Below are positions 1 through 64,000 of a stretch of 64,000 nucleotides of DNA, piece by piece. The position numbers were made by a program, and so were the translations under genes. How positions within the stretch are numbered: position 1 is the stretch's first letter; each line of letters begins with the position of its first letter. The notes under the pieces were generated by a model that ran no database searches, was not told the origin of the DNA, and was given only the letters and a program-made list of their open reading frames with translations. Source of the DNA: a virus; IMG/VR virus record IMGVR_UViG_3300020419_000013, positions 1-64,000 of that record; one strand, 5' to 3'.

Positions 1-189
1 ATTGCTACATTGACATGGATACTTGCTTATGAAGAAGGCAATGGTAGAAATACTAAAGCAATCAAGTCTTCATTGAGCAGACTACTAAGTGATGAGTATC
101 AGGACAAAGCACCTAAACTAGGATTCGTTCCTCTAAAAGGAGAGATACTAGAGAAAGCACGAGATGCAGTCGAGAAGATCGGCAACTAG
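1..189 (+). CDS. pstS: Phosphate ABC transporter substrate-binding protein PstS, C-terminal end (partial)
   Basis: The open frame enters from the left edge and encodes the last 62 residues of a protein. The run LTWILAYEEG followed by a basic helix, then LGFVPLKGEIL and a final helix ending KIGN, matches the C-terminus of periplasmic PstS proteins (usual pattern TWILLY ... LGYIPLP ... ). PstS binds phosphate for the host PstABC importer; cyanophages carry it to support phosphate uptake during infection. Only the C-terminal part is visible, so signal peptide and ligand residues cannot be checked. A strong terminator follows directly. Confidence 0.8.
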   Translation: MATLTWILAYEEGNGRNTKAIKSSLSRLLSDEYQDKAPKLGFVPLKGEILEKARDAVEKIGN

Positions 190-207
190 GCATTTCTTTT
201 TATTACG

Positions 208-233
208 AGAGACCCGAAAGGGTCTCTTTTTTT
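208..233 (+). terminator. Rho-independent terminator after pstS
   Basis: Perfect 8-bp stem AGAGACCC / GGGTCTCT with a GAAA tetraloop, followed by a run of T. It lies 18 bases after the pstS stop. Confidence 0.9.
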
Positions 234-235
234 AT

Positions 236-242
236 CTAAATA
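236..242 (+). promoter_or_regulatory. Late promoter box CTAAATA
   Basis: CTAAATA lies directly after the pstS terminator and upstream of the small gene at 319. It fits the T4-like cyanophage late promoter, which has a -10 box only. Confidence 0.55.
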
Positions 243-318
243 ATGTTAGGATTTGGAGACAATAAGATGCAATGAAAATCTTATTTTATTATGTGCCCCA
301 CAATGGAGAGTCAAACCA

Positions 319-465
319 ATGAAAAATTTACTACCTTACAATCAATTAAATTCATGGCATCCGTATGACGCTACGACAATGGAAGACGAATACTATGAGT
401 GTCTCATTGAGTGTAACGATAGTGCATCCACATGCAAAAGAATTTGTAAGGAAGTGTTAGAATAG
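319..465 (+). CDS. Conserved small protein with twin CX3C motif
   Basis: This gene encodes 48 residues. The ATG at 319 is preferred over an in-frame TTG at 253 because the extra N-terminus looks like noncoding leader. The C-terminal half is helical and carries two CX3C motifs, CLIEC and CKRIC, separated by seven residues. That spacing could form a disulfide-linked helical hairpin. It sits alone between two terminators downstream of a late-type box. Function unknown; small proteins of this style are common in cyanophages. Confidence 0.65.
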   Translation: MKNLLPYNQLNSWHPYDATTMEDEYYECLIECNDSASTCKRICKEVLE

Positions 466-490
466 TTTCCATCGATTCTAATAAATATCA

Positions 491-513
491 GGGAGGGCAA
501 CCTCCCTTTTTTT
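491..513 (+). terminator. Rho-independent terminator
   Basis: Stem GGGAGG / CCTCCC with a GCAA loop, followed by at least seven T. It isolates the 48-residue gene from the downstream operon. Confidence 0.9.
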
Positions 514-514
514 G

Positions 515-523
515 TGGTATAAT
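515..523 (+). promoter_or_regulatory. Extended -10 promoter TGGTATAAT
   Basis: A TGN-TATAAT extended -10 directly follows the terminator. It ends six bases before the ATG at 530, so the predicted transcript would begin at or next to the start codon. Confidence 0.5.
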
Positions 524-529
524 TTTGTC

Positions 530-1192
530 ATGGCATACTTAGTACATCCCCTACCACCCAGAAAAGTTTGGGTGAAGAAAGAATACCTTTATGATCTAGA
601 GAAAGGTCATGGAGAGATCACACCTGGTTTATGGATATCAGTAAGAAGCATACAAGCAAAGGCATTATACTTTGAGACATTACTAACTGACTACGGTGCA
701 CTGTTTGATAAGTTACCACTCAGTGCATTCGTATGGAAAGAGGACTACGACAGAGACAATCAACTACCATTAGATGTCTTAGAATTGTGGGATTGTTTTG
801 ACTATAATATTACAGTTGTAGAGAAACCTATCCTTGGTCGCTGCTCTTTCTTTGGTAAGGATAAGAAGATGCATCCTGGTGAGTATGAGTTTACTATTGA
901 CACAGCACATCCTGACTTCTCTGTATTAGATACAAACTTCTCAGAGCATGATCCAGAGCACAAGACATTCAATATCATTGCACTAGACAACGGACAGTTT
1001 GCTGCACAACCTAACAACAGATGTCAATTCTTTGACAACAGTCTGGTTGATAATGATAACTTAAAGAAACCTGACTTCAAAGTCTGCACACAAAACTATG
1101 CAGTAGAGACACTACCTAAATGGTGGTCAGTCGGACACACAGATGAGTGGGCATACAAGACTAAAGATGAGGAAATAAATAAAGATACCTAA
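530..1192 (+). CDS. Conserved cyanophage-type hypothetical protein
   Basis: The gene encodes 220 residues from the ATG at 530; a TTG at 512 is in frame but falls inside the promoter. The protein is soluble, mixed alpha/beta and rich in aromatic and acidic residues (LPKWWSVGHTDEW near the C-terminus). No signal peptide, membrane segment or known catalytic motif is visible. It ends ten bases before the giant structural gene. Its last codons contain an ATAAATA box that probably drives that gene. Confidence 0.75.
   Translation: MAYLVHPLPPRKVWVKKEYLYDLEKGHGEITPGLWISVRSIQAKALYFETLLTDYGALFDKLPLSAFVWKEDYDRDNQLPLDVLELWDCFDYNITVVEKPILGRCSFFGKDKKMHPGEYEFTIDTAHPDFSVLDTNFSEHDPEHKTFNIIALDNGQFAAQPNNRCQFFDNSLVDNDNLKKPDFKVCTQNYAVETLPKWWSVGHTDEWAYKTKDEEINKDT
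1175..1181 (+). promoter_or_regulatory. Late promoter-like box ATAAATA
   Basis: AATAAATAAAG sits in the last codons of the preceding gene, about 20 bases before the start of the 1450-residue structural protein. It matches the late motif apart from the first base. Confidence 0.45.
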
Positions 1193-1201
1193 CTAGTTGT
1201 A

Positions 1202-4200
1202 ATGACAGCGGATCCAAGGTGTTATGGTGGAAGTTACTCTCCGACCATCCCGCAACTACAATCTAATGCACTAGACGCTCAGAATCCTCGTAACATTACG
1301 AGGTATATTCCTAGTGACCCACGATCTAACGTGCAGTCTAGTGACCCTGTGCTTGGAGCAGATGGAAGGTGCTATGGTCCTTTCAGACAAGAGAGTCTTA
1401 CACCTAACCCTTTAGATTCATCTAACCCTATACAGATAACGTTAGTAACACCACCTGCAGCAGAGTCTAGTGGTGCACCAACGTATCAGAATCCTGCAGA
1501 CAACCCTGCTAATAGATGCTATGGTCCTATCCCACTACCCAACAGTGCAGACCGAGGCACATCTCCAGACTTACCTACACCACCACCTGCACCTCCATCT
1601 AATGAGGACATAGATCCTAGAGCAGTGATTAGATCTTTGGTGGGAAGATGTTATCCACCAAGAGCAACAGATGATAGTGGTATTCGTCAACCCGATGTTG
1701 ATATACCTACACCATCTATACCATCACTAACTGTAGACCCACCGATCGATATGATCTGTGACATGTTTCCATACCTACCCTTCTGTCCAGAGTGTGAGAA
1801 GTATGCTACAGATCCTAGGACATGCACAGAATTTCCATTGGGTCTACCTCCTATAGGTGGTGGTATATTTCCACCTACTCTAGGCACAGGTGATAAGAAT
1901 TGTGATAAGTTATGGCAGTTTCAAAGAGATAATCTAGTCAATGATCTTGGCGATGGTAACTGGGAGAGGACTGATACTAAAGAAAGATTCTATTGTCCAC
2001 CAGAGCAATCAAATAGTGGTTGGGCAGCATGTGTAGAGGATGCACTCGAGTGTCTCTTCAAACCATACGTTGATGGTGCATGGAAACCACCAAGTCAAGA
2101 CTGTGTTACCTTCTACCCTAGAGGATATAATGGTAACGTTAAGTCATTCTGTATTGCTAACTGCTATCCTAAAAGAGTTGGTATCTATGAGTATGTAAAA
2201 GGGAAGGGTGCTATCCTTGCATTCAAACCATATGGAAGTGGTCTACACAATCTACTAGGTGTGACTACAAACTATGATGGCACATGGAATGGAAATAAGA
2301 TTGAGAATCCTGGCGGTAACAGTATATGGAATACCACTTCTACTAAAACATATACAGCTACGATAGGTAGTGCTACTGTAACTCTTACAGTCGAGCCATT
2401 CTTAGATGGTGGTGAGTATGATAGTAACTGGTATGCGACATACACTGGCACCTTACCTGCTGTAGGTACAGAGGCATCAGCTACATTTACAGGTGACCTC
2501 GCTAGTTTCAACGTTGCACTCATGGTCATCGAGGGTAATGCTAATGGCACTAACCATGACTATGGCACATCATCCACAGCACCATCAGGATATACTCTGA
2601 CATCGAGTCAACCTGTATTTTATTTGCATGAGAGAAAGAAAGATGATAGATCTGTCCCACTATACAAATACTATTCCTCTGCAACAGTAGATACATTTCT
2701 TACAACTAATCCAGGACAACCAGACGCTGAAGGTGAAGGTGAGAGAGCGACTATGAATGCCTCTCAACAGGGTTTCATTGAGATATTAGGATATGCATAT
2801 GAAGATCCTGCTGCCATGGCACCTTATCTGACTAACGTAGAGAAGGGAATGCCATTGCACAGATACTTGGACAGAATCAAGACTCCTAACACAGTTGTAT
2901 TCTCTGGTAATAATATTGTAGTATCAGGTGGCAGTGTTGATTTTACTATTGAGTGGTCATGGAAAGATACATACAACTCAGCAGGAGTTTGCCTTGATTC
3001 ATTTACTATTGACGGTAGGACTTTTACTCGTAACAATAACTATACTGGTAGGCAGACTGAAAGATTTACTAACATAGGTGTAGGATCATATCCTATTTCA
3101 TTCCAGAATTTAAACAGTAGAAACTCACCACTATCAGATAGAATATACAATGGTGGTAAGTCTATCTGTCTATTGGATGACCTTCATGATGATTGTAATG
3201 GCACCATAAGAATATCTAATATCTCTAAGGCGAACTCAGGAATAACAGAAGATCATGATCACTACTACACTATCCGTAAGCAAACTGTATTAGAGCCACC
3301 TACTAAAGCTTCTAATAGGAATTACTATCTCATTCCTAATGATGTTAGCAATGTCATAGTAATGAATATTGATGTAGAGAAGGGTGGAGCAGGATATAGA
3401 AATACTTTGTTTGCATACATTGAGACAGATGGTGTGCCGAGGTGGGCTCAGCTCTTGGTCGTAGATGCAACCAATCAAACTGGTATGTCACAACATATCA
3501 TACCTATCACTATCCTACAACAATACAAGGGAGGAAACTTAGGGTTTGCCCTTGTGTCTAATGGTGCTCAACTAAACTCATACAATGTAGGTGATACATT
3601 CACATCATTCTCTCAACTATCTGATGGATGGAGGATTACTGGTGTCTCATCAGCAGAATCTAACTACACACTCTTCTCTAATGATGCATTGAATCCTAGG
3701 GGATCTGTAAGTGATAGTAGAGACTACACAGTATGGAAGGGTGACCACTGGCAATGGTGGGAAGATCTGATTGGTGGTGACAGTGACTTTGATGACTGTA
3801 AATTCTGGCATGAAGTCATATGGGCAGGTGGATCAACAACATATGAAGGTATTCAATGTTATGTGTGGGAGAATGACTCACCTACACCTGTAACCAAACC
3901 TATGCTCACTAAGAATGACTGTGATCCTAGATTGTTTAAGACTTCATTCAAAGATGTCATGCTGATGAGAGCTGACTGTGGAGCTCTAGTTGTAGATGTG
4001 ACAGGTAATAGTAGTGACGCAGGATGTGGTAAATGTCTTGGTGAATATCTATTCCAAGTTAATAGGACACAGAAATCTACGATACTACATACTGGAAAGT
4101 TTTCTCTTCGTAGTATGGGTGGTATCACTCAAGGTCTATCGGGTGACTGTATTGTATTTGTATTACAACTATCAGTTAATGGATCTGCTGTTTGGGAAGG

Positions 4201-5554
4201 CAAGTTTAAAGCAGGTGACTGGCCAGAGATAGGAAAGAAACTACACACAGAAGAATTCTTTAGTGTTGTCAAGGATGATGTAGTTAAATTTAAAGTTACT
4301 GAGATCAAGCGTGGTCCTACTGTTGGTAATGTTACACCACGCATAGCAATACTTGATGAGGAGTCTTATCTCTTCGAGAGCACCTTCTCTATGCGTCTAC
4401 AAACGCAAGACGGAGACGCTAGGTCTATTCCATACCCTTCGACTGTAAATCCAGAAGCTGAATCATCCAAAGGAGTTGGTGGAGCAATCACTGGGTTTGA
4501 CATGTGTTACATACACAACAACGAAGACAGACATAAGAATGCAGAGATTGAAGAAGCACAGAAGTGGTATAAAGTATGGGAGAATTCTGCTGCTGTTAAT
4601 ACTGATGCCACTTACAACAACACTACAAACTATACCAAGTATCAGACATGGACTAACCGTAAAGGATCAGTCATTCGTGGATGGGATGGCACAGATAGGA
4701 ATTCATACATTGATACCTATGGTTTCCATACCGATGACAAGTCACAACACTTTAACTTATTGCTCACCAGAATGTTATTCAAAGATGGTAAGACAGGTCC
4801 TCAGTATATTGATGGAGTCAACGCACCTAACGATGTGAAGAGACACATACAAACAGAGACACACTACGCTAGACTACAGAAGTATGCCTCTGATTCTTTT
4901 GCATGGTATGAATCTAAGATGAATGGGTTTGCAGAAGATGCTGACACACAGTGGATGGTTGACAACCTATACAATGGTATGCAACAGAATCCTGAGGTTA
5001 ATACAAGACTTGAGCCAGGTTATTTCATACAGGACTACTGGTTGATACCAGAGGATGATGAAAACCAAGAAGACCATGGCATCGGTGCTAACACTGCTAA
5101 GATCCGTGTTGGTATAACATTCTGGGCAAAGAATGAGGGTTATGGCACAGGTAGTAGACGAACAACTAACTTCTATGCTACAATAGAATTATTGGAAGTC
5201 CTTGATTATGGTGACGGTTACGGAGAAGGTCAGGAGTTTGTATTCTACTGGCCACCAAAGTATACTGATCGCATCACTGATTATTCTACTGCCAATTCTG
5301 TATCACCTTACTCTCCGACGTTAGATCCACATAGATCAGTCTCTGGTAGTTACAATCCTGTAAGTAAAAACATACCTGCAGAAATTGCAATCAACTATGA
5401 GCCAGGTGGAAGAGGGTATAGAGATACTAAGAGACCTGTTTATGATGCATACTATCAAGAGTCACATAATAGGGAATCGATGTATTGGTTTATAGATAAG
5501 AAAGAATACAAGGATAGAGTGAAATTTAAAGTACGTATCAACGGAGTACAGTAA
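1202..5554 (+). CDS. Giant virion structural/appendage protein with RCYG repeats
   Basis: This is a 1450-residue protein, probably a late virion component. The first 150 residues are Pro/Asn/Ser-rich and contain four RCYG or RCYP motifs with Cys at 7, 57, 106 and 150, which defines a repeat of about 50 residues. A cysteine-rich stretch follows (about 190-325). Residues around 480-560 (VPLYKYY ... FLTTNPG ... ILGYAYED) resemble the DUF5648 beta-repeat domain of secreted and cell-surface proteins. The rest is beta-rich with many aromatic residues. There is no signal peptide. A tail fibre or head decoration role is inference. It overlaps the next gene by one base (TAATG). Confidence 0.75.
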   Translation: MTADPRCYGGSYSPTIPQLQSNALDAQNPRNITRYIPSDPRSNVQSSDPVLGADGRCYGPFRQESLTPNPLDSSNPIQITLVTPPAAESSGAPTYQNPADNPANRCYGPIPLPNSADRGTSPDLPTPPPAPPSNEDIDPRAVIRSLVGRCYPPRATDDSGIRQPDVDIPTPSIPSLTVDPPIDMICDMFPYLPFCPECEKYATDPRTCTEFPLGLPPIGGGIFPPTLGTGDKNCDKLWQFQRDNLVNDLGDGNWERTDTKERFYCPPEQSNSGWAACVEDALECLFKPYVDGAWKPPSQDCVTFYPRGYNGNVKSFCIANCYPKRVGIYEYVKGKGAILAFKPYGSGLHNLLGVTTNYDGTWNGNKIENPGGNSIWNTTSTKTYTATIGSATVTLTVEPFLDGGEYDSNWYATYTGTLPAVGTEASATFTGDLASFNVALMVIEGNANGTNHDYGTSSTAPSGYTLTSSQPVFYLHERKKDDRSVPLYKYYSSATVDTFLTTNPGQPDAEGEGERATMNASQQGFIEILGYAYEDPAAMAPYLTNVEKGMPLHRYLDRIKTPNTVVFSGNNIVVSGGSVDFTIEWSWKDTYNSAGVCLDSFTIDGRTFTRNNNYTGRQTERFTNIGVGSYPISFQNLNSRNSPLSDRIYNGGKSICLLDDLHDDCNGTIRISNISKANSGITEDHDHYYTIRKQTVLEPPTKASNRNYYLIPNDVSNVIVMNIDVEKGGAGYRNTLFAYIETDGVPRWAQLLVVDATNQTGMSQHIIPITILQQYKGGNLGFALVSNGAQLNSYNVGDTFTSFSQLSDGWRITGVSSAESNYTLFSNDALNPRGSVSDSRDYTVWKGDHWQWWEDLIGGDSDFDDCKFWHEVIWAGGSTTYEGIQCYVWENDSPTPVTKPMLTKNDCDPRLFKTSFKDVMLMRADCGALVVDVTGNSSDAGCGKCLGEYLFQVNRTQKSTILHTGKFSLRSMGGITQGLSGDCIVFVLQLSVNGSAVWEGKFKAGDWPEIGKKLHTEEFFSVVKDDVVKFKVTEIKRGPTVGNVTPRIAILDEESYLFESTFSMRLQTQDGDARSIPYPSTVNPEAESSKGVGGAITGFDMCYIHNNEDRHKNAEIEEAQKWYKVWENSAAVNTDATYNNTTNYTKYQTWTNRKGSVIRGWDGTDRNSYIDTYGFHTDDKSQHFNLLLTRMLFKDGKTGPQYIDGVNAPNDVKRHIQTETHYARLQKYASDSFAWYESKMNGFAEDADTQWMVDNLYNGMQQNPEVNTRLEPGYFIQDYWLIPEDDENQEDHGIGANTAKIRVGITFWAKNEGYGTGSRRTTNFYATIELLEVLDYGDGYGEGQEFVFYWPPKYTDRITDYSTANSVSPYSPTLDPHRSVSGSYNPVSKNIPAEIAINYEPGGRGYRDTKRPVYDAYYQESHNRESMYWFIDKKEYKDRVKFKVRINGVQ

Positions 5555-5919
5555 TGAGTGGTTTTGGTGAGCAGCCAGGTCGTAAGAGACATAAGGACTG
5601 GGCAGATAAATCTCTACAAAAAACAACAAGAGAATTAAAAGTCCTTCGTGATGTCATTGAAAAGTATAAGGATGATCCAAAGGGTCGTGCTAAGATGCTT
5701 AAGAAGATGAAAAGGTATTGGAATAGTCCTATTCAGACTATCAGAGATCTAGATATGAAACCTAGTGGAAAGAATATAGTTGACGAATTGAGAGAAATAC
5801 CTTATGATAAGATGGTGGAAGACTATCGAGAAGAAGTCGGTATAGATTCTCCCCATGACCCTGTTGATACTACAACAGACGAGGCAGAAAACATTAGAAA
5901 TTATCTAGAAGGTAAATGA
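5554..5919 (+). CDS. Hypothetical basic/acidic helical protein
   Basis: The product has 121 residues. The first two thirds are strongly basic and helical (KRHKDWADKSLQKTTRELK); the tail is acidic (DPVDTTTDEAEN). The start overlaps the stop of the giant structural gene, and its own stop overlaps the start of the halogenase-like gene, so the three are probably translationally coupled. The charge pattern would suit a small scaffold or nucleic-acid binder, but no family is recognised. Confidence 0.7.
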   Translation: MSGFGEQPGRKRHKDWADKSLQKTTRELKVLRDVIEKYKDDPKGRAKMLKKMKRYWNSPIQTIRDLDMKPSGKNIVDELREIPYDKMVEDYREEVGIDSPHDPVDTTTDEAENIRNYLEGK

Positions 5920-7061
5920 AGGTAGCTGTGATCGGTAGAGGTAGTGGTGGATTGATTTCCATCATGAATCTATTGACGTACGACATCCAAGTCGATTGTT
6001 ATTATGATCCCGAAACTTCCCAACTCCCTGTCGGTGAGTCAACCACACCTCAATTTGCATCGCTGATTGAATGCACGTTAGGTTTAACCATTGATGATCT
6101 TATATCTCTTGGTCTTGCTTCACGCAAGAAAGGGATTGAGTTTGTTGGATGGGGTAAGTCTAAGCATTTCTATCATAGATTTATCTATCAAGATGCAATA
6201 CATTTCTATACCAAAACTCTTAACCCATTTCTTCAAGAGAATCTTGAGAAATATAAAGGGGTAAAGTTTATTGGCAAACGTGTTACTGCATTGAATGCAC
6301 TGCAGAATGAATACGATTTTGTTATTAACTGCTCGGGTGCTCTAAGCAATTATAGAAAAGAGATTGACATACCATGTGTTAATAGTGTATTATATTTTGA
6401 CGACCATAAAATACATGGTCATCCAGAGTATACATATCATCTGGCACATGAGTATGGGTGGAAGTTTAGTCTTCCTTTTCCTGAGAAGGGACTTTCTAGA
6501 ACGGGTTACCTCTACAACAGGAAGTATCAAACTCATCTCGACGCAGAGATCCTCTATTCACAAGGGGATCTTTATGAATGGGTGCCTTCATACGCACCCG
6601 ATATGATTGTCAATAACAAGTTGGCACTGAATGGTAACGCTTTACTATTCTTCGAGCCTCTTCAAGCACTTTCACTTCTTCATTACGATATGGTCGCAAA
6701 AAGAATCTGCGACTATATTGTTAATGGCCAAACATTAGAGGAGAAATTGCTAGGTAATCTCTGGTATCGTAGAATGATCGAGGCATACATTGATGCTCTC
6801 GCTTTTCATTATCAGTATGGTAGTGAGCACAATTCTGGATACTGGGAAGAGGTCAGTAAAAAAAGTGTCACAAGGGTTGGACACAAATGGTGGAATGATG
6901 GTATGCTTATACATCAGGTGCGATCTTCTTGGGAATCGGGTAGGAATACTCACCTAACAAGTCACCCTGATTACTACTACGCACCCGATCACACAGGCAT
7001 CTTCGGCATCACTTGCATGTATCAATTACATCAGGGACTGTCAGGAGGTGCACACCGTTGA
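5916..7061 (+). CDS. Short flavin-dependent tryptophan halogenase-like protein
   Basis: A 381-residue FAD protein related to the PrnA tryptophan halogenase family, which uses FADH2, O2 and chloride or bromide to halogenate an aromatic substrate. Visible signatures are the N-terminal dinucleotide motif GRGSGG (7-12), PVGESTTP (38-45), a Lys in ASRKKGIEF (K71, aligning with the active-site Lys of PrnA) and FEPLQ with Glu 247 at the position of the catalytic Glu. It is about 110-150 residues shorter than the two copies at 45-48 kb, and WxWxIP is replaced by a GWKFSLP variant. Substrate unknown; a related flavoprotein oxidase is possible. Confidence 0.75.
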   Translation: MKVAVIGRGSGGLISIMNLLTYDIQVDCYYDPETSQLPVGESTTPQFASLIECTLGLTIDDLISLGLASRKKGIEFVGWGKSKHFYHRFIYQDAIHFYTKTLNPFLQENLEKYKGVKFIGKRVTALNALQNEYDFVINCSGALSNYRKEIDIPCVNSVLYFDDHKIHGHPEYTYHLAHEYGWKFSLPFPEKGLSRTGYLYNRKYQTHLDAEILYSQGDLYEWVPSYAPDMIVNNKLALNGNALLFFEPLQALSLLHYDMVAKRICDYIVNGQTLEEKLLGNLWYRRMIEAYIDALAFHYQYGSEHNSGYWEEVSKKSVTRVGHKWWNDGMLIHQVRSSWESGRNTHLTSHPDYYYAPDHTGIFGITCMYQLHQGLSGGAHR

Positions 7062-7091
7062 CATTAAGACGGTATTAAGGTATACTAAATA
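7058..7091 (+). promoter_or_regulatory. Overlapping sigma70-type and late promoters
   Basis: TTGACA (7058-7063), a 17-base spacer and TATACT (7081-7086) form a near-consensus vegetative promoter. CTAAATA (7085-7091) overlaps its -10, so the same start region could serve host-like early and phage late transcription. The -35 lies over the stop codon of the halogenase-like gene. Confidence 0.7.
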
Positions 7092-7120
7092 CCATTACAA
7101 AGGACTCGAAAGATCGTAAC

Positions 7121-7183
7121 CCTGCGTAGATTAAAAAGACTTCCATGTCGGGAGGTCTAACATCCGCAGGATTTTTTTCTGCG
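7121..7183 (+). ncRNA. Structured leader with alternative terminator/antiterminator pairings
   Basis: An outer stem CCTGCG (7121-7126) / CGCAGG (7165-7170) encloses an 8-bp hairpin (7137-7144 with 7151-7158, one G-U pair) and is followed by seven T (7172-7178), so it looks like a terminator. The same CGCAG (7165-7169) can pair instead with CTGCG at 7179-7183, which would put the T run in a loop and break the terminator. The two pairings exclude each other, as in attenuators. It sits between the promoter at 7058-7091 and the gene at 7201. Confidence 0.55.
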
Positions 7184-7200
7184 AGAAACTAAAAACAAAA

Positions 7201-7560
7201 ATGATTAAATCACTCTTAGCAGTAGCAGCAGTCTCTGCATTCTCAGCACCTGTATTAGCAGGTCCTTACGTCGGTATCGACACAAAATCAAAGTGGACAG
7301 GTTCTGACTACTCTTCAACCGAATTCACAGGAAAGATCGGTTACGAAGGTAAAGTTGGTACTTCTAAGTACTTTGTAGAAGGTGGTCCTATTACAACAGC
7401 ACCTGATGGTGGAGAAGCAGATACAGAGATCTTTATTGCAACTGGTGTAGGTTTCCCTATCTCAGATTCAGTTGGTGCAAAAGCATCCATCAAGTATGAA
7501 TCAAATGAAGGTGGAGACAACAAGTACGAATTCAAAACTGGATTAAAGTACAAGTTCTAA
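7201..7560 (+). CDS. Small secreted beta-barrel-like protein
   Basis: The product has 119 residues, beginning with a clear signal peptide (basic start, hydrophobic Ala/Val/Leu core, probable cleavage after PVLA at residues 17-20). The mature part alternates polar and hydrophobic residues in strands (KYFVEGG, IFIATGVGF, KASIKYES, KFKTGLKYKF-like) and ends in an aromatic residue (Phe), as outer-membrane barrel proteins do. At about 99 mature residues it would be a very small barrel or part of an oligomer. It has its own promoter and structured leader and is followed by a strong terminator, so it is a single-gene unit. Confidence 0.7.
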   Translation: MIKSLLAVAAVSAFSAPVLAGPYVGIDTKSKWTGSDYSSTEFTGKIGYEGKVGTSKYFVEGGPITTAPDGGEADTEIFIATGVGFPISDSVGAKASIKYESNEGGDNKYEFKTGLKYKF

Positions 7561-7582
7561 GTCAAATCCTATATAATAAACT

Positions 7583-7608
7583 AGGGGTCATATGACCCCT
7601 TTCTTTTT
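7583..7608 (+). terminator. Rho-independent terminator
   Basis: An 8-bp stem AGGGGTCA / TGACCCCT with a two-base TA centre, followed by a T-rich tract. The stem is a palindrome. A TATAAT hexamer at 7612-7617 follows just before the next start codon. Confidence 0.85.
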
Positions 7609-7620
7609 CTTTATAATATT

Positions 7621-7872
7621 ATGGCAAAGATTCCTGCTACTACAACAATCTATACAAGAAACGGTTGTCCCTATTGCACAAAAATAAAAGAGGTGTATAA
7701 TATGAATCGATGGAGTTACAACGAGATGAAACTTGATGTTAACTTCGGACGCGATGCATTCTATCAAGAGTTTGGTCGTGGTGCTACCTTCCCACAGGTA
7801 ATCATTGGTGGGCAAAAAGTTGGTGGATGCACCGACGCTGTAAAACATCTACGAGAAGGCAAATTCCTGTAA
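7621..7872 (+). CDS. Glutaredoxin
   Basis: An 83-residue thioredoxin-fold protein with the active-site motif CPYC (residues 19-22) after a TIYTRNG strand, the cis-proline segment TFPQVIIGG and GGCTDAVKHL, all classical glutaredoxin features. It would reduce disulfides using glutathione, for example supporting ribonucleotide reductase during phage DNA synthesis. Length is normal for a phage glutaredoxin (T4 NrdC class). TATAAT ends only three bases before the ATG. The stop overlaps the next start. Confidence 0.92.
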   Translation: MAKIPATTTIYTRNGCPYCTKIKEVYNMNRWSYNEMKLDVNFGRDAFYQEFGRGATFPQVIIGGQKVGGCTDAVKHLREGKFL

Positions 7873-8219
7873 TGAAAATCAGAGACGCTAACGAATTGTA
7901 TGAGTTGATCGAGAGATCAATCGATGAGGCATTCGAGAAGAAGCGTTTCCTCTTTAACATGTATGGGTATCTCAAGGGAGCACAGTATACTCGTAAAGAA
8001 ACTACTAACTTCATTGAATCCCCTACTGCAAACTCACTCAACGAAACCGTCCTAGATCTGGACGCATACATCAAGGGAGGAGACAAAGTATTGCGTGAAG
8101 CATACGGACACATCCCTAAACCAGAAGCAAGAAAGATCAGGAAGTATCTCTACACAATTCTAGAAGATGCATGGAAGTATGAGAGAGACCGACGACCTGG
8201 TCGTAAGCAGGCTAAATAA
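7872..8219 (+). CDS. Conserved hypothetical helical protein
   Basis: 115 residues from the ATG at 7872, which overlaps the glutaredoxin stop codon; this start is preferred over one 45 bases upstream inside glutaredoxin. The protein is charged and helical, with a very basic C-terminus (YERDRRPGRKQAK) that could contact nucleic acid. No known motif is visible. Its final codon region contains the CTAAATA box for the next gene. Confidence 0.7.
   Translation: MKIRDANELYELIERSIDEAFEKKRFLFNMYGYLKGAQYTRKETTNFIESPTANSLNETVLDLDAYIKGGDKVLREAYGHIPKPEARKIRKYLYTILEDAWKYERDRRPGRKQAK
8212..8218 (+). promoter_or_regulatory. Late promoter box CTAAATA
   Basis: CTAAATA overlaps the end of the preceding gene, 26 bases before the ATG at 8244. 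Confidence 0.55.
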
Positions 8220-8243
8220 AAACAGCAGTATTAGGAGTAACCT

Positions 8244-8483
8244 ATGGAAGATCTATCTTTTCTTTATATCTCCTTCTTTCTCACGGTTGGTAGCTTCATT
8301 GTCGGATTTTTGGTATCATGGAATATCAAAGCAGCATTCGATGAGTGGCAAGAAAAAGCAGACTATGCTAAGATAGTTATGCACCCAGAAATGTATGACG
8401 AGGATGGTAATTTCCACCAAGGAGATCTATTCTACTTGCGTTTAACCGAGGAAGATGATACAATTACTGACACTGATGATTAA
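8244..8483 (+). CDS. Small single-pass membrane protein
   Basis: A 79-residue protein with an N-terminal hydrophobic segment (about residues 5-27, LSFLYISFFLTVGSF onward) and an acidic cytoplasmic-type tail (MHPEMYDEDGN, EEDDTITDTDD). A GGAG ribosome site precedes the ATG. Function unknown; it opens a run of tightly packed small genes before thyX. Confidence 0.7.
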   Translation: MEDLSFLYISFFLTVGSFIVGFLVSWNIKAAFDEWQEKADYAKIVMHPEMYDEDGNFHQGDLFYLRLTEEDDTITDTDD

Positions 8484-8485
8484 TC

Positions 8486-8926
8486 ATGCAAAAACTATTG
8501 ATATGTGAGGTCTTACAAAAGGCTCACTCTGCTAAGACAAAGGCAGAGAAGATTAAAATTCTTCGTGATAATAACAGTCAAGCACTACGCACAATGTTTA
8601 TCATTAACTTTGATGAGACCGTTGTGCCAAGAGTGCCACTCGGAGAGGATGTACCTTACCGACCCAACGAAGCACCGATGGGGACTGAGCATACTAACTT
8701 GCTTAATGAAGCAAAGAAAGTATACTACTACTTTAAAGGTGGAGCAGACAATCTTTCTAACATGAAGGTTGAGAATATGTTTATTCAACTACTGGAAGGT
8801 TTGTATAAAGATGACGCTGTTGCATTCATTAAAGCAGTCAACAAAGTATTACATAAGAAGTATCGTATTACCAAGGCGGTAGTATCAGAAGCATTTCCAG
8901 AAATTAAATGGGGTAACAGATCTTGA
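8486..8926 (+). CDS. Conserved T4-like phage protein (DUF6433-like)
   Basis: 146 residues. The N-terminal helix with KAKTKAEKIKILRDNN, followed by a short strand and proline-rich linker, and a helical C-terminus (KKYRITKAVVSEAFPE) fit a conserved T4-like marine phage family that I recall as DUF6433; the name is from memory. There are no catalytic motifs. The product is probably soluble. Its stop overlaps the TTG start of the next gene. Confidence 0.7.
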   Translation: MQKLLICEVLQKAHSAKTKAEKIKILRDNNSQALRTMFIINFDETVVPRVPLGEDVPYRPNEAPMGTEHTNLLNEAKKVYYYFKGGADNLSNMKVENMFIQLLEGLYKDDAVAFIKAVNKVLHKKYRITKAVVSEAFPEIKWGNRS

Positions 8927-9201
8927 GCGTCTATATTGATCCAAGAAAAACTAAAGAAGTTAAACAAGAAGAAGTCGAAGCACCTCGGACTGAGGAATGG
9001 ATGGCGAAGATTGAGAAGATGGACAACGAAGAGTTGGGTCGCAAGATTGCAGCAGGACTTGGTTACCTCTTGATATCTCCGCTTGTTTTTATGCTCCTTT
9101 GGAATTGGATCATGCCAAGTCTCTTCGGTCTAGCAACCCTAGGTTATTTGAAGTCACTTGGACTCCTTTTACTTGCACGACTAATTTTTAAGCATGACTA
9201 A
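8923..9201 (+). CDS. Small membrane protein
   Basis: 92 residues reading from a TTG at 8923 that overlaps the previous stop (TTGA). The N-terminal half is charged; residues about 48-88 form one or two hydrophobic segments (LLISPLVFMLLWNWIM and LGLLLLARLIF). A later ATG (in EEWMAKIEK) would still include the membrane part. It overlaps thyX by eight bases. Function unknown. Confidence 0.6.
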   Translation: MSVYIDPRKTKEVKQEEVEAPRTEEWMAKIEKMDNEELGRKIAAGLGYLLISPLVFMLLWNWIMPSLFGLATLGYLKSLGLLLLARLIFKHD

Positions 9202-9883
9202 TAAAGTTTGTCTGATTAGTGTCACCCCTGACGCAGAGAAAACTATGGGATACGTTGCTCGTGTGAGTAACCCTAACAATCAAGACAATCCAAACGTAGC
9301 AGGACTTCTGTCCTACTGTATCAAGCATCAGCATTGGTCTGTGTTTGAGCAGGCACACCTGACACTAGAGATCAATACCTCTCGTGCTATTGCAGCACAG
9401 ATATTGAGACACAGGTCATTTACATTCCAAGAATTCTCACAACGCTATGCAGCAGTTGAGAAAGAGATTCCTGTCCCTGATCTACGTCGTCAAGACGATA
9501 AGAATAGACAGAATAGTATCGATGATGTGCCACAAGAAGAAAAGTATTTCCTACAAGGTAGGATTGCACAGTATTTTAATGAAGGAGTAGATTTATATAA
9601 CGAGTTATTGAGACACGGAATTGCTAAAGAGTGTGCTAGAATGGTATTACCTTTATCAACCCCCACTAAGATATACATGACAGGATCAGTCCGCTCATGG
9701 ATTCACTACATAGATTTACGGTCTGCTCATGGCACACAAAAAGAACACATGGACATTGCAAATGCTTGTAAGAAAGTATTCATGTGTCAATTCCCTATCG
9801 TCGCTAAAGCACTTGAATGGTGCGAAGACTGTGGGTGTCCCGATGAGTGGGACGATTTACAACCGTGTTTAAGGATAGACTAA
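9194..9883 (+). CDS. thyX: Flavin-dependent thymidylate synthase ThyX
   Basis: The 229-residue product converts dUMP to dTMP using methylene-tetrahydrofolate, FAD and NADPH. The diagnostic motif RHRX7S is present: RHR at 72-74 and Ser 82 in RHRSFTFQEFS, followed by QRY. Other family hallmarks are EQAHLTLEI and KECARMVLPLS. Length is normal for ThyX. ThyX is widespread in cyanophages, replacing the T4 thymidylate synthase and supporting phage DNA synthesis. It lies in a nucleotide and replication block with PhoH and the exonuclease. Confidence 0.96.
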   Translation: MTNKVCLISVTPDAEKTMGYVARVSNPNNQDNPNVAGLLSYCIKHQHWSVFEQAHLTLEINTSRAIAAQILRHRSFTFQEFSQRYAAVEKEIPVPDLRRQDDKNRQNSIDDVPQEEKYFLQGRIAQYFNEGVDLYNELLRHGIAKECARMVLPLSTPTKIYMTGSVRSWIHYIDLRSAHGTQKEHMDIANACKKVFMCQFPIVAKALEWCEDCGCPDEWDDLQPCLRID

Positions 9884-10113
9884 TGCCAATCTACAATGTG
9901 AAAAACAAAGAGACAGGAGAGAAACAGGAGTTTCAGATGTCTATCTCTGCATACGAAAAGTGGAGAGAAGACAATCCAGACTGGGATAAAGACTGGCAAG
10001 CAGGTATCGCAGGGACAACCTACGGTTTACCTAGACAGACTGACGGATTCAAAGAAGTCATGTCCAAAGTCCAAGCAGCACATCCCAAAGCAAACCTTAG
10101 CCGTTACACCTAA
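9883..10113 (+). CDS. FmdB-like small protein without zinc ribbon
   Basis: 76 residues from the ATG overlapping the thyX stop (TAATG). The start MPIYNVKNKETGEKQEFQMSI resembles phage proteins related to the FmdB regulatory family, which begin MPxYxF and normally carry Cys pairs; no cysteines are present here. The C-terminus is basic. The stop overlaps the phoH start. The FmdB relation is a pattern match only. Confidence 0.65.
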   Translation: MPIYNVKNKETGEKQEFQMSISAYEKWREDNPDWDKDWQAGIAGTTYGLPRQTDGFKEVMSKVQAAHPKANLSRYT

Positions 10114-10856
10114 TGCCAGGAAGGAAACAAAAGACACTAGCAAACATTCCAACTAAGGTCATGCGGAGAAAGAAACCTATCAATCTCGAGCACCTTAAAA
10201 CCATTGAGCCTCTTACTGAAAACCAAGAGAAGATCTGGAAAGCATATGGTGAGGAGCAGAATCTTGTGCTCCATGGAGCAGCAGGGACTGGTAAGACATT
10301 CATCTCTTTGTATCTTGCATTGAAGCAATGTCTTGACCCATCATCTAAGTATGAGAAATTATACATGGTGAGATCTCTTGTGCCTACACGAGAGATTGGT
10401 TTCCTACCAGGTGACCATGAAGATAAGTCAAACCTTTATCAGATTCCTTATAAGAATATGGTAAAGTATATGTTTGAGATGCCAGACGATAATAGTTTCG
10501 AGGCATTGTATTCTAATCTTCGTGCTCAAGAAACAATAAGTTTCTGGTCTACCTCTTTTATCAGGGGTACAACATTTGATAACTCAATCATACTAGTGGA
10601 TGAGTTTAGTAACTTGAATTTTCACGAGTTAGATAGTATAATTACTCGTGTCGGCACAGACTGTAAGATTATTTTCTGTGGCGATTACTTTCAATCAGAT
10701 TTAGTAAGGTCTAATGAGAGAGAAGGTATCTTAGACTTCCTTAGAATTCTAAAACAGATGCCATCCTTCACCTGTGTGGAGTTTGGTATCGATGACATCG
10801 TGAGGTCAGGTCTTGTTAAAGAATACCTCGTATCTAAAATACAACTTGGTTATTAA
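10113..10856 (+). CDS. phoH: PhoH-like ATPase
   Basis: 247 residues. Walker A GAAGTGKT is at 55-62, followed by FISLYLALK; MVRSLVPTREIGFLPGD is the PhoH signature; Walker B IILVDE lies near residue 160. PhoH proteins are P-loop NTPases related to the SF1 helicase core. Their phage role is unsettled, though they are near-universal in cyanophages and often linked to phosphate stress. It overlaps the previous gene and is followed after five bases by an exonuclease. Confidence 0.93.
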   Translation: MPGRKQKTLANIPTKVMRRKKPINLEHLKTIEPLTENQEKIWKAYGEEQNLVLHGAAGTGKTFISLYLALKQCLDPSSKYEKLYMVRSLVPTREIGFLPGDHEDKSNLYQIPYKNMVKYMFEMPDDNSFEALYSNLRAQETISFWSTSFIRGTTFDNSIILVDEFSNLNFHELDSIITRVGTDCKIIFCGDYFQSDLVRSNEREGILDFLRILKQMPSFTCVEFGIDDIVRSGLVKEYLVSKIQLGY

Positions 10857-10861
10857 TTATT

Positions 10862-11536
10862 ATGTTTAATTATGTGGGACCTCCTTGCGAGATCCCTGAG
10901 TTAGAATCACGCACCCTAGAGCAGGGTAGATTCTACAAACTTGACACCGTTTGGGTGCCATCTGTGACTACTGTCATAGGTCATCAATCCAAGGCAGGTA
11001 TCATGGAATGGCAGAAGCGTGTCGGTTTCCATGAAGCAGAAAAGATTCGTATGAAGTCTTCATGGAGGGGGACAAAGTATCACAACCACGTTGAAAGGTA
11101 TTTAAGAAATGAAAATGTTGAGGCACATCAGAAAGGCGAAGGTCTTACCAACTACCTTTTTAGGGCTGCTCGTAAGGATCTTGATCGTATCTCTGATATC
11201 CATCTTATTGAAGCCCCTCTTTATTCTAACAATCTATTCCTTGCTGGCCGTGTTGATTGCCTTGCTCACTTTGATAACGAGCTTGCTGTAATTGACTTCA
11301 AGACTACAAGAGAGTTAAAGAAACCTCAGTGGTTGGAGAATTATTTTGTGCAGTGTAGTGCATATGCTTACATGTATTATGAGCACACTGGTATTGAAGT
11401 AGACAAACTTGTAACGATCTCTGTGTCTGAAGCAGGAGAGATGCAAGTAGAGCAGAGATATGATAAGGAGAAGTATATTAATAAACTTCTCGATTATATC
11501 AAAGAGTATAGGGATTTCATTGAGTCACGTCTATGA
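10862..11536 (+). CDS. PD-(D/E)XK exonuclease (RecB/Cas4-like)
   Basis: The 224-residue product has the nuclease core near residues 130-150: VDCLAHFDNELAVIDFKTT supplies the Asp of motif II and the DxK triad, and a helix with QCSAYAYMYYE follows as in RecB-type nucleases. An N-terminal SVTTVI segment and WRGTKYHNHVE (family motif with His) agree with the phage exonuclease / MGME1-like group. Expected action is on single-stranded DNA ends during recombination or host DNA breakdown. It overlaps the next start by four bases. Confidence 0.85.
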   Translation: MFNYVGPPCEIPELESRTLEQGRFYKLDTVWVPSVTTVIGHQSKAGIMEWQKRVGFHEAEKIRMKSSWRGTKYHNHVERYLRNENVEAHQKGEGLTNYLFRAARKDLDRISDIHLIEAPLYSNNLFLAGRVDCLAHFDNELAVIDFKTTRELKKPQWLENYFVQCSAYAYMYYEHTGIEVDKLVTISVSEAGEMQVEQRYDKEKYINKLLDYIKEYRDFIESRL

Positions 11537-12156
11537 AAGACTCCTTCTTAGGGATACCATTCTATCGTTTCTATTACACTGGTGACACTGATAAAGTTGC
11601 AGCAGACTTAGCAGAATTGGATTGGAGTCGTAACGATTCTAATTGGATCTGGGCAAAGGTTGATGGTCGTGCACAAGGACCTAACCTACATGATGAGCCA
11701 CAGTTTGCTGATCTATTTGCATGGATGAATGAGTGTCTTGAAGAAGTAAGACAAGACATAGCACCCAATGCTACAGAGTTAAAGTTTTGCTCATCATGGG
11801 CAAACAAGAATGATCCTGGTGATCATTTCTTTGATCACACTCATCCAAATTGTTTCCTGAGCAGTAATTATTACGCATCTGGACACAAACAAGACAAAAC
11901 AGTTTGGCTTTTACCAAATCCATGGTATACTAATACTAACATCTCCCCCTTTGGAGATTACACTGATACTAAGTATCACATTTTGCATGAGGAGCCTACT
12001 GAGGTTGGGAAATTTGTTTGTTTCCCTCCCACTATCAGACACTATGCACAACCGAATACAACAGAAAGACCTCGCATGACAATCGCAGCAAACGCATTTC
12101 CCTCGGGACTCATTGAGTCTGGTGGAGTCTCTCGCTTAAGACTGGAGGTCTCATGA
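11533..12156 (+). CDS. Putative 2OG-Fe(II) oxygenase
   Basis: 207 residues with the layout of the 2OG-FeII_Oxy_5-type phage family: HTHPNCFLSSNYYAS gives the first iron ligands, and FPPTIRHYAQPN with a following Arg (ERPRMTIAANAF) gives the second His and the 2-oxoglutarate-binding Arg. Such enzymes hydroxylate or otherwise oxidise a protein or small-molecule substrate; the substrate is unknown. It sits between exonuclease and gp33 with four-base overlaps on both sides. A member of a family also found at 49.3 and 51.2 kb. Confidence 0.8.
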   Translation: MKDSFLGIPFYRFYYTGDTDKVAADLAELDWSRNDSNWIWAKVDGRAQGPNLHDEPQFADLFAWMNECLEEVRQDIAPNATELKFCSSWANKNDPGDHFFDHTHPNCFLSSNYYASGHKQDKTVWLLPNPWYTNTNISPFGDYTDTKYHILHEEPTEVGKFVCFPPTIRHYAQPNTTERPRMTIAANAFPSGLIESGGVSRLRLEVS

Positions 12157-12398
12157 ACGACATTGAAAAAGAATTTATGACCCAAGGAAAATTTACCTCT
12201 CTGGTAGAAAACCTTGTCAAAGAAAGTGAAGGTCTACTAAATTATATTGAAGCAGTAACAACTGTCTGTGAAGAATACGGCATAGAGATAGAAGTTGTTA
12301 ACAAATTAATCTCACGTCCTTTAAAGGATAAAATTAAGTGGGATGCTCAGCAACTAAATTATGTTAAACGTACAAGTAGAGGAGTCCTACCCCTATGA
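12153..12398 (+). CDS. 33: Late promoter transcription accessory protein gp33
   Basis: 81 residues. The core helix pattern LLNYIEAVTTVCEEYGIEIEVV, then KIKWDAQQLNYV, and the short hydrophobic C-terminus GVLPL match T4-like gp33, the coactivator that bridges RNA polymerase and the gp45 clamp with gp55 at late promoters. The position two genes before gp32 matches the T4 order (33-59-32). It explains the CTAAATA/TATAAATA late boxes in this window. Confidence 0.75.
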   Translation: MNDIEKEFMTQGKFTSLVENLVKESEGLLNYIEAVTTVCEEYGIEIEVVNKLISRPLKDKIKWDAQQLNYVKRTSRGVLPL

Positions 12399-12757
12399 CT
12401 GAAGACAAAGATGATTTCTTTCAGAGTGATGTAGTAAGAAACTCTCTTGAAGATATTCAAGTTACTTATACAGAGTTACTCAAGATGTCTGCAGGATTTG
12501 CAGAGTATGATATAAAGAAAAGAGTAGAGCACATTGACAAGACACTAGAGTTGATTGCTAAACAGAAAGTATTTTATGCACGACTAGCACTCGCATCACA
12601 TGAGGATGAATCAGATGAGGCAGTCGATTATATTAAAGATAGAGTAGACACATTGTCATTCAAAACCACAGGTGGTATGGATCTTATGTCTGTGCTACAG
12701 GTTATGGAAGACAAACTTCTCGGATGGAAGAAGGAGTTAAATGATGCCGAACAATGA
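12395..12757 (+). CDS. DUF1825-like helical protein
   Basis: The product has 120 residues, almost entirely helical: FFQSDVVRNSLEDIQ, a Tyr-Leu helix, then a helix with HIDKTLELIAKQKVFYARL. This resembles DUF1825, a family shared by cyanobacteria and cyanophages. It occupies the position of gene 59 (helicase loader) in T4 but does not resemble gp59. It starts inside the gp33 stop and overlaps the next small gene. Function unknown. Confidence 0.65.
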   Translation: MTEDKDDFFQSDVVRNSLEDIQVTYTELLKMSAGFAEYDIKKRVEHIDKTLELIAKQKVFYARLALASHEDESDEAVDYIKDRVDTLSFKTTGGMDLMSVLQVMEDKLLGWKKELNDAEQ

Positions 12758-12896
12758 GCAACTATGGGAAGATATGAAGCGTCTCAACGATGTCATGGAA
12801 GAGTTACTTTGGGATCCAGATGATGAGATTATATTCTCTCATAATGGTACGGATATCATCATAAAAAATAAAACACAGGGTCTTGACAAAACCTAA
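12744..12896 (+). CDS. Small acidic protein before gp32
   Basis: 50 residues if started at the second of two adjacent ATGs (12741 and 12744). The second has better spacing from GGAG at 12733-12736. The protein is acidic and helical (EQLWEDMKRL, WDPDDEI). It overlaps the end of the DUF1825-like gene, as is usual in this operon, and its stop lies in the CTAAATA box upstream of gp32. Confidence 0.55.
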   Translation: MPNNEQLWEDMKRLNDVMEELLWDPDDEIIFSHNGTDIIIKNKTQGLDKT

Positions 12897-12899
12897 ATA
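12893..12899 (+). promoter_or_regulatory. Late promoter box CTAAATA upstream of gp32
   Basis: CTAAATA overlaps the stop codon of the preceding small gene, 57 bases before the chosen gp32 start. Confidence 0.5.
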
Positions 12900-12956
12900 G
12901 TATGCCATCATATATCGGTGGCACAAATGCCAAATACAAACACGGAGAATACAAAG

Positions 12957-13850
12957 ATGTCATTCGCATCACTCAAGAAAGCCTCAGGGTCATCCTTTGC
13001 AAAACTTACAAAGGAGATTGAAAAACTACAGAAACCTGCAGGCAGTGCTCAAGTAGATGAGCGTCTATGGAAACCGTCTCTAGATAAGAGCGGTAATGGG
13101 TATGCTGTTATTAGATTCCTACCAGAGCCAGAAGGGGAAGAGCTTCCTTGGGCACAAGTATGGAGTCATGCCTTCCAAGGTCCTGGTGGATGGTATATTG
13201 AAAATAGTCTAACGACTTTAGGACAAAAGGATCCAGTGTCTGACCTCAACAGAGAGTTGTGGAATAGCGGACAGGATACTGACAAGGAAATTGCAAGGAA
13301 GCAGAAGAGAAAACTCTCTTACTACAGCAACATCTATGTTGTCAAGGATGAAATGAATCCAGAGAATGAAGGAAAAGTTTTCCTTTATAAGTATGGTAAG
13401 AAGATTCATGACAAGATTGTCGCTGCTGCACAACCTGAGTTTGAAGATGAGCAGGCAATCAATCCATTCGATCTATGGAATGGTGCAGACTTTAGACTAA
13501 AGATCTGTAAGGTTGCAGGTTTTTGGAATTATGATAAGAGTGGGTTTGCAAATCCTTCTACACTAGCAGGTAAAACTGACGAAGAGTTGGAAGCAACTTG
13601 GAAAGAATGTTATAGTCTTAAAGACTTTACTTCACAGTCACAGTTTAAAACCTATGAAGAGTTGGAAGCACGTCTTAATTCTGTCTTGAAGGTTACACCT
13701 AAGAGACCTGACCCAGAAACATTAGAAGAGGAGACCACTTCACAAAGTGTCCCTAATCTACGCACAGGGTTTGGAGATAAGGTAGAATCATTAAAGAGTG
13801 AAGAAGATGTAGATCTTTCTTACTTCGCAAAACTCGCTGAAGAAGACTAA
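12957..13850 (+). CDS. 32: Single-stranded DNA-binding protein gp32
   Basis: 297 residues. The ATG at 12957 is chosen because GGAG lies nine bases upstream and the product then begins MSFASLKK, typical of cyanophage gp32; an in-frame GTG at 12918 would add 13 residues. The OB-fold core shows GYAVIRFLPEP, WYIENSLTT and YYSNIYVVKDEMNPENEGKV. The C-terminus is acidic (EEDVDLSYFAKLAEED), as needed for recruiting replication proteins. The T4 zinc-binding Cys cluster is absent; only two isolated Cys are present. It coats ssDNA in replication and recombination. Confidence 0.92.
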   Translation: MSFASLKKASGSSFAKLTKEIEKLQKPAGSAQVDERLWKPSLDKSGNGYAVIRFLPEPEGEELPWAQVWSHAFQGPGGWYIENSLTTLGQKDPVSDLNRELWNSGQDTDKEIARKQKRKLSYYSNIYVVKDEMNPENEGKVFLYKYGKKIHDKIVAAAQPEFEDEQAINPFDLWNGADFRLKICKVAGFWNYDKSGFANPSTLAGKTDEELEATWKECYSLKDFTSQSQFKTYEELEARLNSVLKVTPKRPDPETLEEETTSQSVPNLRTGFGDKVESLKSEEDVDLSYFAKLAEED

Positions 13851-14296
13851 TGAAGTCAATCGTAACCGCAGTGGCACTGTTTGCTGCCACCCCTGCTTTC
13901 GCACACCACAATGGATACATCAATCCTACTACTGGTCAGCGTGAGTATACAGATGATCGCTATGAATATAGAGGATGGTCTGGTGGGTGGAGATCTTCTC
14001 GTAAATGTTATGAGAAGAAGTATAAAGAGGTCTACAGACCTGGCACAGCAGATAGTCCTGGTTACGTTGATGTTTATCGCACTACAGTTGAAGTGCCTTG
14101 TGGATGGAGCAGGTATTCTGCTCCTCCTACATATAGAGAAGACAATGCACCCGATGAGTGTAATGAAGACGGTGCTTTCCTAGGTGGTATCCTAGGTGGA
14201 GGAGTAGCAGCAGGAATATCCGATCCTGATGCGATGGCATGGTCAATACCACTTGGTATTGTTACTGGTGCAATTACAGGATGTCAAATTGATTGA
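13850..14296 (+). CDS. Secreted protein with glycine-zipper C-terminus
   Basis: 148 residues. A signal peptide is evident (MKSIVTAVALFAATPAFA, cleavage before HHNGY). The mature part is Tyr/Arg-rich with paired cysteines, then a glycine-zipper-like hydrophobic segment (FLGGILGGGVAAGI) that could associate with membrane. The start overlaps the gp32 stop (TAATG). Probably acts in the host envelope or periplasm; no enzyme motif is visible. Confidence 0.7.
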   Translation: MKSIVTAVALFAATPAFAHHNGYINPTTGQREYTDDRYEYRGWSGGWRSSRKCYEKKYKEVYRPGTADSPGYVDVYRTTVEVPCGWSRYSAPPTYREDNAPDECNEDGAFLGGILGGGVAAGISDPDAMAWSIPLGIVTGAITGCQID

Positions 14297-14303
14297 GGTT
14301 ATT

Positions 14304-14516
14304 ATGTTTGCTATTTTAGGTGATGCTGCCAACGCATACAATGCTATCCCATGGGAAGACGCAATCCCTTTTACTCTAATTCTTATTGGACTCTATTGGG
14401 TCAAGGTAAAGATAGATACAAGAGCAGGTCTTGGTAAAAAGAAATCAAGAGAATTAAAAAAGATTATTGTTGATGCAATAGTCGAAGGTCATAGACAAGC
14501 ACACAAAAAAGATTAA
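14304..14516 (+). CDS. Small membrane protein
   Basis: 70 residues from ATG 14304, preceded by GAGG; a start 75 bases upstream lies inside the previous gene and is not favoured. One hydrophobic segment (IPFTLILIGLYWVKV) is followed by a basic amphipathic helix. The stop overlaps the next ATG. Confidence 0.65.
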   Translation: MFAILGDAANAYNAIPWEDAIPFTLILIGLYWVKVKIDTRAGLGKKKSRELKKIIVDAIVEGHRQAHKKD

Positions 14517-14728
14517 TGGCATTATCAAAACAAGTAGAAGAGTGTCTTGCAGACGCTGATAAAAATCTAAGAGAGGCACTTGCTTTCGCAGCAAGATCAG
14601 AAAGACCTTTCATAGTTAGAGAGTTGGGAGCATTGATCTCACATCTAGACACCGTGATGTCTACCGATACTATGTTTGATAAGTTGGACGCAGCAATCAT
14701 CCAAAGAGAAACGGAGGAAGAGTCTTAA
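14516..14728 (+). CDS. Small helical hypothetical protein
   Basis: 70 residues, helical, beginning MALSKQVEECLADADKN and ending in an acidic tail (ETEEES). No membrane segment or known motif. It is joined to both neighbours by one-base start/stop overlaps, so it is part of one translationally coupled run from 13850 to 16288. Confidence 0.65.
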   Translation: MALSKQVEECLADADKNLREALAFAARSERPFIVRELGALISHLDTVMSTDTMFDKLDAAIIQRETEEES

Positions 14729-15015
14729 TGTTAGCATTCTTATTTTCAATGGCAGGTTTACTAAACCTGTTATTTTATGTCTTTGCTATTGGGTTTGTAA
14801 TCTCATTAGTTTTAGAGCAAATCCTCAAGTTTAGACCAATAGAGGTTGACAAATCAATGAACGAGAGAAACATGTATATCGTACAGACCAACAGGAAATA
14901 CTGTTGGAGACAGGCATGGATTGTAAACATCTATTGGTTTCTATGTAACGTAGGTCTCTATGTTATCTCACGGAATATGCAGACACCAACAGATACATTC
15001 TGGAATGGAATGTGA
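14728..15015 (+). CDS. Small two-pass membrane protein
   Basis: 95 residues. A long N-terminal hydrophobic segment (LLNLLFYVFAIGFVISLVL) and a second one (IYWFLCNVGLYVI) flank a basic loop with a Tyr/Cys/Trp cluster (NRKYCWRQAW). Function unknown. The next gene starts at a GTG overlapping this stop. Confidence 0.65.
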   Translation: MLAFLFSMAGLLNLLFYVFAIGFVISLVLEQILKFRPIEVDKSMNERNMYIVQTNRKYCWRQAWIVNIYWFLCNVGLYVISRNMQTPTDTFWNGM

Positions 15016-15275
15016 TTATATTTTCTTTCATACTTTCATTGTTTGCTAATCACTTACCAGTGATGTATGTGCAAGTGCCACAGTGGGCAGATGATTGGGC
15101 AGTGTGTGCTGTAGATATACCTGACGCTAGATGTCATTGGTATGTCATGTCACCTGACAATACATTCGGTGAAGGTTTTGATTGGGAAGAAGCACCATGG
15201 TTTGATGCGAATGGATTGAATGACATTGCACCCATGGGTAAAGAAACAGTGGTAGAAAAACTACAGAAACAATGA
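15012..15275 (+). CDS. Hypothetical exported-like small protein
   Basis: 87 residues from a GTG overlapping the previous stop (GTGA). The first 16 residues are hydrophobic (MIIFSFILSLFANHLP), signal-peptide-like. The remainder is Trp- and Asp-rich (VPQWADDWAVC, FDWEEAPWFDA) with two cysteines. Family not recognised. Confidence 0.6.
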   Translation: MIIFSFILSLFANHLPVMYVQVPQWADDWAVCAVDIPDARCHWYVMSPDNTFGEGFDWEEAPWFDANGLNDIAPMGKETVVEKLQKQ

Positions 15276-15745
15276 GTGACATCCACTTTAATAAGCATCG
15301 TGTGTTTAGAGAGACAGACGATGTTATTTTTTATGACATAACAGTAGAAGCATCCAATGCTTCTGACCTTGTAGTCCATACTGGTGCTGCAATATCACCT
15401 CCACCCGATGTGGTTGGTGCTAAACAGTTTTATATACATCAATACCAAGATGATTATAATAGGGTGGTGCAAGGAGAGAGGACTTTTGAATTGGTCAATG
15501 AGACATGGAAGTATCCTTATCACATAGTGAATCTTAATCGTGCTAGTGGTGCTTTAGTTATACCTCGTGGCACATTTCATAGGTCACAATCAGGAGAGTC
15601 AGGTAGCATCGTGATCAACCAGTCACATAGGTATGAAGGGTTTGATGTGAGCACTGAGTTTATACCAGTGTCGTGTGCAGATGATGCCAGACTATATAAT
15701 ATATTGAAGACAGAAAAACCTGTCATACATACTTTAGGTGAATGA
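15272..15745 (+). CDS. Cupin-like protein
   Basis: 157 residues with a single beta-barrel pattern: YNRVVQGERTFELVN, then GALVIPRGTFHRSQSG, the second resembling the cupin 2 motif (G-x5-P-x-G-x2-H). The usual HxH of cupin motif 1 is not obvious, so metal binding is uncertain. It may bind a small ligand or be a small isomerase/dioxygenase relative. Overlaps both neighbours by four bases. Confidence 0.6.
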   Translation: MSDIHFNKHRVFRETDDVIFYDITVEASNASDLVVHTGAAISPPPDVVGAKQFYIHQYQDDYNRVVQGERTFELVNETWKYPYHIVNLNRASGALVIPRGTFHRSQSGESGSIVINQSHRYEGFDVSTEFIPVSCADDARLYNILKTEKPVIHTLGE

Positions 15746-15975
15746 AAACTACTGAATCATATGAGCAACTCATCGCTCGTTTTACTAAGCGTACTATGCA
15801 ACTGTCTGCTAGACAAGATGAATTAAAAGGATGGTATGAAGAGTATGTTAAGAATGAGACTGATCTCAAGAGACTAGAGGGATCAATGCAAGCAATTCAA
15901 TACGTTGCGTATGGTAAGATGCCAGGCGACGGCAATCACGACAAATTCAAGGATCACAAACCTCATGGTAGTTAA
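15742..15975 (+). CDS. Small coiled-coil hypothetical protein
   Basis: 77 residues; a long charged helix (RTMQLSARQDELKGWYEEYV onward) suitable for a coiled coil, and a His/Lys-rich tail. It overlaps the next gene by 11 bases. Confidence 0.6.
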   Translation: MKTTESYEQLIARFTKRTMQLSARQDELKGWYEEYVKNETDLKRLEGSMQAIQYVAYGKMPGDGNHDKFKDHKPHGS

Positions 15976-16288
15976 AGTAGACAAGAGTCAAGAGTTTGTA
16001 AACAGTGGACAGAAACTTATCTCAGAGTATCCTCCACTAAAAGAAAAACCTGTCACCATCTATTCAGATAGAGGACAGGAGTCTGAGAGAGCATGCCAAC
16101 TAGTAGCAGCACTTGGTGGTAAGCATATAGAATATAAATTAGACGATGACTTTACTAAGCAACAATTCCAAATGGAATTCGGTGGTGATGCATCCTATCC
16201 ACAGATAACATTGGAAGGTGTGCACCTTGGATCATTAAAGGAAGCACTGCACTTTCTACAAGAGCATGGTTACCTAAACCGAAATTGA
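15965..16288 (+). CDS. Glutaredoxin-fold protein lacking the CXXC motif
   Basis: 107 residues from ATG 15965, inside the end of the previous gene; starts further upstream give a low-quality basic extension. The C-terminal 80 residues follow the glutaredoxin fold: VTIYSDRGQES, then a helix, DDDFTKQQFQMEFGGDASYPQITLEG (split here by the cis-Pro in SYPQ) and LGSLKEALHFL. The position of the redox CPYC is occupied by DRGQ, so dithiol chemistry is not possible. It may be a binding or structural derivative of the true glutaredoxin at 7621. It is the last plus-strand gene before a bidirectional terminator. Confidence 0.7.
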   Translation: MVVKVDKSQEFVNSGQKLISEYPPLKEKPVTIYSDRGQESERACQLVAALGGKHIEYKLDDDFTKQQFQMEFGGDASYPQITLEGVHLGSLKEALHFLQEHGYLNRN

Positions 16289-16304
16289 CTTCCCGTTCAC
16301 CGAG

Positions 16305-16333
16305 ACCCCGAAAAAAAATTCGGGGTATTTTTT
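16305..16333. terminator. Bidirectional terminator between convergent operons
   Basis: Stem ACCCCGAA / TTCGGGGT with a six-A loop. A T run follows on the plus strand, and the A run on the other side gives U on the minus transcript. It separates plus genes ending at 16288 from minus genes ending at 16364. Confidence 0.85.
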
Positions 16334-16363
16334 TGTCTGTAGGGTCGCGATAAGTAAAAATAC

Positions 16364-17347
16364 CTAGTAACCCCCTCCATAACCAGATCCGCTACTTCCA
16401 CTACTACTGCTACCAGAGCTACTACTGCTGCTACTGCTAGATGAAGAAGAAGAGCTACTGCTGTCACTAGTGCTACTATCCGTGCTTGTGTCTGTGCTTG
16501 TGTCTGTGAATGCTCCACTTGAATCATAAGGTGATAATGTTGCTGCAACGTTTGTGCCATTCTCTGTAGACCCAGTTGCAGGTGTATACACTCTTGAGGT
16601 AAGTTGCTGTTGTGCCAAGAATGTGAGAGATGGTGTTTTTCCGATTTCGGTCGAATATTCCTTTTTGGTCGGTTTGAAGATTTCTTCGACTGTGCGATAA
16701 GTTTTCTTCGTTGACCTTCCTAACCCATCTATGTCTAATTCGTCATTTGGTAGATATGAGACTAAACTGAAGAATTCCTCTACAAAGTCATCTAGGTATT
16801 CTTGACGTAAAATGTAAATAAGACGTTTTCGCTCATTTTCCTTTAATTCGTGTTGGTAGTAAGAAACAGGATTTACGAGATCTGCCTTGGGGACTACTAC
16901 ACCGTCTGGAAACGAATATTCAAAGTTTTCGGGGACTTCTAGATCTGCAGGTAAGTGCACTCTACCGTTTCTTTTTACTTCTTGTGTTATCCAATGTCTA
17001 GTTTGACCAATATCACTAGGATTACTAAAATTGTATTTTCTCATTATATACTGAGTCAATTCATGCTCATTCATTGGCCAATCGTTGTATAGATTGGTTA
17101 TTTCGTTGCATAGTAAAATAACCCAGTCATATTTGGTATCGTTATAAAACTTCTGAGCGAGTTGATCTGGTCTTTCAGCATTCTGAATATAATACTTCTC
17201 AAAACCCAAAATGATGTCTTCTAGCTCATCACGGATCTTAACTCTTCTGAATATATTCTTTGCATTAACATAAGGAGACCCGCTATCTTGACGATAACCA
17301 GTTTGTCTTATATTAATATTAGGCAGATATGAGAAATAATTTGACAT
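16364..17347 (-). CDS. 53: Baseplate wedge protein gp53 with serine-rich tail
   Basis: 327 residues. The N-terminal 240 residues match T4-like gp53: MSNYFSYLPNI, then VKIRDELED, AERPDQLAQKFYNDTKYDWVIL, and NEITNLYNDWP, the conserved core. gp53 joins wedges into the hexagonal baseplate. The last 55 residues (about 272-327) are low complexity, with long Ser runs, Thr/Asp repeats and a Gly/Tyr end, encoded by a triplet-rich tract at about 16370-16500 that could slip during replication. It overlaps the gp48 stop by one base and is co-transcribed with it on the minus strand. Confidence 0.88.
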   Translation of the reverse strand: MSNYFSYLPNINIRQTGYRQDSGSPYVNAKNIFRRVKIRDELEDIILGFEKYYIQNAERPDQLAQKFYNDTKYDWVILLCNEITNLYNDWPMNEHELTQYIMRKYNFSNPSDIGQTRHWITQEVKRNGRVHLPADLEVPENFEYSFPDGVVVPKADLVNPVSYYQHELKENERKRLIYILRQEYLDDFVEEFFSLVSYLPNDELDIDGLGRSTKKTYRTVEEIFKPTKKEYSTEIGKTPSLTFLAQQQLTSRVYTPATGSTENGTNVAATLSPYDSSGAFTDTSTDTSTDSSTSDSSSSSSSSSSSSSSSSGSSSSGSSGSGYGGGY

Positions 17348-18363
17348 TAGCTTGTTGTAGTTTCGCTTTCATCACCATTCCAATCATCCCAATTCCATTC
17401 ACCATCTTCACTATACTGATATTCGGGATCGTAGAAGTTTTTAACCATAAGTGCTGTTTCACTGAAGGAAAGTGATAGATTGTAACTTACAGGACCATAA
17501 TCATAGTCACTATAGTTATCCGTTTTACCAAAGAATGATTTAAGGGAGGCATAGTTGCCATCAGGTGCATAATCAATATTCATGTCTGTTAAGACAAGTT
17601 TAGTTGGGAATCTATATAAATCTTGCAATACACCGCCTTTTGAGCCAGGTGCAGTAATCTTTTCAGTTGTGCCATCGTCACTATATCTAATTACACTGAT
17701 TTTGAAGTAATCAGGTATAGTTAACCACATCTTTTTACTTGAGCCAGGTAACATAGAGACACGAAGTGTCTTAATGATAGTAGATATCATTTCTACGTCT
17801 TTTGCACTCTTAGGCACTAATTTGAAGTTAAAATTATGTTTCCTGTAATTCATACCCTCAAAAGTAGTCTCTTCGTAGGGGTTAAAGACTCTTTTTTGAG
17901 TTAGAGCAGAAAGACTGTTAGCAGAAAGACTTGATTGTCCTCCTGTTGCACCAACCACTGCATTTATTGCTTGGGATCCCATTTTGAATCCTAATTGTGC
18001 TTTAGCACCTGTTGCAGCAGCTTTTACTTTGTCACTAAATCCTTCACCCATACCTCCAGGTTGAGCAATGCCTAATGCAGCATTACCTGTCTGACCCATT
18101 TTGTGATTTGTGTAGTTAGCACTAAATTGCTCAGATATCTTGGGTGGGAGGTATAAATAAATTGAGGATCCTACAGTTGCAGTTGACTCTCCTCCTACAT
18201 TATTGTAGGGGTTACCACTCTGACTATCGAATATATCTAATTTAAGGTAATCAACCACCTGAGTTGGATATGCGTCAAAATGCGATACATCGCCCCTAGT
18301 CTCAGAGCGACTTGCACCGTATGGTTTTGATCTTGGAAATACTAGTAGTCTATTATTTGACAT
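17347..18363 (-). CDS. 48: Baseplate tail tube cap gp48
   Basis: 338 residues. N-terminal VFPRSKPYGASRSE, the central Ala/Gly-rich helix (KAAATGAKAQLG) and the C-terminal NYASLKSFFGKTDNY segment fit the gp48 tail tube cap family, which terminates the baseplate hub and starts tube polymerisation with gp54. The start codon is the complement of CAT at 18361-18363 and shares three bases with the gp4 start on the other strand. The likely promoter (TATAAATA on the minus strand) lies inside gp4. Confidence 0.85.
   Translation of the reverse strand: MSNNRLLVFPRSKPYGASRSETRGDVSHFDAYPTQVVDYLKLDIFDSQSGNPYNNVGGESTATVGSSIYLYLPPKISEQFSANYTNHKMGQTGNAALGIAQPGGMGEGFSDKVKAAATGAKAQLGFKMGSQAINAVVGATGGQSSLSANSLSALTQKRVFNPYEETTFEGMNYRKHNFNFKLVPKSAKDVEMISTIIKTLRVSMLPGSSKKMWLTIPDYFKISVIRYSDDGTTEKITAPGSKGGVLQDLYRFPTKLVLTDMNIDYAPDGNYASLKSFFGKTDNYSDYDYGPVSYNLSLSFSETALMVKNFYDPEYQYSEDGEWNWDDWNGDESETTTS
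18152..18159 (+). promoter_or_regulatory. Late promoter TATAAATA for gp4 operon, inside gp48
   Basis: A perfect T4 late box on the plus strand, located about 200 bases upstream of gp4 and within the gp48 coding region on the opposite strand. Confidence 0.6.
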
Positions 18364-18796
18364 GAGTTACTCGGGTAGGTACAGACCATCACATCCGAAA
18401 AAATATAAAGGAGATCCTACAAATATTATTTATAGGAGTTTGTGGGAAAGAAAGTTTATGGTCTGGTGCGATAAGAATGAAAATGTGCTCCAATGGGGTA
18501 GTGAAGAGATAGTTATACCCTATATTTCACCTGTAGATCGTCGTGTGCACCGATATTTCCCTGATTTTTATGTAAAAGCGAGGACTAAAGACGAGCGTAT
18601 TAAGAAATATATCGTCGAAGTCAAACCAGAAAAACAATGTAAAGTGCCCAAGAGACCTAAAAGGCAAACAAAGAATTACATCACTGAAGTGAAAACTTTC
18701 GGTATCAACCAAGCAAAATGGAAAGCAGCAGTTGAATACTGTAAAGACAGGAATATGGAATTTATGATATTAACTGAAAAACACCTAAAAGTATGA
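18362..18796 (+). CDS. 4: Head completion protein gp4
   Basis: 144 residues. GDPTNIIYRSLWERKFMVWCD, then FPDFYVK and YIVEVKP match the T4 gp4 (gp50/gp65) head completion family, which resembles a PD-(D/E)XK nuclease fold (D in PDFYV and ExK in VEVKP are present). In T4 it finishes filled heads for tail attachment. The ATG overlaps the divergent gp48 start in the palindrome CATG. It overlaps the next gene by four bases. Confidence 0.9.
   Translation: MSYSGRYRPSHPKKYKGDPTNIIYRSLWERKFMVWCDKNENVLQWGSEEIVIPYISPVDRRVHRYFPDFYVKARTKDERIKKYIVEVKPEKQCKVPKRPKRQTKNYITEVKTFGINQAKWKAAVEYCKDRNMEFMILTEKHLKV
18427..18434 (-). promoter_or_regulatory. Late promoter TATAAATA for gp48-gp53, inside gp4
   Basis: The plus strand reads TATTTATA, which is TATAAATA on the minus strand, about 65 bases upstream of the gp48 start and within the gp4 coding region. 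Confidence 0.6.
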
Positions 18797-19260
18797 GTTT
18801 CAAGGATATTAGAGATCTAGCAAAAGGGGCGAGTAAATCAAAGGATTGGTATCGCTCACAGGTTAGGTATGAACTAGAGCCTATAGGGCGTCCTTTACAA
18901 GCAGGTGATATCATATTCTATGACTATGTAGCACAGTCACCCAATTTAGACTGGTATGACATGCATCCCCTGACCTATGTGAGAGAGATTGATAGTTTTC
19001 TACAGCAGTTTAACGGTGGTAATATCCATTATCTACGCCCATCTATACGACAGGCAGTAGGAAAATCATTTGCATCGGGAGGTACGACGTATCCTGCTAA
19101 GTGCCATCATAAATACTTTATGTCGGCAGCATCGAATATATACTTAGTGCCACCCGAATATTTTACAGATTATGTGCCACTACCCTTAGAGCAGTTTCTG
19201 TTTACAAGAGCAGGAGTGAAAGTGGAAGTCCCTAGTAGCTTTATCTGGAGCAAAGTATGA
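18793..19260 (+). CDS. Conserved structural-region protein
   Basis: 155 residues between gp4 and gp54, with four-base overlaps on both sides. The middle reads RPLQAGDIIFYDYVAQS and DMHPLTYVREIDSF, and a C-terminal stretch IYLVPPEYFTDYVPLP. No enzyme motif. The conserved position in a tail assembly operon suggests a small baseplate or tail completion factor, but I do not recognise the family with certainty. Confidence 0.65.
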   Translation: MSFKDIRDLAKGASKSKDWYRSQVRYELEPIGRPLQAGDIIFYDYVAQSPNLDWYDMHPLTYVREIDSFLQQFNGGNIHYLRPSIRQAVGKSFASGGTTYPAKCHHKYFMSAASNIYLVPPEYFTDYVPLPLEQFLFTRAGVKVEVPSSFIWSKV

Positions 19261-20075
19261 GTTATAGAGAGCCCAACTCGTTTAATAGATTTAGAGATCA
19301 GATCAACTCAGGTAATAAGACACCTGCGAGATCCAATCTCTTTCAAGTTGTAGTGAACCCTCCTCCAGTGATGTCATCTATTGGTGGTCTATTCCATCAA
19401 AAGACATCTACAGGCACGCAATTCTTAGATGAAGCACTTGGTCTAGTAGATAATCAAGCAGGTGTCATGAGTAGATATCGTGAGCACGCTGATATGATGA
19501 ATTACTTTGCTGATACAGTGTCTATACCTGGCAGACGAATTACTGTTGGCACAGTAAGAGACGTAGGTGCAATGAGAAGATTTGCCACAGATACATCATT
19601 TAGTGAGATGCAAGTGTCATTCTTACTACCTAAAGACATGTATCATAGAGAATACTTTGAAAGATGGATGAATTTCACAGCATCTGACTCAGAGAATAGA
19701 GTTGGTATGTATGATCAATATACGACTACAATGCGGTTGATTAAGTGGGAATTAGCATCTAATTACATGGGAAAACAAGGAATTACACCTGAGAAAGAAG
19801 TTACAAGACGTTTTAATGGTGTATCATCATGTTGGACAATGTATGGGGCATTCCCATTTGACATGTCTGCAATCACGCTAAATAATGGACCTACTGATCT
19901 AATTAAGTTAGATGTTTCTTTCTATTACGAAAGATACCGTATGGACACCCCTAACAATGCTAAGATGTTTAAGGGGTCACTTAAAGATATCACTATCCCA
20001 ATGGATAACAATGAAGTGCTATCTTCTCTTAGCATAGACTCCAGCCTCGAGAATTTTATCGGGATTGGTCTCTAA
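19257..20075 (+). CDS. 54: Baseplate tail tube initiator gp54-like
   Basis: 272 residues. It shows the tail tube fold layout seen in gp54/gp19: ARSNLFQVVVNPP at the N-terminus, ADTVSIPGRRITVGTV, SFLLPKDMYHREYFERW and a C-terminal strand LIKLDVSFYYERYRMD. gp54 sits on gp48 and initiates tail tube growth. Position and fold support gp54 rather than the major tube protein gp19, which is normally shorter and next to the sheath gene. It is followed by a late box for gp26. Confidence 0.75.
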   Translation: MSYREPNSFNRFRDQINSGNKTPARSNLFQVVVNPPPVMSSIGGLFHQKTSTGTQFLDEALGLVDNQAGVMSRYREHADMMNYFADTVSIPGRRITVGTVRDVGAMRRFATDTSFSEMQVSFLLPKDMYHREYFERWMNFTASDSENRVGMYDQYTTTMRLIKWELASNYMGKQGITPEKEVTRRFNGVSSCWTMYGAFPFDMSAITLNNGPTDLIKLDVSFYYERYRMDTPNNAKMFKGSLKDITIPMDNNEVLSSLSIDSSLENFIGIGL

Positions 20076-20078
20076 ATA
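20072..20078 (+). promoter_or_regulatory. Late promoter box CTAAATA upstream of gp26
   Basis: CTAAATA overlaps the gp54 stop codon, 22 bases before the gp26 ATG. Confidence 0.55.
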
Positions 20079-20099
20079 TAGTTACAATTTGAGTATATT

Positions 20100-20810
20100 A
20101 TGCCTTTACCCAAACTTGCATTACCTGAGCATGACCTTACGATCCCTCTTACAGGTAAGAAATTATCTTACCGCCCATTCCTTGTTAAGGAAGAGAAACT
20201 CCTCTACCTCGCAATGGAATCGAAGAATGAGAAGGAGATGGTTAAAGCAGTCAAGACAATTATCAAAAACTGTACATCACTTTCAGAGAAGGACGTTGAA
20301 AAACTTGCGACTTTTGAAATTGAGTATGTTTTCCTCAAGATCCGCTCAAAGGCGGTCGGCGAGGTCAGTGAATTCAAGGTAACCTGCCCAGACGATGAAA
20401 AAACACAAGTAGATGTAAAAGTCCCACTTGATCAAGTCGAGCTTGAAGTACCTGAAGAGCATGATCCTAAGATTATGTTTACTGATGATGTAGGTGTCCT
20501 TATGAAGTATCCTTCACTTGACATCTTTGTTCAGCAAAACATGACTGAAGGAGATCAGACTATTGATGATGTTTTTCAATTAGCAGCGGGTTGTATTGCC
20601 CAAGCTTTTGATGGTGATGAAGTTTATGATAGTTTCACTAAGAAGGAAGCAGTTGATTTTCTCGAGAGTCTAAATTCAGATCAATTCGCTAAAATCCAGA
20701 CATTCTTCGAGACTATTCCAAAACTTACATACACTATGACTGTGCGAAACCCTAAAACCAAAAAAGATAATGATATAACATTTGAGGGATTAGCAGCTTT
20801 TTTCGCATAG
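20100..20810 (+). CDS. 26: Baseplate hub assembly protein gp26
   Basis: 236 residues of the T4_baseplate (gp26) family: LPLTGKKLSYRPFLVKEEK-type N-terminus (here IPLTGKKLSYRPF), CTSLSEKDVEKL, and VFLKIRSKAVGE. gp26 functions in hub assembly. The last codons GCT TTT TTC GCA TAG contain a classical -1 slippery heptamer T TTT TTC, and the -1 frame stays open into the next coding region. That would give a longer fusion, as in tail assembly chaperone pairs that precede tape measure genes. Confidence 0.85.
   Translation: MPLPKLALPEHDLTIPLTGKKLSYRPFLVKEEKLLYLAMESKNEKEMVKAVKTIIKNCTSLSEKDVEKLATFEIEYVFLKIRSKAVGEVSEFKVTCPDDEKTQVDVKVPLDQVELEVPEEHDPKIMFTDDVGVLMKYPSLDIFVQQNMTEGDQTIDDVFQLAAGCIAQAFDGDEVYDSFTKKEAVDFLESLNSDQFAKIQTFFETIPKLTYTMTVRNPKTKKDNDITFEGLAAFFA
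20798..20804 (+). other. Candidate -1 ribosomal frameshift site (T TTT TTC)
   Basis: The heptamer is in the correct frame (GCT TTT TTC in gp26) and lies four bases before the gp26 stop. After slipping, the -1 frame reads through CGC ATA GCC CTG TTG without a stop into the next frame. A 6-bp hairpin (GATTCT, CTAG loop, AGAATC; 20822-20837) lies 17 bases downstream, further than the usual spacing. The predicted fusion is 302 residues. Confidence 0.55.
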
Positions 20811-20815
20811 CCCTG

Positions 20816-21007
20816 TTGCACGATTCTCTAGAGAATCTTTATAAGACGAATTTTGCGTTAATGCAACATCATAAGTATTCTTTGACCGAGTTAGAGAATA
20901 TGATCCCATGGGAAAGAGATGTTTACGTTAATTTGTTACTAGGTTATCTTCAAGAGGAAGAAAGACGACGTGCAGCAGAGAATAACAGAAATCGAGTAAA
21001 TCTTTAA
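20816..21007 (+). CDS. gp51-like hub assembly segment, probably a -1 frameshift extension of gp26
   Basis: At most 63 residues if started at TTG 20816, or 49 from ATG 20861. The sequence TNFALMQHHKYSLTELE and MIPWERDVYVNLL resembles the C-terminal part of phage tail assembly chaperones (helical, acidic and basic clusters, ending EEERRRAAENN). No ribosome site precedes the TTG. The conserved-looking TNFALMQHHKYS spans the ATG, so translation by frameshift from gp26 is more likely than independent initiation. It overlaps the start of the giant gene by one base. T4 gp51 occupies the same neighbourhood. Confidence 0.6.
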   Translation: MHDSLENLYKTNFALMQHHKYSLTELENMIPWERDVYVNLLLGYLQEEERRRAAENNRNRVNL

Positions 21008-23787
21008 TGAGTGCAATTAGGTCATTCGTAAAAGTTAAAGCGTTTAAGTCCACGACCTCTGTAGGTCGCAACATGAATGGGCTTAGAATGAGTGTGAACA
21101 GACTCGGACGGACGACCACTAGTATTGGTAAATCATTTGAGTCAACCTTTCAATTAATTGACTTTCAAAAGAGTTTTATAATTGAAACGAAAGAAAGAGA
21201 TAAGGCATACGAAATAGCGAAAGATAAAGAAAAGAAGTTTCTCGCAGCTCGATACTTAGTGCAAGAAAGAAGAGCAAAGTTTAAACAGAAACGTGAAGAC
21301 TCTGCAAAACTAGCAAAGAAACTTGCTGAGGAAAAGAAAAAGATACAAGAGAAAAGAGGTAAAGAAATATTAGCTCCTTTCCAGAAGATGCTTGCAAGGA
21401 TTGCAGGTTTCTTTGGTAGTCTATTTGGGGCATTTGCCATATTTGGTGGTTACTCATGGATGGCGAAGAATGGAGAGGCAATCAAAACTGTATTCAGAGT
21501 AGTTGCATCACTAGTAAAGTTTACATATAAGATTGCTAGTTTTGGTATAGGTAAGGTCTTTAATGGCATGGTTAACATGTTTGGGACTGGCGTGCCTGGT
21601 GAAAATAAGATACAGAGAGTATTCAGATTCTTTACAGGTGGTTTGCAATTCCTAGTTGGTCTTGCAGCTCTTAAAAGTGCTCAATACATTCTTATGCCAT
21701 GGAAGTTGTTTGGTGATGTACGTGCGTTAACAAGTATTTTCCAAGATGCTAAGACAGCTGAAGATGGTGCTAATCAAGCATCACAGAGAGTAAAAAGTGG
21801 ATATTATGATAAACAGACTGGTCGTTTCTATACAAAACAAGAGTATAATACGATGCGTAAGTCTGCTAGGAAACAACCTGGCGGTATAAAATCATTTGAG
21901 AATAGAGTTAGACCAACCACAAAGATTGGTGGTATGAGAATGGGTGCTACCAGACGTATGGGTAACGCATTCAAAGGAATTAAAGGAAGGATACCTGGCG
22001 GTGGTGCTACGATGTTAGCAGGTGCTACATCTGCAATAGGTGGAATATCAAGAGCATTAGCAGGAGATCAAGAAGGAGAAGCAGCAGGCACAGCAGTAGG
22101 AGCAGGTGTAGGAAAGGCAGTTGGTGGTATAGCAGGAGCAGCAGCAGGTGGAGCATTGTTACCATTCTTAGGTCCTTTTGGTCCTATGATAGGTGCTGCT
22201 ATTGGTGATTTCTTAGGTGGATTCATTGGTAGTAAGATAGGACCTATTGTCCAACCTATCTTTGAGCCTATGGCACGAGCATTTGGCATGATGAAGGAGA
22301 TATTCTTAGCACCACTTATGCCAGTGATTGAGCCAATGAAAGAGTTACTTGGCACATTCTTCAGTGCATTGGGTAATATTATTAGCACTGTCTTGAAGGC
22401 ATTTACTCCTATCATGAAGTTTGTGGGTCTCGTATTGGGCACAGGTATTAAATTAATATTTAAGACACTATCATTTACATTCAATCTAATTAAGAATATT
22501 GTTGCATTCACTATAAATCCTATAGGATTTGCATGGGATGTCATAAGACGTAGGGATCCTGGCGAAGGCATAGATCTAGATCAGGTAGCAAATGCAAAAG
22601 GATCAGAGAAAAAACCAGATTTTGAGCAGTTTGCTAAGGGTGGAAAATATGTTGGAAAGTTTTTCAATGCTGAGGTTATTACAGGAAATGCAGATGAAAA
22701 CTTAGTAGCACCTAAGGTCGTAATACAGAAACCAAATGTAGCAAAACCAGAAGAATTTGCTGTAGGTGGAATATTTAGATTTGCTATTAGAAAGTCATTA
22801 GCTTTCTTTGCAACAGGTATGATAGCTGTCCTTAAAAAAGCAGTAGCAAAACTAGAATCAGGAGATAAACCAGAAGAGAAAGCTGAAGGTGGTAATGTAA
22901 AAGTCCCATATGACTTTGTAAAAGCAAAGTTAGGTATAGATCCAGGCGTATGGGATACCTATAGAAATACAATAGGTGCCATTGAGTCTGGTAATAATTA
23001 CACTGCAAAAGGTGGCAGTAATGATCATTATGATGGTAGATATCAAATGGGTGCCATGGCAAAGTCTGATGGTGCAAGGTTGTTTGGTATTGAAGATCCT
23101 GGTCATAATCTTGCAACGAGACTGTTTTTCAGAAGGAGTCCACAACTACAGGAGAATCTATTTGCAGGATATACTGCTGCGAATATGTCATACTTAACTC
23201 CTTATAAAGCGTTTATTAATCAACCTAAGTTAGATCAGATGGCAATCTTGGGTTACGCACACAACACAGGGTGGAATGCTGCATTGAAATGGTTAGAGAC
23301 AGGTAAGGTATCTTCAGATGGATTTGGCACAAAGAGCACCAAATTCTATGACGCATTGAAAAAAGCATTTGGAGATCCAAGTGGTTTCCAACCTACTATT
23401 ATGCCAAAACCTATCCTTGAGCCTACAGTAAAACCGTCTAAAGAGGACTCAGATTCAGAGTTAGAAATGAAAGATGATACGCAACCGACAGCAGAAAAAG
23501 GAAATTTACTTGACAATCTAGAAAACTTACTTAAGAAAGTGGGTGATATGTTTAAGGGTGTTAAAATGCAAAGTCCTCTTACACCTCCTTCAACAGTAAG
23601 TAATGTCACAGATTATAGCAATAAAATAAAAACAAGTGCACAACAACAAAAAGATTTAGAAAATGGTGCAATGATGGCAGGTAACATTGTCCCAGTCTCT
23701 GTCCCAGTGCCAATAAATAATAGTGCTACCCCCACTTCAAACCCTGTCCAAATCTTTACTCCCTTACATCCAGCTATTCATAAGTAA
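21007..23787 (+). CDS. Tape-measure-like tail protein with lysozyme/transglycosylase-like domain
   Basis: 926 residues. Order: basic N-terminus; long charged coiled coil (about 55-115); hydrophobic segments (130-250); a glycine-zipper stretch (about 350-410) and further hydrophobic helices; then, from about 640 to 790, a globular domain with AIESGNNY (catalytic-type Glu 660), HYDGRYQMG and AILGYAHNTGWN, the pattern of lysozyme/lytic transglycosylase domains that cut peptidoglycan. Long helical tail proteins after chaperone genes are tape measures (T4 gp29 role). The lysozyme domain, found in gp5 in T4, appears here instead. One-base overlap with the next gene. Confidence 0.72.
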   Translation: MSAIRSFVKVKAFKSTTSVGRNMNGLRMSVNRLGRTTTSIGKSFESTFQLIDFQKSFIIETKERDKAYEIAKDKEKKFLAARYLVQERRAKFKQKREDSAKLAKKLAEEKKKIQEKRGKEILAPFQKMLARIAGFFGSLFGAFAIFGGYSWMAKNGEAIKTVFRVVASLVKFTYKIASFGIGKVFNGMVNMFGTGVPGENKIQRVFRFFTGGLQFLVGLAALKSAQYILMPWKLFGDVRALTSIFQDAKTAEDGANQASQRVKSGYYDKQTGRFYTKQEYNTMRKSARKQPGGIKSFENRVRPTTKIGGMRMGATRRMGNAFKGIKGRIPGGGATMLAGATSAIGGISRALAGDQEGEAAGTAVGAGVGKAVGGIAGAAAGGALLPFLGPFGPMIGAAIGDFLGGFIGSKIGPIVQPIFEPMARAFGMMKEIFLAPLMPVIEPMKELLGTFFSALGNIISTVLKAFTPIMKFVGLVLGTGIKLIFKTLSFTFNLIKNIVAFTINPIGFAWDVIRRRDPGEGIDLDQVANAKGSEKKPDFEQFAKGGKYVGKFFNAEVITGNADENLVAPKVVIQKPNVAKPEEFAVGGIFRFAIRKSLAFFATGMIAVLKKAVAKLESGDKPEEKAEGGNVKVPYDFVKAKLGIDPGVWDTYRNTIGAIESGNNYTAKGGSNDHYDGRYQMGAMAKSDGARLFGIEDPGHNLATRLFFRRSPQLQENLFAGYTAANMSYLTPYKAFINQPKLDQMAILGYAHNTGWNAALKWLETGKVSSDGFGTKSTKFYDALKKAFGDPSGFQPTIMPKPILEPTVKPSKEDSDSELEMKDDTQPTAEKGNLLDNLENLLKKVGDMFKGVKMQSPLTPPSTVSNVTDYSNKIKTSAQQQKDLENGAMMAGNIVPVSVPVPINNSATPTSNPVQIFTPLHPAIHK

Positions 23788-26516
23788 TGGATAAACCTAA
23801 GACCACTATTAAAAAACCTACTCTTTATAAGATGGTATCTTTTAAGGGAGTGGATAATAGTGCGAGTAAAGAAACCAAGGATGTACAATCGGGTTTGAAG
23901 GCAAATATAAGTGCTGTCAATAGTCTTGGTGGCACACTAAACTCTCTTTCATTAGTTGCTAATAAGATGGCAGGCACTATGAAAGAGATTGTAGACTTTC
24001 AGATATCAGAGAGAGGTATACAGGAGAGATATAGGAAGAGACGTGATGAGGATGAGAAACGTGACAGAAATAGAGAAACAATAAGGAAGAAGAAAGAAAC
24101 TCAAAGAGAGAATAGAGACGAAGCTGCAACTGTAGAGAAAACATCTAATAAATTTGTTGAAAGACTTGGATCAGTAACTAAGGCAATGTTTGGAGGTTTC
24201 TTTGAGACATTCTCGAAGATTGCTTCTTGGTTATTCACAGGTATAGTTAAGTTTGCAATATTTGATTTCTTGCTGAAGAATCCAGAAAAAGTCAGACGAT
24301 TAGCACAGGGTTTGTATTCGATAGGTAAGTGGGCATTTGGTGTAATTAGTTTCCTTGGGACATCTGCAGCAAATGGTCTTATAAAGTTTCTAGAGAATCC
24401 ATTAAGTTTGAAAGGTTTCTTTGGGGTAATGCAGTTTGCGTTATCATTAGCACCTTTGTTTGCAGGGTTTGCTTTACTTTCCAATCCAATAGCAGCACTT
24501 AAAGGTATTAAGGCAGTAGTAGGCATGCTATTTGGCATGGTGAAAAACCTAATGAAGGCAGGTAAACTGGGAAGCAAACTTAAGAAATTTGGAGGAGCAG
24601 TTTTAGGTAGTCGTCTAGGTCGTGGTGTAGCATTTGGTGGTGCAGCATATGCAGCTGCACGCATGAGTGGCATGGATCAGGCAGAAGCAATAGGGACTGG
24701 TGTTGGAGCAGGAGCAGGATCACAGGTAGGTGGTGCTATTGGTAGTGCCATTGGTGGACCTGCAGGTGCAATGTTAGGTCAAGCAGCAGGTGCATTTGTT
24801 GGTGGAGCAGCAGGTGGAGGTATTGCTAAAGCAATGGAGCCTATTATTGCACCATTCAAAAGATTCTTTGGACAAGTTGCTGAAGTATTCGCAGCAGTCT
24901 TCACACCCATACAGGAGGCAGCAGGAGACTTCTTTAAGGCACTTGGTAATGCATTCACTCAGGTCTTAGATTTCATTGAGCCAGCAATGCCCACTATCAA
25001 GAAAGTTGCCACATTCTTTGGCTCAGCAGCATTTGCACCCTTGATTGGATTGATGAAAGCATTGACTTTTGTATTAGGTTTCTTTGCAGGTGGATCGGAT
25101 AAAGAGAAGAAAGCTCCGAAAAAAGAGAAACCAAAAACAAAAACTACAAAGACTACCACTAAGAAAACTATATCGAGTCGATTTGATATGGATTCTGGTA
25201 AGGGATATATTAACGATAAAGAAGTTTCTACAGATGAATATGTTGCTTACTTCAACATGAGTCGAGCTGAAAAGCTTGCTAATTATGGTGTACCTGCGAA
25301 AGCAGAAGGTGGTGTTGTAGTTGTCCCAGAAATGGCAGAAGGTGGAGAAAGTGCAGATTTAGGATTATCATCTGAAGATAATGAAGTGAATGGTGCACTA
25401 GGTAATGTCTTAGGATATATGAAAAAGGTGGTCGGACTCCTAAAGGGAGGAAACGGCGAAGGTGGATGGATGAATCCTAGTAATTGGTTTGCAGGTGGTG
25501 GTAAATTAGGTGGATGGATCAATGGTCCTCAGTCTGGTTATCCTGTAAGTTTAAATGGTGGTAAATCTACATCATTTATTGGTCACGGTTTGGAGTGGGT
25601 TGGTTATCCTAAGAAAGCAAGTGGTGGATCAGCATTTATCGTCCCATTCAATACACCTAAGACAAAATCAAATGCAGGTCTAACTGGTCAGAGAATGAAA
25701 GAAGCAAAGAGTAAAGGTTATGCTTTACCTTTCGCTGCAGGTGGTGAATATAATTCATATCAAGAGTTGATTGCAGCAGGTGGAAGTGTAGAGGATACTG
25801 CTGCGGGTGATTTTAGAGCTGTTGAAATTTATGGACCTTGGGAATACTATAGGACAGGTTTCTTAGGATTAAAGAAAGGAAAGAGGAGAGCTGTAAATAA
25901 ATTCTATGTAGATGGTGACTATAAGCAGGCACAAATGCCTATCGCTGATTATGTTAATATGAAGATGGGTTGGAATGAGACCAACGCAACAGCAACTTTA
26001 AAGTCAAAAGCTGAGATTGAAGAGAAGAATAAGAAAAGGAAAAATCTAAGAGGACAGGGTGCTAAAGATAGAGGTAGAGAGGGTGGTAACTTTAGTGGTG
26101 ACCAACAGATGAATGAGAGAGGTGAATATGCATTTAAAAATAGAGAAAATGAGAAAAAGATATCACCTTATAAAAAGTCAGGTGATCTAGACAAACTAAA
26201 GATGTATCTTTCTGATGAGAAAGAAGTCAAGAAGTCTGGTGAAACAATAAATGAATTTAGAATACAAGAGAATGCTGAGTTACAAAAGATGGTAACTGAA
26301 AGTAACGATGCCATGGCATCTGCCGTTGAGCAACAGAATCAGATGGTAGCAAGTATGGCATCACAGTCTAGTGGAGGTGGTGGTCAACCAGAGGATGTCC
26401 CTATTATTACACCTAACTTCTCACAATGGAATGAAGCAGATCCATTCTTTGTTTCTAAATTTAATACCTTTAGCAGCAATACACCTGATATGCACTGCAC
26501 TAACAAACTTAAGTAA
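23787..26516 (+). CDS. Second tape-measure-like tail protein
   Basis: 909 residues with the same plan as its neighbour: an N-terminal helical region, a very charged coiled coil (about 72-120, Arg/Glu/Lys-rich), hydrophobic helices, a glycine-zipper region (about 290-350) and more hydrophobic helices to about 435. A Lys/Thr-rich linker (near 440-460) and a Gly-rich, polar C-terminal half follow. No lysozyme-like motif is visible. It may be an ancient duplicate of the preceding gene; the pair probably forms the tail interior or hub. One of the two should correspond to gp29. Confidence 0.65.
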   Translation: MDKPKTTIKKPTLYKMVSFKGVDNSASKETKDVQSGLKANISAVNSLGGTLNSLSLVANKMAGTMKEIVDFQISERGIQERYRKRRDEDEKRDRNRETIRKKKETQRENRDEAATVEKTSNKFVERLGSVTKAMFGGFFETFSKIASWLFTGIVKFAIFDFLLKNPEKVRRLAQGLYSIGKWAFGVISFLGTSAANGLIKFLENPLSLKGFFGVMQFALSLAPLFAGFALLSNPIAALKGIKAVVGMLFGMVKNLMKAGKLGSKLKKFGGAVLGSRLGRGVAFGGAAYAAARMSGMDQAEAIGTGVGAGAGSQVGGAIGSAIGGPAGAMLGQAAGAFVGGAAGGGIAKAMEPIIAPFKRFFGQVAEVFAAVFTPIQEAAGDFFKALGNAFTQVLDFIEPAMPTIKKVATFFGSAAFAPLIGLMKALTFVLGFFAGGSDKEKKAPKKEKPKTKTTKTTTKKTISSRFDMDSGKGYINDKEVSTDEYVAYFNMSRAEKLANYGVPAKAEGGVVVVPEMAEGGESADLGLSSEDNEVNGALGNVLGYMKKVVGLLKGGNGEGGWMNPSNWFAGGGKLGGWINGPQSGYPVSLNGGKSTSFIGHGLEWVGYPKKASGGSAFIVPFNTPKTKSNAGLTGQRMKEAKSKGYALPFAAGGEYNSYQELIAAGGSVEDTAAGDFRAVEIYGPWEYYRTGFLGLKKGKRRAVNKFYVDGDYKQAQMPIADYVNMKMGWNETNATATLKSKAEIEEKNKKRKNLRGQGAKDRGREGGNFSGDQQMNERGEYAFKNRENEKKISPYKKSGDLDKLKMYLSDEKEVKKSGETINEFRIQENAELQKMVTESNDAMASAVEQQNQMVASMASQSSGGGGQPEDVPIITPNFSQWNEADPFFVSKFNTFSSNTPDMHCTNKLK

Positions 26517-27928
26517 TGGCAAATAGAAGATCAAAAGTTGTAGAGCTGAATGAAGCGTCCATTGCCTTTGGCGAAACAGGTAAGATGCAGTGGAATGAAG
26601 CATTGTCACCTAAAGCAAGACTTAAGGGTGATGATGTATATGACATTCGTGATCTTGTTGCGTCTATAGATTACTATGAGTCTATTGACAGTCCGTTTCT
26701 AAGAGCAGACGTAGCGATAGTTGATTCTATTGACCTATACAAATCAATTCGTGGTAAAGAAGTTGTAAAGATTAAATTCACATCAGAGAGCTCAGATAAT
26801 GATCCTCTAGAGGTTGTTTTTCGTGTGTTTAAACTTGGTAGTTTTATTAAGAATGAAAGAGCAGCGATGTATATTTTACATCTAACATCTCATGAAGCAT
26901 TTTTGAATGAAGCAAATAGAATTTTTGGTGCATTTGGTCCTTGTGCAAAGCATAAAGATAAAGAGAATTTTCCTCAATATGTTGCAAAGGATATATTAAA
27001 GGGTGGAGAGAAAGTAAAAGCAGCGAATTTTGAAAAGCATAGTAAAGTATGTTTCAGCTCTCCTAACTGGAGACCATATGATGCTATTACATATGTTGCA
27101 GATAAAGTAATAAGACTTGCAGGTAAGGGTAAAGTATCTCAAGCTCAATCAGGATTTTTATTCTTTGAGAATAAGCATGGATTCCATTTTAAATCTATTG
27201 ATAAGTTGTGCGAAGCGGATAATCTCTCAAAACAAGACACATATGTTTACATGCAGGCAGGTGTAGAGACAGATGATAAGAAAGAATATTTTAAGATTGA
27301 AACTATCACATTCCCAGATAAAGTTAATCATCTAGAGAAACTAAGATCAGGTTTGTATAAGACATCAGTGTTAGGTATATCAATTAGTAGTGTTGGTATG
27401 AGTCATCTACCCACAGGACCTTCAAGTAAAGGCGATGAAGATTCTACTCAAGTAAAGAGAGGTAACTATAAAGTTACTTACGAAAAGATATTTGATCAGG
27501 CAACTACGATTGACTCAGGTAGACCATTTCAGCAGACAGGTTTTGATACAGAAACCCAACCTGCTACTAGGTTTAAGATGAGAATCATGCCAAGTTGGAC
27601 ACATCAAGATAAGATAGGATCTGATCCAAATGGTGGTACGAAAACAGAAGTTGACACATTAAGAGTTTCAAGTTATGCTACTGCTAGATACGCTTTACTT
27701 AATGCAATACAGTTAACTATTGTAGTGCCAGGTAATACTGCTCTAGTAGTTGGAGAGCAAATAAAAGTTAGCATTCCCGCATCTAGGACTGAAAATTCTA
27801 AGGATGTAAAGCAAGATCGGGTATATAGTGGTAAGTATCTGATTGCAAGTTTAAGACATGTTTATCGTAAAGAAGGCATGACTACCACTCTTTATCTTAC
27901 TAAGGACTCGATCCGAGAAGATAAATAA
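26516..27928 (+). CDS. 27: Baseplate hub protein gp27-like
   Basis: 470 residues, somewhat longer than T4 gp27. The N-terminal half has IRDLVASIDYYESIDSPF and ADVAIVDSIDLYKSI, followed by EVVFRVFKLGSF and MYILHLTSHEAFLNEAN, matching the tube-like domains of gp27, which forms the trimeric hub ring under the needle. The C-terminus has GNTALVVGEQIKVSIPA and YSGKYLIASLRHVYR, a typical hub strand end. Position between tape measure genes and gp5 agrees. Confidence 0.8.
   Translation: MANRRSKVVELNEASIAFGETGKMQWNEALSPKARLKGDDVYDIRDLVASIDYYESIDSPFLRADVAIVDSIDLYKSIRGKEVVKIKFTSESSDNDPLEVVFRVFKLGSFIKNERAAMYILHLTSHEAFLNEANRIFGAFGPCAKHKDKENFPQYVAKDILKGGEKVKAANFEKHSKVCFSSPNWRPYDAITYVADKVIRLAGKGKVSQAQSGFLFFENKHGFHFKSIDKLCEADNLSKQDTYVYMQAGVETDDKKEYFKIETITFPDKVNHLEKLRSGLYKTSVLGISISSVGMSHLPTGPSSKGDEDSTQVKRGNYKVTYEKIFDQATTIDSGRPFQQTGFDTETQPATRFKMRIMPSWTHQDKIGSDPNGGTKTEVDTLRVSSYATARYALLNAIQLTIVVPGNTALVVGEQIKVSIPASRTENSKDVKQDRVYSGKYLIASLRHVYRKEGMTTTLYLTKDSIREDK
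27921..27927 (+). promoter_or_regulatory. Late promoter-like box ATAAATA
   Basis: GATAAATA overlaps the gp27 stop, 23 bases before the next ATG at 27951. Confidence 0.45.
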
Positions 27929-27950
27929 TAGTAATCATAGGTATAATAAA

Positions 27951-28178
27951 ATGAAATCAATCGAGCAACACATTGAAAAGGATAAAAACATCCTTGACAA
28001 TCCATCTACTAATCCACAAATGCGTCGCCATATTGAAGGTGAATTGCATGAATTAGAAGATTATGTCGATCACCATAAGAAGGAGATCGAAGCAGGAGAT
28101 CACCACGATCCCAATGCACTTGAGTTATTTTGTGACCAACATCCAGAAGAGCCAGAGTGTTTAGTATATGATGACTAA
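27951..28178 (+). CDS. Conserved small acidic helical protein
   Basis: 75 residues: a helical hairpin IEKDKNILDNPST and HIEGELHELEDYVDHHKKEI, then a loop with DPNALELFCDQHPEEPEC that carries two cysteines. The pattern is conserved in cyanophages as far as I recall, without assigned function. It sits just after the hub genes with its own late-type box. Confidence 0.7.
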   Translation: MKSIEQHIEKDKNILDNPSTNPQMRRHIEGELHELEDYVDHHKKEIEAGDHHDPNALELFCDQHPEEPECLVYDD

Positions 28179-28183
28179 TTATT

Positions 28184-28267
28184 ATGAACAACATTGGACT
28201 TGAAATTGTTTTTTGGACTTCACTATCAGTATATTTGCTTGCAAAGGCAGGTGTATTTAAAAAGTAA
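28184..28267 (+). CDS. Tiny single-pass membrane peptide
   Basis: 27 residues, MNNIGLEIVFWTSLSVYLL followed by a basic end (VFKK). It is one transmembrane segment. The stop overlaps the next ATG (TAATG), and the next two tiny genes are coupled in the same way, which supports translation. Confidence 0.5.
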   Translation: MNNIGLEIVFWTSLSVYLLAKAGVFKK

Positions 28268-28425
28268 TGGCACTAGCAGACAAAACCCAAACCCTCTTGG
28301 ACAAATTCGCTGCATGGGATAAGAGACTTCTTAAGAAGTTTCAAAATAAATTTAACCTCAGCGACTACCAAATAGTATGGATCGCTTTTATAAAAGGATT
28401 CATAATTGGAGCGATAATTCTCTAA
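28267..28425 (+). CDS. Small membrane-associated protein
   Basis: 52 residues: an amphipathic basic helix (FAAWDKRLLKKFQNKF) and a C-terminal hydrophobic segment (IVWIAFIKGFIIGAIIL). Start and stop overlap the neighbouring tiny genes. Function unknown. Confidence 0.55.
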   Translation: MALADKTQTLLDKFAAWDKRLLKKFQNKFNLSDYQIVWIAFIKGFIIGAIIL

Positions 28426-28556
28426 TGGCACACCGTAAAAAAACAAACAAATTAAAAAATCCTCCATCAAAATGGAAAGATGAATTACTTGAAAAAGGAC
28501 CTAAGTCTTTTATGCAAGCAATTCTATACGAACAACTTAAAAAAAAGCAACCCTAG
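28425..28556 (+). CDS. Tiny basic protein
   Basis: 43 residues, very Lys-rich (MAHRKKTNKLKN ... EQLKKKQP) with a short helix in the middle. It starts on the previous stop codon. Possibly nucleic-acid binding by charge; otherwise unknown. Confidence 0.5.
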   Translation: MAHRKKTNKLKNPPSKWKDELLEKGPKSFMQAILYEQLKKKQP

Positions 28557-28562
28557 AAACTT

Positions 28563-28865
28563 ATGTTATCAACCCAGTATCGTCTCCGACTGGAAGCAAT
28601 ATGTAAAGACATCGCCTCCAATTCAGAAGTAAAGTTAGAAGATATGATTTGGGCAGAAAAATTAGCAAAAAGAAATACCTCCGCTAGAGGTATGTTATCG
28701 TCGGCAAGGAGACTATCAGTGGATCCAGACTCGACTTTTCTTAAGTACTTGGATATTGGAGACTCCGATCCAAGGAAACATAAAAGGGGTTTCAACGGTG
28801 CTGATGATATAGCAGACTGGTTTAGGAATGATAACAGATCAGATGATTGGAGACAGAGGGATTAG
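28563..28865 (+). CDS. Conserved hypothetical protein
   Basis: 100 residues. An N-terminal helical part (YRLRLEAICKDIASNSEV) is followed by a basic/Ser-rich region with SARGMLSSARRL and an Asp/Arg-rich end (WFRNDNRSDDWRQRD). Soluble, no known motif. A perfect TATAAATA late box begins seven bases after its stop. Confidence 0.65.
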   Translation: MLSTQYRLRLEAICKDIASNSEVKLEDMIWAEKLAKRNTSARGMLSSARRLSVDPDSTFLKYLDIGDSDPRKHKRGFNGADDIADWFRNDNRSDDWRQRD

Positions 28866-28871
28866 TTTGAG

Positions 28872-28879
28872 TATAAATA
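28872..28879 (+). promoter_or_regulatory. Late promoter TATAAATA
   Basis: A full T4-type late box 31 bases before the ATG at 28910; it would drive the 38-residue gene and cpeT. Confidence 0.65.
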
Positions 28880-28909
28880 CTGTTAGTAAACACTAACAAT
28901 ATTGTAACA

Positions 28910-29026
28910 ATGAGTACTACATCCACTAAAAAGGCAATAAAACGTTTAATCAAAAATAAAGAGGACTGGTCACCTGCAGAGGTGGCATATGCTAAGATGG
29001 TTAAGAAATCACTTAAAGATGATTAG
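28910..29026 (+). CDS. Tiny basic helical protein
   Basis: 38 residues, MSTTSTKKAIKRLIKNKEDW and a second helix ending KKSLKDD. It precedes and overlaps the cpeT-like gene by eight bases, so it may act as a translational leader for it. Function unknown. Confidence 0.55.
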   Translation: MSTTSTKKAIKRLIKNKEDWSPAEVAYAKMVKKSLKDD

Positions 29027-29486
29027 TTTTGAAGAAGCATTATGCGGACATTATACTAATAAAGCTCAAGCAACGTCAGATCCACAGAAGTGGCCATGGG
29101 TCAACATAGAGTGGACTGAAGTTAAAGAAGGTCAAGTTTTAGAATGTAAATCTTGGTATGAGTATGAAGGTCCTAATAAACCTTATAAACATTTCAGAGC
29201 AAAGATAAAAAGAATTCATGAAGATATCATTGAATGCGACACAATAGATCTTAAGAAAAATAAGAAAGGTTGTGGATTTGTTTTTGTAAAGATGGATGAC
29301 GGCACATGGTGGGGTGAAACCAATGGTCCTTGTGTTGTCAATGATATAAACATAACTGCACTTGCAAGATTCAATGGCACCGATTACTGGTCATTCGACA
29401 ATGGTCGAAGACTTACATCAGGTGCTTTTGTTTGGGGAAAAGAGGAGAAAGATGGTGAATTTCATTTCACTAAACTCCCTAAATAA
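29019..29486 (+). CDS. cpeT: CpeT-like phycobilin lyase
   Basis: 155 residues from the ATG at 29019, which overlaps the preceding stop; a start 30 bases upstream adds an unrelated segment. The barrel pattern of the CpeT/CpcT family is visible: LCGHYTNKAQA, WPWVNIEWTEV, GCGFVFVKMDDGTWWGE, NGPCVVND and WSFDNGRRLTSGAFVWG. CpeT/CpcT proteins attach or handle bilin chromophores on phycobiliproteins. Cyanophages carry cpeT, probably to maintain light harvesting or pigment turnover during infection. The small size is normal for the phage form. It points to a cyanobacterial host. Confidence 0.8.
   Translation: MISFEEALCGHYTNKAQATSDPQKWPWVNIEWTEVKEGQVLECKSWYEYEGPNKPYKHFRAKIKRIHEDIIECDTIDLKKNKKGCGFVFVKMDDGTWWGETNGPCVVNDINITALARFNGTDYWSFDNGRRLTSGAFVWGKEEKDGEFHFTKLPK
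29479..29485 (+). promoter_or_regulatory. Late promoter box CTAAATA upstream of gp5
   Basis: CTAAATA overlaps the end of cpeT, 22 bases before the gp5-like ATG. Confidence 0.55.
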
Positions 29487-29506
29487 CTTATATCCATACT
29501 AATATT

Positions 29507-32104
29507 ATGTTAACAGACTATACTGGATCGGACGGATTCACTTGGTGGGTCGGGGAAGTCGAGTCTAACAAAGACCCGATGGTGCTCGGTCGTGTCAAGG
29601 TGCGAATTTATGGATGGCACACAGGTGGTAATGATCAAGAAGATTATTTAAAGAAGTTACCAACTGAAGCACTACCGTGGGCTACACCACTCGTCCCTAA
29701 CGATAAACCACAAGTAAAACAAGTAGGTACTACCGCATCACTACAAGAAGGTGCTATGGTGGTAGGTTTCTTCATGGATGGAGAGGAAGGACAGATCCCA
29801 ATGGTTTTGGGTGCTTTCCATACAGTGAAGGAGACAGGGACAATAGGCGATACCTTCGCTGCTGACCCAGAAGAAGCAAACAAAGATAAAGATAGTCCAC
29901 CACAGGCAGAATCGTTAACAGGTGAAAAGGTAAACTCAGGTAATACTGCACCTAAAGTAATTACAGTGCCAGCTAATCCTGGCGGAGAAGAAGATGAAGC
30001 AAGAGGTGCACTAGGAAAGGCAGCAGTTGTTAACTCAGGTCATGGAGACCCAACAACTAACCCTATGATCGTGCCATCTCAGATGGAGGGTGTTGCTGAC
30101 GGTGTAAATGGATCAGCAGGATCAGGATTTAAAACAGACGTATCTCGTATGCTCACTGAGTTGGGTAATATGGGCAATCAGTTGGCAAGAGGAAAGGACG
30201 GACAATATATTTCTATCATCACTGGTAAGATTATACCTGGCGACCCTATCAAAGAAAGACTTGATAAGATTGTTAACTTCGTAAGTGGTGGTTTATCTGG
30301 TATGCTTGCACCTCTAAAGCAAGCCATGGCAGAAGCAGTAGCTAAAGCAGTTAATATTCTTGTGAAACTATTGGCAAAGTTTGTGCCACTTGCAGTGCTC
30401 AAGATTCTAATGGCAGCATTGGATCAGATCTTAGAGATCTTTTGTGTCCCAGTGCCTGCATGGTTGGGTCTAGTTAACAGTGCATTGGGTGATATTAGTA
30501 GTTTTACCAATGGACTAGTTAATAGTATTGTTGATAAGGTTACTAATCAGATTGATAACATCACTAATAAGGTTGATAGTATTATCGATCGTATGTTAAC
30601 TGGTGCACAGAATGCAATGGCAGACACTGCAAACACCATAGGCACCATGATGACTGGTATCTTGGGCGTGGTAGCAGGTGGTAAAAAGATTGCAGCACTG
30701 ACTGGTGCAGTTAAGACTATCCTCACTACAGACTTTTCTAAGTTAGATTGGGGATCACTACTAGGTGTTATCTTAGGTATTCTAAAAGCATTATTCGCAA
30801 AAGATTGCGGACGAACGACGAAAGTTAATAAGACGAAAGGGTGGTTTCCTTTACTGGGGACTACTAAATGTGATTCATTTGGTGAGGCACTTATAGCAAG
30901 TGGGGCATCCCCTACTGCAGCCAATTATGCTGATGACAAGACTGGAAGAGGATTCTTTAATGATTTCTATAGTCAACTGGATCCGTATCGACAGACAACT
31001 CAGACATTCTTAAACGGCACAAGTATTGTTGAAGATGCTACGCCTGGTAAAGAAAAACGTATTGTATCAGGACCTGGTGGTGTGTCTATCATTGAGGATA
31101 GAATTGGTAACGTCCACACAAACGTCCCACATAACAACACAAGAATCATAGCCAAGGATGATTGTGAGACAGTCAAAGGAAATAAAACATTAACTGTAGA
31201 GGGTGATTACTTCCTCAAGGTTATGGGTAACTATAATATAGAAGTTATAGGTGCTATGAATGTGAGTCAGAGTAATGGAGATCCTACTGAGACAACAGGA
31301 TCATCTAAACCTGGTAATGGCGTGCAGACTGAGAGTGCTATAGGATCATCTACTACAGATAATGCTAATTTCTATAAACCACCTATGCCTGTATATGGAT
31401 CACAGGTGTATCCTTCATATCCAAAAGAGCCAGGCTCAGATAAGTGGGGACGTAGACCAGGTGGATCACAGTTAGCAGTCCCTACTAAGTCTGGTAGTGA
31501 TAAAGAGCAATCATCTGTAGAAGTGAAACATGGTGACCACACCATTGCATATAGTGGTATTGTAACCATGCAAGGAGCTGACATAAAACTACAAGCAGCC
31601 GACAAAGTTAATATCGCAGCACAGGTAACTAAGATTGAAGGTAACGCTATTGATCTAGTTGCTGATGGTGAGATTACTATGGAAGCAAACTGGATCAGTA
31701 AATTCTTGGGCTCAGGTGAGCTGGCATTTGTAAATATGTTTAGTCTTGATATCATGCCTAAGATCTCTGGTATATTCCAGATGGTTAAAGGATCTATTGT
31801 TGATGCATGTGTAGATCAACCAGGTATCCCACCTGCTACACCACCTTTACATATTCGTATTGCTAATGCTACCACTCTGGTTGGTGGTATGGCAGACGTA
31901 GTAAGTGGCACAACAGGAGCACATTTTACCTTTGTTAACACTGCCTCAGGTGGTATTGCAGAGATTGTAAATGCTGCGGGTGGTGCTATCATTAACCAAG
32001 TAAACAACGGTATCGCATCATATGGTGTGAATACTGGATTCTTCGCTGCAGGATGCTCTGCAGGTCCTACACAAATATATGGCTTGCCAGTTTTGTTAAA
32101 CTGA
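29507..32104 (+). CDS. 5: Baseplate hub and needle protein gp5-like
   Basis: 865 residues. The N-terminal OB-fold (residues 1-120) is clear: WWVGEVESNKDPMVLGRVKVRI, then ALPWATPLVPND, EGAMVVGFFMDGEEGQ and PMVLGAFHTVK, as in T4 gp5 and VgrG. A long hydrophobic helical region (about 215-430) follows, and residues 550-590 carry the repetitive VKGNKTLTVEGDYFLKVMGN strands of the needle beta-helix. The T4 lysozyme domain between these parts is not present; a lysozyme-like domain occurs instead in the 926-residue tail protein. It forms the membrane-puncturing hub with gp27. Confidence 0.85.
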   Translation: MLTDYTGSDGFTWWVGEVESNKDPMVLGRVKVRIYGWHTGGNDQEDYLKKLPTEALPWATPLVPNDKPQVKQVGTTASLQEGAMVVGFFMDGEEGQIPMVLGAFHTVKETGTIGDTFAADPEEANKDKDSPPQAESLTGEKVNSGNTAPKVITVPANPGGEEDEARGALGKAAVVNSGHGDPTTNPMIVPSQMEGVADGVNGSAGSGFKTDVSRMLTELGNMGNQLARGKDGQYISIITGKIIPGDPIKERLDKIVNFVSGGLSGMLAPLKQAMAEAVAKAVNILVKLLAKFVPLAVLKILMAALDQILEIFCVPVPAWLGLVNSALGDISSFTNGLVNSIVDKVTNQIDNITNKVDSIIDRMLTGAQNAMADTANTIGTMMTGILGVVAGGKKIAALTGAVKTILTTDFSKLDWGSLLGVILGILKALFAKDCGRTTKVNKTKGWFPLLGTTKCDSFGEALIASGASPTAANYADDKTGRGFFNDFYSQLDPYRQTTQTFLNGTSIVEDATPGKEKRIVSGPGGVSIIEDRIGNVHTNVPHNNTRIIAKDDCETVKGNKTLTVEGDYFLKVMGNYNIEVIGAMNVSQSNGDPTETTGSSKPGNGVQTESAIGSSTTDNANFYKPPMPVYGSQVYPSYPKEPGSDKWGRRPGGSQLAVPTKSGSDKEQSSVEVKHGDHTIAYSGIVTMQGADIKLQAADKVNIAAQVTKIEGNAIDLVADGEITMEANWISKFLGSGELAFVNMFSLDIMPKISGIFQMVKGSIVDACVDQPGIPPATPPLHIRIANATTLVGGMADVVSGTTGAHFTFVNTASGGIAEIVNAAGGAIINQVNNGIASYGVNTGFFAAGCSAGPTQIYGLPVLLN

Positions 32105-32111
32105 TGTATGA

Positions 32112-32132
32112 TATAGGGACTAACTCCCTATA
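32112..32132 (+). other. Stem-loop just before a start codon
   Basis: TATAGGGA / TCCCTATA with a five-base loop ends two bases before the ATG at 32135. There is no T run, so it is not an intrinsic terminator. It could be a processing site or could limit initiation of the next gene. Confidence 0.4.
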
Positions 32133-32134
32133 TT

Positions 32135-32323
32135 ATGGATTCTGATGCTGTTGCTCACATCTTCGTAAAGATGAGTCAACGTAAAATTACTATATTAGAC
32201 GAAGCAGGCTACGAAGAAATTGTTAAATACAAATGGGATGACGAGGGTAGTGAAGGTTTCCAAGAAACCATTGCACAATTTCAAGCGGTAGTCCCAAAAG
32301 ACATTATTACATACACACCATGA
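32135..32323 (+). CDS. Small acidic hypothetical protein
   Basis: 62 residues, beginning MDSDAVAHIFVKMSQRKITI with a central acidic stretch (WDDEGSEGFQE). No known motif. A stem-loop lies directly upstream. It overlaps the next gene by four bases. Confidence 0.65.
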   Translation: MDSDAVAHIFVKMSQRKITILDEAGYEEIVKYKWDDEGSEGFQETIAQFQAVVPKDIITYTP

Positions 32324-32574
32324 GTAACATTATCACTCTTACTCAAGAAGAGATTGAAGGTAACTTTGATTTTGCTTTGAAACTTTGTGAAAAGGGTCAT
32401 ACGATCAAGGTTATTACAAAAGATGAAAAAGCAGTTTTGCTTACTCCAGTAATGGGATACACTCAACTACCAGATGATGTGAATATTCCAGACGCTGAAG
32501 AATTTGTCCCCGATCCTGCTGCTGTGGGCACATATGTAGCGGAATCTATGAGAGAAATGACTCAAGATTTCTAA
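32320..32574 (+). CDS. Small protein with Phd/YefM-like N-terminus
   Basis: 84 residues. NIITLTQEEIEGNFDFALKL, then GHTIKVITKDEKAVLLTPV follows the strand-helix-strand pattern of Phd/YefM antitoxins (ITxxE.....LxxV..G..I.ITR..K.VAVLxP). The C-terminus is acidic and proline-containing. No toxin is recognisable next to it, so an antitoxin role is speculative. It overlaps both neighbours. Confidence 0.6.
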   Translation: MSNIITLTQEEIEGNFDFALKLCEKGHTIKVITKDEKAVLLTPVMGYTQLPDDVNIPDAEEFVPDPAAVGTYVAESMREMTQDF

Positions 32575-32870
32575 TGAATGGAAATGTCAAGTTAACAGAA
32601 AACTACTGTTACCTCGAGTTACCCGAAAACTCAGGGGGTAGACAAATAGTCAAGTGTTATAAGATTGGTGGAATACCATATACATTTGACGAAATACCAG
32701 AGTTCATGCAGTCAGATCCAGAGATACAATTAGATGCAGATACATCTAATGAGTATGATATGGATGAAATGTATAGATACTCTTGTTATCTGTGCGAAGA
32801 GGAAATGCACCCACTTATGTGGGATTTGACTGGGTTTGTCGAAAATTTCGAGGAAGTCCCAGACGCATAG
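32574..32870 (+). CDS. Small acidic Cys-containing protein
   Basis: 98 residues, strongly acidic (DEIPEFMQSDPEIQLDADT), with four cysteines, two close together in YSCYLCEEEMHP. Could bind metal but the spacing CxxC occurs only once there. Last gene before the tail fibre operon. Confidence 0.6.
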   Translation: MNGNVKLTENYCYLELPENSGGRQIVKCYKIGGIPYTFDEIPEFMQSDPEIQLDADTSNEYDMDEMYRYSCYLCEEEMHPLMWDLTGFVENFEEVPDA

Positions 32871-32879
32871 TGTTTATTG

Positions 32880-32903
32880 TATAAATAAAGTTGTAACTAA
32901 ATA
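32880..32903 (+). promoter_or_regulatory. Double late promoter TATAAATA and CTAAATA
   Basis: TATAAATA at 32880-32887 and CTAAATA at 32897-32903 lie in tandem, 10 bases apart, upstream of the GTG start at 32919. They mark the start of the tail fibre region. Confidence 0.6.
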
Positions 32904-32918
32904 GCGAGCGGTTTTGCT

Positions 32919-34259
32919 GTGGCAACAAAGCGAATATCACAATTAAGTGCAATAACGGATGCAGAGGTTACTGGCGAGTCGATTCTCCCTGTAGTTATCT
33001 CTGACCCATTGCAACCAAACCGCAAAGCCAAAGTAAACCAGTTGCATAGAGGTGTGAGTGCAGGAACTGCAGCCACGCCAGGTCTATGTTTCGATTTGGA
33101 CAGGGACACAGGACTCTACCAAGCACAAGCAAATGAGATTGGTATAACTTTTGGGTCTGCGACAATCTATAACACTAGAGTAGCAAACACTGATGGATCT
33201 TCAACGGTCAACATCACTGCTATAGATACTGCTAGTGCAAACAGTAACGTACAAATCACTCCTCAAGGTAGTGGTTATTTTACTGTACAAGGTCTTACTC
33301 AGTTTAAAGACGTTGAGTTTTACTTAACAGGTGACCAAAACCCTGCGAAGAGAGCATTCTTCAATGCTGATACAATCTCTACGCAATCAGGTACAAAGAG
33401 ATTTGACTTACCTGATGTAGGTGCAAACACATCTACAACGATGGTTGCTAATGACACCTTCCAGACATTGACAAACAAGTCGGTTATCATTAAAGATAGC
33501 GAATTGTCTATTACTGGATCAACATCAACTGATAAAATTGCAAAGTTTGAGTGTGACTCATGGCAGTCAGTAGGTACTCACTTCTATAAGTTACCTGATT
33601 TTGGTGCTACAGAGACACAATCTACTCTGATTGATGACATCACAGAGCAGAATATATTCAACAAGAACATGATTAACCCCACGTTCTCGAATACACCCTC
33701 TGGAGATCCTCAAAATCCTACAGCAAAGGTCATTTTTGATTCTTCTGGTCTAACCGCAGACCGTACTATTACATTTGATAACCTTAATGCTACACTTGTA
33801 GGTACAGACTCTACCCAAACACTAAGTAATAAAGTATATCAAGGTGCAATCTTTGCAGATACAACTGCAAGCGTCGGTATTAATAGGAAAGTAACGTTTG
33901 ATTTATCTAATATTGAGGATAATCAAAACTATTCCTATAGTTTCCCTAATAACGACCCTTCTGCTCCCCTAAATACAAGTGACTCTTCAGTTTTAGTAAC
34001 AGAATTGAAGACTCAAACGTTGGTTAATAAGACATTTGAATCCGCTAAGATTAACAACCCTAACGATTTAAACGGTCTTGTTACTATTGACGTCTCTAAT
34101 ATCACTGAAGCAGTATCGATTCAATTCCCTAATGCGGATGCGACTTTACTTTCAACGAATAACATCGCTGAGGTGGGTATTAGTTTTGGTGGTCCGATTT
34201 CGGCACCTGTCTTGGGAGGACAACTAAGACTACAATCACATTTCCAGTCAGGATGGTAA
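32919..34259 (+). CDS. Virion structural protein, tail fibre-like
   Basis: 446 residues from a GTG. The start MATKRISQLSAITDAEVTGE, then LCFDLDRDTGLYQ, a DTGLY motif frequent in phage fibre proteins, and many Asn/Thr/Ser-rich strands with repeated SNKV or TNKSVI-type turns (DTFQTLTNKSVI, DSTQTLSNKVYQ, LKTQTLVNKTFE). These three repeats, about 95-110 residues apart, indicate a fibrous beta structure. No enzyme motif. Confidence 0.7.
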   Translation: MATKRISQLSAITDAEVTGESILPVVISDPLQPNRKAKVNQLHRGVSAGTAATPGLCFDLDRDTGLYQAQANEIGITFGSATIYNTRVANTDGSSTVNITAIDTASANSNVQITPQGSGYFTVQGLTQFKDVEFYLTGDQNPAKRAFFNADTISTQSGTKRFDLPDVGANTSTTMVANDTFQTLTNKSVIIKDSELSITGSTSTDKIAKFECDSWQSVGTHFYKLPDFGATETQSTLIDDITEQNIFNKNMINPTFSNTPSGDPQNPTAKVIFDSSGLTADRTITFDNLNATLVGTDSTQTLSNKVYQGAIFADTTASVGINRKVTFDLSNIEDNQNYSYSFPNNDPSAPLNTSDSSVLVTELKTQTLVNKTFESAKINNPNDLNGLVTIDVSNITEAVSIQFPNADATLLSTNNIAEVGISFGGPISAPVLGGQLRLQSHFQSGW

Positions 34260-34266
34260 TTAAGAA

Positions 34267-36471
34267 ATGACAGCAGGAAGACTAGCTGCAGTATCACCTG
34301 CAGCAACAACAGACACGTCGCTCTATAAAGCGAATATTACGGACACAGCATCGACGGTAGTTAATGTATGCAACCAGAATGGATCTGGTAGCACATATAG
34401 ATTGGCGTTGAGAGATTACGATCAAGTATTACATCTTGATGGATTGAATTCTAGTGCATATAAATTTGCTATAGGTAATCCAGTATCAAGTTATTATCTA
34501 GATCTTAATCCAGGTTTTACAGACACCCAAGCGGTGCCTGGCACAAACTTTACGACAACTAATGGTGCCACTGGTACTATACTTGATGTATTCAAACCTA
34601 CGACTGCTGTTACATATTACACTAAGGTCTCTGAGATCATTCAACTTAGTTTCGCTGCTGATTCTCTAACTGGTACACCTGTAGATGGTGAGACAATTAC
34701 AGGGTCAACCTCTGGGGTCACTGCATCTAACCGTGGTTTGATTGGTGCAGGTACTTCTGGTTACATTGAGGTTGCTGATATCACCACAGGTGCTACTTCA
34801 GTAAACGTAGATAGAAATACTGGTCTTGCCGACGGTATGTATATTACTGTTGGAGATCCATCTGCAACACCAAGTGATAGCACTGGTGAGATTATCTCTA
34901 TTGATTCATCTGGTATTAATACTACGACTAATGTCTTGACCATTACTCGTGGTGCACTAGGCACAACTCCTGCAGCAATTCCTGCAGGACGTCTATCTGT
35001 TGCGTGGTCAGCATCTGCTACTGTTACAACGATTGACGAGGGTGGCACATATGCAGCGAGTGATGTAACTCTAACTGTAACTGACTCTACTGGTTTTGTT
35101 ACTGGTGGTTTTATCTTGATTGATAACGAGATTCTAGAAGTTACAGGTGTTGCAGGTAATGACTTAACTGTTACTCGTGGGTCTTATGGTACATCTGACG
35201 TTAACCACAACAACGGTGCTAACGTTACATTGTTAACTAACAACGGACAATATCTGCTCAACTGGTTTACAACTGATGAGCCTATTACCTTTGCAGGAGG
35301 AGCAGCAGCAACTGTATCATTCAGTGCAACTGCATCTCAGACAATTAGCACAAAGTTTGTTTTATCAACAACAGGTGCAAGTGCTACCGATCATATCTTT
35401 AACCAAGCACTACAATTAGACCTTAACAGGACTTACATCTTTGATCAAAGTAACTCAACTAACGCAGGTAATGCATTTAGATTTTCAGCAGATGATACTG
35501 AAGGTCCTAATGGATCAGGTACTGAATACACCACAGGTGTTACAAAGGTAGGTACTGCAGGATCTGCAGGTTGCACAGTGACTATTGGTGTCACATCATC
35601 TACCTCTAACCTCTTGAATGTATATTCAGAAGATGGAGTAGATCCCTCACTGACTACAGGTCGTGGTTTCACTGTTAACGTGTCACTAACACCAACATAC
35701 ACAAGAATTTACATTTACAATGTAGCAGGTGAAGCACTTGCAGCAGCAGATACATTTACTGTTGGATCCACTACACAAACAATAAATGCAAGTGGTGTCA
35801 GTGTAGGATCTTATGGATACGTCCATGGATATGACCCTGCAACCAACCATCTAAAGGTTTCTATTGATAGAAATTCAGCAGCATTCTCTGTTGGTGATAC
35901 TTTCTATGATTCCCCAACACTAATTAATGGCACAAGATCTATGTGCGAAGTTGTTGATGGTAAGATCTTAACTGTGGATACAATCGGTGCTGCTGATGCA
36001 AGTAGGACTGCCAACACATATACAGTAACTGGATCAACTAACGGTAGTGGCACAGGACAATCATTCCAAGTTGTAGTAGCAGCATCTACAGGTGCAGCAA
36101 CCGTAACTGTATTGAATGGTGGTAAGAATCACACTGCAGGAAACACTGTTACCATCCTTGATAGCGATCTAGGTGGTGGTGGAGCAGCAAACTTAACATT
36201 TAATGTCGCTACAATATCCTCAGGTATACAAACTTCTGCTACAGGAGTTTATAATGTAAGTGATTATGTCTTCTATGATAAGGCAATCGCTGCAAATGTA
36301 ACTGACAAAAACTCATCCATAGTCGTCGGACCTGGTCAAAACCTAGTCTGTCGTGCAGCAAATACAGGAGTATCATTTGTTGTAAATGGATTTGAATCTA
36401 ACTCCTCTGATTATGAAGTTGTGAATATGACCAAGACTACCACTGATGGTGGTGGTGGAGCAGCACCCTAA
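34267..36471 (+). CDS. Virion structural protein, beta-repeat rich
   Basis: 734 residues of Thr/Ser/Gly-rich beta sequence. Repeated units such as GTLPTTIP-like turns, VTRGSYGTSDVNHN and ITRGALGTTPAAIP (both TRG-x-x-GT) suggest duplicated adhesion or carbohydrate-binding modules. The start MTAGRLAAVSPAATTDTSLY is common to cyanophage fibre-associated proteins. No transmembrane or catalytic signature. It ends before a CTAAATA box. Confidence 0.7.
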   Translation: MTAGRLAAVSPAATTDTSLYKANITDTASTVVNVCNQNGSGSTYRLALRDYDQVLHLDGLNSSAYKFAIGNPVSSYYLDLNPGFTDTQAVPGTNFTTTNGATGTILDVFKPTTAVTYYTKVSEIIQLSFAADSLTGTPVDGETITGSTSGVTASNRGLIGAGTSGYIEVADITTGATSVNVDRNTGLADGMYITVGDPSATPSDSTGEIISIDSSGINTTTNVLTITRGALGTTPAAIPAGRLSVAWSASATVTTIDEGGTYAASDVTLTVTDSTGFVTGGFILIDNEILEVTGVAGNDLTVTRGSYGTSDVNHNNGANVTLLTNNGQYLLNWFTTDEPITFAGGAAATVSFSATASQTISTKFVLSTTGASATDHIFNQALQLDLNRTYIFDQSNSTNAGNAFRFSADDTEGPNGSGTEYTTGVTKVGTAGSAGCTVTIGVTSSTSNLLNVYSEDGVDPSLTTGRGFTVNVSLTPTYTRIYIYNVAGEALAAADTFTVGSTTQTINASGVSVGSYGYVHGYDPATNHLKVSIDRNSAAFSVGDTFYDSPTLINGTRSMCEVVDGKILTVDTIGAADASRTANTYTVTGSTNGSGTGQSFQVVVAASTGAATVTVLNGGKNHTAGNTVTILDSDLGGGGAANLTFNVATISSGIQTSATGVYNVSDYVFYDKAIAANVTDKNSSIVVGPGQNLVCRAANTGVSFVVNGFESNSSDYEVVNMTKTTTDGGGGAAP

Positions 36472-36478
36472 CTAAATA
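36472..36478 (+). promoter_or_regulatory. Late promoter box CTAAATA
   Basis: CTAAATA starts next to the stop of the 734-residue gene, 20 bases before the ATG at 36498. Confidence 0.55.
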
Positions 36479-36497
36479 TTCAGTAGGCATTCTTTAA

Positions 36498-39400
36498 ATG
36501 GCACTAACTCGTCTTAAAAATATCATCACATCGAGGACTGGACGTATTATATACGTCAACCCCGATGATTTTGATGCGTCAGATAGTTTTGACAATAGAG
36601 GTAACTCAGCGTTACGTCCATTCAAGACGTTGCAACGTGCGTTTTTAGAAGTATCGAGATTTTCATATAGAGTTGGTTTAAGTAATGACGAATTTGACGC
36701 ATTCAGTATATACCTATATCCCTCAGAGTATGTTTTAGATAATAGACCAGGTTTAACAGATTTTAACCAGATCCAACCATTCAATGAGAATAGTAACTTT
36801 GATTTAACGTCTGCATCCAATGAGCTTTACAAATTCAATTCAACTCGTGGTGGCATTATTGTACCCAGAGGTTGTTCCGTCGTGGGATCCGACCTCAGAA
36901 GAACTAAGATTGTACCTAAATATGTGCCGTATCCCACAGTACAAGGATCCCTTGGTATAACTGCTGCTAACGAGCCTACTGCTACTGCAATCTTTAGATT
37001 AACTGGTGCGACATATTTCTGGCAGATGTCCTTCTTTGATGGGGACAACAACGGTGTATTCTATAGAGACGATCTCTCACAGATAGCACCAAACTTCTCA
37101 CATCATAAACTAACATGTTTCGAGTATGCTAATACTGCTGATCTAAACTTATACTATCAAAAGATCTCAAAAGCATACGCAACGATTCCTGATTCCTCTG
37201 GTATCATAGCTCAAGACCAATTACAGGCAAGAGTCGAGGAAAACAGAATTGTAGGTCCGATCTCTGATGAATTTGCTGTATCACAGATCATAAGAAATGG
37301 ACAAACAGCAACCGCATTTACCGTGGATGAGTTGGGTAACCCCAAGAACCACGGTTTCTCTGTTGGAGTAGCAGTTAATATATCTGGTGTAACAGGTCCT
37401 ACTGAGCAAGATCAGTTACTATACAATGGATCATTCTTTGTAACGTCAGCACAGGGTAACCAGTTTACCTATCAAATGTCTGCTGAGCCATCTGGTAACG
37501 CTATTGGATCTAATATTCTTGTTAAGGTTGAGATTGACACAGTTGACTCAGCATCACCATATGTATTCAACTGCTCTCTAAGATCAGTATGGGGTATCAA
37601 TGGTATGCATGCTGATGGAGCAGAAGCAACTGGTTTCAAATCCATGGTTGTTGCCCAGTTTACAGGTATATCACTACAGAAAGACGACAGAGCATTCGTA
37701 TTATATAACGCAACTACAGGTCAATATGAAGCACAAGCCGCAGGGTCTGGTGCACACATTAATGGTCTGGCAAAATATCGTAAGGGATGGCGTAACTGCC
37801 ATATTAAAGCATCCAATGATGCATTTATACAGGTCGTTTCTGTGTTTGCTGTTGGATTTGGTGACCATTTCTTCTCTAGGAGTGGTGGTGACCTATCTAT
37901 CACTAATAGTAACAGTAACTTCGGAAATACCTCTCTCAGATCTACTGGATTTAAGTCAGCAAGTTTCACCAAAGATAAGGCGGGACAGATTACGCACGTT
38001 ATACCACCTAAATCCTTAGATGATGTAGAGGAAATCTCAGTTAACTGGGTGACTATCGATATTAACAAGACCAGAGCAGCAGCAGATCCAACAAAACTAT
38101 TTTTATATGGTTACTCAGTAGAAACTGGCAAACCACCAAGTAAAGTCCAAGGCTATACTGTTGGTGCCAGAAGAGATGATGTCAACACACCTGACAGAGT
38201 TTATGTCTTGTTGGTAGCATCTGGTGCAAATGAGCCAACAACTCATTACGCAGAGATTGCACCTTCAGGTCCTACTGTAACAGGCACATCACCTGGTGAT
38301 GACGACTCTCCACTCAAGTGGGATGTTACACAAAGCAACTGGTATATTCAAGTAAATGGTAGTGCAAACACAATTTACACTACACTACAGTCTAATACAA
38401 CATATCAAAACTTAGGATTCACACCTACTACATTTGTAAGAAGAATCCCTGATGCTAGAAACCTTGTTGACAGAATCTATCGTTATCGTTACGTCCTTGA
38501 TAAAGACGCATTCCCAGTGCCTAGGACACCGATTACTGGTTTCGTTATCGAGCCTAGATCATCAGAAACTAACTCTCCTGCATACTCGAGGACATATTAC
38601 ATTTATGCAGTCGAGACTTATCAAGAATTTGTTAGAGGTGTCACCGATGGTATATACTATCTGACATTCCTTAATGCTTCAGTTAGCCCAACTACAACTA
38701 ACTTCAACGACTTCGAGTTCTCACAACAGACAGTCGATCTCTACCCTGCATTTGACAGAGATAACCCAGTTGCAGACCCCTCTGCATCTATCTCTATCGC
38801 AGATAATGAAGTATTGGGATTAGTGAAGACCACTGATGGTGCATCACCTACACCTAATGAGAATAAACAGTTGTCTATTACAAAAGAAACAACTCAATAT
38901 TATCTACAGGAGTCGCAAAATAACTTAGGATACACTACAGCATCTAACGTGTTGAATGGTATCTCAGTTACTGCACGAGCAGGTGAGGCAGAGGATAGGA
39001 AGATTCCTCTAAAACTAAATGCTGACAGTAGCGTCCAACCTGTATTAGTAGAGCTGAGACGATATTCAATCCTTAGAGCATCTGGACACACGTTTGAATA
39101 CCTTGGTTTCGGACCAGGTAACTATTCAACTGCATTCCCATCTACACAGGTGGAAGTATTGTCACCTGCTCAGGTTAGACTATCACAGTCACTAAAAGAA
39201 GCAGCAGGTGTTGCATACTACTCAGGTGTTAACAGTGATGGTGAATTATTCGTTGGTAACCAGGTTATTAACCCAGTTACAGGTCAGATCACTAACGAAG
39301 ATATTGCACAACTTAACGTGTTAGGTGAGGAAGGCACAACTATTGAGACATTCTCTGAGTTGGTCTTAACTGATAAACTAACTGTTATTGGTGGTGCATC

Positions 39401-40070
39401 TAACCAGTTAGAATCAGTATTCTCAGGTCCTGTTACCTTCCAGAAGAAAGTAACATCACAGGATGAGATCCAGTCATTAGAGTTTACATTCTCTAATAAT
39501 GACGGCACGGTGCTGAGAAAAACATTCTTAGCTGAGGATGATGGATCTGGGCTACCTGTTACACAGGCAGGATCAGCATTCAATACAGGAGACATGTGTT
39601 ACAACATTGATTGGGCACCAGGTCAAGCACTTGGTTGGATCTATGATAATAACACATGGTATAAGTTTGGTTTGAGTGATACCGCACCTATCACATCAAA
39701 TCGTTATAGTGGCGTCACACACTATGGTGTTGGTATAGCACCCGATGCTACAAATAGAATGAAGATTGGTGGTAACTTCTACATCGATGGTAACCTTGAT
39801 GTATCAGGTAATTATGGATCAGCAGACAAATACACACTTGCAACTGGTATAGCAAACGCAAACAACGGCACAACATATAGTGGCGATGGAGCAACTGCAA
39901 CCTTTGCTATCTCTGCAGGTCACACTTCATACTCACTCTTGGTATTCCTTAATGGAGTATGTCAAGTGCCAGGTGTTGACTATCAAGTGAGTGGAAACTC
40001 AGTTGATTTCTCTATAGGTACAGTGCCACAGTCAGGTGACACTATACATGTAAGAGAGTTGGTTATCTAA
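36498..40070 (+). CDS. Large virion protein with beta-helix-like N-terminus
   Basis: 1190 residues. The N-terminus (VNPDDFDASDSFDNRGNSA, RPFKTLQRAFLEVSRFSY) is the pattern of phage pectin-lyase-fold proteins, followed by GGIIVPRGCSVVGSDLRRTK, a typical beta-helix turn. The last 55 residues (FLNGVCQVPGVDYQVSG, then SGDTIHVRELVI) form a domain found at the end of many phage fibre proteins. Probably a tail appendage or baseplate-attached spike that binds or trims surface glycans; no catalytic residues can be assigned. T4 gp10-like placement is possible. Confidence 0.72.
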   Translation: MALTRLKNIITSRTGRIIYVNPDDFDASDSFDNRGNSALRPFKTLQRAFLEVSRFSYRVGLSNDEFDAFSIYLYPSEYVLDNRPGLTDFNQIQPFNENSNFDLTSASNELYKFNSTRGGIIVPRGCSVVGSDLRRTKIVPKYVPYPTVQGSLGITAANEPTATAIFRLTGATYFWQMSFFDGDNNGVFYRDDLSQIAPNFSHHKLTCFEYANTADLNLYYQKISKAYATIPDSSGIIAQDQLQARVEENRIVGPISDEFAVSQIIRNGQTATAFTVDELGNPKNHGFSVGVAVNISGVTGPTEQDQLLYNGSFFVTSAQGNQFTYQMSAEPSGNAIGSNILVKVEIDTVDSASPYVFNCSLRSVWGINGMHADGAEATGFKSMVVAQFTGISLQKDDRAFVLYNATTGQYEAQAAGSGAHINGLAKYRKGWRNCHIKASNDAFIQVVSVFAVGFGDHFFSRSGGDLSITNSNSNFGNTSLRSTGFKSASFTKDKAGQITHVIPPKSLDDVEEISVNWVTIDINKTRAAADPTKLFLYGYSVETGKPPSKVQGYTVGARRDDVNTPDRVYVLLVASGANEPTTHYAEIAPSGPTVTGTSPGDDDSPLKWDVTQSNWYIQVNGSANTIYTTLQSNTTYQNLGFTPTTFVRRIPDARNLVDRIYRYRYVLDKDAFPVPRTPITGFVIEPRSSETNSPAYSRTYYIYAVETYQEFVRGVTDGIYYLTFLNASVSPTTTNFNDFEFSQQTVDLYPAFDRDNPVADPSASISIADNEVLGLVKTTDGASPTPNENKQLSITKETTQYYLQESQNNLGYTTASNVLNGISVTARAGEAEDRKIPLKLNADSSVQPVLVELRRYSILRASGHTFEYLGFGPGNYSTAFPSTQVEVLSPAQVRLSQSLKEAAGVAYYSGVNSDGELFVGNQVINPVTGQITNEDIAQLNVLGEEGTTIETFSELVLTDKLTVIGGASNQLESVFSGPVTFQKKVTSQDEIQSLEFTFSNNDGTVLRKTFLAEDDGSGLPVTQAGSAFNTGDMCYNIDWAPGQALGWIYDNNTWYKFGLSDTAPITSNRYSGVTHYGVGIAPDATNRMKIGGNFYIDGNLDVSGNYGSADKYTLATGIANANNGTTYSGDGATATFAISAGHTSYSLLVFLNGVCQVPGVDYQVSGNSVDFSIGTVPQSGDTIHVRELVI

Positions 40071-40073
40071 ATA
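40067..40073 (+). promoter_or_regulatory. Late promoter box CTAAATA
   Basis: CTAAATA overlaps the stop of the 1190-residue gene; the next ATG (40093) has a strong GAGGAAG ribosome site. Confidence 0.55.
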
Positions 40074-40092
40074 AAATATCGAGAGGAAGTAG

Positions 40093-40995
40093 ATGTCTAC
40101 TAAGATTAATGGTAATCAGATTGACGCTGCCACAAGAGCAATTATTACTGCTCTAACTGTGACAGAGCAGATCAACCTGCCTGCCCTTACTCAAACAGCA
40201 ATTAATGGTCTTGGTACACCTGCCTATGGTACTTTGGTTTATAACACAACCGAAGACATGGCACAGATTTATCTTCAAGATGCTGCTGCAGGAGTGCCAG
40301 GTTGGGATGATGTAGGTGGTGGAGGACCTTCTGTTGGAGAAGATTCCATCGTCCGTACAAATGGACCTACAATCGGTGAGAATCTTACTGTAGGACCTAT
40401 TGCAAATGGAGGAGTAGAGTTTACCAATGGTTTCACTGCAGGACCTATTCAGATTGCGAGTGGAAATACAGTTACTATTGAAAACAATGCCACATGGTTT
40501 ATCCTTGGTGGAGAAGAGAATGACCTAAAAGAGGGAGAGGTTGTGCAGGCAAAGTTTGCATCAACACCCCCAGATCGCTATCTAATTAGAAACAATAATT
40601 TAGTGCAGATACCTAACCTCGAAGTATCGATTGCACCTACACATACAAACTCTAAAATTGTATTGATCGCAATGATTACAGGTAATGCTAGACACGTTAC
40701 GTCATTTGGTTTCTTCCGTGATGGTAACCTAATTACTAGTGGACTCAACGGAAACTCCAACGTTGGTAGTGGATCTGTAGCGACTACATACACTGGTGAC
40801 GACACTAGTGATCATATGTATTCGTGGCCAGTTAACTATCATGATACACCTGGCACCACAAACGCAGTTACATATACTGTTGGTGCATCTGCATCATGGG
40901 GTGGGTCGATAAGAGATCTCTATATAAATGATAGATCTAGCAATGACATGAGAAGTGTCAGCACACTTTTAGCACTAGAGGTGAGAGGTAACTAA
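40093..40995 (+). CDS. Tail fibre-like virion protein
   Basis: 300 residues. N-terminal MSTKINGNQIDAATRAII and LTQTAINGLGTPAYGTLVYN resemble the particle-binding part of phage fibre proteins; the C-terminal 150 residues are beta-rich (KIVLIAMITGN, SFGFFRDGNLIT) and probably a compact jelly-roll head. The stop overlaps the next gene. It begins a set of four consecutive fibre or adhesin genes. Confidence 0.68.
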   Translation: MSTKINGNQIDAATRAIITALTVTEQINLPALTQTAINGLGTPAYGTLVYNTTEDMAQIYLQDAAAGVPGWDDVGGGGPSVGEDSIVRTNGPTIGENLTVGPIANGGVEFTNGFTAGPIQIASGNTVTIENNATWFILGGEENDLKEGEVVQAKFASTPPDRYLIRNNNLVQIPNLEVSIAPTHTNSKIVLIAMITGNARHVTSFGFFRDGNLITSGLNGNSNVGSGSVATTYTGDDTSDHMYSWPVNYHDTPGTTNAVTYTVGASASWGGSIRDLYINDRSSNDMRSVSTLLALEVRGN

Positions 40996-41330
40996 TGATT
41001 GAAGCAGATTGGAAAAAGTTTTGTGAAAGAGTAAGGGATAAGCAAACCATTGCTCAAGATGAGGTTGTAATTAAGGAAGCAATCGAAGCATTGCATCCTG
41101 GTGCAGCATATACAATGACAAACATTGATCCTTATAGAATAGTATTTGGAGATAGTAGAGAATATGATCCAGTTGCAATTCTAACTAAAGTTAAAGATAT
41201 GACTTATACCGTCACTAACTTTAGACCTACAACAAATGAATTGCTTGACAAACTATGGAAAGACTTAGACGCAGGTACGCTAAATACTTCTGGGTCTTTC
41301 TATGAAGCACTGAAACCCTTTATAAGTTAA
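40995..41330 (+). CDS. Hypothetical protein between fibre genes
   Basis: 111 residues, helical with mixed strands: WKKFCERVRDKQTIAQDE and YRIVFGDSREYDPVAILT. It starts on the previous stop and contains the late box for the adhesin genes in its end. Placement suggests a fibre assembly chaperone or connector, but no family is recognised. Confidence 0.6.
   Translation: MIEADWKKFCERVRDKQTIAQDEVVIKEAIEALHPGAAYTMTNIDPYRIVFGDSREYDPVAILTKVKDMTYTVTNFRPTTNELLDKLWKDLDAGTLNTSGSFYEALKPFIS
41280..41286 (+). promoter_or_regulatory. Late promoter box CTAAATA upstream of adhesins
   Basis: CTAAATA is inside the end of the 111-residue gene, 45 bases before the first adhesin gene. Confidence 0.45.
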
Positions 41331-41331
41331 C

Positions 41332-42141
41332 ATGGCACTATTAAGAGTAAATACAATTCAAGATACGTCAGGTGTTAATGGTTTTAGTATCACTAACACT
41401 ACCATCTCGATCAATGGTACATTGACTGTTAGTGATCTAGTAGTAAACGGAGTTATCTCTGGATCATCATCTTATATCGTACCTTCACAGTCAGGTCAAG
41501 GTGGAAAGTTTATGACTACTGATGGATCTAATCCGTCATGGTCAGCATTGACAACAAGATCTGGAATCAGATCCATGTCAGTGTTTACTGGTAATGGCAC
41601 ATGGTCTAGACCAGATGAATGTAAAAACATCATGGTAACATGTGTTGGTGCAGGTGGTGGAGGATCAGGTTATACTGAATCAGGTGGTGCAGGCGGTATG
41701 TCACAACGTCAAGTTGATGTGCAGAATGTCAGCTCAGTATCAGTAACAGTAGGAAATCCTGGTGGTGGCACAAACTACTCAGGGTGTGGTGGTAATGGAA
41801 ACACATCATCATTCGGTGGATATTGTAGTGCATCTGGTGGGGTAGGAGCTAATTGCTCTCAGCAACATGCAGGTGGATATGGTGGAAACGGTAGTGGTGG
41901 TCAACTGAATGTGCATGGTGGCGGGGGTAATGGTCATGGATCACACCATAGTTATGGTAACTATTGCTCTGGTGTAAGTTATTATGGAGGTGGACAACCT
42001 GGTGGACACAACCAAGTAAACTGGTCACATAGACATGAATTACACGCAGCGTGGGGATCTGGTGGAAATGGATCTCGACATAGTAACAGAGGTGCCCGAG
42101 GTCGTGAGGGTATTGTTGTTGTGCATGAGTATTGGGGTTAA
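41332..42141 (+). CDS. Glycine-rich tail adhesin, copy 1
   Basis: 269 residues. N-terminal attachment part (MALLRVNTIQDTSGVNGFS, ISINGTLTVSDLVVNG), a small beta domain with SVFTGNGTWSRP, then more than 120 residues of Gly-rich loops rich in His, Asn, Ser and aromatic residues (GAGGGGSGY, GNPGGGTNYSGCGG, HGGGGNGHGSHH), and a closing strand GIVVVHEYW. The plan resembles the glycine-loop adhesins of T-even phages (gp38), where loops determine receptor choice. Two further copies follow. Confidence 0.75.
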   Translation: MALLRVNTIQDTSGVNGFSITNTTISINGTLTVSDLVVNGVISGSSSYIVPSQSGQGGKFMTTDGSNPSWSALTTRSGIRSMSVFTGNGTWSRPDECKNIMVTCVGAGGGGSGYTESGGAGGMSQRQVDVQNVSSVSVTVGNPGGGTNYSGCGGNGNTSSFGGYCSASGGVGANCSQQHAGGYGGNGSGGQLNVHGGGGNGHGSHHSYGNYCSGVSYYGGGQPGGHNQVNWSHRHELHAAWGSGGNGSRHSNRGARGREGIVVVHEYWG

Positions 42142-42144
42142 CTA

Positions 42145-43734
42145 ATGAGTTTATTAAAAGTATCATCTATTAATGATCTAACCGACACAGGTGGATTTTC
42201 TCTATCTAATGGTGGGGTAACTGCTACACTTCCTTTAGTAGTAGGTAATATTATAATCAACGGAGCGATATCAGGTAATTCTGGACATATCATTCCAAGA
42301 CAGGCAGGAAATGCCGAGAAATTATTGCAGACTGATGGATCTAACCTTTCATGGGTAGAAGCAGCAGGACTTGCAGGTATTAGAAGTATGCAGGTGTGGA
42401 CTGGTAACGGTACTTGGAATAGACCGTCAGACTGCACTAGTATCATGGTCACAGCCGTCGGAGCAGGTGGTGGTGGATCAGGATATTGTGAGGCAGGTGG
42501 AGCAGGAGGAATGTCTCAACGTGTCATCGATGTAAACAACGTAACATCTGTATCAGTAACAGTAGGAAATCCTGGCGGAGGTACAAACTACGCAGGATGT
42601 GGTGGAAACGGTAACTCTTCAAGTTTCGGCTCCTATGTGACTGGTGGAGGTGGAGGAGGATCAAATTGTATTCAGCAGCACGAAGGTGGTTTAGGGGGAG
42701 AAGGTATTGGTGGTACACTAAACGTATTTGGTGGAGGAGGAAACGCCCACGGATCCCATCATTCCTACGGAAACCACGCAGGAGGAGCAAGTTACTACGG
42801 AGGTAGTCAGCCGTCTTCTCATAACCAAGGTAACTATAGTCACAGACATGAAGCTCACTCAGCATGGGGTGCAGGTGGTAACGGATCACAGCACGGTAAT
42901 AGAGGTGCTAGTGGTAGACAGGGAGTTGTCGTAGTCCACGAATACTACGGTAAACCATCATCACCAGATACCAGTTATGGTCAATCATCTGGCAACCCTG
43001 CCCAGTCTGCAGAGGAAATCAAGATTAGAAATCCTGGTGCAGGTGATGGAGTTTATTGGATTAACCTACCTGGCGTAGGAGCAACACAAATCTATTGTCT
43101 AATGGATAATAGATGGTTAGGTGGTGGATGGATGATGGGTATGAAAGCAACTAGGGGCACCACATTTAACTGGGATTCTAGTTACTGGACATCTAACAAC
43201 ACTCTCAACACAGGATCAACAAATACCAACGATGGTGATGCTAAGTTTGAGGTTATGAATAGATTCCTTGCCAAGGACATCATGGGAATCTGGCCAGATA
43301 TTGGTAATGGTGGATGTATTCCCGACACCAATAGAGGATGGACATGGTTTGAGACAGACTTCAACACAGGATATGGTAGAGGTGGTAGGATTGAGCCTAT
43401 TAACTTCTGGAATCAGGTAGATAGATTCTATAAATCTAATGCCAACGAATTTTGTGGTATTGGACAATTCTCTGGACAGTCACACGTTAGATTCTACGGA
43501 TTTAACTACAGAAACAATCCAGGTTGGGCACGCACACGTTGGGGATTCGGATGGAATGAAAACGGTGGTGGGTCTGGTGGATATCCAGAAGCGGATATGA
43601 ACTCTGATGACGTATCAGGTGGTATTGGTATGAGTGGTAACTTTGGTAGTTACTCAGCAGGAGATCGTATCAACTGTTGCCAGAACCGTAACGGAATAAA
43701 TAGATCAGCAAGGATTGAATTGTACTTCAGATGA
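42145..43734 (+). CDS. Glycine-rich tail adhesin, copy 2, with fibrinogen-like domain
   Basis: 529 residues. The first 270 residues match the other two adhesins (RSMQVWTGNGTWNRP, GAGGGGSGYCEAGGAGG, VVVVHEYYG). From about residue 290 an extra domain follows: GAGDGVYWINLPGVG, IYCLMDNRWLGGGWMMGM and cysteines at later positions (NGGCIPD, EFCGIG, INCCQN). This is the pattern of fibrinogen-related lectin domains (GxYxI ... VYCDM ... GGGW). It probably binds a host surface sugar or protein. The next adhesin starts inside its stop. Confidence 0.75.
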   Translation: MSLLKVSSINDLTDTGGFSLSNGGVTATLPLVVGNIIINGAISGNSGHIIPRQAGNAEKLLQTDGSNLSWVEAAGLAGIRSMQVWTGNGTWNRPSDCTSIMVTAVGAGGGGSGYCEAGGAGGMSQRVIDVNNVTSVSVTVGNPGGGTNYAGCGGNGNSSSFGSYVTGGGGGGSNCIQQHEGGLGGEGIGGTLNVFGGGGNAHGSHHSYGNHAGGASYYGGSQPSSHNQGNYSHRHEAHSAWGAGGNGSQHGNRGASGRQGVVVVHEYYGKPSSPDTSYGQSSGNPAQSAEEIKIRNPGAGDGVYWINLPGVGATQIYCLMDNRWLGGGWMMGMKATRGTTFNWDSSYWTSNNTLNTGSTNTNDGDAKFEVMNRFLAKDIMGIWPDIGNGGCIPDTNRGWTWFETDFNTGYGRGGRIEPINFWNQVDRFYKSNANEFCGIGQFSGQSHVRFYGFNYRNNPGWARTRWGFGWNENGGGSGGYPEADMNSDDVSGGIGMSGNFGSYSAGDRINCCQNRNGINRSARIELYFR

Positions 43735-44540
43735 GCACACTTAGAGTTAACAATGTAAAAGACCTTGCAGGTATCTCAGGGTTTGAATTAAGCACTGGTG
43801 GTATTATTGCCAATGCTACATTGATCGTGGGAGATATTACCATCAACGGTAGTGTTACTGGATCATCAAAATATATTATCCCTAACATGTCAGGTCAGTC
43901 AGGAAAATTCCTGCAGACTGATGGCACAAACCTTTCATGGGTAGAAGCATCATCCGTCTCTGGATTTAGATCAATGCAGGTCTGGACATCTAATGGCACA
44001 TGGAGCAAACCTGCTGACTGTAAAACTATCATGGTTACAGTATTAGGTGCAGGTGGCGGAGGATCAGGATATTGCGAAGCAGGTGGTGCAGGTGGTATGT
44101 CACAGAGAGTTATCGATGTGCAAAATGTCAGCTCAGTATCTGTTACAGTAGGAAATCCTGGTGGCGGTACTAACTACTCTGGATGTGGTGGCAACGGCAA
44201 CTCATCTAGTTTTGGTGGTTATTGCTCAGCAGGTGGTGGTGTTGGTGCAAATTGCTCACAACAACACGCAGGTGGATATGGTGGTAACGGCTCAGGTGGT
44301 GACCTAAACGTCCACGGAGGTGGTGGTAATGGTCATGGATCCCATCACTCATATGGTAACCACGCAGGTGGTAGATCATACTACGGTGGATCGCAACCCT
44401 CATCACACAACCAAGGCAACTATTCTCATAGACACGAAGGTCATAGTGCATGGGGAGCAGGTGGTAACGGATCACAGCACGGTAATAGAGGTGCCTCTGG
44501 ACGTGTTGGCGTGGTAGTAGTCCACGAATATTATGGCTAA
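43731..44540 (+). CDS. Glycine-rich tail adhesin, copy 3
   Basis: 269 residues with the same N-terminus (MSTLRVNNVKDLAGISGFEL), beta domain and Gly-rich loops as copies 1 and 2. Its middle is close to copy 1 (NVSSVSVTVGNPGGG, NCSQQHAGGYGGNGSG), whereas its end is close to copy 2 (WGAGGNGSQHGNRGASGR), so it looks like a mosaic. The ending VVVVHEYYG is shared with copy 2. The stop lies in a CTAAATA box. Confidence 0.75.
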   Translation: MSTLRVNNVKDLAGISGFELSTGGIIANATLIVGDITINGSVTGSSKYIIPNMSGQSGKFLQTDGTNLSWVEASSVSGFRSMQVWTSNGTWSKPADCKTIMVTVLGAGGGGSGYCEAGGAGGMSQRVIDVQNVSSVSVTVGNPGGGTNYSGCGGNGNSSSFGGYCSAGGGVGANCSQQHAGGYGGNGSGGDLNVHGGGGNGHGSHHSYGNHAGGRSYYGGSQPSSHNQGNYSHRHEGHSAWGAGGNGSQHGNRGASGRVGVVVVHEYYG

Positions 44541-44543
44541 ATA
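44537..44543 (+). promoter_or_regulatory. Late promoter box CTAAATA
   Basis: CTAAATA overlaps the stop of adhesin copy 3, 24 bases before the ATG at 44568. Confidence 0.55.
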
Positions 44544-44567
44544 ACTAAGATTAATTTCAGTAATCAA

Positions 44568-44975
44568 ATGAAAAAAGCAATTATCCACGGAGAGTCTGGA
44601 ATTATCACAGACATCTGTGAAGAAGGAGACGAATTTCAGATCTACGATGGTGCTGACGCAACTATGAAGTGGATGGAAGTCCCTGACGACACAACTAACG
44701 AGCATCGTATGGTCAACGGTGTCATCTACCCAAGAGTAGAATTAGAAAATCAAGCAGAAGCATATCTTGTTGCACGCACGATTGCCTATGGTTCTGTGGG
44801 TGAGCAATTAGACATGCTCTATAAAGACCAAGTTAATGGCACAACAACATTTAAAGACCACGTTGCAGCAGTAAAAGCAAACGTACCTAGTCCAAGTAGT
44901 GCACCTGCATTTACAGAGGATGTTAAGAAAGTGCAAGTAACAGGCAGAATGGCTTGGGATCCATACCCAAGTTAA
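44568..44975 (+). CDS. Fibre-associated protein, possible assembly chaperone
   Basis: 135 residues. The segment IAYGSVGEQLDMLYKDQVNGTTTFKD resembles a recurrent motif (YGSIGDQLDxLY) at the end of phage tail fibre assembly proteins and fibre tips. The N-terminus forms beta strands (KAIIHGESGIITDI). It directly follows the adhesins, as tail fibre chaperones often do. Assignment rests on position and this motif. Confidence 0.6.
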   Translation: MKKAIIHGESGIITDICEEGDEFQIYDGADATMKWMEVPDDTTNEHRMVNGVIYPRVELENQAEAYLVARTIAYGSVGEQLDMLYKDQVNGTTTFKDHVAAVKANVPSPSSAPAFTEDVKKVQVTGRMAWDPYPS

Positions 44976-44984
44976 GAAAAGTAT

Positions 44985-44992
44985 GCTATAAT
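44985..44992 (+). promoter_or_regulatory. Extended -10 promoter TGCTATAAT before the halogenases
   Basis: TGC then TATAAT (44987-44992), with seven bases to the ATG at 45000, so initiation would be at or near the start codon. No good -35. It marks the change from late fibre genes to the enzyme block. Confidence 0.5.
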
Positions 44993-44999
44993 CTATAGT

Positions 45000-46475
45000 A
45001 TGAAGATTTACATTATTGGTGGTGGGTCATCTGGATGGATGACAGCAACCACAATGCTGACAAAATTTCCCGAAGCAAACATCACAGTCGTAGAGTCGCC
45101 TGATACACCCCCTGTTGGTGTAGGTGAGTCTACGACTCAGTATTTTAGGATATGGGCAGAATATGTAGGACTCAAAGATGAAGAGTGGATGCCTGCATGT
45201 GATGCCACATATAAGATTAGTGTAAGATTTAGTAACTTTAATAAGGTAGATGACACACCATGGCAATATCCATTTGGTTATCATATCCAAGATCTACCTC
45301 AACCTGATGTTTATTTTTGGAATGCATATAAGAATAACTGGAGTAATGATAAATTTGCCCGAGAATATTTTGTATCAGCAGAAGCAGCAGAAAATAATTT
45401 ACTACCCATCAAGCATCCAAACTTTAATCTTAAAAAGAATACTGGATTTCATTTTGATGCAGTAAAGTTTGCACACTGGTTAAAAGACAACAAATGCCAG
45501 AAGGTAAATCATATTATTGGTAAGGTAGATGATTTTGAGAAGGATGGAGACGAAATAAAATATCTATGGATAGATGAGAAACAACATGAAGCAGATTTAT
45601 ATTTTGATTGCACTGGATTTGCATCAGTACTTAATAAGTCTGAGTGGTTAGATTATAGTGAGTGGTTACCAAATGATACAGCATGGGTAACACGTCTAGA
45701 CTATAGGGAAGGACATAAGAAAGAGGATCTCAAATCATATACACAGTGCACAGCATTGAGTAGTGGATGGGTGTGGACAGTGCCCACATTTGCCAGAATT
45801 GGGACAGGATATGTATTCTCTAGTAAGCATCAAGATCATCAGAGTGCATTAACAGAGTTTTCAAAATTTCTTAAGTATGATACTGATGGATTTAGGAAAA
45901 TACATTTCAAGACAGGCAGAAAGAAAGAAGGATGGGTTGGTAATGTAGTGTCTATTGGTTTATCATATGGATTCCTAGAGCCATTGGAATCTAATGGTCT
46001 GTTATCAACACATGATAACTTGTTAAGATTCTGTAGGACGTGGAAACCGAACACCACTCAAATGATGAGAGATACATATAACAAGGCGATAGCATTTGGT
46101 TTCGATGGGTTTGCAAGTTTCGTTGCTCTTCATTATGCTCTTACTCAACGTAGGGATTCTTCTTATTGGAGATATGTCTCAAGTATTAGATATCCTGATA
46201 AGGGGATAAATGAAGCAGCAAGAGTCACAATGATGGAAGAGTCACATAATTTTTCCAGTAAACTAAACTTCAATCACAGCAGTGGTGCTTCACTGTTTTG
46301 TGTCATGGCAGGTCATGGATGGAATCCATTTAATGATGTCATTGAAAGTGAGATTAATTTTCATGGTGGAATACCTGATGACTCACATCTAAACAGTTGG
46401 ACACATGAGTGGAATCGTGATAGACTGGGAGTTAATCCTTTAGATTATTATAATAGGACATTGTATGCAGTATAG
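45000..46475 (+). CDS. Flavin-dependent tryptophan halogenase, copy 1
   Basis: 491 residues, similar in size to PrnA/RebH enzymes. FAD-binding GGGSSGW at 7-13, PVGVGEST at 38-45, the WxWxIP-type motif WVWTVP at 257-262, the active-site Lys 72 in ATYKISVRF and Glu 327 in FLEPLES are all present. It should convert FADH2, O2 and halide to hypohalous acid and halogenate an aromatic substrate such as tryptophan, free or peptide-bound. No flavin reductase is visible nearby; the host would have to supply one. It overlaps the second copy by 11 bases. Confidence 0.88.
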   Translation: MKIYIIGGGSSGWMTATTMLTKFPEANITVVESPDTPPVGVGESTTQYFRIWAEYVGLKDEEWMPACDATYKISVRFSNFNKVDDTPWQYPFGYHIQDLPQPDVYFWNAYKNNWSNDKFAREYFVSAEAAENNLLPIKHPNFNLKKNTGFHFDAVKFAHWLKDNKCQKVNHIIGKVDDFEKDGDEIKYLWIDEKQHEADLYFDCTGFASVLNKSEWLDYSEWLPNDTAWVTRLDYREGHKKEDLKSYTQCTALSSGWVWTVPTFARIGTGYVFSSKHQDHQSALTEFSKFLKYDTDGFRKIHFKTGRKKEGWVGNVVSIGLSYGFLEPLESNGLLSTHDNLLRFCRTWKPNTTQMMRDTYNKAIAFGFDGFASFVALHYALTQRRDSSYWRYVSSIRYPDKGINEAARVTMMEESHNFSSKLNFNHSSGASLFCVMAGHGWNPFNDVIESEINFHGGIPDDSHLNSWTHEWNRDRLGVNPLDYYNRTLYAV

Positions 46476-48069
46476 ATCATTTTGTATTGTAGGTGGTGGG
46501 TCATCTGGTTGGATGGCAGCAGCAACAATGAAGAAGGCATTCCCAGAGTGTGAGGTCAGTCTCATACAACCTGAGGGTAGAAATATTATTGGTGTAGGAG
46601 AGTCTACTTTAGGACATATCAATAGGTTTTTTAGATTTCTTGGATTACATGACAAGGAGTGGATGCCATATTGTAATGCCACATATAAATCATCTATTGC
46701 ATTTAAGAATTTTAGGACAGGAGAGGGAGAGAGATTTCAATATCCATTCGGACGTATAGATCGCAACGATTATCGTAGTGATTATATGACATTCTTTGAG
46801 TTGCAAGTAAAGTATCCACACTTGTATCCACCCGAAGAGTTTGCACGTTTCTTTAATCCAAATACTATTCTGGCAGAAGAGAATAAACTAACGTCTGATT
46901 ATATTTCCGAAGAAATGCGTAATTGGAATTTTGGTCAAGACACTGCATACCACATGGATAGTCACAAGTTTGGTGAGTATCTACAAAAGAAATTTCCTGA
47001 GGTAAAAGTATACACAGGTAATGTAATCAATGCCACTCGAGGTGAGACTGGTGACGTTATCACTATGAATACAGATAGTGGTGATAGAATCATGGCAGAT
47101 CTTTATATTGATTGCACAGGTTTTAAATCCCTGATCCTAGAAAATATGATGGGATCGAAGTTTGTATCATTTAATGATGTATTGTTTAATGACACAGCGT
47201 GGTCAGCAAAGGTAGAGTATTCAGATCGTATCATACAGATGGATAACTATACAGATTGTGTAGCAATGTCTAATGGATGGATCTGGAATATACCACTATG
47301 GGATAGAGTGGGGATGGGTTATGTATTCAGTCAGAAATATCTTGACCCTGACATAGCACAGGCAGAGTTTATGGGTTATATAGCACAACGCTATTCGCCC
47401 AAAATTGCCGACAATGCTGATTATCGCCTGATTAATATCAGACATGGTAAGAGAGAGAAAGCATGGGTCAATAATGTTGTAGGTATTGGACTAGCATATG
47501 GTTTCCTCGAGCCACTAGAGTCTACTGGACTCATGACTACACATGAGAATCTATTATATCTCGTGGATAGTCTCAAACGTCGTCCTATTACAACTAAGAT
47601 TGATATCGATAGTTATAACTACACTGTAGATCATGCGATTGAGTCTATGAAATACTTTATCGCTATGCATTATTTGTTATCTCAACGTCAAGATACAAAG
47701 TATTGGGTAGATGCTACTCAAAACACATCTATGTTTAGTAATCATGACTTAACACAATACATGAATGATTGCCTAGGATGGCATTCTATGCTAGAATCAC
47801 GAAGGGAATACTTCCAACTCTATGAAGGGTTAAGAAAGAATTTCTGGGCAGATAATAAATTTGATGGACTAATTTATATCGCAGCAGGTCAAGCATACAG
47901 ACCAATTAATGAGCATAGTGTGGATGAAGCACACTTTATTTTCCCACGTCGCAAAGGTGAGGTGGAAAGAGTGCATCAAGATTGGCAGCGTGACCGTAAA
48001 GCGATATATAATCAGGTGAGTCAACTACCAACACACTATGAGTATCTAAGGGATAACATCTATGGTTAA
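46465..48069 (+). CDS. Flavin-dependent tryptophan halogenase, copy 2
   Basis: 534 residues. GGGSSGW at 10-16, IGVGEST near 42-48, Lys 75 in ATYKSSIAF, WIWNIP at 272-277 and Glu 349 in FLEPLES keep all halogenase signatures. It shares the core but is clearly diverged from copy 1, so different substrates or positions are likely. Length matches PrnA. It overlaps copy 1 and the DUF6065-like gene, consistent with one operon. Confidence 0.88.
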   Translation: MQYRSFCIVGGGSSGWMAAATMKKAFPECEVSLIQPEGRNIIGVGESTLGHINRFFRFLGLHDKEWMPYCNATYKSSIAFKNFRTGEGERFQYPFGRIDRNDYRSDYMTFFELQVKYPHLYPPEEFARFFNPNTILAEENKLTSDYISEEMRNWNFGQDTAYHMDSHKFGEYLQKKFPEVKVYTGNVINATRGETGDVITMNTDSGDRIMADLYIDCTGFKSLILENMMGSKFVSFNDVLFNDTAWSAKVEYSDRIIQMDNYTDCVAMSNGWIWNIPLWDRVGMGYVFSQKYLDPDIAQAEFMGYIAQRYSPKIADNADYRLINIRHGKREKAWVNNVVGIGLAYGFLEPLESTGLMTTHENLLYLVDSLKRRPITTKIDIDSYNYTVDHAIESMKYFIAMHYLLSQRQDTKYWVDATQNTSMFSNHDLTQYMNDCLGWHSMLESRREYFQLYEGLRKNFWADNKFDGLIYIAAGQAYRPINEHSVDEAHFIFPRRKGEVERVHQDWQRDRKAIYNQVSQLPTHYEYLRDNIYG

Positions 48070-48928
48070 AAAACTATGGAAGAAAATTAAAGGTAAGTTT
48101 CAGAAACCGTGGATCCGTTTTTATTCAATGGATGCAGGGGTTGCTGAATTTTATCCTTTATATCCATCTCAGAAATTGAAACGTCAATGGCGAATCAATA
48201 CACTGAAGGAGCAACATAAGAATAAATCTGATTGCCCTGTTGTAGCACTCAAAGAAACCTTTGATAAGCTAAAGATGGAGGACAAAGGTATCAAGGAGCA
48301 TGCAGCAACTTGCCCTGCACTCACTCAGATCATGGACAGTGGTTGGATTTTGCCTGCACCTGCCGACTTCGCTATCCGTCCCAATAAAGAGAAAGGCACA
48401 TTCCAATGGGTGACACGTCAGTTATTTGTTGGTGGTAAATATGTCACGTCTCATATTGAGAGACAGACAGATGGAATGCGTGATCTTGTAAGTAAAGGAC
48501 AGGATACGTTAGGACAGGTGGTGAAACTAGAGACACCGTGGAGGGTTATGGCACACCCCGATGTTTGCATCCTACAGATACCAGTATCTTATAGCGATGA
48601 CATGCGTTTCTCAGCACCTACAGGGATCGTTGATCCATCATTCTCATATGAGATCAACTTGCAACTGTTTTGGCATGCTATGGAGGGAGACCACATAGTT
48701 GAAGCGGGCACACCATTGTGTCAATGGATTCCAATTCCACGCAAATGGTTGGACACAAAAGAGTTTGATGTCATTATTGAGACCGCCAATAATGAGGACT
48801 TTAAAGCAGAAAGGATGATGGATTATCTCAAGACTAAATCGTTTATTGAGAATACCAAACTAAATGACCGCATTAAAGATCACAAGAAAATTAACTCACT
48901 AAATAAAAATCTAAAGAGGTTTGATTAA
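48062..48928 (+). CDS. DUF6065-like protein
   Basis: 288 residues. WIRFYSMDAGVAEFYPLYPS, a later CPALTQIMDSGWILPAPADF and SYEINLQLFWHAMEGD with GTPLCQWIPIPR match my memory of DUF6065, a family found near oxygenases and halogenases. No clear cofactor motif is seen. The operon position suggests that it acts with the halogenases or oxygenases, perhaps in substrate recognition. The tail is highly charged and helical. Confidence 0.6.
   Translation: MVKKLWKKIKGKFQKPWIRFYSMDAGVAEFYPLYPSQKLKRQWRINTLKEQHKNKSDCPVVALKETFDKLKMEDKGIKEHAATCPALTQIMDSGWILPAPADFAIRPNKEKGTFQWVTRQLFVGGKYVTSHIERQTDGMRDLVSKGQDTLGQVVKLETPWRVMAHPDVCILQIPVSYSDDMRFSAPTGIVDPSFSYEINLQLFWHAMEGDHIVEAGTPLCQWIPIPRKWLDTKEFDVIIETANNEDFKAERMMDYLKTKSFIENTKLNDRIKDHKKINSLNKNLKRFD
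48899..48905 (+). promoter_or_regulatory. CTAAATA box inside the enzyme block
   Basis: CTAAATA occurs in the last codons of the DUF6065-like gene, 23 bases before the ATG at 48928. It could place the following genes under late control. Confidence 0.4.
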
Positions 48929-49296
48929 TGGAAGCAGAAAATCTTAGTAGTCCAACTACGGATGAAGTAAAACTCAATGAGTTAGCAGGTGTATCACCTG
49001 AGGAAAAACAAGGTATCTATTGTGATGAGGATGGTAACCCCGTCAAACTCACATACGATCAGTTAGTCCAAGACTTTTGCGATCAGCATAAAGATTGCAT
49101 GGCAGACTATAAGAAGATGGGAGAGGCACTAGACAATATGTCTTACTCATCTACTGTTACTCGTGTATCTCTTGAAGGATTACAGGAGAAAAAGGATAAA
49201 CTAAACAAACTACAAGGTGCAGTTGAAGCACTATATCTTTATAAGATGCATGTTGACCCAACTGTAACTGACAAAGATTTTACATTTGAAGAATAA
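48928..49296 (+). CDS. Coiled-coil hypothetical protein
   Basis: 122 residues. A mostly polar N-terminus with EEKQGIYCDEDGNPVKLTYD and a long helix with LEGLQEKKDKLNKLQGAVEAL. The last 20 residues are acidic. No enzyme motif is visible; possibly a structural partner. It ends immediately before the first oxygenase of the cluster. Confidence 0.62.
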   Translation: MEAENLSSPTTDEVKLNELAGVSPEEKQGIYCDEDGNPVKLTYDQLVQDFCDQHKDCMADYKKMGEALDNMSYSSTVTRVSLEGLQEKKDKLNKLQGAVEALYLYKMHVDPTVTDKDFTFEE

Positions 49297-49977
49297 ATGA
49301 TTAAATGTGATTATTGGTTTCCTCGTGGCATTTGGCACAAGGAAGACTGTGGACTTGATACAGATCATTTTAATGAATTTGCCACTATACATCGTGGATC
49401 GATGTCAGGTAGGAAAGCATCGAATGAGGGTGGATTCCAGTCATTTGACTGGGGTAGTGAAAGAATGCACACAATTAAACCACTATCTAACTTAACAGAA
49501 GCAGTTTATGATGTCGTAGATGTTGCATGTCAAGATCTAGGTTTCAAAGACTACGCTATGTTGTTAACAAATGGGTGGTTAAACATAAATGGACCTGGTG
49601 ATCTTAATCATGTACATACACATCCTGGTGCAATGTTTGCAGGAGTTTATTACTCAAAAATGCCCGAGAAATGTGGTGGTATCACGTTTATGAGACCTCT
49701 TGATGAGTTGCATATGTTTAAATCATGGGGCACAGGACATAACTACGACCATGGCACTAACCCATTAAACTTTGAAGTAGCAGCATATGACCCTAAACCA
49801 GATCAGTTGTTTATATTTCCTGCAAACTTGATGCACAAGGTCGAAACAAACAGGGGTAGTGAAGAAAGAATCTCTTACTCATTCAACATTACATTATACT
49901 CTAAGCATATTAATTATGGTAGTATCCAGAAGTCTATCGAATCTTTTAACAACAACGTATCTGAATCGTCTGACTGA
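49297..49977 (+). CDS. 2OG-Fe(II) oxygenase of the 2OG-FeII_Oxy_5 type
   Basis: 226 residues. HVHTHPGAMFAGVYYSKMP gives the first ligand motif, GGITFMRP the central strand, and FIFPANLMHKVETNRG with RISYSFNI supplies the distal His and the Arg that binds 2-oxoglutarate. These enzymes are common in cyanophages and couple 2-oxoglutarate decarboxylation to substrate hydroxylation. The substrate is unknown. It is the first of five consecutive oxygenase genes. Confidence 0.85.
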   Translation: MIKCDYWFPRGIWHKEDCGLDTDHFNEFATIHRGSMSGRKASNEGGFQSFDWGSERMHTIKPLSNLTEAVYDVVDVACQDLGFKDYAMLLTNGWLNINGPGDLNHVHTHPGAMFAGVYYSKMPEKCGGITFMRPLDELHMFKSWGTGHNYDHGTNPLNFEVAAYDPKPDQLFIFPANLMHKVETNRGSEERISYSFNITLYSKHINYGSIQKSIESFNNNVSESSD

Positions 49978-49981
49978 TACA

Positions 49982-50590
49982 ATGACTAGTCGAGGGTTTC
50001 CGTGGTATTTTCTACCACATGATGTGACCTTTGGCAGTGGTTATAACTATGCATTTGGCGATGTTAATCTGAATACAGATGACACGGATCTGAAATCCCC
50101 ACCTAAACAAACTAGTGTGGGATGGACTCATGTGTTATATCATGATGGCAACCCAGTCTCACAGTATTATGATCTCTTTATTCCTATTGTAGATCACATT
50201 CAAGATAGATTAGGTGTTGGTATCTTTGAGTTGTTTAGACTCAGGTTGGCAATGCTACATCATAATCATTTCGTAGAAGATTATAATACACCACATACAG
50301 ATCATGATAGTAAACACATGACTGGCATATATTATTTCCACGATAGCGATGGGGATACTATTCTATTCGATCAACTCGATGACCCCAACGGTGATGTTAA
50401 CCAACGGATCACCGATATATTTGCACAGGAGTATACAATAGCAGAGAGACATAAACCAGAGAAGAATAAGTTTATATTGTTTGATGGAAATAGATTCCAC
50501 GCATCATCTAATCCTAGAATTAATCAGTATAGGATGGTGTTAAACTTTAACTTCAGACAGATGCCCGATGACATTCTTACTTCCGCTTAA
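49982..50590 (+). CDS. 2OG-Fe(II) oxygenase, prolyl-hydroxylase-like
   Basis: 202 residues from ATG 49982; an in-frame start 123 bases upstream lies inside the previous gene. HTDHDSKHMTGIYYFHDS gives HxD, then KFILFDGNRFHASSNP gives the distal His, and the Arg follows in NQYRMVLNFNF. This HxD...H...R order is the complete facial triad plus cosubstrate residue. It differs from the neighbouring Oxy_5-type genes and resembles the prolyl 4-hydroxylase superfamily. Overlaps the JmjC-like gene by 23 bases. Confidence 0.83.
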   Translation: MTSRGFPWYFLPHDVTFGSGYNYAFGDVNLNTDDTDLKSPPKQTSVGWTHVLYHDGNPVSQYYDLFIPIVDHIQDRLGVGIFELFRLRLAMLHHNHFVEDYNTPHTDHDSKHMTGIYYFHDSDGDTILFDQLDDPNGDVNQRITDIFAQEYTIAERHKPEKNKFILFDGNRFHASSNPRINQYRMVLNFNFRQMPDDILTSA

Positions 50591-51290
50591 ATTATTTGAT
50601 AGAAATTGGGATCATGATTTGCCATTTTATTATGAGCAGGTCATGGATAAGAAAGAGTGTGATGATATATGCACATGGAAAGATGTTGAATATTGCCTTA
50701 ACTTGCCCAATTTTTTTGACATCGATGTAGTAAGTAAACACCAGATACAAAAGATAAATCCACAGAAACATCCAAGATCGTGGGCAGCACAAGGATGGGA
50801 AGAGAAGAGCGAGTTGTTTCAACTATTCAAGGAAGGTCACACATTCATTATTAATAACTATTCTTATAGAAATGAGAAGGTGATGGATATGTTAGATCAA
50901 TGGTCAAGTATATTCTCAGGTGATAGTCAGTTTCAAATATATTGTGGGATGGGACAGTCAAATAGTTTCTATATACATGAGGACTTGCCAAGTAATTTTA
51001 TTGTGCAGTTGCGAGGTAAAACTAAATGGAAAGTATTTAACGAAAGGAGAGCAACATTTGTTTCTCAAGCACCACCAGGTGATGGACAGGTAGACTATGA
51101 TAGTTTTACACCTGCTATCGATGTGGAGTTAAATGCAGGTGACGCACTATACATACCACCACGTTGTTATCATCAAGCACAACCAAGCGAAGAGAGAATA
51201 TCTCTAAGCATACCAGTCCACCACTATTCTTTATATCATGCTCACAGCATTACCAGACCAGTCGATTGGAAATGGTATAACCTCTATTAA
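50568..51290 (+). CDS. JmjC/cupin-like oxygenase
   Basis: 240 residues. FYIHEDLPSNFIVQLRGKTKWKVF, then DVELNAGDALYIPPRCYHQAQ is the JmjC (cupin_4/ROXA-like) pattern: HxD/E replaced by HED with the distal His in YHQAQ, and a basic residue in the RGKTKW strand for 2-oxoglutarate. Members hydroxylate proteins, including ribosomal proteins. It starts inside the previous gene, and its end overlaps the next by 53 bases, an unusually long overlap. Confidence 0.75.
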   Translation: MTFLLPLKLFDRNWDHDLPFYYEQVMDKKECDDICTWKDVEYCLNLPNFFDIDVVSKHQIQKINPQKHPRSWAAQGWEEKSELFQLFKEGHTFIINNYSYRNEKVMDMLDQWSSIFSGDSQFQIYCGMGQSNSFYIHEDLPSNFIVQLRGKTKWKVFNERRATFVSQAPPGDGQVDYDSFTPAIDVELNAGDALYIPPRCYHQAQPSEERISLSIPVHHYSLYHAHSITRPVDWKWYNLY

Positions 51291-51951
51291 TCCATATCCA
51301 TTCATACTTAAATCACAATATAATCTCTCAGATATATGGAAAGATATCAAGGGAGAGACAGATATCTTTTTGGATTTTATTGAGAGTCCAGACTCTACAT
51401 ATAAAAACTCAGCACTAGAGAAGGGGGGCACATCATCCGTGGGTAGATGTAGAGTTGACCCACCACACGGATGGAAAATTTTTAGTGACCTTACTAACAA
51501 TCATATCCCTAGTGTAGTAGATCAAATTTGGGACATGTGGTCACTTAAAGGTGTCTATCGTAATATGACTGAGAGTTGGATTAATAGACACCCACCCAAG
51601 GCAACAACCTTAGAGCATCATCATCACAATGTAACCGTTGCAATCGTTGCATACTTAGATGTGCCAGAAGACAGTGGTAACCTGCAAATTCTTAACCCTT
51701 TGCATACATTTAAGTATGCAGAACCAGTAGATGATGGATATGAAATGCCTAGACAAGATCACTGGATTGAGATACCAGTTAAGACAAATGATATAGTATA
51801 TTTTCCTGGTTGGTTAAAGCATAGGACAGGAGCAAACAACAGTGATACCAATCGATATGTATTAACTATGAATGTCACAGCATATGAAATGACTAACATA
51901 GATAGAGGTGGATATGATGAGTTTAATAATACTATTGGTTTTATAGAATGA
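51238..51951 (+). CDS. 2OG-Fe(II) oxygenase of the 2OG-FeII_Oxy_5 type
   Basis: 237 residues. LEHHHHNVTVAIVAYLDVPED supplies the first ligands, NLQILNPL the central strand, and YFPGWLKHRTGANN with RYVLTMNV supplies distal His and Arg. The Oxy_5 layout is shared with 49297 and 11533, but there is an extra N-terminal segment with NPYPFILKSQ. The start overlaps the previous gene by 53 bases; no later ATG exists before the domain. Substrate unknown. Confidence 0.8.
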   Translation: MLTALPDQSIGNGITSINPYPFILKSQYNLSDIWKDIKGETDIFLDFIESPDSTYKNSALEKGGTSSVGRCRVDPPHGWKIFSDLTNNHIPSVVDQIWDMWSLKGVYRNMTESWINRHPPKATTLEHHHHNVTVAIVAYLDVPEDSGNLQILNPLHTFKYAEPVDDGYEMPRQDHWIEIPVKTNDIVYFPGWLKHRTGANNSDTNRYVLTMNVTAYEMTNIDRGGYDEFNNTIGFIE

Positions 51952-52661
51952 AGCATCCATTAATTAAAATATATGATACTGACATACTGGACGATGATAT
52001 TTGTCGTCAAGCGATTGAGTTACCTTATTATCATGGACGCCAAGATTTGCCTGCACCTAATCTGGAAGAGGTAGATCTTAGAGGGACATACTACACACAT
52101 GATTTCTATAGTGTAGATCATCATGGAAGTAAACCTTTCGATCAATGCTCAGGTCATCATCTATATCAATGGGTGTTAGATAGACTCGAAGTTTGCTCAC
52201 ATGTGCCCGTACCTGCTCGTGATACGTTATACAGTGCATATATGAATGTATTGAAACATGGTGATGCACCTCGTATACATTGCGATGCACCGTCATGGGT
52301 TGATAATCAATGCACTATGATAGTATATTTTAATCAGAAGTGGAATCCTAACTTTGGAGGTGAAACTATATTCTATGATGACCAGTTAGATATTGTGCAC
52401 GCAGTCGTCCCAAAACCAGGTAGAGTGGTCATTTTCGATGGTAGGATACCACACTCAGGACGCACACCAACACCCTATTTCTTATGGAATAGATATATGA
52501 TGGCATTCAAGTTTATGGGTAAAGAGGTGAGGAATGAGTTACTTGACTGGGGAAGTAAGAATCACCCATATAAAGATGATGACATGGGTATAGCAGGATT
52601 TAGTCCTAGTAAAGTCAAGGAGTTAATGTATGAGCAAACCCTGTTATTCTGGACAAAATAA
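51948..52661 (+). CDS. 2OG-Fe(II) oxygenase, prolyl-hydroxylase-like
   Basis: 237 residues. RIHCDAPSWVDNQCTMIVYF gives HxD, GGETIFYDD the central motif, and RVVIFDGRIPHSGRTP gives the distal His with a following Arg in WNRYMMAF. This layout is typical of prolyl 4-hydroxylase-like phage enzymes. The start overlaps the previous stop by four bases; it is the last gene of the oxygenase block. Confidence 0.85.
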   Translation: MKHPLIKIYDTDILDDDICRQAIELPYYHGRQDLPAPNLEEVDLRGTYYTHDFYSVDHHGSKPFDQCSGHHLYQWVLDRLEVCSHVPVPARDTLYSAYMNVLKHGDAPRIHCDAPSWVDNQCTMIVYFNQKWNPNFGGETIFYDDQLDIVHAVVPKPGRVVIFDGRIPHSGRTPTPYFLWNRYMMAFKFMGKEVRNELLDWGSKNHPYKDDDMGIAGFSPSKVKELMYEQTLLFWTK

Positions 52662-52675
52662 GTATCAGATTATAT

Positions 52676-52683
52676 AATAAATA
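52676..52683 (+). promoter_or_regulatory. Late-like box AATAAATA
   Basis: TATAATAAATACTG lies between the last oxygenase and the ATG at 52702; it contains both a TATAAT-like and an ATAAATA hexamer, so the class is uncertain. Confidence 0.4.
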
Positions 52684-52701
52684 CTGTTACTAGTGGGGAC
52701 T

Positions 52702-52884
52702 ATGATGTTTGCTAAAGATGCTATTCTAACAGACAGCGAGAAGAATCTCGTAAGGAAGTGCTTGTTTTTATATCAAGCAAAACTTTGGAAGGACGTGGGT
52801 AATATTACAGCGAAGGATAAAGATCTTTTAAAAAATATTATTGATAAACTACATTTAACACATGACCATCCCACTTATTATTAG
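52702..52884 (+). CDS. Small helical hypothetical protein
   Basis: 60 residues from ATG 52702, preceded by GGGGA; a GTG at 52693 would add three residues. Two helices (DSEKNLVRKCLFLYQAKLW and DKDLLKNIIDKLH) with a His-rich end. No known motif. Confidence 0.6.
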   Translation: MMFAKDAILTDSEKNLVRKCLFLYQAKLWKDVGNITAKDKDLLKNIIDKLHLTHDHPTYY

Positions 52885-53188
52885 CAATGCAGATAGAATC
52901 GAATTACGAAACATTATGAAGCACTTGCAAGTGGGACATAAAGCAAAGTTTGGTGACATGGAAGGCACCATCGAATTTGTTTGTGATGACTACATCACCA
53001 TATGTGTAGGTAAGAAATTAAATCCAGAGGGAGCAAGAAGAAAATATAATAAATGTTGTTTATGTGTCTATAGACAAGACTGGGAAAATGTAGAAGTTGA
53101 AGCAATAAAACAATATGGTAAATCATACACTGGTAAAATTGATGACCATCCTGGAAATGATATGTTACCAGAGGTTGACAAGAGATAA
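52862..53188 (+). CDS. Conserved hypothetical beta-rich protein
   Basis: 108 residues. GHKAKFGDMEGTIEFVCDDYITICV reads as small SH3-like strands, followed by a basic/Cys-rich loop (RRKYNKCCLCVYRQDW). It overlaps the previous gene by 23 bases. TTGACA of the next promoter lies in its last codons. Function unknown. Confidence 0.65.
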   Translation: MTIPLIISNADRIELRNIMKHLQVGHKAKFGDMEGTIEFVCDDYITICVGKKLNPEGARRKYNKCCLCVYRQDWENVEVEAIKQYGKSYTGKIDDHPGNDMLPEVDKR

Positions 53189-53202
53189 TAGTATGTTATA
53201 AT
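53175..53202 (+). promoter_or_regulatory. Consensus sigma70-type promoter
   Basis: TTGACA (53175-53180), a 16-base spacer and extended -10 TGT-TATAAT (TATAAT 53197-53202). Both hexamers are perfect. The predicted start near 53209 has no gene directly downstream, only the candidate small RNA. Confidence 0.7.
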
Positions 53203-53208
53203 AATTAT

Positions 53209-53298
53209 GGCGAAACAACATTTTTATTATGTTTGTTTCGTCCCACCTATATGTGCCAATTAAATAACTGACCTAGGGGTGCACAGCACCCCATTTTT
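53209..53298 (+). ncRNA. Candidate small RNA of about 90 bases
   Basis: Between a perfect promoter and a strong terminator lies about 90 bases without a convincing gene. The 5' part forms an 11-bp hairpin with one bulged T (CGAAACAACAT 53211-53221 with 53229-53240, loop 53222-53228). A single-stranded linker and the terminator hairpin (53276-53292) follow. An 18-codon frame beginning ATG 53207 exists but runs through the hairpin and is not favoured. Confidence 0.55.
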
Positions 53299-53308
53299 AT
53301 GCTATAAT
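53252..53308 (+). promoter_or_regulatory. Compound inverted-repeat promoter element, copy 1 (degenerate)
   Basis: Left arm TGTGCCAAT (53252-53260), six-base spacer, right arm ACTGACCTA, a CAGCACC box at 53284 and TATAAT at 53303-53308. Distance from left arm to -10 is 51 bases. The box has become part of a terminator hairpin. It precedes the helicase gene. Confidence 0.5.
53276..53298 (+). terminator. Rho-independent terminator
   Basis: Stem GGGGTGC / GCACCCC with an ACA loop, followed by ATTTTT. It ends the candidate small RNA and separates it from the helicase. Confidence 0.85.
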
Positions 53309-53329
53309 GAGTCTAACGACACAAATACA

Positions 53330-54589
53330 TTGATTACACTTCGCCCACATCAGCAGAGATCACTCGATGCTATGGACAAAGCAAATAAAGGTCAGATCAT
53401 CGTCCCTACTGGTGGTGGTAAGACATTCATAATGATACAGCACGCTAAGAAACTATTGAATACTACAGACATGTATCTCAATAGACCTAAGCATATTGTT
53501 GTAGTTGCACCTCGTATATTACTTGCTCAGCAGTTATGTGACGATTTCATGGAGCAGATCAATGGACGTGTATGTCATGCTCACTCAGGTGAGACACATT
53601 ACTACAGCACTACAAAGAGTGACCAGATCGCCAACTTCATCGAAGGATGTCGTTGTTTACATGAGAATGCTATTATATTCACTACATATCACTCATTACA
53701 CAAAGTATTGGATGCTGATTTCGATATTGATGCTATCTATTTCGATGAAGCACACAACAGTGTAACAAGAGGATTCTTTCCTAAAGCGATGGATGCATCA
53801 CAAACAGCAAAGAAGTGTTACTTTTTTACAGCAACACCTCGTAGTGCTCGTAAGCAAGAAGGAATATTTACTCGTGGTATGAATAATAAGCACGTTTATG
53901 GCGAAGTGTTAGAGTCGGTGCCTGCACCTGAGTTAATCAGCAACGGTAGTATTGTATCACCCACTATTGTGCCATTTAACAGTGACCGCTCTTTAACTAA
54001 AGAGAATATGCACGAGACACACACCGATACAGTTACCGAGATACTTGACACACTTGACGAAGATCACGCTAGTAAGGTATTGATCGCAGTGCCTAGCAGT
54101 AGACAGTTAGGTAATATGATAGGTCATACTACATTACTATCTCAGTTGAGACTCAGAGGTTATGACTATTTGCATGTTACATCAAAGTATGGTGCATATG
54201 TCAATGACCAGAAAGTAAACAGAGAAGTATTCATGGACACCCTTGCGAAGTGGGGACGTGATGATAGCAAGAAGTTTGTTGTTATGCACTACAGTATTCT
54301 ATCTGAAGGTATTAACGTCCACGGTTTAACCCATTGCATTCTATTGAGAAATCTTAATATTGTTGCTATGGCACAAACAATAGGTAGAGTAATCAGGATG
54401 CATAAGGACGATGCTAGAGGAATTGCCGAGGGACGTATTCCTGCAGGTGCATGTCAGTTTTACAAAAAACCAACTGGTTATGTAACAGTCCCTATTCATA
54501 ACAACTATGGTCAAGCAGTAGTCAAGAGATTACAAAGAGTTGTAGATGAAATCTTTATTCAAGGAGTAGCACCCACCGCACTAATTTAA
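53330..54589 (+). CDS. SF2 DNA/RNA helicase
   Basis: 419 residues from TTG 53330, placed 22 bases after the -10; the frame is open upstream to a GTG at 53279, but that lies in the terminator. Walker A PTGGGKT at 26-32, DEAH at 139-142, motif III TAT in FFTATPRSAR, and motif VI QTIGRVIR at 349-356. The architecture is that of UvsW-like and type III restriction-related helicases that act on branched DNA or RNA. RPHQQRSLDAM at the N-terminus is the Q-motif-like region. It may do the job of T4 UvsW. Confidence 0.85.
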   Translation: MITLRPHQQRSLDAMDKANKGQIIVPTGGGKTFIMIQHAKKLLNTTDMYLNRPKHIVVVAPRILLAQQLCDDFMEQINGRVCHAHSGETHYYSTTKSDQIANFIEGCRCLHENAIIFTTYHSLHKVLDADFDIDAIYFDEAHNSVTRGFFPKAMDASQTAKKCYFFTATPRSARKQEGIFTRGMNNKHVYGEVLESVPAPELISNGSIVSPTIVPFNSDRSLTKENMHETHTDTVTEILDTLDEDHASKVLIAVPSSRQLGNMIGHTTLLSQLRLRGYDYLHVTSKYGAYVNDQKVNREVFMDTLAKWGRDDSKKFVVMHYSILSEGINVHGLTHCILLRNLNIVAMAQTIGRVIRMHKDDARGIAEGRIPAGACQFYKKPTGYVTVPIHNNYGQAVVKRLQRVVDEIFIQGVAPTALI

Positions 54590-54591
54590 TT

Positions 54592-54753
54592 ATGAAAAGG
54601 TATCAAATCAAATCCAAGTGGTATTACATATTCTGGGGAATAGCAACTGTATCAGTCGTTACTGGTCAGGTGTTAGTCGCACAAGGTTATCACCGTATGA
54701 GTGTGTCAGTTGAGAAACTGACCACTATCTTACACTACCGCATGGTAAACTAG
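54592..54753 (+). CDS. Small membrane protein
   Basis: 53 residues, MKRYQIKSKWYYIFWGIATV with one transmembrane segment (residues about 11-32). Its last 18 codons run through copy 2 of the compound promoter element. It starts two bases after the helicase stop. Function unknown. Confidence 0.55.
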   Translation: MKRYQIKSKWYYIFWGIATVSVVTGQVLVAQGYHRMSVSVEKLTTILHYRMVN

Positions 54754-54768
54754 TATAATAAGAATATA
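54702..54768 (+). promoter_or_regulatory. Compound inverted-repeat promoter element, copy 2
   Basis: TGTGTCAGT (54702-54710), six-base spacer, ACTGACCAC, CACTACC at 54733 and TATAAT at 54754-54759 (52 bases from the left arm; box to -10 is 21 bases). It directly precedes the putative restriction endonuclease. Confidence 0.7.
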
Positions 54769-54783
54769 CGAAACACAAACACA

Positions 54784-55392
54784 ATGCAAACATCTAATCA
54801 AGACCTATCATCAGCACTATCTAAGATCATTCCAGTTGCTATTAAACTCACTGAGCAACGTGTAGCAAAGATGCTAGAGATCGGTAGTGGTGGTAAAAAA
54901 CCAGACCTAGATTCATTCTTTGGTGCTGACAATACAGTTGACAAGACTAAGTTTCTAGCAAACATCTTTAACCCTGCACTAGAGGACTCAGCAAAACAGT
55001 TAGGTGTTGACTACATCACCGAGGAAACAGTTGGTTACGATGCTATTCTATTAGATGAAGAGATCGAAAACAAAATGTCACTAGGTAGTAGCACATCATC
55101 ATTCGCTACTGGTAACAATCATAGTAAGACTAAGGTTGACAAGATATTTTGCATCAAGTTTACACAGAATGAGAATTCTTTCCCAAGTGTATTTGCATGT
55201 ATTGTTGACTTATCTCTTAAACAGAATGAAGCAACTGGATGGACAGATTCAGTTACAAAGACTGGTAAAAACAACAATGGATTCTCTACTCTTAGAATTC
55301 ATAACGAAGACAGAATGTGTGTAACACCTATCTTTGGTAACGTAAGACGCACTCAAAAGTTTATCCACACAGTATATGAAGATATCAAGTAA
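54784..55392 (+). CDS. Putative type II restriction endonuclease (PD-(D/E)XK)
   Basis: 202 residues. A nuclease core is plausible at residues 86-97 (DAILLDEEIENK): Asp 86, then ENK with Glu 95 and Lys 97, the D...ExK pattern. It is followed by a Ser/Gly-rich stretch (SLGSSTSSFATGNN) and KTKVDKIFCIKF, a layout seen in type II enzymes where Ser/Lys residues follow the catalytic strand. It overlaps a beta-class DNA methyltransferase by 17 bases, a strong contextual sign. No similarity can be confirmed here, so function is inference. Expressed from copy 2 of the compound promoter. Confidence 0.6.
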   Translation: MQTSNQDLSSALSKIIPVAIKLTEQRVAKMLEIGSGGKKPDLDSFFGADNTVDKTKFLANIFNPALEDSAKQLGVDYITEETVGYDAILLDEEIENKMSLGSSTSSFATGNNHSKTKVDKIFCIKFTQNENSFPSVFACIVDLSLKQNEATGWTDSVTKTGKNNNGFSTLRIHNEDRMCVTPIFGNVRRTQKFIHTVYEDIK

Positions 55393-56236
55393 TAACACAT
55401 ACCTAATGAGTTGTATAGATGGTATGCAACTCATGGATGAGCAGTCAGTTGACCTAGTAGTCACTTCACCACCATACGATGATCTCAGGACATACAACGA
55501 TAGCAGTAAGTGGGACTTTAATGTCTTTAAAGAAGTTGCTAAGGGATTGACCAGAGTATTAAAAGATGGTGGTGTTATCATGTGGAATGTTAATGACGCT
55601 ACAATTAAGGGATCGGAGACTGGATCGAGTTTTAGACAGTGTTTGCATTTCGTAGATGAATGTGGTTTAAGATTACATGACACAATGATATATGAGAAAA
55701 CAGGCACCGCTTTCGCTAGTGGTGTTAAGTCAGTAAGATATACTCAGGTGTTTGAGTATTGTTTCATACTATCCAAGGGTAGACCCAAGAGTATTAACCT
55801 TATTCAAGATAAGAAAAACAAGTGGGCAGGGATAACATCATGGGGCAATGCTACATCACGCAATAAGGATGGGACAACGAATGACCCTAATCGAAAAAGC
55901 AATGCAATCAAGGAGTGGGGAGTAAGGACAAACATATGGAGGATTAAAAACAGTGGTGGTTTTGGACAATCGTCTAAAGCATCATATAAACATCCTGCTA
56001 CAATGCCAGAAGAGTTAGCACGAGGTCACATTAAAACGTGGTCAAGTGTTAACGATGTAGTGCTAGACCCATTCATGGGTGCAGGCACTACCGCTCAGGT
56101 TGCAATGGAAGAGAATAGACAATACATAGGTTTTGAGATTGATAAAACATATCACAAAATGTGTGTTGACAGAATGCTACCATTCAAAGATAACGTATTA
56201 ACTAGACTATTACTTGAGGATTTAGACCATTGTTAA
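55376..56236 (+). CDS. DNA methyltransferase, N4-cytosine/N6-adenine, beta class
   Basis: 286 residues. Motif IV TSPPY at 30-34 comes first and the AdoMet motif FMGAGTT at 233-239 near the C-terminus, the order of beta-class MTases. NNTYLMSCIDGMQLM is a typical N-terminal start. The TSPPY variant occurs in both N4-cytosine and N6-adenine enzymes. It overlaps the putative endonuclease, so it probably protects phage DNA. Its stop overlaps the next gene's TTG. Confidence 0.9.
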   Translation: MKISSNNTYLMSCIDGMQLMDEQSVDLVVTSPPYDDLRTYNDSSKWDFNVFKEVAKGLTRVLKDGGVIMWNVNDATIKGSETGSSFRQCLHFVDECGLRLHDTMIYEKTGTAFASGVKSVRYTQVFEYCFILSKGRPKSINLIQDKKNKWAGITSWGNATSRNKDGTTNDPNRKSNAIKEWGVRTNIWRIKNSGGFGQSSKASYKHPATMPEELARGHIKTWSSVNDVVLDPFMGAGTTAQVAMEENRQYIGFEIDKTYHKMCVDRMLPFKDNVLTRLLLEDLDHC

Positions 56237-56448
56237 GAAACAGAGCACTAGTGGTGCCCAAATCTAATAAGGCACAACAGATATTCAACAAATATCTTAA
56301 TAATAAGAATGAGGTAATTGTTGAAGAGATCAGGGGAAACAGAGTATTTTGCTCAGCACCCGACTATCCCGACTTTTGGTTTTGGGTTGACAGACTAGAA
56401 GGTGGGGATGATAACTGGCAGATTCAACTATTAAACAATCGATTATGA
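56230..56448 (+). CDS. Small hypothetical protein
   Basis: 72 residues from a TTG at 56230 that overlaps the methyltransferase end. Basic N-terminal helix (VVPKSNKAQQIFNKYL) and strands FCSAPDYPDFWFWVD. Joined to its neighbours by short overlaps. No family recognised. Confidence 0.55.
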   Translation: MLRNRALVVPKSNKAQQIFNKYLNNKNEVIVEEIRGNRVFCSAPDYPDFWFWVDRLEGGDDNWQIQLLNNRL

Positions 56449-56660
56449 CTAATTTAATTGATAAGAATGACCCATTATGGTTTGCACAAACAAGTAATAA
56501 ACCATATGATAGGCACCATTATAAAGTAATATCCAAATCAGGTGAGACAAATGTGTTGACTTCCTATGATGAGGTGATCGAGACATGGTGGAATAAACGT
56601 CATTTTATAGATAGAATTGAAGTAATTGACAAACCAAAAAAGAGGGGTAAAGGTTTTTGA
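56445..56660 (+). CDS. Small basic hypothetical protein
   Basis: 71 residues, MTNLIDKNDPLWFAQTSNKP and YDEVIETWWNKRHFIDRI, ending with a basic tail (PKKRGKGF). It overlaps the previous and the next gene by four bases each. Function unknown. Confidence 0.55.
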   Translation: MTNLIDKNDPLWFAQTSNKPYDRHHYKVISKSGETNVLTSYDEVIETWWNKRHFIDRIEVIDKPKKRGKGF

Positions 56661-57193
56661 TTGAAGTTGTTAGTGGGTTATTTCCTGACTGGTTAGTAGA
56701 TCAGACAGCACAAAAACTCAGTGAGTATCCTATACGATGGACAAATAGTCCATACGCATGTTATGATAAGGCACGATTCTTTGGCACAATGGTAGTCAGA
56801 AATGGTGAATTTATTGGTGCCGAGGATTCATGGTTTATAAAATACTTTAATGCTATGATGGAGCACCGACTACAGGCACATACATTAAGGACACTATTAA
56901 ATGTGCAATTTAATAATATGGACAGTCAGATACACAACGATGGTGACGTCAACAGTCTAGTGTCAGTTGTGTATCATGTAGCAGGCACCGATGGTGATAC
57001 AGTATTTTACAATAGTGCAAACGAGGAAATTAAAAGAGTCCCTTTTAATATGGGTCAAGCGATTATTTTCCCATCGCACATTTATCACATGGGACTACCA
57101 CCCAAGAGTGGCATACGAGTGACCCTAGGGTCAATCTATGATGTGGCAGATCAACAAGTGGCACAAGACACCACTCTACGACTAGTAGCATAG
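56657..57193 (+). CDS. 2OG-Fe(II) oxygenase-like protein
   Basis: 178 residues from a TTG overlapping the previous stop (TTGA). QIHNDGDVNSLVSVVYHV gives HND (an HxD variant), DGDTVFYN the central strand, FPSHIYHMG the distal His and RVTLGSIYD the Arg. This is a seventh oxygenase in the window, counting the partial one at the right edge as an eighth. The C-terminal region carries copy 3 of the compound element, so regulation of the following genes overlaps its coding sequence. Confidence 0.75.
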   Translation: MIEVVSGLFPDWLVDQTAQKLSEYPIRWTNSPYACYDKARFFGTMVVRNGEFIGAEDSWFIKYFNAMMEHRLQAHTLRTLLNVQFNNMDSQIHNDGDVNSLVSVVYHVAGTDGDTVFYNSANEEIKRVPFNMGQAIIFPSHIYHMGLPPKSGIRVTLGSIYDVADQQVAQDTTLRLVA

Positions 57194-57205
57194 TCTATAA
57201 TATTA
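57142..57205 (+). promoter_or_regulatory. Compound inverted-repeat promoter element, copy 3
   Basis: TGTGGCAGA (57142-57150), six-base spacer, AGTGGCACA, box CTCTACG at 57174 (expected position, 32 bases from the left arm) and TATAAT at 57196-57201 (54 bases). It is embedded in the 3' end of the preceding gene. Confidence 0.6.
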
Positions 57206-57207
57206 GT

Positions 57208-57265
57208 AAGCAAGAATGCTAACATTCAAAAGTGCTTAGGGATACCTTTCTTGCTTTCTCTATTT
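57208..57265 (+). ncRNA. Candidate leader hairpin/attenuator
   Basis: Directly after copy 3, at the predicted transcript start, AAGCAAGAA (57208-57216) pairs perfectly with TTCTTGCTT (57248-57256); a U-rich tract (57257-57268) follows. This looks like a short terminated RNA or attenuator before the gene at 57274. Confidence 0.45.
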
Positions 57266-57273
57266 TTTATATT

Positions 57274-57420
57274 ATGCAAAACGTCCCATTTTATGACTTT
57301 CCACAGTCACCAATTTTGATTATTGGATTCTTTGGTATTTTAACAGCACTCATAGTATTATATGTTGCTAATAACAAATACTTTAATTCACCTTTTAACG
57401 AGGACAACAATGCCAAGTAA
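57274..57420 (+). CDS. Small membrane protein
   Basis: 48 residues from ATG 57274; upstream in-frame codons fall in the leader hairpin. One transmembrane segment (SPILIIGFFGILTALIVLYV) and an acidic end. Overlaps the next gene by 11 bases. Confidence 0.6.
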   Translation: MQNVPFYDFPQSPILIIGFFGILTALIVLYVANNKYFNSPFNEDNNAK

Positions 57421-57625
57421 TCAAATTGAATTCGCAATCTCATCTATGAGATATATTTACATGAAAAACATCGAAAGACATGTAGATGACAATAATATAG
57501 GTAACAGTGATGCTATCTTTCAAGAGTATATCATAGATAATAAAGACCCCGAGGAATTAGATTATGAATGGATGTATTTACCCGATCTCAATGACCAACA
57601 AGAAGACATATCACATATACTTTGA
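57410..57625 (+). CDS. Small acidic hypothetical protein
   Basis: 71 residues from ATG 57410. Acidic, helical (QIEFAISSMRYIYMKNIERH), ending LPDLNDQQEDISHIL. It overlaps both neighbours. Function unknown. Confidence 0.6.
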   Translation: MPSNQIEFAISSMRYIYMKNIERHVDDNNIGNSDAIFQEYIIDNKDPEELDYEWMYLPDLNDQQEDISHIL

Positions 57626-57770
57626 AGATAAATGTATCTTTAAAGATTTAGACCAAGATGAATTCGATCTGATTTGGGGACGAATTTATAGGTCATATCA
57701 TACTCACTCACTATCATATAGTATGGTGAGCGATTTGCCCGATAGTGCTCTCGTAGAATCATCGTTTTAA
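57591..57770 (+). CDS. Conserved small cyanophage-type protein
   Basis: 59 residues from ATG 57591. KTYHIYFEDKCIFKDLDQDEF, followed by IWGRIYRSYHTHSLSY, a pattern I recall in many cyanophage small early proteins. Acidic/aromatic, soluble. It overlaps the previous gene by 35 bases. Confidence 0.65.
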   Translation: MTNKKTYHIYFEDKCIFKDLDQDEFDLIWGRIYRSYHTHSLSYSMVSDLPDSALVESSF

Positions 57771-57774
57771 AACT

Positions 57775-58011
57775 ATGGACAACAAACTAAACTACACTGA
57801 AATACGCAAATACTTCTCAACGAATGAGTGGCGATATATTTCAGAAGTAATTGATCGAGAGACTCATGACTTCGGACACACTGATATAAGTAGATCAGTG
57901 ACTAGTAAGATCGATAAATTAAATCTAGATCAATGGGACAACCTTAGAGAAGAGAATACAATAATTGAATCATACTACAGACAACTCAATGACAAAGATC
58001 AAGGTAATTGA
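57775..58011 (+). CDS. Small hypothetical protein
   Basis: 78 residues: NKLNYTEIRKYFSTNEWRYI and DKLNLDQWDNLREEN, two charged helices. No known motif. Next gene follows after two bases. Confidence 0.6.
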   Translation: MDNKLNYTEIRKYFSTNEWRYISEVIDRETHDFGHTDISRSVTSKIDKLNLDQWDNLREENTIIESYYRQLNDKDQGN

Positions 58012-58013
58012 CT

Positions 58014-58157
58014 ATGAAAGCATATGCATTATACATTCTAATCGGTATTGTTTTTTTAACTCTCATCCGTGGCACTCTACAGATTGATAGGAGTGAAAGA
58101 AACAATCGATTATATGAGGAATTATGTAAGGTTGACAAGGATTATTGTGCCAGTTAG
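58014..58157 (+). CDS. Small membrane-anchored protein
   Basis: 47 residues; an N-terminal transmembrane segment (YALYILIGIVFLTLI) and a charged tail with two cysteines (ELCKVDKDYCAS). The stop codon is inside copy 4 of the compound element, whose left arm TGTGCCAGT encodes the last residues. Confidence 0.55.
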   Translation: MKAYALYILIGIVFLTLIRGTLQIDRSERNNRLYEELCKVDKDYCAS

Positions 58158-58204
58158 ATTACTGTCACACATGAGCACACTACGGTGTGCTTTTTTGTTA
58201 TTAT
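58146..58204 (+). promoter_or_regulatory. Compound inverted-repeat promoter element, copy 4 with terminator
   Basis: TGTGCCAGT (58146-58154), six-base spacer, ACTGTCACA, box CACTACG at 58178 and TATTAT at 58199-58204, exactly 53 bases from the left arm. The box is inside a terminator hairpin. Confidence 0.65.
58175..58196 (+). terminator. Rho-independent terminator
   Basis: GCACAC / GTGTGC with a TACG tetraloop, followed by six T. It uses the same bases as the CACTACG box of copy 4. Confidence 0.85.
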
Positions 58205-58225
58205 ATTAATAGTTAAGAAACACAC

Positions 58226-58489
58226 ATGCACAACTTCAAAGAATTTCTAGACTATTGCGAATCATTCTATAGTCCAGAGCACCCTGACTGTCTGTATCCT
58301 ATCGATGGACTAACAAGACAAGAGTTAGCACTTGCAACTCTCAACGTTTTAGATTTATGTGAAGAAGGCACTCATGTCACATGGGGTGGTGGTGATTCAC
58401 TAGACCGTGAGCGTGTAAGAGATCAGGTAATCGAGACTAGAGCAGTTGATTACAACAGAATTCAGAAAATTTTCAAGGAGTATGCATAA
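58226..58489 (+). CDS. Conserved small early protein
   Basis: 87 residues. MHNFKEFLDYCESFYSP, GLTRQELALATLNVLD and TWGGGDSLDRERVRD; the last part resembles a helical binding region. I recall similar small proteins in cyanophages. It follows copy 4 and its stop overlaps the next ATG. Confidence 0.65.
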   Translation: MHNFKEFLDYCESFYSPEHPDCLYPIDGLTRQELALATLNVLDLCEEGTHVTWGGGDSLDRERVRDQVIETRAVDYNRIQKIFKEYA

Positions 58490-58665
58490 TGACTATTACA
58501 AGATCAGACTGTCGTTATTACATCAACGAAATCAAAGACATGGCAAAAAACTTTGATGATAAGACAGAGGAAAAGATTAACCAAAAAGCAAGAAGCATTA
58601 CATCTACAAATTTAAAGAAATTGTATAATGAATTGCTCGAAGAAATTTACGGAGTGAATTACTAA
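58489..58665 (+). CDS. Small charged helical protein
   Basis: 58 residues; MTITRSDCRYYINEIKDMAK, DKTEEKINQKARSITS and a helical end ELLEEIYGVNY. Start and stop overlap neighbouring genes by one base. Function unknown. Confidence 0.6.
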   Translation: MTITRSDCRYYINEIKDMAKNFDDKTEEKINQKARSITSTNLKKLYNELLEEIYGVNY

Positions 58666-58859
58666 TGAAAACTCAAGACCCGATCAACTTCCTCGTAGAT
58701 ATCTACGAAAATTGGTGTGATGACCAACGTCTACCGCTCATGGATGCCAGTGATTTGCTCGTAGCAGACACTAATGGCGAAGTATACCTACAAGATCATC
58801 ATAAAGAGTGGATACACAATTTTATTGATCTTTGGGATGTAGTGGAGCAAAACTCATGA
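58665..58859 (+). CDS. Small acidic protein
   Basis: 64 residues, PINFLVDIYENWCDDQRLP and DLLVADTNGEVYLQDHHKEW. Acidic and helical. It overlaps the previous stop and the next start. Function unknown. Confidence 0.6.
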   Translation: MKTQDPINFLVDIYENWCDDQRLPLMDASDLLVADTNGEVYLQDHHKEWIHNFIDLWDVVEQNS

Positions 58860-59074
58860 AAACAATTAACTATCAAGTAACAGAAATTGATCTCTACTTA
58901 TCTGAAGTTGGAGACGGAGACCCCGATTTGCAATTTACACCCCAAGAGGAATATGTCATGCACCAAAGATGTCTAGGCAGATGGACAGCATACAATGAAG
59001 ATGACCTAAGAAATCGAATATTTGATTTTATTGGTTATCATGCAGAAACACTTAAATACGAGGTAAGATCATGA
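58856..59074 (+). CDS. Small acidic hypothetical protein
   Basis: 72 residues from ATG 58856 (ATGA overlap with the previous stop), beginning MKTINYQVTEIDLYLSEVG. Acidic N-terminal half and a more basic C-terminus (HAETLKYEVRS). Part of a five-gene coupled run from 58226 to 59340. Confidence 0.6.
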   Translation: MKTINYQVTEIDLYLSEVGDGDPDLQFTPQEEYVMHQRCLGRWTAYNEDDLRNRIFDFIGYHAETLKYEVRS

Positions 59075-59340
59075 ATGCACAAGAATTACACAACGAAGTA
59101 GTTGAAACTTATGTTGACATTACTGTTGACAGAATGACTACAGAAGAGTTAGTGAAGTATGTTAGTGACGATTTACACAGACAATTCACTAAAATGACAG
59201 ATAACGATTTCAAAGAGTATGTATTCAACAATGATGATGAGCACCTCTATGAAGAGTTAAGCGATTATGTCACCGAGGACGATGATACCACAGCACTGTT
59301 AATGATGCAAGAAATTAAATATGACCGTGAAGTTGATTAA
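59071..59340 (+). CDS. Highly acidic small protein
   Basis: 89 residues, very acidic: MTTEELVKYVSDDLHRQFT and YVTEDDDTTALLMMQEIKYD. The low isoelectric point suggests a DNA-mimic or inhibitor type, but this is inference from charge alone. No known family. Confidence 0.6.
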   Translation: MNAQELHNEVVETYVDITVDRMTTEELVKYVSDDLHRQFTKMTDNDFKEYVFNNDDEHLYEELSDYVTEDDDTTALLMMQEIKYDREVD

Positions 59341-59352
59341 ATGCCACAATAT

Positions 59353-59360
59353 GCTATAAT
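59353..59360 (+). promoter_or_regulatory. Extended -10 promoter TGCTATAAT
   Basis: TGC-TATAAT with a TTGATT hexamer 16 bases upstream of the -10. No inverted repeat is present here. It precedes the gene at 59390 and the second methyltransferase. Confidence 0.55.
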
Positions 59361-59389
59361 ATAATATAATCACATTAATCCAAATTATT

Positions 59390-59656
59390 ATGAGAAACAT
59401 TACAATCACTTTGAAAATTGAATGCGAAAAGGATGCTGAGATTAATCCATTGCATGTTGCTGAAGAAGTCCAAGCATATTTGGATGCACATTCAACTTAT
59501 TTTGACACAGTGACCGAAGACTACCGCACCCCACTTATAAAAGGTTATCTCATGGAGTGGGATAAGTTTACACCTGTTTGTTTTAAAGATAATGATGAAG
59601 ACAGCGAAGACACTGAAGAATATAATGAAGTAGAGGATGCAGCAAGTTACACATGA
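59390..59656 (+). CDS. Small acidic hypothetical protein
   Basis: 88 residues. An N-terminal strand (NITITLKIECEKDAEINP) resembles a ferredoxin-like or binding strand, and the C-terminus is very acidic (DNDEDSEDTEEYNEVEDA). It overlaps the second methyltransferase by four bases. Function unknown. Confidence 0.62.
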   Translation: MRNITITLKIECEKDAEINPLHVAEEVQAYLDAHSTYFDTVTEDYRTPLIKGYLMEWDKFTPVCFKDNDEDSEDTEEYNEVEDAASYT

Positions 59657-60570
59657 TAAAAAGAAATAGCATAGTATATGGTGATGTTAGACAAACATTG
59701 CCCGATTTATGGATGCATAAGGCACAAATGTGTGTAACTAGTCCACCCTATTATGGACTAAGGGATTATGGTGGGGAAGAGAATCAAGTAGGACAAGAAG
59801 AAACACCAGAGGATTATATTAATAATATGGTCAAGATCTTTCGCTTAGTTAGAGATAATTTACAGGATGATGGCACATTATGGTTGAATATTGGGGATAG
59901 TTATTATAACTATAGACCAGGAAAAGGTCAGTCATATCCTAAGCAATCAGTATCTAAAACTAAACAAGATTTGCCTGATAAATGTAATAAACGAGGTAAT
60001 AAGTTAGAAGGATTAAAAGAAAAGGATTTAATCGGTATTCCGTGGATGTTGGCGTTTGCATTACGTCAGGATGGATGGTATCTAAGGCAAGATATTATTT
60101 GGCATAAACCTAACCCGATGCCCGAATCCGTAAGAGATAGATGCACTAAGGCACATGAGTATATTTTTCTATTCTCTAAGAATAAGAAATATTATTATGA
60201 TAATGAAGCAATTAAAGAGGACGCTAAGGACTGGGGGACGAGAGACCGCACAAAAGGAAAGTATCATAATAAGGGGACAGGATTACAACCGCATACTGGA
60301 CTATCAAAAAGTTATCCTAAAAAGAATAAAAGATCTGTATGGTCAGTAACCAATAAACCATATAAGGGAAGTCATTTTGCAGTATTTCCACCTGACTTAA
60401 TACAACCGTGCATACTGGCAGGGAGTAAAAAAGGGGATTTAGTGCTAGACCCATTTATGGGTAGTGGCACCACGGCGATGGTAAGTAAGCAATTAGGACG
60501 TGATTATATTGGATGTGAGTTGCATGAAGATTATAATGAATTAATAGAGAAAAGGATAAATGGGGTGTGA
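59653..60570 (+). CDS. Second DNA methyltransferase, beta class
   Basis: 305 residues. Motif IV TSPPYYGLRDYG begins at residue 29 and FMGSGTT is at 268-274, the beta-class order. The central DLIGIPWMLAFALRQDGW, then LRQDIIWHKPNPMPESV are characteristic of phage N4-cytosine/N6-adenine MTases. No endonuclease gene is adjacent, so it looks orphan. The stop codon lies within the left arm of copy 5 of the compound element. Confidence 0.9.
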   Translation: MIKRNSIVYGDVRQTLPDLWMHKAQMCVTSPPYYGLRDYGGEENQVGQEETPEDYINNMVKIFRLVRDNLQDDGTLWLNIGDSYYNYRPGKGQSYPKQSVSKTKQDLPDKCNKRGNKLEGLKEKDLIGIPWMLAFALRQDGWYLRQDIIWHKPNPMPESVRDRCTKAHEYIFLFSKNKKYYYDNEAIKEDAKDWGTRDRTKGKYHNKGTGLQPHTGLSKSYPKKNKRSVWSVTNKPYKGSHFAVFPPDLIQPCILAGSKKGDLVLDPFMGSGTTAMVSKQLGRDYIGCELHEDYNELIEKRINGV

Positions 60571-60630
60571 CAGTTGGATTAGTGGCACACAGGAGCACAC
60601 TACGGTGTTTCAGAGCACTATAATATTAAT
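60566..60630 (+). promoter_or_regulatory. Compound inverted-repeat promoter element, copy 5
   Basis: TGTGACAGT (60566-60574), six-base spacer, AGTGGCACA, box CACTACG at 60598 and TATAAT at 60619-60624 (53 bases from the left arm, 21 from the box). Confidence 0.72.
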
Positions 60631-60647
60631 ATACAAACGAGGTTAAC

Positions 60648-61034
60648 ATGGACGGATTTCAAAAAAGAGTTATCAAGGCAATCGATAAAAGAGAATCTAC
60701 TTCACTCAGAAATGGATTAACTGTTTTAAATTCATATCAAACAGGCAATGCATTCACAAGTGTTGTTAAAATCGATGGTCAAGAGATCGCTACAGTATTC
60801 TACACACATGACCAAGACGATCGTGCATTTAATACACATGGTGGTAAGTATAACCCAGATCAGTCAATCCAAGACATGATTAAAAATGATAAATGGCAGA
60901 TCGATGAGATAGATTTCAATCAGAGAGCGATCGATAGAGTCCTAGGCACTAATGCAGTAAGATATAAGAATCTCTTAACTAGGCATTATGTAGCACAGGG
61001 AGTAAGAATTAATACCCAGTTTGTGACAGTTTAA
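60648..61034 (+). CDS. Hypothetical early protein
   Basis: 128 residues. FQKRVIKAIDKRESTSLRN and SVVKIDGQEIATVFYTHD followed by basic helices. The general plan (RNGLTVLNSYQ, KIDGQEIA) resembles the protein at 63228 (short strand with NHIA-type turn), so the two may be related. The C-terminus reads into copy 6 of the compound element. Confidence 0.6.
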   Translation: MDGFQKRVIKAIDKRESTSLRNGLTVLNSYQTGNAFTSVVKIDGQEIATVFYTHDQDDRAFNTHGGKYNPDQSIQDMIKNDKWQIDEIDFNQRAIDRVLGTNAVRYKNLLTRHYVAQGVRINTQFVTV

Positions 61035-61085
61035 TTACTGTCACACTATCGTGCACTACCGCACTAAAAACCATTATAATAAGAG
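61022..61085 (+). promoter_or_regulatory. Compound inverted-repeat promoter element, copy 6 (perfect repeat)
   Basis: TGTGACAGT (61022-61030), spacer TTAATT, ACTGTCACA (61037-61045): the arms are perfect complements. Box CACTACC at 61054 and TATAAT at 61075-61080. Confidence 0.78.
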
Positions 61086-61100
61086 TAATCAAACAAACAA

Positions 61101-61343
61101 ATGAATTCAACAGCAATTTACACAGAATCAGTTAACAGAATCAAGCAAGCGATTCTATTCGATAATACTCTAGAAGGTATTAGTTGCATATGTGCAAATT
61201 GGAAGGAATTTGTAATTGAGACTTCAGAGTGGGGAATTCAGACAGTAGGAGGAGTTGATTTTGTTTCTCTTACTAACGAAGATATCACTAAATTAGATCA
61301 GTTTATGGTCTCACAAAACGGATACATCACAGAGGAATTTTAA
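61101..61343 (+). CDS. Small hypothetical protein
   Basis: 80 residues, MNSTAIYTESVNRIKQAILF and CANWKEFVIETSEWG. Two cysteines near the middle. Downstream of copy 6 by a short leader and followed one base later by the next gene. Confidence 0.6.
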   Translation: MNSTAIYTESVNRIKQAILFDNTLEGISCICANWKEFVIETSEWGIQTVGGVDFVSLTNEDITKLDQFMVSQNGYITEEF

Positions 61344-61344
61344 A

Positions 61345-61545
61345 ATGAATGAATTCAAATACACAATCGAAACACCTCGATTATTCAAGTCAGAAGTCTA
61401 TACTGATGACCTAGAGAAAGCGAAAGATTTATCTTTTGAATTTGGATGTGATTATGAATATTCTTGTGTTAGAGATAATGAGACAGGTGAGATTATCGAT
61501 GAGACTGGTAACATTATGGGTTTAGTAGCAGAGGGGATAGTTTAG
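61345..61545 (+). CDS. Small acidic hypothetical protein
   Basis: 66 residues, MNEFKYTIETPRLFKSEVYT and ETGEIIDETGNIMGL. Strand-rich and acidic. It ends directly next to the left arm of copy 7. Function unknown. Confidence 0.6.
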   Translation: MNEFKYTIETPRLFKSEVYTDDLEKAKDLSFEFGCDYEYSCVRDNETGEIIDETGNIMGLVAEGIV

Positions 61546-61610
61546 TGTGCCAGTTTAATTAGTGGCACATGGTTGCACACTACCGCACAATAAACCATTA
61601 TAATATTAGT
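61546..61610 (+). promoter_or_regulatory. Compound inverted-repeat promoter element, copy 7
   Basis: TGTGCCAGT (61546-61554), spacer TTAATT, AGTGGCACA, box CACTACC at 61578 and TATAAT at 61599-61604 (53 and 21 bases). Confidence 0.78.
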
Positions 61611-61631
61611 ATAAGCAACAAACAAAGACAC

Positions 61632-62069
61632 ATGACTGTTTCAAATCCAACAATCGAAAAACTCATTCCTAATTGGGTAGACCTACATGTTGAAGCACTA
61701 GAGGACAATTACAGAAAGCACCACATCGAAATGCATTCTCGTCCAAGCATCGGATTCTCTCAGGAATATGCAAATAAGGTGTTAGAGGAAGTGAGAAATG
61801 GGACAGCAAAATTAATGAAGTTTAGAGCAATCACTGGTAAGAAGTATTACAAAGTTGTTTCTCAAGCATGGGATGAGAATAGAAAAGAATACAGAGATCA
61901 ATCAGTTACTTGTTTCATCGATAAGAAAACTGGCGAAATCTACAAACCTGCAAGTTGGAAGTCACCCGCTAAGCATGTAAGATACGATATGAGAATCATA
62001 TCTCAAAGAGAAAGAATGCACAACAGTAAGTTTACTGACTGGGCAGGCGGTTACCTATACTTGAGGTAA
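61632..62069 (+). CDS. Conserved phage protein
   Basis: 145 residues from ATG 61632; an in-frame ATG at 61569 lies inside the promoter. NPTIEKLIPNWVDLHVEAL, RAITGKKYYKVVSQAWD, VTCFIDKKTGEIYKPASW and DWAGGYLYLR; this last half is a recurrent pattern in phage proteins of unknown role. Basic and soluble. Confidence 0.68.
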   Translation: MTVSNPTIEKLIPNWVDLHVEALEDNYRKHHIEMHSRPSIGFSQEYANKVLEEVRNGTAKLMKFRAITGKKYYKVVSQAWDENRKEYRDQSVTCFIDKKTGEIYKPASWKSPAKHVRYDMRIISQRERMHNSKFTDWAGGYLYLR

Positions 62070-62110
62070 CCACAGTGTGTAAGCAATTTCCAGGAAAAGT
62101 CAACCAAGTG

Positions 62111-62175
62111 TGTGCCAGTAATAAAACTGTCACACATGAAGACACTACATCATTATTATCCACTATAATAAGAGT
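62111..62175 (+). promoter_or_regulatory. Compound inverted-repeat promoter element, copy 8
   Basis: TGTGCCAGT (62111-62119), six-base spacer, ACTGTCACA, box CACTACA at 62143 and TATAAT at 62164-62169 (53 and 21 bases). Confidence 0.75.
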
Positions 62176-62196
62176 ATACAAAGCAAGGAGACAAAA

Positions 62197-62394
62197 ATGA
62201 CTCTACCAAACACTAACAACGAGATCTTTGAAGATCTAATGACACAGTTTCAAGAAAGAGGTTTTTCAAACAGAGATTTTGATTTAGAAGGCATTGCAAA
62301 CTTCAGAGCAAATCAGATCTGTAACCGCATGTATCTCGCAGACAGAGGTCACGGAGCATTTAAAGCAGAATACGGTGGGAGGGCATGGGCATGA
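62197..62394 (+). CDS. Small hypothetical early protein
   Basis: 65 residues, MTLPNTNNEIFEDLMTQFQE, with NFRANQICNRMYLADRGHG. AAGGAG at the ribosome site. Opens a coupled run of five small genes. Function unknown. Confidence 0.62.
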   Translation: MTLPNTNNEIFEDLMTQFQERGFSNRDFDLEGIANFRANQICNRMYLADRGHGAFKAEYGGRAWA

Positions 62395-62573
62395 GTCACG
62401 CAACTAACGATACCATACTTGAAAACCTATATGACGAAGTATGGGAGGAGTATAGGGTTAAAAACAACTTAACCCTAGACCAAATGTATCATCTAGAGCA
62501 AGATGAAAATTCTGGTATTATGTCAATGCTAGGAGACCAAGCAACCACATTATTCGAGGAGTTAGCACAATGA
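62391..62573 (+). CDS. Small acidic helical protein
   Basis: 60 residues from ATG 62391 (ATGA overlap). ATNDTILENLYDEVWEEYRV and GDQATTLFEELAQ. No known motif. Its stop overlaps the next start. Confidence 0.6.
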   Translation: MSHATNDTILENLYDEVWEEYRVKNNLTLDQMYHLEQDENSGIMSMLGDQATTLFEELAQ

Positions 62574-62755
62574 CCAGAAAAGAGTATGAATTAGTCTATT
62601 CCGCACTACGGAATTACCGCACTTATATGTTACCAGAGGAGGAAGTGCTTGCGGAGAAAATTCTAGATGATATTTTCTATCCATCTTTTGATGCACTCAA
62701 GGGAGTAGAAGAAGAGGAAGCAGAAAACGAAATTAAGAGTTTAAACTTCTCATGA
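62570..62755 (+). CDS. Small acidic helical protein
   Basis: 61 residues; MTRKEYELVYSALRNYRTYM and an acidic end EEEEAENEIKSLNFS. It overlaps neighbours by four bases on each side. Function unknown. Confidence 0.6.
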   Translation: MTRKEYELVYSALRNYRTYMLPEEEVLAEKILDDIFYPSFDALKGVEEEEAENEIKSLNFS

Positions 62756-62982
62756 ATAACGGATATATAGCGAGCGAAGCATTCGGTCGAGTCTTTTGGA
62801 TAGATGAGAAGAATGACTTCAGAAGTGCACCTCTATTGGTCAAGGGAGGTGCAGATCTCACTCAATGCGATTATGTCGAGGAGTGGACAGACCTAGAAGG
62901 ATTAAAACTAGGTGAATTACTTGACATTCAAAAACAATTACTCAATTCAAACATTCGCATTAATCACACTTTAAAACTATGA
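62752..62982 (+). CDS. Small hypothetical protein
   Basis: 76 residues; a strand part (GYIASEAFGRVFWIDEKNDF) and a C-terminal helix (LGELLDIQKQLLNSNI). Overlaps the next ATG by four bases. Function unknown. Confidence 0.6.
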   Translation: MNNGYIASEAFGRVFWIDEKNDFRSAPLLVKGGADLTQCDYVEEWTDLEGLKLGELLDIQKQLLNSNIRINHTLKL

Positions 62983-63125
62983 ATCAATTCGATATCACAT
63001 TTGATGAGCAATATCAGATGATTAAATTGTATGACCTATTGAGAGATATGGACATTGAATTACATGATTTACAAAGATCAGTATTTGACAAAATCATGGA
63101 AGCAAAGTATAGTGGAGTATCATGA
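62979..63125 (+). CDS. Small acidic hypothetical protein
   Basis: 48 residues, MNQFDITFDEQYQMIKLYDL and an acidic helix (LRDMDIELHDLQRS). The ATGA overlap with the previous stop supports translation. It ends 16 bases before copy 9. Confidence 0.55.
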   Translation: MNQFDITFDEQYQMIKLYDLLRDMDIELHDLQRSVFDKIMEAKYSGVS

Positions 63126-63141
63126 AACACGCAACTCTTCT

Positions 63142-63206
63142 TGTGACAGTTGTATTAGTGGCACATACGCTCACACTACCACACTTTTAACCACTATAAT
63201 ATTAGT
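63142..63206 (+). promoter_or_regulatory. Compound inverted-repeat promoter element, copy 9
   Basis: TGTGACAGT (63142-63150), six-base spacer, AGTGGCACA, box CACTACC at 63174 and TATAAT at 63195-63200 (53 and 21 bases). Confidence 0.78.
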
Positions 63207-63227
63207 ATAAGCAACACGGAGCACCAC

Positions 63228-63548
63228 ATGAGAAAAATTGAAAGACAAATGAATCAAGCAGTTAGAAACAGATCTAACTTCTCATCATCCAATACAACAG
63301 TTGTTGCAGGTTGGGATGGCGAAGCAGACGTTTATTTACATGGTAATCACATTGCTACGGTCAAGTCTAACTCAATTATCATCAAAGATGGCGGTTGGCA
63401 GTCAAATACCACTAAAAGCAGACTAAACGCTCTACTTGATGAATTCTCATATGGTATGAGAGTATTTCAGAAAAACTACGAGTGGTTCGTAGGTTACAAG
63501 AATGTTAAAGAGGATTTCGTGAGCGGTATGGAGTTAGCAATCGACTAA
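63228..63548 (+). CDS. Conserved small phage protein
   Basis: 106 residues. MRKIERQMNQAVRNRSNFSS, VYLHGNHIATVKSNSI and DGGWQSNTTKSRLNALLDEF, a pattern I recall as widespread in phages and of unknown function. Basic N-terminus and a strand-rich middle. Directly downstream of copy 9. Confidence 0.68.
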   Translation: MRKIERQMNQAVRNRSNFSSSNTTVVAGWDGEADVYLHGNHIATVKSNSIIIKDGGWQSNTTKSRLNALLDEFSYGMRVFQKNYEWFVGYKNVKEDFVSGMELAID

Positions 63549-63623
63549 CCGCTCTCGGGGCATCTCGAAATTTTTAACATTGCAGTGCATCTAGTTTTAA
63601 ATTCTTTATAAGTCCCCAAACAA

Positions 63624-63630
63624 CTAAATA
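63624..63630 (+). promoter_or_regulatory. Late promoter box CTAAATA
   Basis: CTAAATA lies just before a terminator and upstream of the partial oxygenase gene; which unit it serves is unclear. Confidence 0.4.
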
Positions 63631-63636
63631 ACACAC

Positions 63637-63661
63637 TAGGGGCACCACACCCCTATTTTTT
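63637..63661 (+). terminator. Rho-independent terminator
   Basis: TAGGGG / CCCCTA stem with a seven-base loop followed by TTTTTT; closes the unit that begins at copy 9. Confidence 0.8.
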
Positions 63662-63672
63662 CATTTTATAAG

Positions 63673-64000
63673 ATGACTTCATCACCATTAAGCGATTCAC
63701 TACCGAAGCAACCAGTCAACGAGGTTTACGCACTTTTCGCTTTACCAGTCGGTCGGTATAGTATGCCAAACTTTCCCACTGTTAAAAAAGAAATATTCAA
63801 GTGGATAGAAACCCAAGAAATCAGACAGGAGCATGAGCGATTAGCAATAACTCATAATGTTTCACAGATTGGAGCAAGAAATAGAATACTGGAAGATTCT
63901 CGCAGTGTCGCCGATTTTTTACTGGATGCATGTAAACAGTATAACACGGAAGCATACAACTATGATCTAAATTTTAGTATATCTGACTGTTATTTGGAAT
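63673..64000 (+). CDS. Putative 2OG-Fe(II) oxygenase, N-terminal part (partial)
   Basis: 109 codons are open to the right edge. NEVYALFALPVGRYSMPNF and the following KKEIFKWIETQE helix resemble the N-terminal part of Oxy_5-type phage oxygenases (LFxxPVxxxxL). The catalytic region is outside the window, so assignment is tentative. It follows a terminator and has no visible ribosome site except AAGATG context. Confidence 0.5.
   Translation, partial: MTSSPLSDSLPKQPVNEVYALFALPVGRYSMPNFPTVKKEIFKWIETQEIRQEHERLAITHNVSQIGARNRILEDSRSVADFLLDACKQYNTEAYNYDLNFSISDCYLE

Follow-up and report, generated by a model that had tools for sequence, protein, structure and literature searches.

A probable programmed -1 frameshift joining the gene 26-like and gene 51-like frames of a cyanophage tail assembly chaperone

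In the stretch of viral DNA analysed here (64,000 nt, hereafter the window), a gene 26-like ORF is followed by a frame that resembles part of T4 gp51, and this arrangement raises the question whether the second frame is a gene of its own or the C-terminal part of an extended gp26. A sequence-only reading of the window had proposed that a programmed -1 frameshift joins the two. The virus record comprises 67,102 bases and has T4-like tail genes whose closest counterparts are in cyanophages; the best annotated relative is cyanophage P-TIM40. In 2022, Vladimirov, Gautam and Davidson (Virology 566:9-15) reportedly described frameshifting as conserved in several T4-like groups, with T4 using genes 26 and 51. 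According to the papers that cite this work, the concept of a frameshifted T4-like chaperone has already been published (Vladimirov et al., 2022), the TAC-N genes of T4-like phages are known to contain poly-T slippery sequences (PMC12846349), and some T4-like phages dispense with the frameshift and encode the short protein and a longer fusion in two genes (PMC10885494).

Predicted slip site and reading frames in the window

The gene 26-like ORF (20100-20810, plus strand) starts with an ATG at 20100 and encodes a putative short tail assembly chaperone (TAC-N) of 236 aa that ends at the TAG at 20808-20810. Direct reading of the end of this frame gives GAG GGA TTA GCA GCT TTT TTC GCA TAG. The presumed -1 shift site T TTT TTC (20798-20804, plus strand) thus stands in the canonical X XXY YYZ phase of the gp26 frame, as the sequence-only reading had stated, but the spacer between heptamer and stop is three bases and not four as given there. 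After the heptamer, the -1 frame reads FF-RIALLHDSLENLYKTNFALMQHH... and remains open until the stop at 21005-21007, in agreement with the earlier claim that it is open across the junction to 21007. This frame (20804-21007, plus strand) comprises 67 codons and a stop and would add a C-terminal domain (T or TAC-C) to give a long form of 302 aa. The window has 54 ORFs of 100 aa or more, and these contain 36 zero-frame X XXY YYZ heptamers, of which the one at 20798-20804 is the only one that lies less than 60 nt from a stop and also has a -1 extension past that stop (64 codons).

As judged by family matches, the gene pair is located directly upstream of two tape-measure-like ORFs. The first (21007-23787, plus strand, 926 aa) overlaps the stop of the T domain as TAATG and matches an endolysin-type family (phrog_90, E = 3.8e-141) and, more weakly, tail length tape measure families. 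The second (23787-26516, plus strand, 909 aa) matches phrog_1200 (E = 3.3e-77) and the tail length tape measure family phrog_167 (E = 2.4e-6). In phage lambda, the small gene that directly precedes the tape measure gene has a -1 frameshift close to its end, which leads to gpGT, a C-terminally extended minority form of gpG (PMC5009743). The present locus resembles gpG/gpGT in the position of the frameshift, here predicted from sequence alone, near the gene end and upstream of a tape measure gene; it differs in its slip sequence T TTT TTC and in a longer short form that belongs to PF12322, and no sequence match between the two systems was seen.

Conservation of the heptamer and of an upstream Shine-Dalgarno-like element

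Related loci (L001-L083) comprised 80 loci from viral contigs, whose gp26 proteins were 46-100% identical, and three phage records. All 83 loci, which share ancestry and hence are not independent events, contain an identical T TTT TTC at a distance of exactly 10 nt from the gp26 stop; in Pelagibacter phage Mosig, the heptamer lies 31 nt ahead of a later stop. At the codon level, we analyzed 78 representatives that differed in more than 20% of codons. The Phe codons at the slip site were TTT followed by TTC in all 78, whereas the other conserved Phe columns of gp26 all mixed TTT and TTC, the commoner codon reaching a share of 0.53-0.89. T TTT TTC is otherwise a rare spelling of Phe-Phe in these loci (6 of 325 pairs at other positions), and synonymous sites near the conserved positions vary freely. 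Both the heptamer and the open -1 junction, on whose persistence in close relatives the sequence-only reading had staked its proposal, were kept in all close relatives examined. In T4 and Serratia X20, whose gp26 requires no shift and which served as a control, Phe-Phe is spelled TTC TTT, which is not slippery.

Scans with gp26 of Vibrio and Rhizobium phages as queries added few loci. Among distant phages, T TTT TTC was found in Vibrio phages nt-1, D483, and 1.081.O, Aeromonas phage Ahp1_CNU-2021, Stenotrophomonas phage Ps15, and Rhizobium phage IG49, T TTT TTG in Rhizobium phage RHph_Y68, and T TTT TTT in Sinorhizobium phage phiM7 and Methylophilales phage Melnitz. Every distant phage with a U-rich heptamer encodes the C-terminal domain after it in the -1 frame. 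No canonical X XXY YYZ heptamer was found in the Ackermannviridae (Maynard, allotria) or in Vibrio phages K364 and K369. A gp51-like -1 domain follows gp26 in these phages as well (L090, 2001-2911; L103, 1501-2426; L093, 1902-2905; L107, 1483-2223), and K364 has a TAATG overlap in place of the heptamer.

Upstream of the slip site, a Shine-Dalgarno-like GAGGGA (20784-20789, plus strand), which encodes Glu-Gly, was singled out by codon-pair conservation and anti-Shine-Dalgarno energy as a candidate 5′ stimulator; the spacing from GAGGG to the heptamer is 9 nt. All 82 loci with Glu-Gly upstream of the heptamer spell it GAGGGN or GAAGGR (GAAGGA or GAAGGG), compared to 223 of the 359 Glu-Gly pairs elsewhere in the same loci (62%). 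The alternative spellings GAAGGT and GAAGGC account for 136 of these 359 pairs and for none at the element (Fisher p = 2e-15, a value that ignores shared ancestry), and the Glu codon is GAG in 74% of cases at the element vs. 26% elsewhere in the same loci. The anti-Shine-Dalgarno duplex energy reaches its regional minimum at -17 to -14, i.e., at this element. Phage S-RSM4 lacks the Shine-Dalgarno-like pair and has TCT GGT in its place. The element is thus nearly invariant and a candidate stimulator of frameshifting. We found no description of it in the literature consulted, in which Vladimirov et al. (2022) is represented by the papers citing it.

With respect to RNA structure, RNAalifold on 26 sequences returned no pairs that would indicate a conserved downstream structure, and an Rfam search of 20700-21100 found nothing. 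The window sequence alone folds somewhat better than shuffled sequences (z = -2.62), and a local hairpin GATTCTCTAGAGAATC (GATTCTC/GAGAATC) is present at 20822-20838, about 17 nt after the heptamer, but is not conserved in relatives. A downstream stimulatory hairpin or pseudoknot was therefore dropped as a candidate. In dnaX of Escherichia coli, the slip heptamer A AAA AAG is flanked by a Shine-Dalgarno-like stimulator some 10 nt away on its 5′ side and by a hairpin downstream. The present locus resembles dnaX in the spacing of the Shine-Dalgarno-like element and differs from it in the heptamer and in having no conserved downstream hairpin.

A run of six T in all of these loci, extended to as many as eight in Methylophilales phage Melnitz, might also let RNA polymerase slip and thereby alter the length of the mRNA, which would yield a long form by another route. 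We regard this as highly improbable. Six T are short for slippage, and bacterial transcriptional slippage usually needs about nine or more. Moreover, the run is kept in the phase of a tandem slip and is mostly followed by C or G, and a Shine-Dalgarno-like element 9 nt upstream suits ribosomes only.

The downstream frame as an extension of gp26 or as a separate gene

The protein encoded in the -1 frame matches phrog_634 (E = 1.1e-28) and the C-terminal part of phrog_150 (E = 3.1e-5), and hhalign aligned it with T4 gp51-type proteins (E = 3e-6); a Pfam search with this C-terminal domain gave no meaningful family. In most GenBank records, the frame is treated as a separate small gene gp51, annotated from an internal Met (P-TIM40, S-RSM4, and others), or it is left out. 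Such a gene could start at an internal ATG or TTG or be translated by coupling to the gp26 stop, and the former would fit the 66 of 83 loci whose -1 frame has an ATG as its codon 19. The same ATG is missing in the other 17 loci, two loci contain no ATG within the first 20 codons, and none of the 83 has an NTG start in the -1 frame ahead of the heptamer. In the window, the frame has a TTG at 20816 and its first ATG at 20861, inside the conserved part, which bears out the earlier statement that no ATG precedes that part.

Protein conservation sets in directly at the heptamer (FFR[IVL]AL.H..LE.YY..NFALMQHHKYSLTELENMIPWERE), and within codons 2-18 of the -1 frame the third positions change most (0.556 vs. 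0.368 and 0.287). The first predicted helix spans residues 2-22 and would be disrupted by a start at codon 19. No Shine-Dalgarno sequence is evident at the internal start (median 0.2 kcal/mol), although the start of gp26 itself is also weak (median -2.9). Furthermore, a separate gp51 would leave both the invariant heptamer and the Shine-Dalgarno-like pair unexplained, and in T4 gp51 the same domain is fused. We therefore consider an independent gene in place of an extension to be very unlikely. Since the codon-19 ATG exists in 66 of 83 loci, additional internal initiation there could nevertheless supply some separate gp51 besides the extended protein.

The long form of T4-type phages is a single in-frame gene, so that a frameshift or sequencing error might in principle have split one intact gene into gp26 and gp51. 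Since every related genome, whether isolate or contig, shows the identical split, we rejected this explanation as next to impossible.

Taken together, the sequence evidence argues for a programmed -1 ribosomal frameshift at 20798-20804 that would generate a short chaperone of 236 aa and a long one of 302 aa, a reading to which we assign a probability of about 0.92. When a ribosome translating gp26 arrives at T TTT TTC, pairing between the upstream GAGGGA and the anti-Shine-Dalgarno end of the 16S rRNA would favor backward movement. With both tRNAs-Phe re-paired on TTT TTT, some ribosomes would then continue in the -1 frame. The majority would terminate at the TAG and release the 236-aa short chaperone, and a minority would produce the 302-aa long form with its helical C-terminal domain. 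By analogy to lambda gpG/gpGT, the tape measure protein might be covered by many short and few long copies that recruit tube subunits. If so, deposited genomes that start gp51 at an internal Met or omit it would need corrected annotations, and an abundant marine phage group would offer a defined test case of frameshifting.

Relation to T4 gp26 and gp51 and to other tail assembly chaperones

The sequence-only reading had suggested that a fused form would connect the cyanophage pair with T4 genes 26 and 51, and the predicted long form indeed corresponds to T4 gp51 along its length by PF12322, phrog_150, phrog_634, and hhalign. The gp26 of the window matches PF12322 (T4_baseplate, E = 3.7e-66) and phrog_150 (E = 9.8e-71). 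PF12322 likewise matches both T4 gp26 (E = 8.8e-64) and T4 gp51 (E = 3.9e-52, residues 1-201), and profiles of the two T4 protein families (A1-A2) align with each other (E = 1.3e-14). Since the alignment of the A1 profile (T4 gp51 type) with the single gp26 sequence of the window by hhalign was weak (E = 0.012), the link between gp51 and gp26 rests on PF12322, phrog_150, and the A1-A2 alignment. T4 gp26 stops at position 235 of phrog_150, which corresponds to the frameshift point in the cyanophage, and T4 gp51 reaches position 280 and also matches phrog_634 (E = 1.2e-23), the family of the cyanophage C-terminal domain. By these endpoints and the phrog_634 match, T4 gp26 corresponds to the short form, and T4 gp51 is the in-frame fusion equivalent to the long form. 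The two T4 genes, which sit on opposite strands, are paralogues that encode the short and the long form separately.

As far as they are described in the citing papers, the TAC-N and TAC-NC proteins of T4-like phages share with the present pair the gene family (T4 26 and 51), the short and long forms, and a poly-T slippery sequence. T4 itself differs in that it has two separate genes and no frameshift, according to the account in PMC10885494 and to our sequence comparison. A plausible and somewhat favored generalization is that in marine T4-like Kyanoviridae an invariant T TTT TTC is preceded, at a fixed distance of 9 nt, by a near-universal GAGGGN or GAAGGR, and hence that frameshifting in their hosts is set by anti-Shine-Dalgarno pairing and not by downstream RNA structure, with the T4 lineage having swapped this control for gene duplication.

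For further insight into the fold, gp26 was modeled with AlphaFold2 (mean pLDDT 84.7), and the model was compared with known structures; no solved structure related by sequence was found for gp26 of the window or for T4 gp51. The top Foldseek hit was the HK97 tail assembly chaperone, a weak match (E 0.55, probability 0.63). Re-alignment ranked the HK97 chaperone (2ob9, Z 7.7) and YqbN (3klu, Z 7.3), which we take to be a prophage tail chaperone, first. Both align with residues 1-88 of the model, over 85 and 86 residues, respectively, but share only 8-9% identity, and gp26 has about 150 extra residues with a second domain. Z values of 7-8 are modest and taken alone may reflect a common arrangement; that two chaperones of the same kind rank at the top agrees with the other evidence for a chaperone fold and serves as supporting evidence only.

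The gp26 short and long forms are thus likely tail assembly chaperones, as indicated by homology, layout, and fold. The comparison with lambda G/GT drawn in the sequence-only reading holds in these same three respects, namely the tape-measure-like genes that come next, the two chaperone structures, and the homology to T4 gp51. T4 has long been named as an exception to the rule of a short and a long tape-measure chaperone (PMC5009743). On the reading favored here, the cyanophage gp26/gp51 pair would join the general rule that long-tailed phages make both forms.

Elsewhere in the window, three ORFs (5916-7061, 45000-46475, and 46465-48069) match phrog_2928, a tryptophan halogenase family, and two of the three form a tandem right after tail fibre genes. 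Genes for a ferredoxin and a CpeT-like antenna protein (512-1192 and 28989-29486) are host-derived, photosynthesis-related functions typical of cyanophages. A 1450-aa ORF (1202-5554) matches one family of unknown function, phrog_26996, over its full length, and the minus strand encodes a baseplate wedge-like protein with a long serine-rich C-terminal tail (16364-17347).

What the first reader, a model, noticed from the sequence alone, without database searches (positions are those of the whole stretch)
44568..52661. Halogenase/oxygenase block directly after the tail adhesins
Two full-length flavin-dependent halogenases with intact Lys, Glu and WxWxIP-type motifs, a DUF6065-like protein, a coiled-coil protein and five Fe(II)-dependent oxygenases of three types lie in one overlapping run next to three adhesins rich in Gly, His, Tyr, Trp and Asn. 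A virion-protein modification module (hydroxylation, halogenation) is a testable idea; a small-molecule pathway acting on the host is the alternative. I know of no described phage pathway with this set.
Basis: inference. Interest (0 to 1): 0.78.

Follow-up and report, generated by a model that had tools for sequence, protein, structure and literature searches.

The report
Halogenase-hydroxylase module tied to phage adhesins
In marine cyanophages, genes for halogen-adding and hydroxyl-adding enzymes travel with the genes for the glycine- and histidine-rich tips of the tail fibres, which suggests that these viruses chemically finish their own host-binding proteins.

Summary
The block is real. 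Two intact flavin-dependent halogenases, five Fe(II)/2OG-type oxygenases (one JmjC), a dUTPase-fold protein and a small protein follow three glycine-rich tail adhesins. Cyanophage P-TIM40 has the same block, collinear; the halogenases are closest to VirX1 of cyanophage Syn10, whose natural substrate I found nowhere stated. New here is the linkage. Of 68 metagenomic halogenase loci with enough upstream DNA, 59 have this adhesin family within 3.5 kb. Starting from adhesins instead, 53 of 56 loci have a halogenase within 8 kb, four of them on the opposite strand. Among generically found Gly-rich tail proteins, all 11 with a nearby halogenase are His-rich, against 2 of 20 without. Halogenases of three clades take part. 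The adhesin model matches the receptor-binding fibre of cyanophage Pam3 (Z 20.8); the JmjC protein's nearest solved relatives are protein hydroxylases (NO66, YcfD). A published S-SZBM1 virion proteome reports the preceding fibre proteins but not the adhesins. Best reading: a tail-adhesin maturation module (halogenation plus hydroxylation). Modification itself is unproven, residue-level sites are confounded by ancestry, and some halogenases have no adhesin nearby. I found no such proposal in the papers searched.

The parts
41332..42141 (+). Gly-rich tail adhesin 1
   Evidence: PF21722 E 2.8e-13; phrog_863 tail fiber assembly
42145..43734 (+). Gly-rich tail adhesin 2, with an extra C-terminal domain (phrog_1325, about 276-499)
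   Evidence: PF21722; phrog_863, phrog_1325
43731..44540 (+). Gly-rich tail adhesin 3; residues E116, Y149, H179, H202 and the distal block H233/H235/H238 are conserved in halogenase-linked homologues
   Evidence: PF21722; AF2 pLDDT 80.9; Pam3 fibre Z 20.8, rmsd 2.5 over 182 residues; conservation
44537..44543 (+). CTAAATA motif (late-promoter-like) at the junction before the block; the same motif precedes fibre-region genes 32919, 36498, 40093 and 41332
   Evidence: within 60 nt upstream of 10 of 70 gene starts, the most of all 105 anagrams
44568..44975 (+). small protein (phrog_1787), typically next after the adhesins; candidate tail-fibre chaperone by position only
   Evidence: phrog_1787 E 4.4e-27; gene order; no sequence match to a solved chaperone
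45000..46475 (+). flavin-dependent halogenase HAL1, motifs intact
   Evidence: PF04820 E 5.9e-92; VirX1 6qgm 287.5 bits; motifs
46465..48069 (+). flavin-dependent halogenase HAL2, VirX1-like, motifs intact
   Evidence: PF04820 E 6.9e-97; VirX1 6qgm 459 bits; motifs
48062..48928 (+). phrog_7084 / weakly DUF6065-like protein with a predicted dUTPase fold plus helices
   Evidence: phrog_7084 E 3.1e-69; AF2 pLDDT 89.0; dUTPases Z up to 9.7
48928..49296 (+). small conserved protein of the block (family found in 57 of the loci profiled)
49297..49977 (+). 2OG-Fe(II)-type oxygenase, PF13759 class, HxH motif
   Evidence: PF13759 E 2.2e-20
49982..50590 (+). 2OG-Fe(II)-type oxygenase, PF13640-like (phrog_274), HTD...H
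50568..51290 (+). JmjC_2/cupin oxygenase, HED...H; nearest solved chains NO66 histidyl hydroxylase and YcfD arginine hydroxylase
   Evidence: PF08007 E 2.1e-16
51238..51951 (+). 2OG-Fe(II)-type oxygenase, PF13759 class
   Evidence: PF13759 E 1.1e-15
51948..52661 (+). 2OG-Fe(II)-type oxygenase, PF13640 class, HCD...H
   Evidence: PF13640 E 1.4e-9

Best explanation
The block is an enzymatic maturation module for the tail adhesins encoded just upstream. Late in infection the Gly-rich adhesins (tail-fibre tips) are made together with a small candidate chaperone (phrog_1787), one or two VirX1-type halogenases, and a set of 2OG and JmjC oxygenases. Using host-supplied reduced flavin, halide, O2 and 2-oxoglutarate, these enzymes halogenate and hydroxylate side chains on the adhesins before or during assembly, tuning adhesion, stability or receptor choice. 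Shown here: the genes, their intact motifs, the adhesin fold and the tight, two-way, rearrangement-surviving linkage. Inferred: that the adhesins are the substrate and that covalent modification happens. Only suggested: Tyr149 and His179/His202 as halogenase-linked sites, and the distal His block as a site for the JmjC enzyme.
For: (1) Linkage from the halogenase side: 59 of 68 metagenomic loci with at least 3.5 kb upstream have an adhesin within 3.5 kb; named phages 10 of 11, against a rotation null with mean 0.9 and maximum 6 in 20,000. (2) Linkage from the adhesin side: 53 of 56 loci (25 of 28 not already in the halogenase set) have a halogenase within 8 kb. (3) It survives inversion: L160, L161, L172 and L178 carry the enzymes on the opposite strand. 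It occurs at different genome sites, after fibre genes (P-TIM40, syn9) or before neck gene gp13 (S-RIM44, Sf-FP1). (4) Halogenases of three clades sit beside adhesins. (5) Generic Gly-rich seeds: all 11 with a halogenase have 6 or more His, 2 of 20 without have 5. (6) Adhesin fold = Pam3 fibre, Z 20.8; in Pam3 the Gly-rich domain is assigned to receptor binding (PMC9608196, abstract and passages). (7) JmjC nearest solved relatives are protein hydroxylases NO66/YcfD. (8) VirX1 has an unusually open active site and takes bulky aromatics (PMC8407142, passages). (9) A late-promoter-like motif leads the block.
Against: No modification has been observed. 9 of 68 metagenomic loci and phage S-B64 have VirX1-like halogenases without this adhesin nearby, and all 7 phages with divergent halogenases lack PF21722 within 4 kb, several of those halogenases lying near psbA, hli or talC. 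Loci are related, so counts are not independent. JmjC presence against the distal His block: 17 of 103 loci discordant, and only 5 independent pairs, not significant. The S-SZBM1 virion proteome did not list the adhesins at all, so they may not be in that virion. The conserved His could instead bind metal (recalled for T4 gp37). The CTAAATA motif is only weakly conserved before phrog_1787 in relatives (12 of 89 segments, next anagram 10).
Confidence: 0.6

Rival explanations
1. Small-molecule (auxiliary metabolic) pathway: the halogenases and oxygenases make or alter a metabolite in the infected host, and the block merely sits in the recombination-prone tail-fibre region.
For: The published reading: host metabolite or antibiotic protection (PMC10452541; PMC2984593; PMC9964418), or a secondary metabolite/capsule system in S-SSM6a (PMC7824862). 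VirX1 accepts many small aromatics. Some halogenases sit without adhesins near psbA, hli or talC.
Against: A passive hot spot predicts mixed cargo and loose linkage; instead the same enzyme families follow the same adhesin family in both search directions, also when inverted, and adhesin composition tracks halogenase presence. None of the ten block proteins hits a scaffold-building enzyme, ligase or transporter family.
Confidence: 0.17
2. The enzymes belong to the adhesion function but act on another target, for example another fibre protein or the host surface (receptor masking, superinfection exclusion).
For: The linkage data fit any adhesion-related target; the adhesins were not listed in one virion proteome that did list the larger fibre proteins S-SZBM1_51 to _54.
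Against: It is the adhesins whose His content and Y149/H179/H202 separate halogenase-linked from unlinked proteins; the larger fibre proteins were not examined in this way.
Confidence: 0.17
3. Nucleic-acid or nucleotide modification: a dUTPase-fold protein with oxygenases and halogenases makes modified bases.
For: phrog_7084 has a dUTPase fold; some 2OG proteins are annotated 'DNA endonuclease V', and DNA repair has been proposed for phage 2OG oxygenases (PMC3037559; PMC9146016).
Against: Minimal units (adhesins, phrog_1787, halogenase) exist without the dUTPase-fold gene, e.g. L071, L074, L098; the oxygenase families are JmjC_2/PF13640/PF13759, not TET/JBP; the position is with tail genes.
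Confidence: 0.06

Closest known systems
VirX1, flavin-dependent halogenase of cyanophage Syn10 (PDB 6qgm)
   Same: Best solved match of both halogenases (287.5 and 459 bits); tandem halogenase pair beside Gly-rich proteins also in syn9, which matches the queries like Syn10 does
   Different: Described as a broad in vitro catalyst (PMC8407142); neither the adhesin linkage nor a natural substrate was reported in the passages I read (the original 2019 paper was not held)
Cyanophage P-TIM40 block PTIM40_42-54
   Same: Same genes in the same order, 82.6% DNA identity over the halogenases
   Different: Only the two halogenases are named in KP211958; the rest are hypothetical proteins
Cyanophage Pam3 fibre gp24 with chaperone gp25
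   Same: Adhesin fold (Z 20.8); a dedicated chaperone gene of neighbouring number (PMC9608196)
   Different: phrog_1787 has no detectable sequence match to a solved chaperone; no halogenase is mentioned in the passages read
S-SSM6a-type cyanophage halogenase cluster (PMC7824862)
   Same: Halogenase with 2OG and cupin oxygenases; in S-SSM7, which I examined, it lies 6.9 kb from three PF21722 proteins
   Different: Divergent halogenase; carries carbamoyltransferase and sugar genes; proposed there as a secondary-metabolite or capsule system
RiPP tailoring by halogenases and oxygenases (e.g. MibH; recalled)
   Same: Enzymes encoded beside the gene of their polypeptide substrate
   Different: Here the candidate substrate is a folded virion adhesin, with no leader peptide or export system seen

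Membership tests
Flavin-dependent halogenase (VirX1 type) | PF04820 domain over full length | tested here: met
   309 and 326 bits, cut-off 21
Flavin-dependent halogenase (VirX1 type) | GxGxxG, WxWxIP-type motif, catalytic Lys and Glu | tested here: met
   GGGSSG; WVWTVP and WIWNIP; K72/K75; E330/E352; Lys and Glu invariant in 18 phage halogenases
Flavin-dependent halogenase (VirX1 type) | halogenation activity | not testable with these tools
   needs enzyme assay
2OG-Fe(II) oxygenase | Fe-binding HxD/E...H in the proteins at 49982, 50568 and 51948 | tested here: met
   HTD, HED, HCD with a later His
2OG-Fe(II) oxygenase | Fe-binding HxD/E...H in the proteins at 49297 and 51238 | tested here: inconclusive
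   HxH in place of HxD/E, though PF13759 is above its cut-off
NO66/YcfD ribosomal oxygenases | JmjC_2 catalytic domain | tested here: met
   PF08007 E 2.1e-16; NO66 E 7.1e-5
NO66/YcfD ribosomal oxygenases | full-length architecture with C-terminal domains (recalled) | tested here: not met
   240 aa here; solved chains 373-489 aa, only residues about 120-217 align. It is filed as 'works like', not as a member
dUTPase | fold | tested here: met
   Z 9.7, 128 residues, rmsd 4.6
dUTPase | the five catalytic motifs (recalled) | tested here: inconclusive
   By eye on the consensus: parts resembling motifs 3 and 4 are seen, no obvious RSS motif; no sequence match to solved dUTPases
Pam3-type tail-fibre adhesin | TNF-like plus Gly-rich fold | tested here: met
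   7ypx Z 20.8, 182 residues, rmsd 2.5
Pam3-type tail-fibre adhesin | dedicated chaperone | tested here: inconclusive
   phrog_1787 in the right place; no homology found
Secondary-metabolite gene cluster | scaffold-building enzyme in the cluster | tested here: not met
   none among the ten block proteins; four of them have no Pfam family above its cut-off

The most novel reading that the evidence does not exclude
Cyanophages build chemically finished adhesins: phage-encoded halogenases and hydroxylases install halogenated Tyr/His/Trp and hydroxylated residues on Gly/His-rich tail-fibre tips, comparable to the modified structural and adhesive proteins of marine animals (recalled). Iodide- and bromide-using VirX1-type enzymes would then be virion-maturation enzymes rather than metabolic genes, and many of the unexplained 2OG oxygenases of cyanophages would be adhesin hydroxylases.
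Probability: 0.5. Interest if true: 0.93.

Novelty: new variant of a known kind. Interest (0 to 1): 0.78.

Why it matters
Cyanophage halogenases and 2OG oxygenases are usually listed as auxiliary metabolic genes with guessed roles (host metabolites, antibiotic protection, nitrogen stress, DNA repair). A two-way, rearrangement-surviving link to one adhesin family gives them a concrete candidate substrate, possibly including VirX1, a biocatalyst whose natural substrate I found nowhere stated. If right, it adds halogenation and hydroxylation to the chemistry of phage host recognition, and it can be tested by re-searching existing virion mass-spectrometry data.

Tried and rejected
Considered and set aside: pyrrolnitrin-type synthesis (no partner enzymes in the block); PF01613 flavin reductase in the phage (0 of 12 records; the control genome Synechococcus elongatus has one, so host supply is plausible); halogenase number tracking Trp at position 241 (looked at by eye, no pattern); JmjC presence causing the distal His block (raw counts fit, 66+20 of 103 concordant, but only 5 independent pairs, not significant); TATAAATA as late promoter (4 matches, below the chance mean); CTAAATA is not in excess over the whole window (17 against 13.9 expected), only its position is notable; phrog_1787 homology to solved chaperones and Pfam families for it: none convincing; adhesin profile against PDB sequences: no match, only the fold matches. 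Cellular halogenases are at best 34% identical over the matched stretch, so no recent bacterial donor was found. My gene calls in scripts are simple ORF calls (60 aa minimum), and short or overlapping genes can be missed.

Literature: ten full-text searches of an open-access library. The searches that pair halogenase with tail fiber or adhesin, and phage oxygenases or hydroxylation with tail fiber, gave no paper proposing tail-adhesin modification by these enzymes in the passages read; not every listed paper was opened. The original VirX1 paper and the Syn9 genome paper were not read. PMC9964418 (passages) does mention protein modification as one generic possibility for 2OG oxygenases.
Full report
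WHAT IS THERE. The window is 64,000 of 67,102 bases of a virus record. By gene content it is a T4-like cyanophage, close to cyanophage P-TIM40. Between 41332 and 52661 all the genes point the same way and abut or overlap: three Gly-rich adhesins (PF21722, phrog_863), a small protein of phrog_1787, two full-length halogenases, a phrog_7084 protein, a small protein, and five oxygenases of three Pfam types. Three details change: the second oxygenase starts at about 49982; 'DUF6065-like' is only weakly supported by sequence (4 of 44 relatives, best E 0.0039), and the AlphaFold2 model (mean pLDDT 89.0) has a dUTPase fold (Z up to 9.7); Trp is not clearly enriched in the adhesins. P-TIM40 has the same block collinearly.

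THE ENZYMES. Both halogenases keep the flavin motif, the WxWxIP-type motif and the catalytic-type Lys and Glu. Their best solved match is VirX1 of cyanophage Syn10. Three oxygenases show HxD...H; the two PF13759 proteins show HxH. The JmjC protein is nearest to NO66 (a histidyl hydroxylase) and YcfD (an arginine hydroxylase of ribosomal protein L16), at E about 1e-4 and over about 100 residues only. No flavin reductase of PF01613 was found in any of 12 phage records searched, so the host would have to supply reduced flavin.

THE ADHESINS. The model of adhesin 43731-44540 (mean pLDDT 80.9) matches the cyanophage Pam3 fibre with Z 20.8, rmsd 2.5 over 182 residues. The next matches are a Bxb1 tail-tip protein (Z 15.2) and the glycine-rich domains of ALK/LTK (Z about 9). 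In Pam3 the Gly-rich domain is described as the distal, receptor-recognising part, assembled with a chaperone (PMC9608196; abstract, introduction, part of methods and passages).

LINKAGE, FROM THE HALOGENASE SIDE. In 18 named phages I compared whole-genome positions of PF04820 and PF21722. In 10 of 11 phages with a VirX1-clade halogenase a Gly-rich hit lies within 3 kb; random rotation gives a mean of 0.93 and never more than 6 in 20,000 draws; 0 of 7 phages with divergent halogenases show it. The exception is S-B64. From viral contigs I took 88 loci. Of 68 with at least 3.5 kb upstream, 59 have an adhesin within 3.5 kb on the same strand, 57 the phrog_1787 gene; of 61 with at least 5 kb downstream, 48 have two or more oxygenases within 8 kb and 47 the phrog_7084 gene. 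The typical order is adhesin x3, phrog_1787, one or two halogenases, phrog_7084, small protein, oxygenases, JmjC.

LINKAGE, FROM THE ADHESIN SIDE. In four loci (L160, L161, L172, L178) the halogenase and oxygenase genes sit on the opposite strand, so the link survives loss of co-transcription. The seed patterns came from halogenase-linked adhesins, so this search favours that subfamily. I therefore ran a third search from generic Gly-rich tail proteins: of 31 loci with at least 4.8 kb downstream, 11 have a halogenase; all 11 seed proteins have 6 or more His in the last 190 residues, while 2 of the 20 without a halogenase have 5 (Fisher p 9e-7, uncorrected for kinship). Five of those 20 (L272, L323, L334, L340, L341) have 2-4 oxygenases but no halogenase and few His.

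DIFFERENT SITES, DIFFERENT HALOGENASES. The block lies after the fibre genes in P-TIM40, syn9, P-RSM6, S-WAM1, S-SZBM1 and S-CREM1, but between a giant structural gene and neck gene gp13 in S-RIM44, Sf-FP1 and Sf-FR1. A quick tree of 121 representatives places adhesin-linked halogenases in three groups: 18 of 22 rows in the HAL1 group, 50 of 63 in the VirX1/HAL2 group, 7 of 18 in a divergent group (the 63-row group has SH-aLRT 94, and the search was the short one). In one set of lineages (e.g. L071, L074, L098) little more than the minimal unit adhesins, phrog_1787, halogenase is recognisable.

RESIDUES. In halogenase-linked adhesins, positions E116, Y149, H179 and H202 (numbering of 43731-44540) are almost invariant (for example Y149 in 129 of 132 with 3 gaps, H202 in 132 of 132) and are not conserved in 20 generic controls. 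In 33 adhesins from 11 halogenase-only loci these positions persist (33 of 33 each), while the distal block H233/H235/H238 is mostly gone (H238 0 of 33); in 208 adhesins from 76 JmjC-bearing loci H235 and H238 are His in 185 each. This would fit a JmjC-type histidine hydroxylase acting on the distal block. It is not independent of ancestry: 17 of 103 loci are discordant (10 with JmjC and no block, 7 the reverse), and there are only 5 independent pairs, not significant. I treat the sites as suggestions. Metal binding is another possible reason for conserved His (recalled for T4 gp37).

TIMING. CTAAATA lies within 60 nt upstream of 10 of 70 gene starts in the window, the most of all 105 anagrams (next 5, an overlapping word), among them fibre-region genes and phrog_1787 at 44568. 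The motif is not in excess overall, and in relatives it is only weakly conserved before phrog_1787 (12 of 89). I read it as a late-promoter-like hint, no more.

VIRION DATA. The S-SZBM1 virion proteome (PMC9146016; passages, methods section and Table 1) lists fibre-region proteins _51 to _54 but not the adhesins _48 and _49, nor halogenase _46, among 30 proteins. The adhesins have 9 and 7 tryptic peptides of ordinary size. So they are rare, absent from the particle, or modified beyond an ordinary search. The result cuts both ways and makes a re-search of those data the cheapest decisive test.

WHAT OTHERS HAVE SAID. Halogenases: host metabolites (PMC10452541, passages), antibiotic protection (PMC2984593, passages; PMC9964418, passages), secondary metabolite or capsule decoration in S-SSM6a (PMC7824862, passages). 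2OG oxygenases: nitrogen stress and DNA repair (PMC3037559, passages; PMC9146016, passages), with protein modification named generically (PMC9964418). None of the passages I read proposes the adhesins as substrate. VirX1 is reported as a trimer with a large, accessible active site preferring iodide (PMC8407142, passages). The original VirX1 paper was not available.

VERDICT. That the block serves the adhesins is well supported. That it modifies them chemically is the most likely mechanism (about 0.6) and is unproven. If true, it is a new chemistry within the known kind 'phage-encoded maturation or modification of virion proteins' (glycosylated virions are recalled as the nearest case). If not, the main alternatives are another adhesion-related target or a small-molecule pathway.

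Noticed in passing
5916-7061 (+): Third, short halogenase-like protein (381 aa, phrog_2928) with relatives in P-TIM40 and S-SSM7; the catalytic Glu motif reads EPLQ and the WxWxIP motif is lost, so it probably does not halogenate.
   Followed up: partly
56657-57193 (+): A further 2OG-type oxygenase (phrog_274) outside the block, after a methyltransferase-like gene.
   Followed up: no
48062-48928 (+): phrog_7084 proteins have a predicted dUTPase fold; what such a protein does beside halogenases is unknown.
   Followed up: partly
L272, L323, L334, L340, L341: Generic, His-poor Gly-rich tail proteins followed by 2-4 2OG oxygenases without a halogenase: oxygenases alone may also go with tail adhesins.
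   Followed up: partly
L082, L105: Arrays of four halogenase genes interleaved with oxygenases directly after the adhesin trio.
   Followed up: no
42145-43734 (+), C-terminal half: The middle adhesin carries an extra C-terminal domain (phrog_1325) that looks fibrinogen-like to the eye; not tested.
   Followed up: no
L020 (S-SSM7): A cluster of the type earlier called a secondary-metabolite system lies 6.9 kb from three PF21722 proteins, so it may belong to the same theme.
   Followed up: partly

Follow-up and report, generated by a model that had tools for sequence, protein, structure and literature searches.

A 64,000-nucleotide stretch of viral DNA (the window), which forms part of a 67.1-kb IMG/VR virus record, carries at nine places what looks like one compound regulatory element: an inverted repeat, a CACTACC-like box and a -10. 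Is this element real, does it act as DNA or as RNA, and what reads it? The closest relative that we found for the window is Cyanophage P-TIM40 (Kyanoviridae, Libanvirus), with about 80% identity in the matching parts, and it is in phages of this kind that control of transcription has been hard to explain. Homologs of alt, modA, modB, motA and asi are lacking from cyanomyoviruses according to a 2010 review, which called the mode of their early and middle transcription unclear (PMC2984593), and the absence of motA and asiA from T4-like cyanophages is reported in two sources (PMC2984593, PMC5780444).

Results

The compound element and its nine copies

The compound element is real. It is present, in full or as a variant, at every one of the nine positions originally proposed (Table 1), and the distances given there from the left arm to the -10 were correct, being 51, 52 and 54 bases and, in six cases, 53. 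Those six copies (58146, 60566, 61022, 61546, 62111 and 63142) match TGTGNCAGT-N6-ASTGNCACA exactly, where 0 are expected from dinucleotide shuffles of the window, and in all of them the -10 lies 53 bases from the arm; exact oriented matches to the arm pattern number nine, against 0 in shuffles. The arms had been described too uniformly for the remaining copies, since 53252 and 54702 lack the right arm ascribed to them and the left arm at 57142 differs, reading TGTGGCAGA, which still leaves this copy a good variant. Scored with a weight matrix derived from other phages, 53252 reaches only a low value and 54702 stays below the threshold, and the degenerate right arms of both are kept in P-TIM40, where the ACTGACC form of copy 1 is conserved. 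Likewise, the CACTACC-like box is missing at 53252 and displaced at 57142 and is found at the other copies. The original prediction overlooked that the two arms of the operator are asymmetric.

Table 1. Positions of the operators, promoters, terminators and associated genes
Feature	Position	Strand	Box	-10	Further details
Copy 1, degenerate operator TGTGCCAAT-N6-ACTGACCTA	53252..53275	+		TATAAT 53303-53308	weight-matrix score 18; distance 51; helicase gene downstream
Intrinsic terminator GGGGTGCACAGCACCCC + ATTTTT	53276..53292	+			between copy 1 operator and -10
Copy 2, degenerate operator, right arm ACTGACCAC	54702..54725	+	CACTACC 54733	TATAAT 54754-54759	below weight-matrix threshold; orthologous degenerate form in P-TIM40
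Copy 3, operator TGTGGCAGA-N6-AGTGGCACA	57142..57165	+		TATAAT 57196-57201	weight-matrix score 33.5; distance 54
Copy 4, operator	58146..58169	+	CACTACG 58178	TATTAT 58199-58204	gene 58226-58489
Intrinsic terminator GAGCACACTACGGTGTGCTT + T-run	58173..58192	+			between copy 4 operator and -10
Copy 5, operator	60566..60589	+	CACTACG 60598	TATAAT 60619-60624	gene 60648-61034
Copy 6, operator	61022..61045	+	CACTACC 61054	TATAAT 61075-61080	gene 61101-61343
Copy 7, operator	61546..61569	+	CACTACC 61578	TATAAT 61599-61604	DUF7717 gene, end 62069
Copy 8, operator	62111..62134	+	CACTACA 62143	TATAAT 62164-62169	
Copy 9, operator	63142..63165	+	CACTACC 63174	TATAAT 63195-63200	
Kyano_Gp96 (PF23790) gene	63228..63548	+			assigned to copy 9 promoter
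T4-GC390 copy of source contig	65814-65975 (L474:2815-2976)				beyond window

Downstream of copy 2 a 202-aa open reading frame without a Pfam match (54784-55392) extends into the beginning of an N6/N4 DNA methyltransferase gene (55376-56236), an arrangement that resembles a small restriction-modification pair. A second methyltransferase of this type lies at 59653-60570.

Architecture of the operator and promoter

The operator is a 24-bp pseudo-palindrome, TGTGNCANT-N6-ANTGNCACA, whose arms span about -65 to -42 and are centred on -53.5 when base 53 after the arm start is set as -12. Its spacing from the -10 is nearly constant, with peaks in metaviral sites at offsets 53 (80) and 54 (25) and few sites at other offsets; after deduplication, 147, 33 and 8 of 188 metaviral sites have the -10 at 53, 54 and 52, respectively. 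Outside the arms lie two further boxes. One is a TTG at exactly +31, the other its mirror image, a CAA that sits at -10 counted from the arm start; either is present at about one site in four, and they reach to about -32 and -75, respectively. The TTG is found at 75/296 sites with a -10, at 45/182 with a -10 on the other strand only and at 33/92 without any; because its frequency is independent of the -10, we regard the outer boxes as parts of the operator, the TTG also occupying the -35 position. The mirror CAA and the same independence speak against a reading of this TTG as a -35. For CTA or CCA at +32 the corresponding counts are 53/296, 2/182 and 0/92, and this near confinement to sites with a -10 makes the CACTACC box, whose counterpart in other phages is CCCAT-like, a separate and promoter-specific element.

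An activator-type site whose distance from a -10 is fixed, together with a poor -35, is a trait of activator-dependent phage promoters, and both are present here: in two thirds of the promoters (129/188) the match to TTGACA is 3/6 or less. The main rival to activation is a phage repressor, in which case host sigma-70 polymerase would start transcription here without delay, until a freshly synthesized phage protein that binds upstream shut the promoters off at the passage from early to middle transcription. Such a scheme would remove the need for an early activator that exists beforehand, and it can draw on -10s that are near consensus and on TTGACA matches of at least 4/6 at 59/188 sites where about 19 are expected. 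We nevertheless consider it unlikely, given that an operator upstream of the -35 at near-constant spacing is more typical of activators, that most sites have no -35 and that the TTG at +31 does not go with the -10.

Among IMG/VR loci, 34 operators have a correctly spaced -10 on both strands, forming divergent promoters on one site, and 92 oriented operator matches have none on either side. P-SSM2 (NC_006883) contains a 400-bp stretch without annotated genes (66280-66679) that holds three operator copies with their -10s on the minus strand and is possibly a regulatory hub or origin.

Selection on the parts

Orthologous promoters of the window and P-TIM40 are 86-87% identical in the arms, 88% in the box and 86% in the -10, against 60% in the six inter-arm bases, 29% in bases 24-30 and 47-50% in the flanks. 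This contrast is direct evidence for the selection that had merely been inferred from constant spacing. The accompanying claim that the sequence between the parts is variable holds well for bases 24-30 and less well for the six inter-arm bases, so the intervening stretches are not equally free. Could recent duplication or recombination simply have spread the repeats without their regulating anything? A leader like that of window copy 57142 occurs at a different P-TIM40 locus, which is consistent with cassette shuffling, but arms, box and -10 are conserved where the gaps have diverged, and divergent genera retain the geometry despite differing gap sequences, so that we find spread without function barely credible.

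A site in DNA rather than RNA

The operator behaves as DNA. At arm position 4/19 we counted 78 Watson-Crick pairs against 74.8 expected, the position varying without compensatory pairing, and at 7/16 the arms are anti-paired, with 30 Watson-Crick pairs against 57.9 expected and none of 5000 shuffles as low; the counts come from unbiased scans, and the shuffle test ignores relatedness among the sequences. Neither a role of the arms as a terminator or structured RNA, for which the covariation counts revealed no complementarity kept by compensatory change, nor any known RNA family, for which an Rfam search with the element gave no match, finds support, and an RNA hairpin is rejected on these two grounds, a cruciform on the pairing counts. 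Lack of compensatory pairing and the anti-pairing at one position together indicate an operator that acts as DNA and not as an RNA hairpin; the 7/16 anti-pairing points to duplex DNA bound by a protein, with one unlike contact between the halves. It is true that a 9-bp arm is able to fold, that genuine terminators exist between arm and -10, and that a published stem-loop of S-PM2 (11369-11391) falls exactly within this gap, all of which might suggest that the inverted repeat works at the RNA level, its hairpin either terminating transcripts or marking them for processing, as a plain PeSL would. That is very improbable when the arms show no covariation and at 7/16 tend away from complementarity, when four of the six exact copies in the window fail to pair at 4/19, and when no T-run follows the arms and Rfam is blank.

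Terminators within the element and likeness to PeSL cassettes

Some copies do contain an intrinsic terminator, in the gap and not in the arms. At 53252 a GGGGTGC/GCACCCC hairpin with T5 occupies the place of the CACTACC-like box, and at 58146 the box itself forms part of the terminator hairpin, an arrangement repeated in P-TIM40. Intrinsic terminators also lie in the gap of some copies from other phages, and by a strict test 12/188 metaviral sites have one, against 3 when shuffled. In S-PM2 the operator at 11347 is followed by the stem-loop and then by the -10, and this stem-loop has been discussed in connection with PeSLs (PMC4503421). PeSL (promoter-early stem-loop) cassettes of T4-like phages (Arbiol 2010; Comeau 2014), as presented there, consist of an early-type promoter and a terminator stem-loop and are located between small ORFs of hyperplastic regions (PMC4503421). 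The present element is alike in having an early-type promoter in such a setting, in some copies together with a terminator stem-loop, and the S-PM2 stem-loop named there sits inside an element of the present kind; it also satisfies the PeSL criterion of a sigma-70-type promoter between small ORFs of a hyperplastic region, its sites lying upstream of gp25. It differs in that the terminator is optional, the constant part being a protein-type operator at fixed spacing to the -10.

A 35-bp leader that follows the operator promoter at window positions ~57215-57250 is 97% identical to one at ~52540-52574 of P-TIM40, at loci that are not orthologous (operators at 57142 and 52466). This single case of a displaced leader pair suggests a promoter-leader cassette that has moved.

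Genomic position and downstream genes

The majority of sites fall within a run of small genes that precedes gp25, for example at 48.9-55.0 kb in P-TIM40, 41.5-52.0 kb in P-RSM4 and 39.9-47.2 kb in MbCM1. Two further genes are preceded by conserved sites: the 'peptidase' gene T4-GC146, immediately, in four genera (P-RSM4, MbCM1, Syn9 and P-SSM2), and cobS in two (MbCM1 and P-SSM2). The start codon ATG usually stands 26-34 nt past the first base of the -10. Homologs of Kyano_Gp96 have an operator no more than 200 bp upstream in 31/47 metaviral loci, compared with 2/47 for random places in the same loci. That the genes driven by the element are early is inferred from genomic position.

Distribution among phages and hosts

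All 12 of the 12 T4-like cyanophage genomes examined have the same geometry. The 24-bp arms with a -10 at 52-54 are found in P-TIM40, P-RSM4, MbCM1, S-TIM4, S-SSM5, Syn9, S-PM2, P-SSM4 and P-SSM2, and the element is also present in P-HM1, P-SSM7 and the freshwater phage S-CRM01. A weight matrix for operator plus -10 gave 109 matches in seven complete genomes and 0 in shuffled sequence, with the qualification that near-palindromic sites may score once on each strand; exact matches to a relaxed pattern number 1-7 per complete phage genome, and a reversed control pattern gave 0. Syn9 has a single exact site and a small number that score with the matrix. The arms with TATAAT at exactly +53 after them are present in at least 120 stretches of IMG/VR. 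The prediction would have been refuted by random occurrence of the motif in unrelated genomes; instead, of 125 metaviral loci that contain the compound site, 123 have genes for relatives of T4-like cyanophage proteins, and no site with one mismatch or fewer is present in T4, the T4-like SAR11 phage HTVC008M or the non-T4-like cyanophages S-TIM5, P-SSP7, PSS2 and Ma-LMM01. The element is thus restricted to one lineage, the T4-like cyanophages.

In S-CRM01 the -10s seem to be missing under the matrix, and by eye several sites have TATGCT at +53. At 127441, 134497 and 149101 of this genome (NC_015569) the geometry is kept and a recurrent TATGCTAGCTAAG block replaces TATAAT.

An alternative reader is a host transcription factor, hijacked as the phage enters: it would function immediately on entry, and the phages have picocyanobacterial hosts in common. 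The hosts, though, hardly possess the site, which is absent in exact form from 198/201 Cyanobiaceae genomes and present in 3. In a two-mismatch scan near matches exceed a control pattern about 2-fold, and the recurrent ones inspected lie inside conserved coding genes; a host regulon, with sites before host genes, is thus not in evidence from the exact scan of 201 genomes or from these near matches. Moreover, P-SSP7, PSS2 and S-TIM5 infect the same host groups without having the site. A host factor remains formally possible despite the lack of host sites; we regard it as decidedly unlikely.

Two Synechococcus sp. genomes, SB0662 and SB0668, have identical exact operators (L156 2747-2770 and L192 5000-5023), located downstream of a 1335-aa gene with no -10 at phage spacing.

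Candidates for the regulator

The near absence of the site from host genomes, taken with its distribution among phages, argues for a reader encoded by the phage, although the protein is unidentified. The predicted regulon with a dedicated DNA-binding factor is therefore supported, by the lineage-wide operator and -10, by the scarcity in hosts and by the behaviour as a DNA site. Profiles of nine operator phages disclosed no obvious DNA-binding protein in all and only these phages, and the proteins that they share and that HTVC008M and S-TIM5 lack, MazG and DUF3110 among others, include no evident DNA-binding family.

Individual candidates were set aside in turn. T4-GC147, labelled a 'DNA binding protein', is a relative of pyrimidine-dimer glycosylase; phrog_385, labelled a 'transcriptional regulator', has no Pfam match, and its profile also matches in HTVC008M. 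Kyano_Gp96 was set aside, its confidently predicted fold (pLDDT 92) matching nothing in the PDB. T4-GC390, of AbrB/MazE fold, is suggestively placed where the early block ends, and neither HTVC008M nor S-TIM5 has it. Against it stand its strong acidity, with a pI of 4.1 for the P-TIM40 protein, and the failure to detect it in S-CRM01 and P-HM1. Most T4-like cyanophages encode this small protein immediately upstream of the gp25 block, and its acidity may mean that it is an antagonist of a host AbrB-type protein or a DNA mimic rather than a DNA binder.

Discussion

Our preferred interpretation, to which we give a probability of roughly 60%, is that the element is a lineage-wide operator-promoter at which a dimeric protein encoded by the phage activates promoters that have only a -10; the factor, the activation and the early timing are all inferred. 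Host sigma-70 RNA polymerase would use the -10, a reliable -35 being replaced by the 24-bp operator near -53.5, extended by the outer CAA and TTG boxes at about a quarter of sites per side. The putative protein, a dimer or dimer of dimers, would bind the duplex operator at a fixed distance from RNA polymerase and on a fixed face relative to it, and might thereby activate the small early genes that precede the gp25 block as well as the peptidase and cobS genes. The promoters so served would be early, perhaps early/middle, in phages that have no Alt, ModA, MotA or AsiA. In a minority of copies the 29-bp gap with its intrinsic terminator would end the upstream transcript, creating an insulating cassette. 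Overall, the element belongs with phage promoters under an activator or a repressor, here joined to a cassette of PeSL-like type.

By analogy with Mu Mor or T4 MotA, what appears to fit best is an activator that stands in for the -35 contact, bound at a different site. The MotA box is short and lies at about -30. The middle promoters of T4 that depend on MotA and AsiA are alike in their host polymerase, good -10 and activator site in place of the -35, whereas the cyanophage operator is a long pseudo-palindrome centred near -53. With an operator at about -65 to -42, no motA or asi homologs reported and no operator in T4, the element does not qualify as a MotA middle promoter. Mu Mor/C, phi29 p4 and lambda CII are phage activators that bind dyad or repeat sites upstream of promoters with poor -35s, as proposed here; the cyanophage site differs from theirs in sequence and centre, no homolog was identified, and a single cyanophage activator would serve many small transcription units.

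Several observations weigh against activation of this kind. To act immediately early, an activator would have to be made beforehand or travel in the virion. Copy number varies, and the 92 oriented sites without a -10 have to be accommodated. Most early genes of Syn9, with its one exact site and few scored sites, must use something else.

A bolder and more tentative proposal, for which we would offer slightly less than even odds, is that one lineage-specific DNA-binding protein of an unrecognised family has replaced Alt, ModA, MotA and AsiA and reads a 44-bp, two-tier pseudo-palindrome, CAA-N7-TGTGNCANT-N6-ANTGNCACA-N7-TTG, in which one position is held different between the half-sites; such a protein would do the work of the -35 at early and some middle genes.

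In the literature searched, which did not include Doron 2016, Sullivan 2010 or the primary PeSL papers, there is no earlier description of the operator, so that prior notice is possible; the operator, its rule of asymmetry and its lineage-wide use appear to be new. Because it is common to all T4-like cyanophages examined, the operator can serve as bait for the missing regulator, and its motif can be overlaid on the existing transcriptomes of Syn9, P-HM2 and P-SSM2. It tags early genes, their functions as yet unassigned, in viruses that are very abundant in the ocean, and the element offers a route to learning how T4-like cyanophages seize transcription without the proteins that T4 uses.
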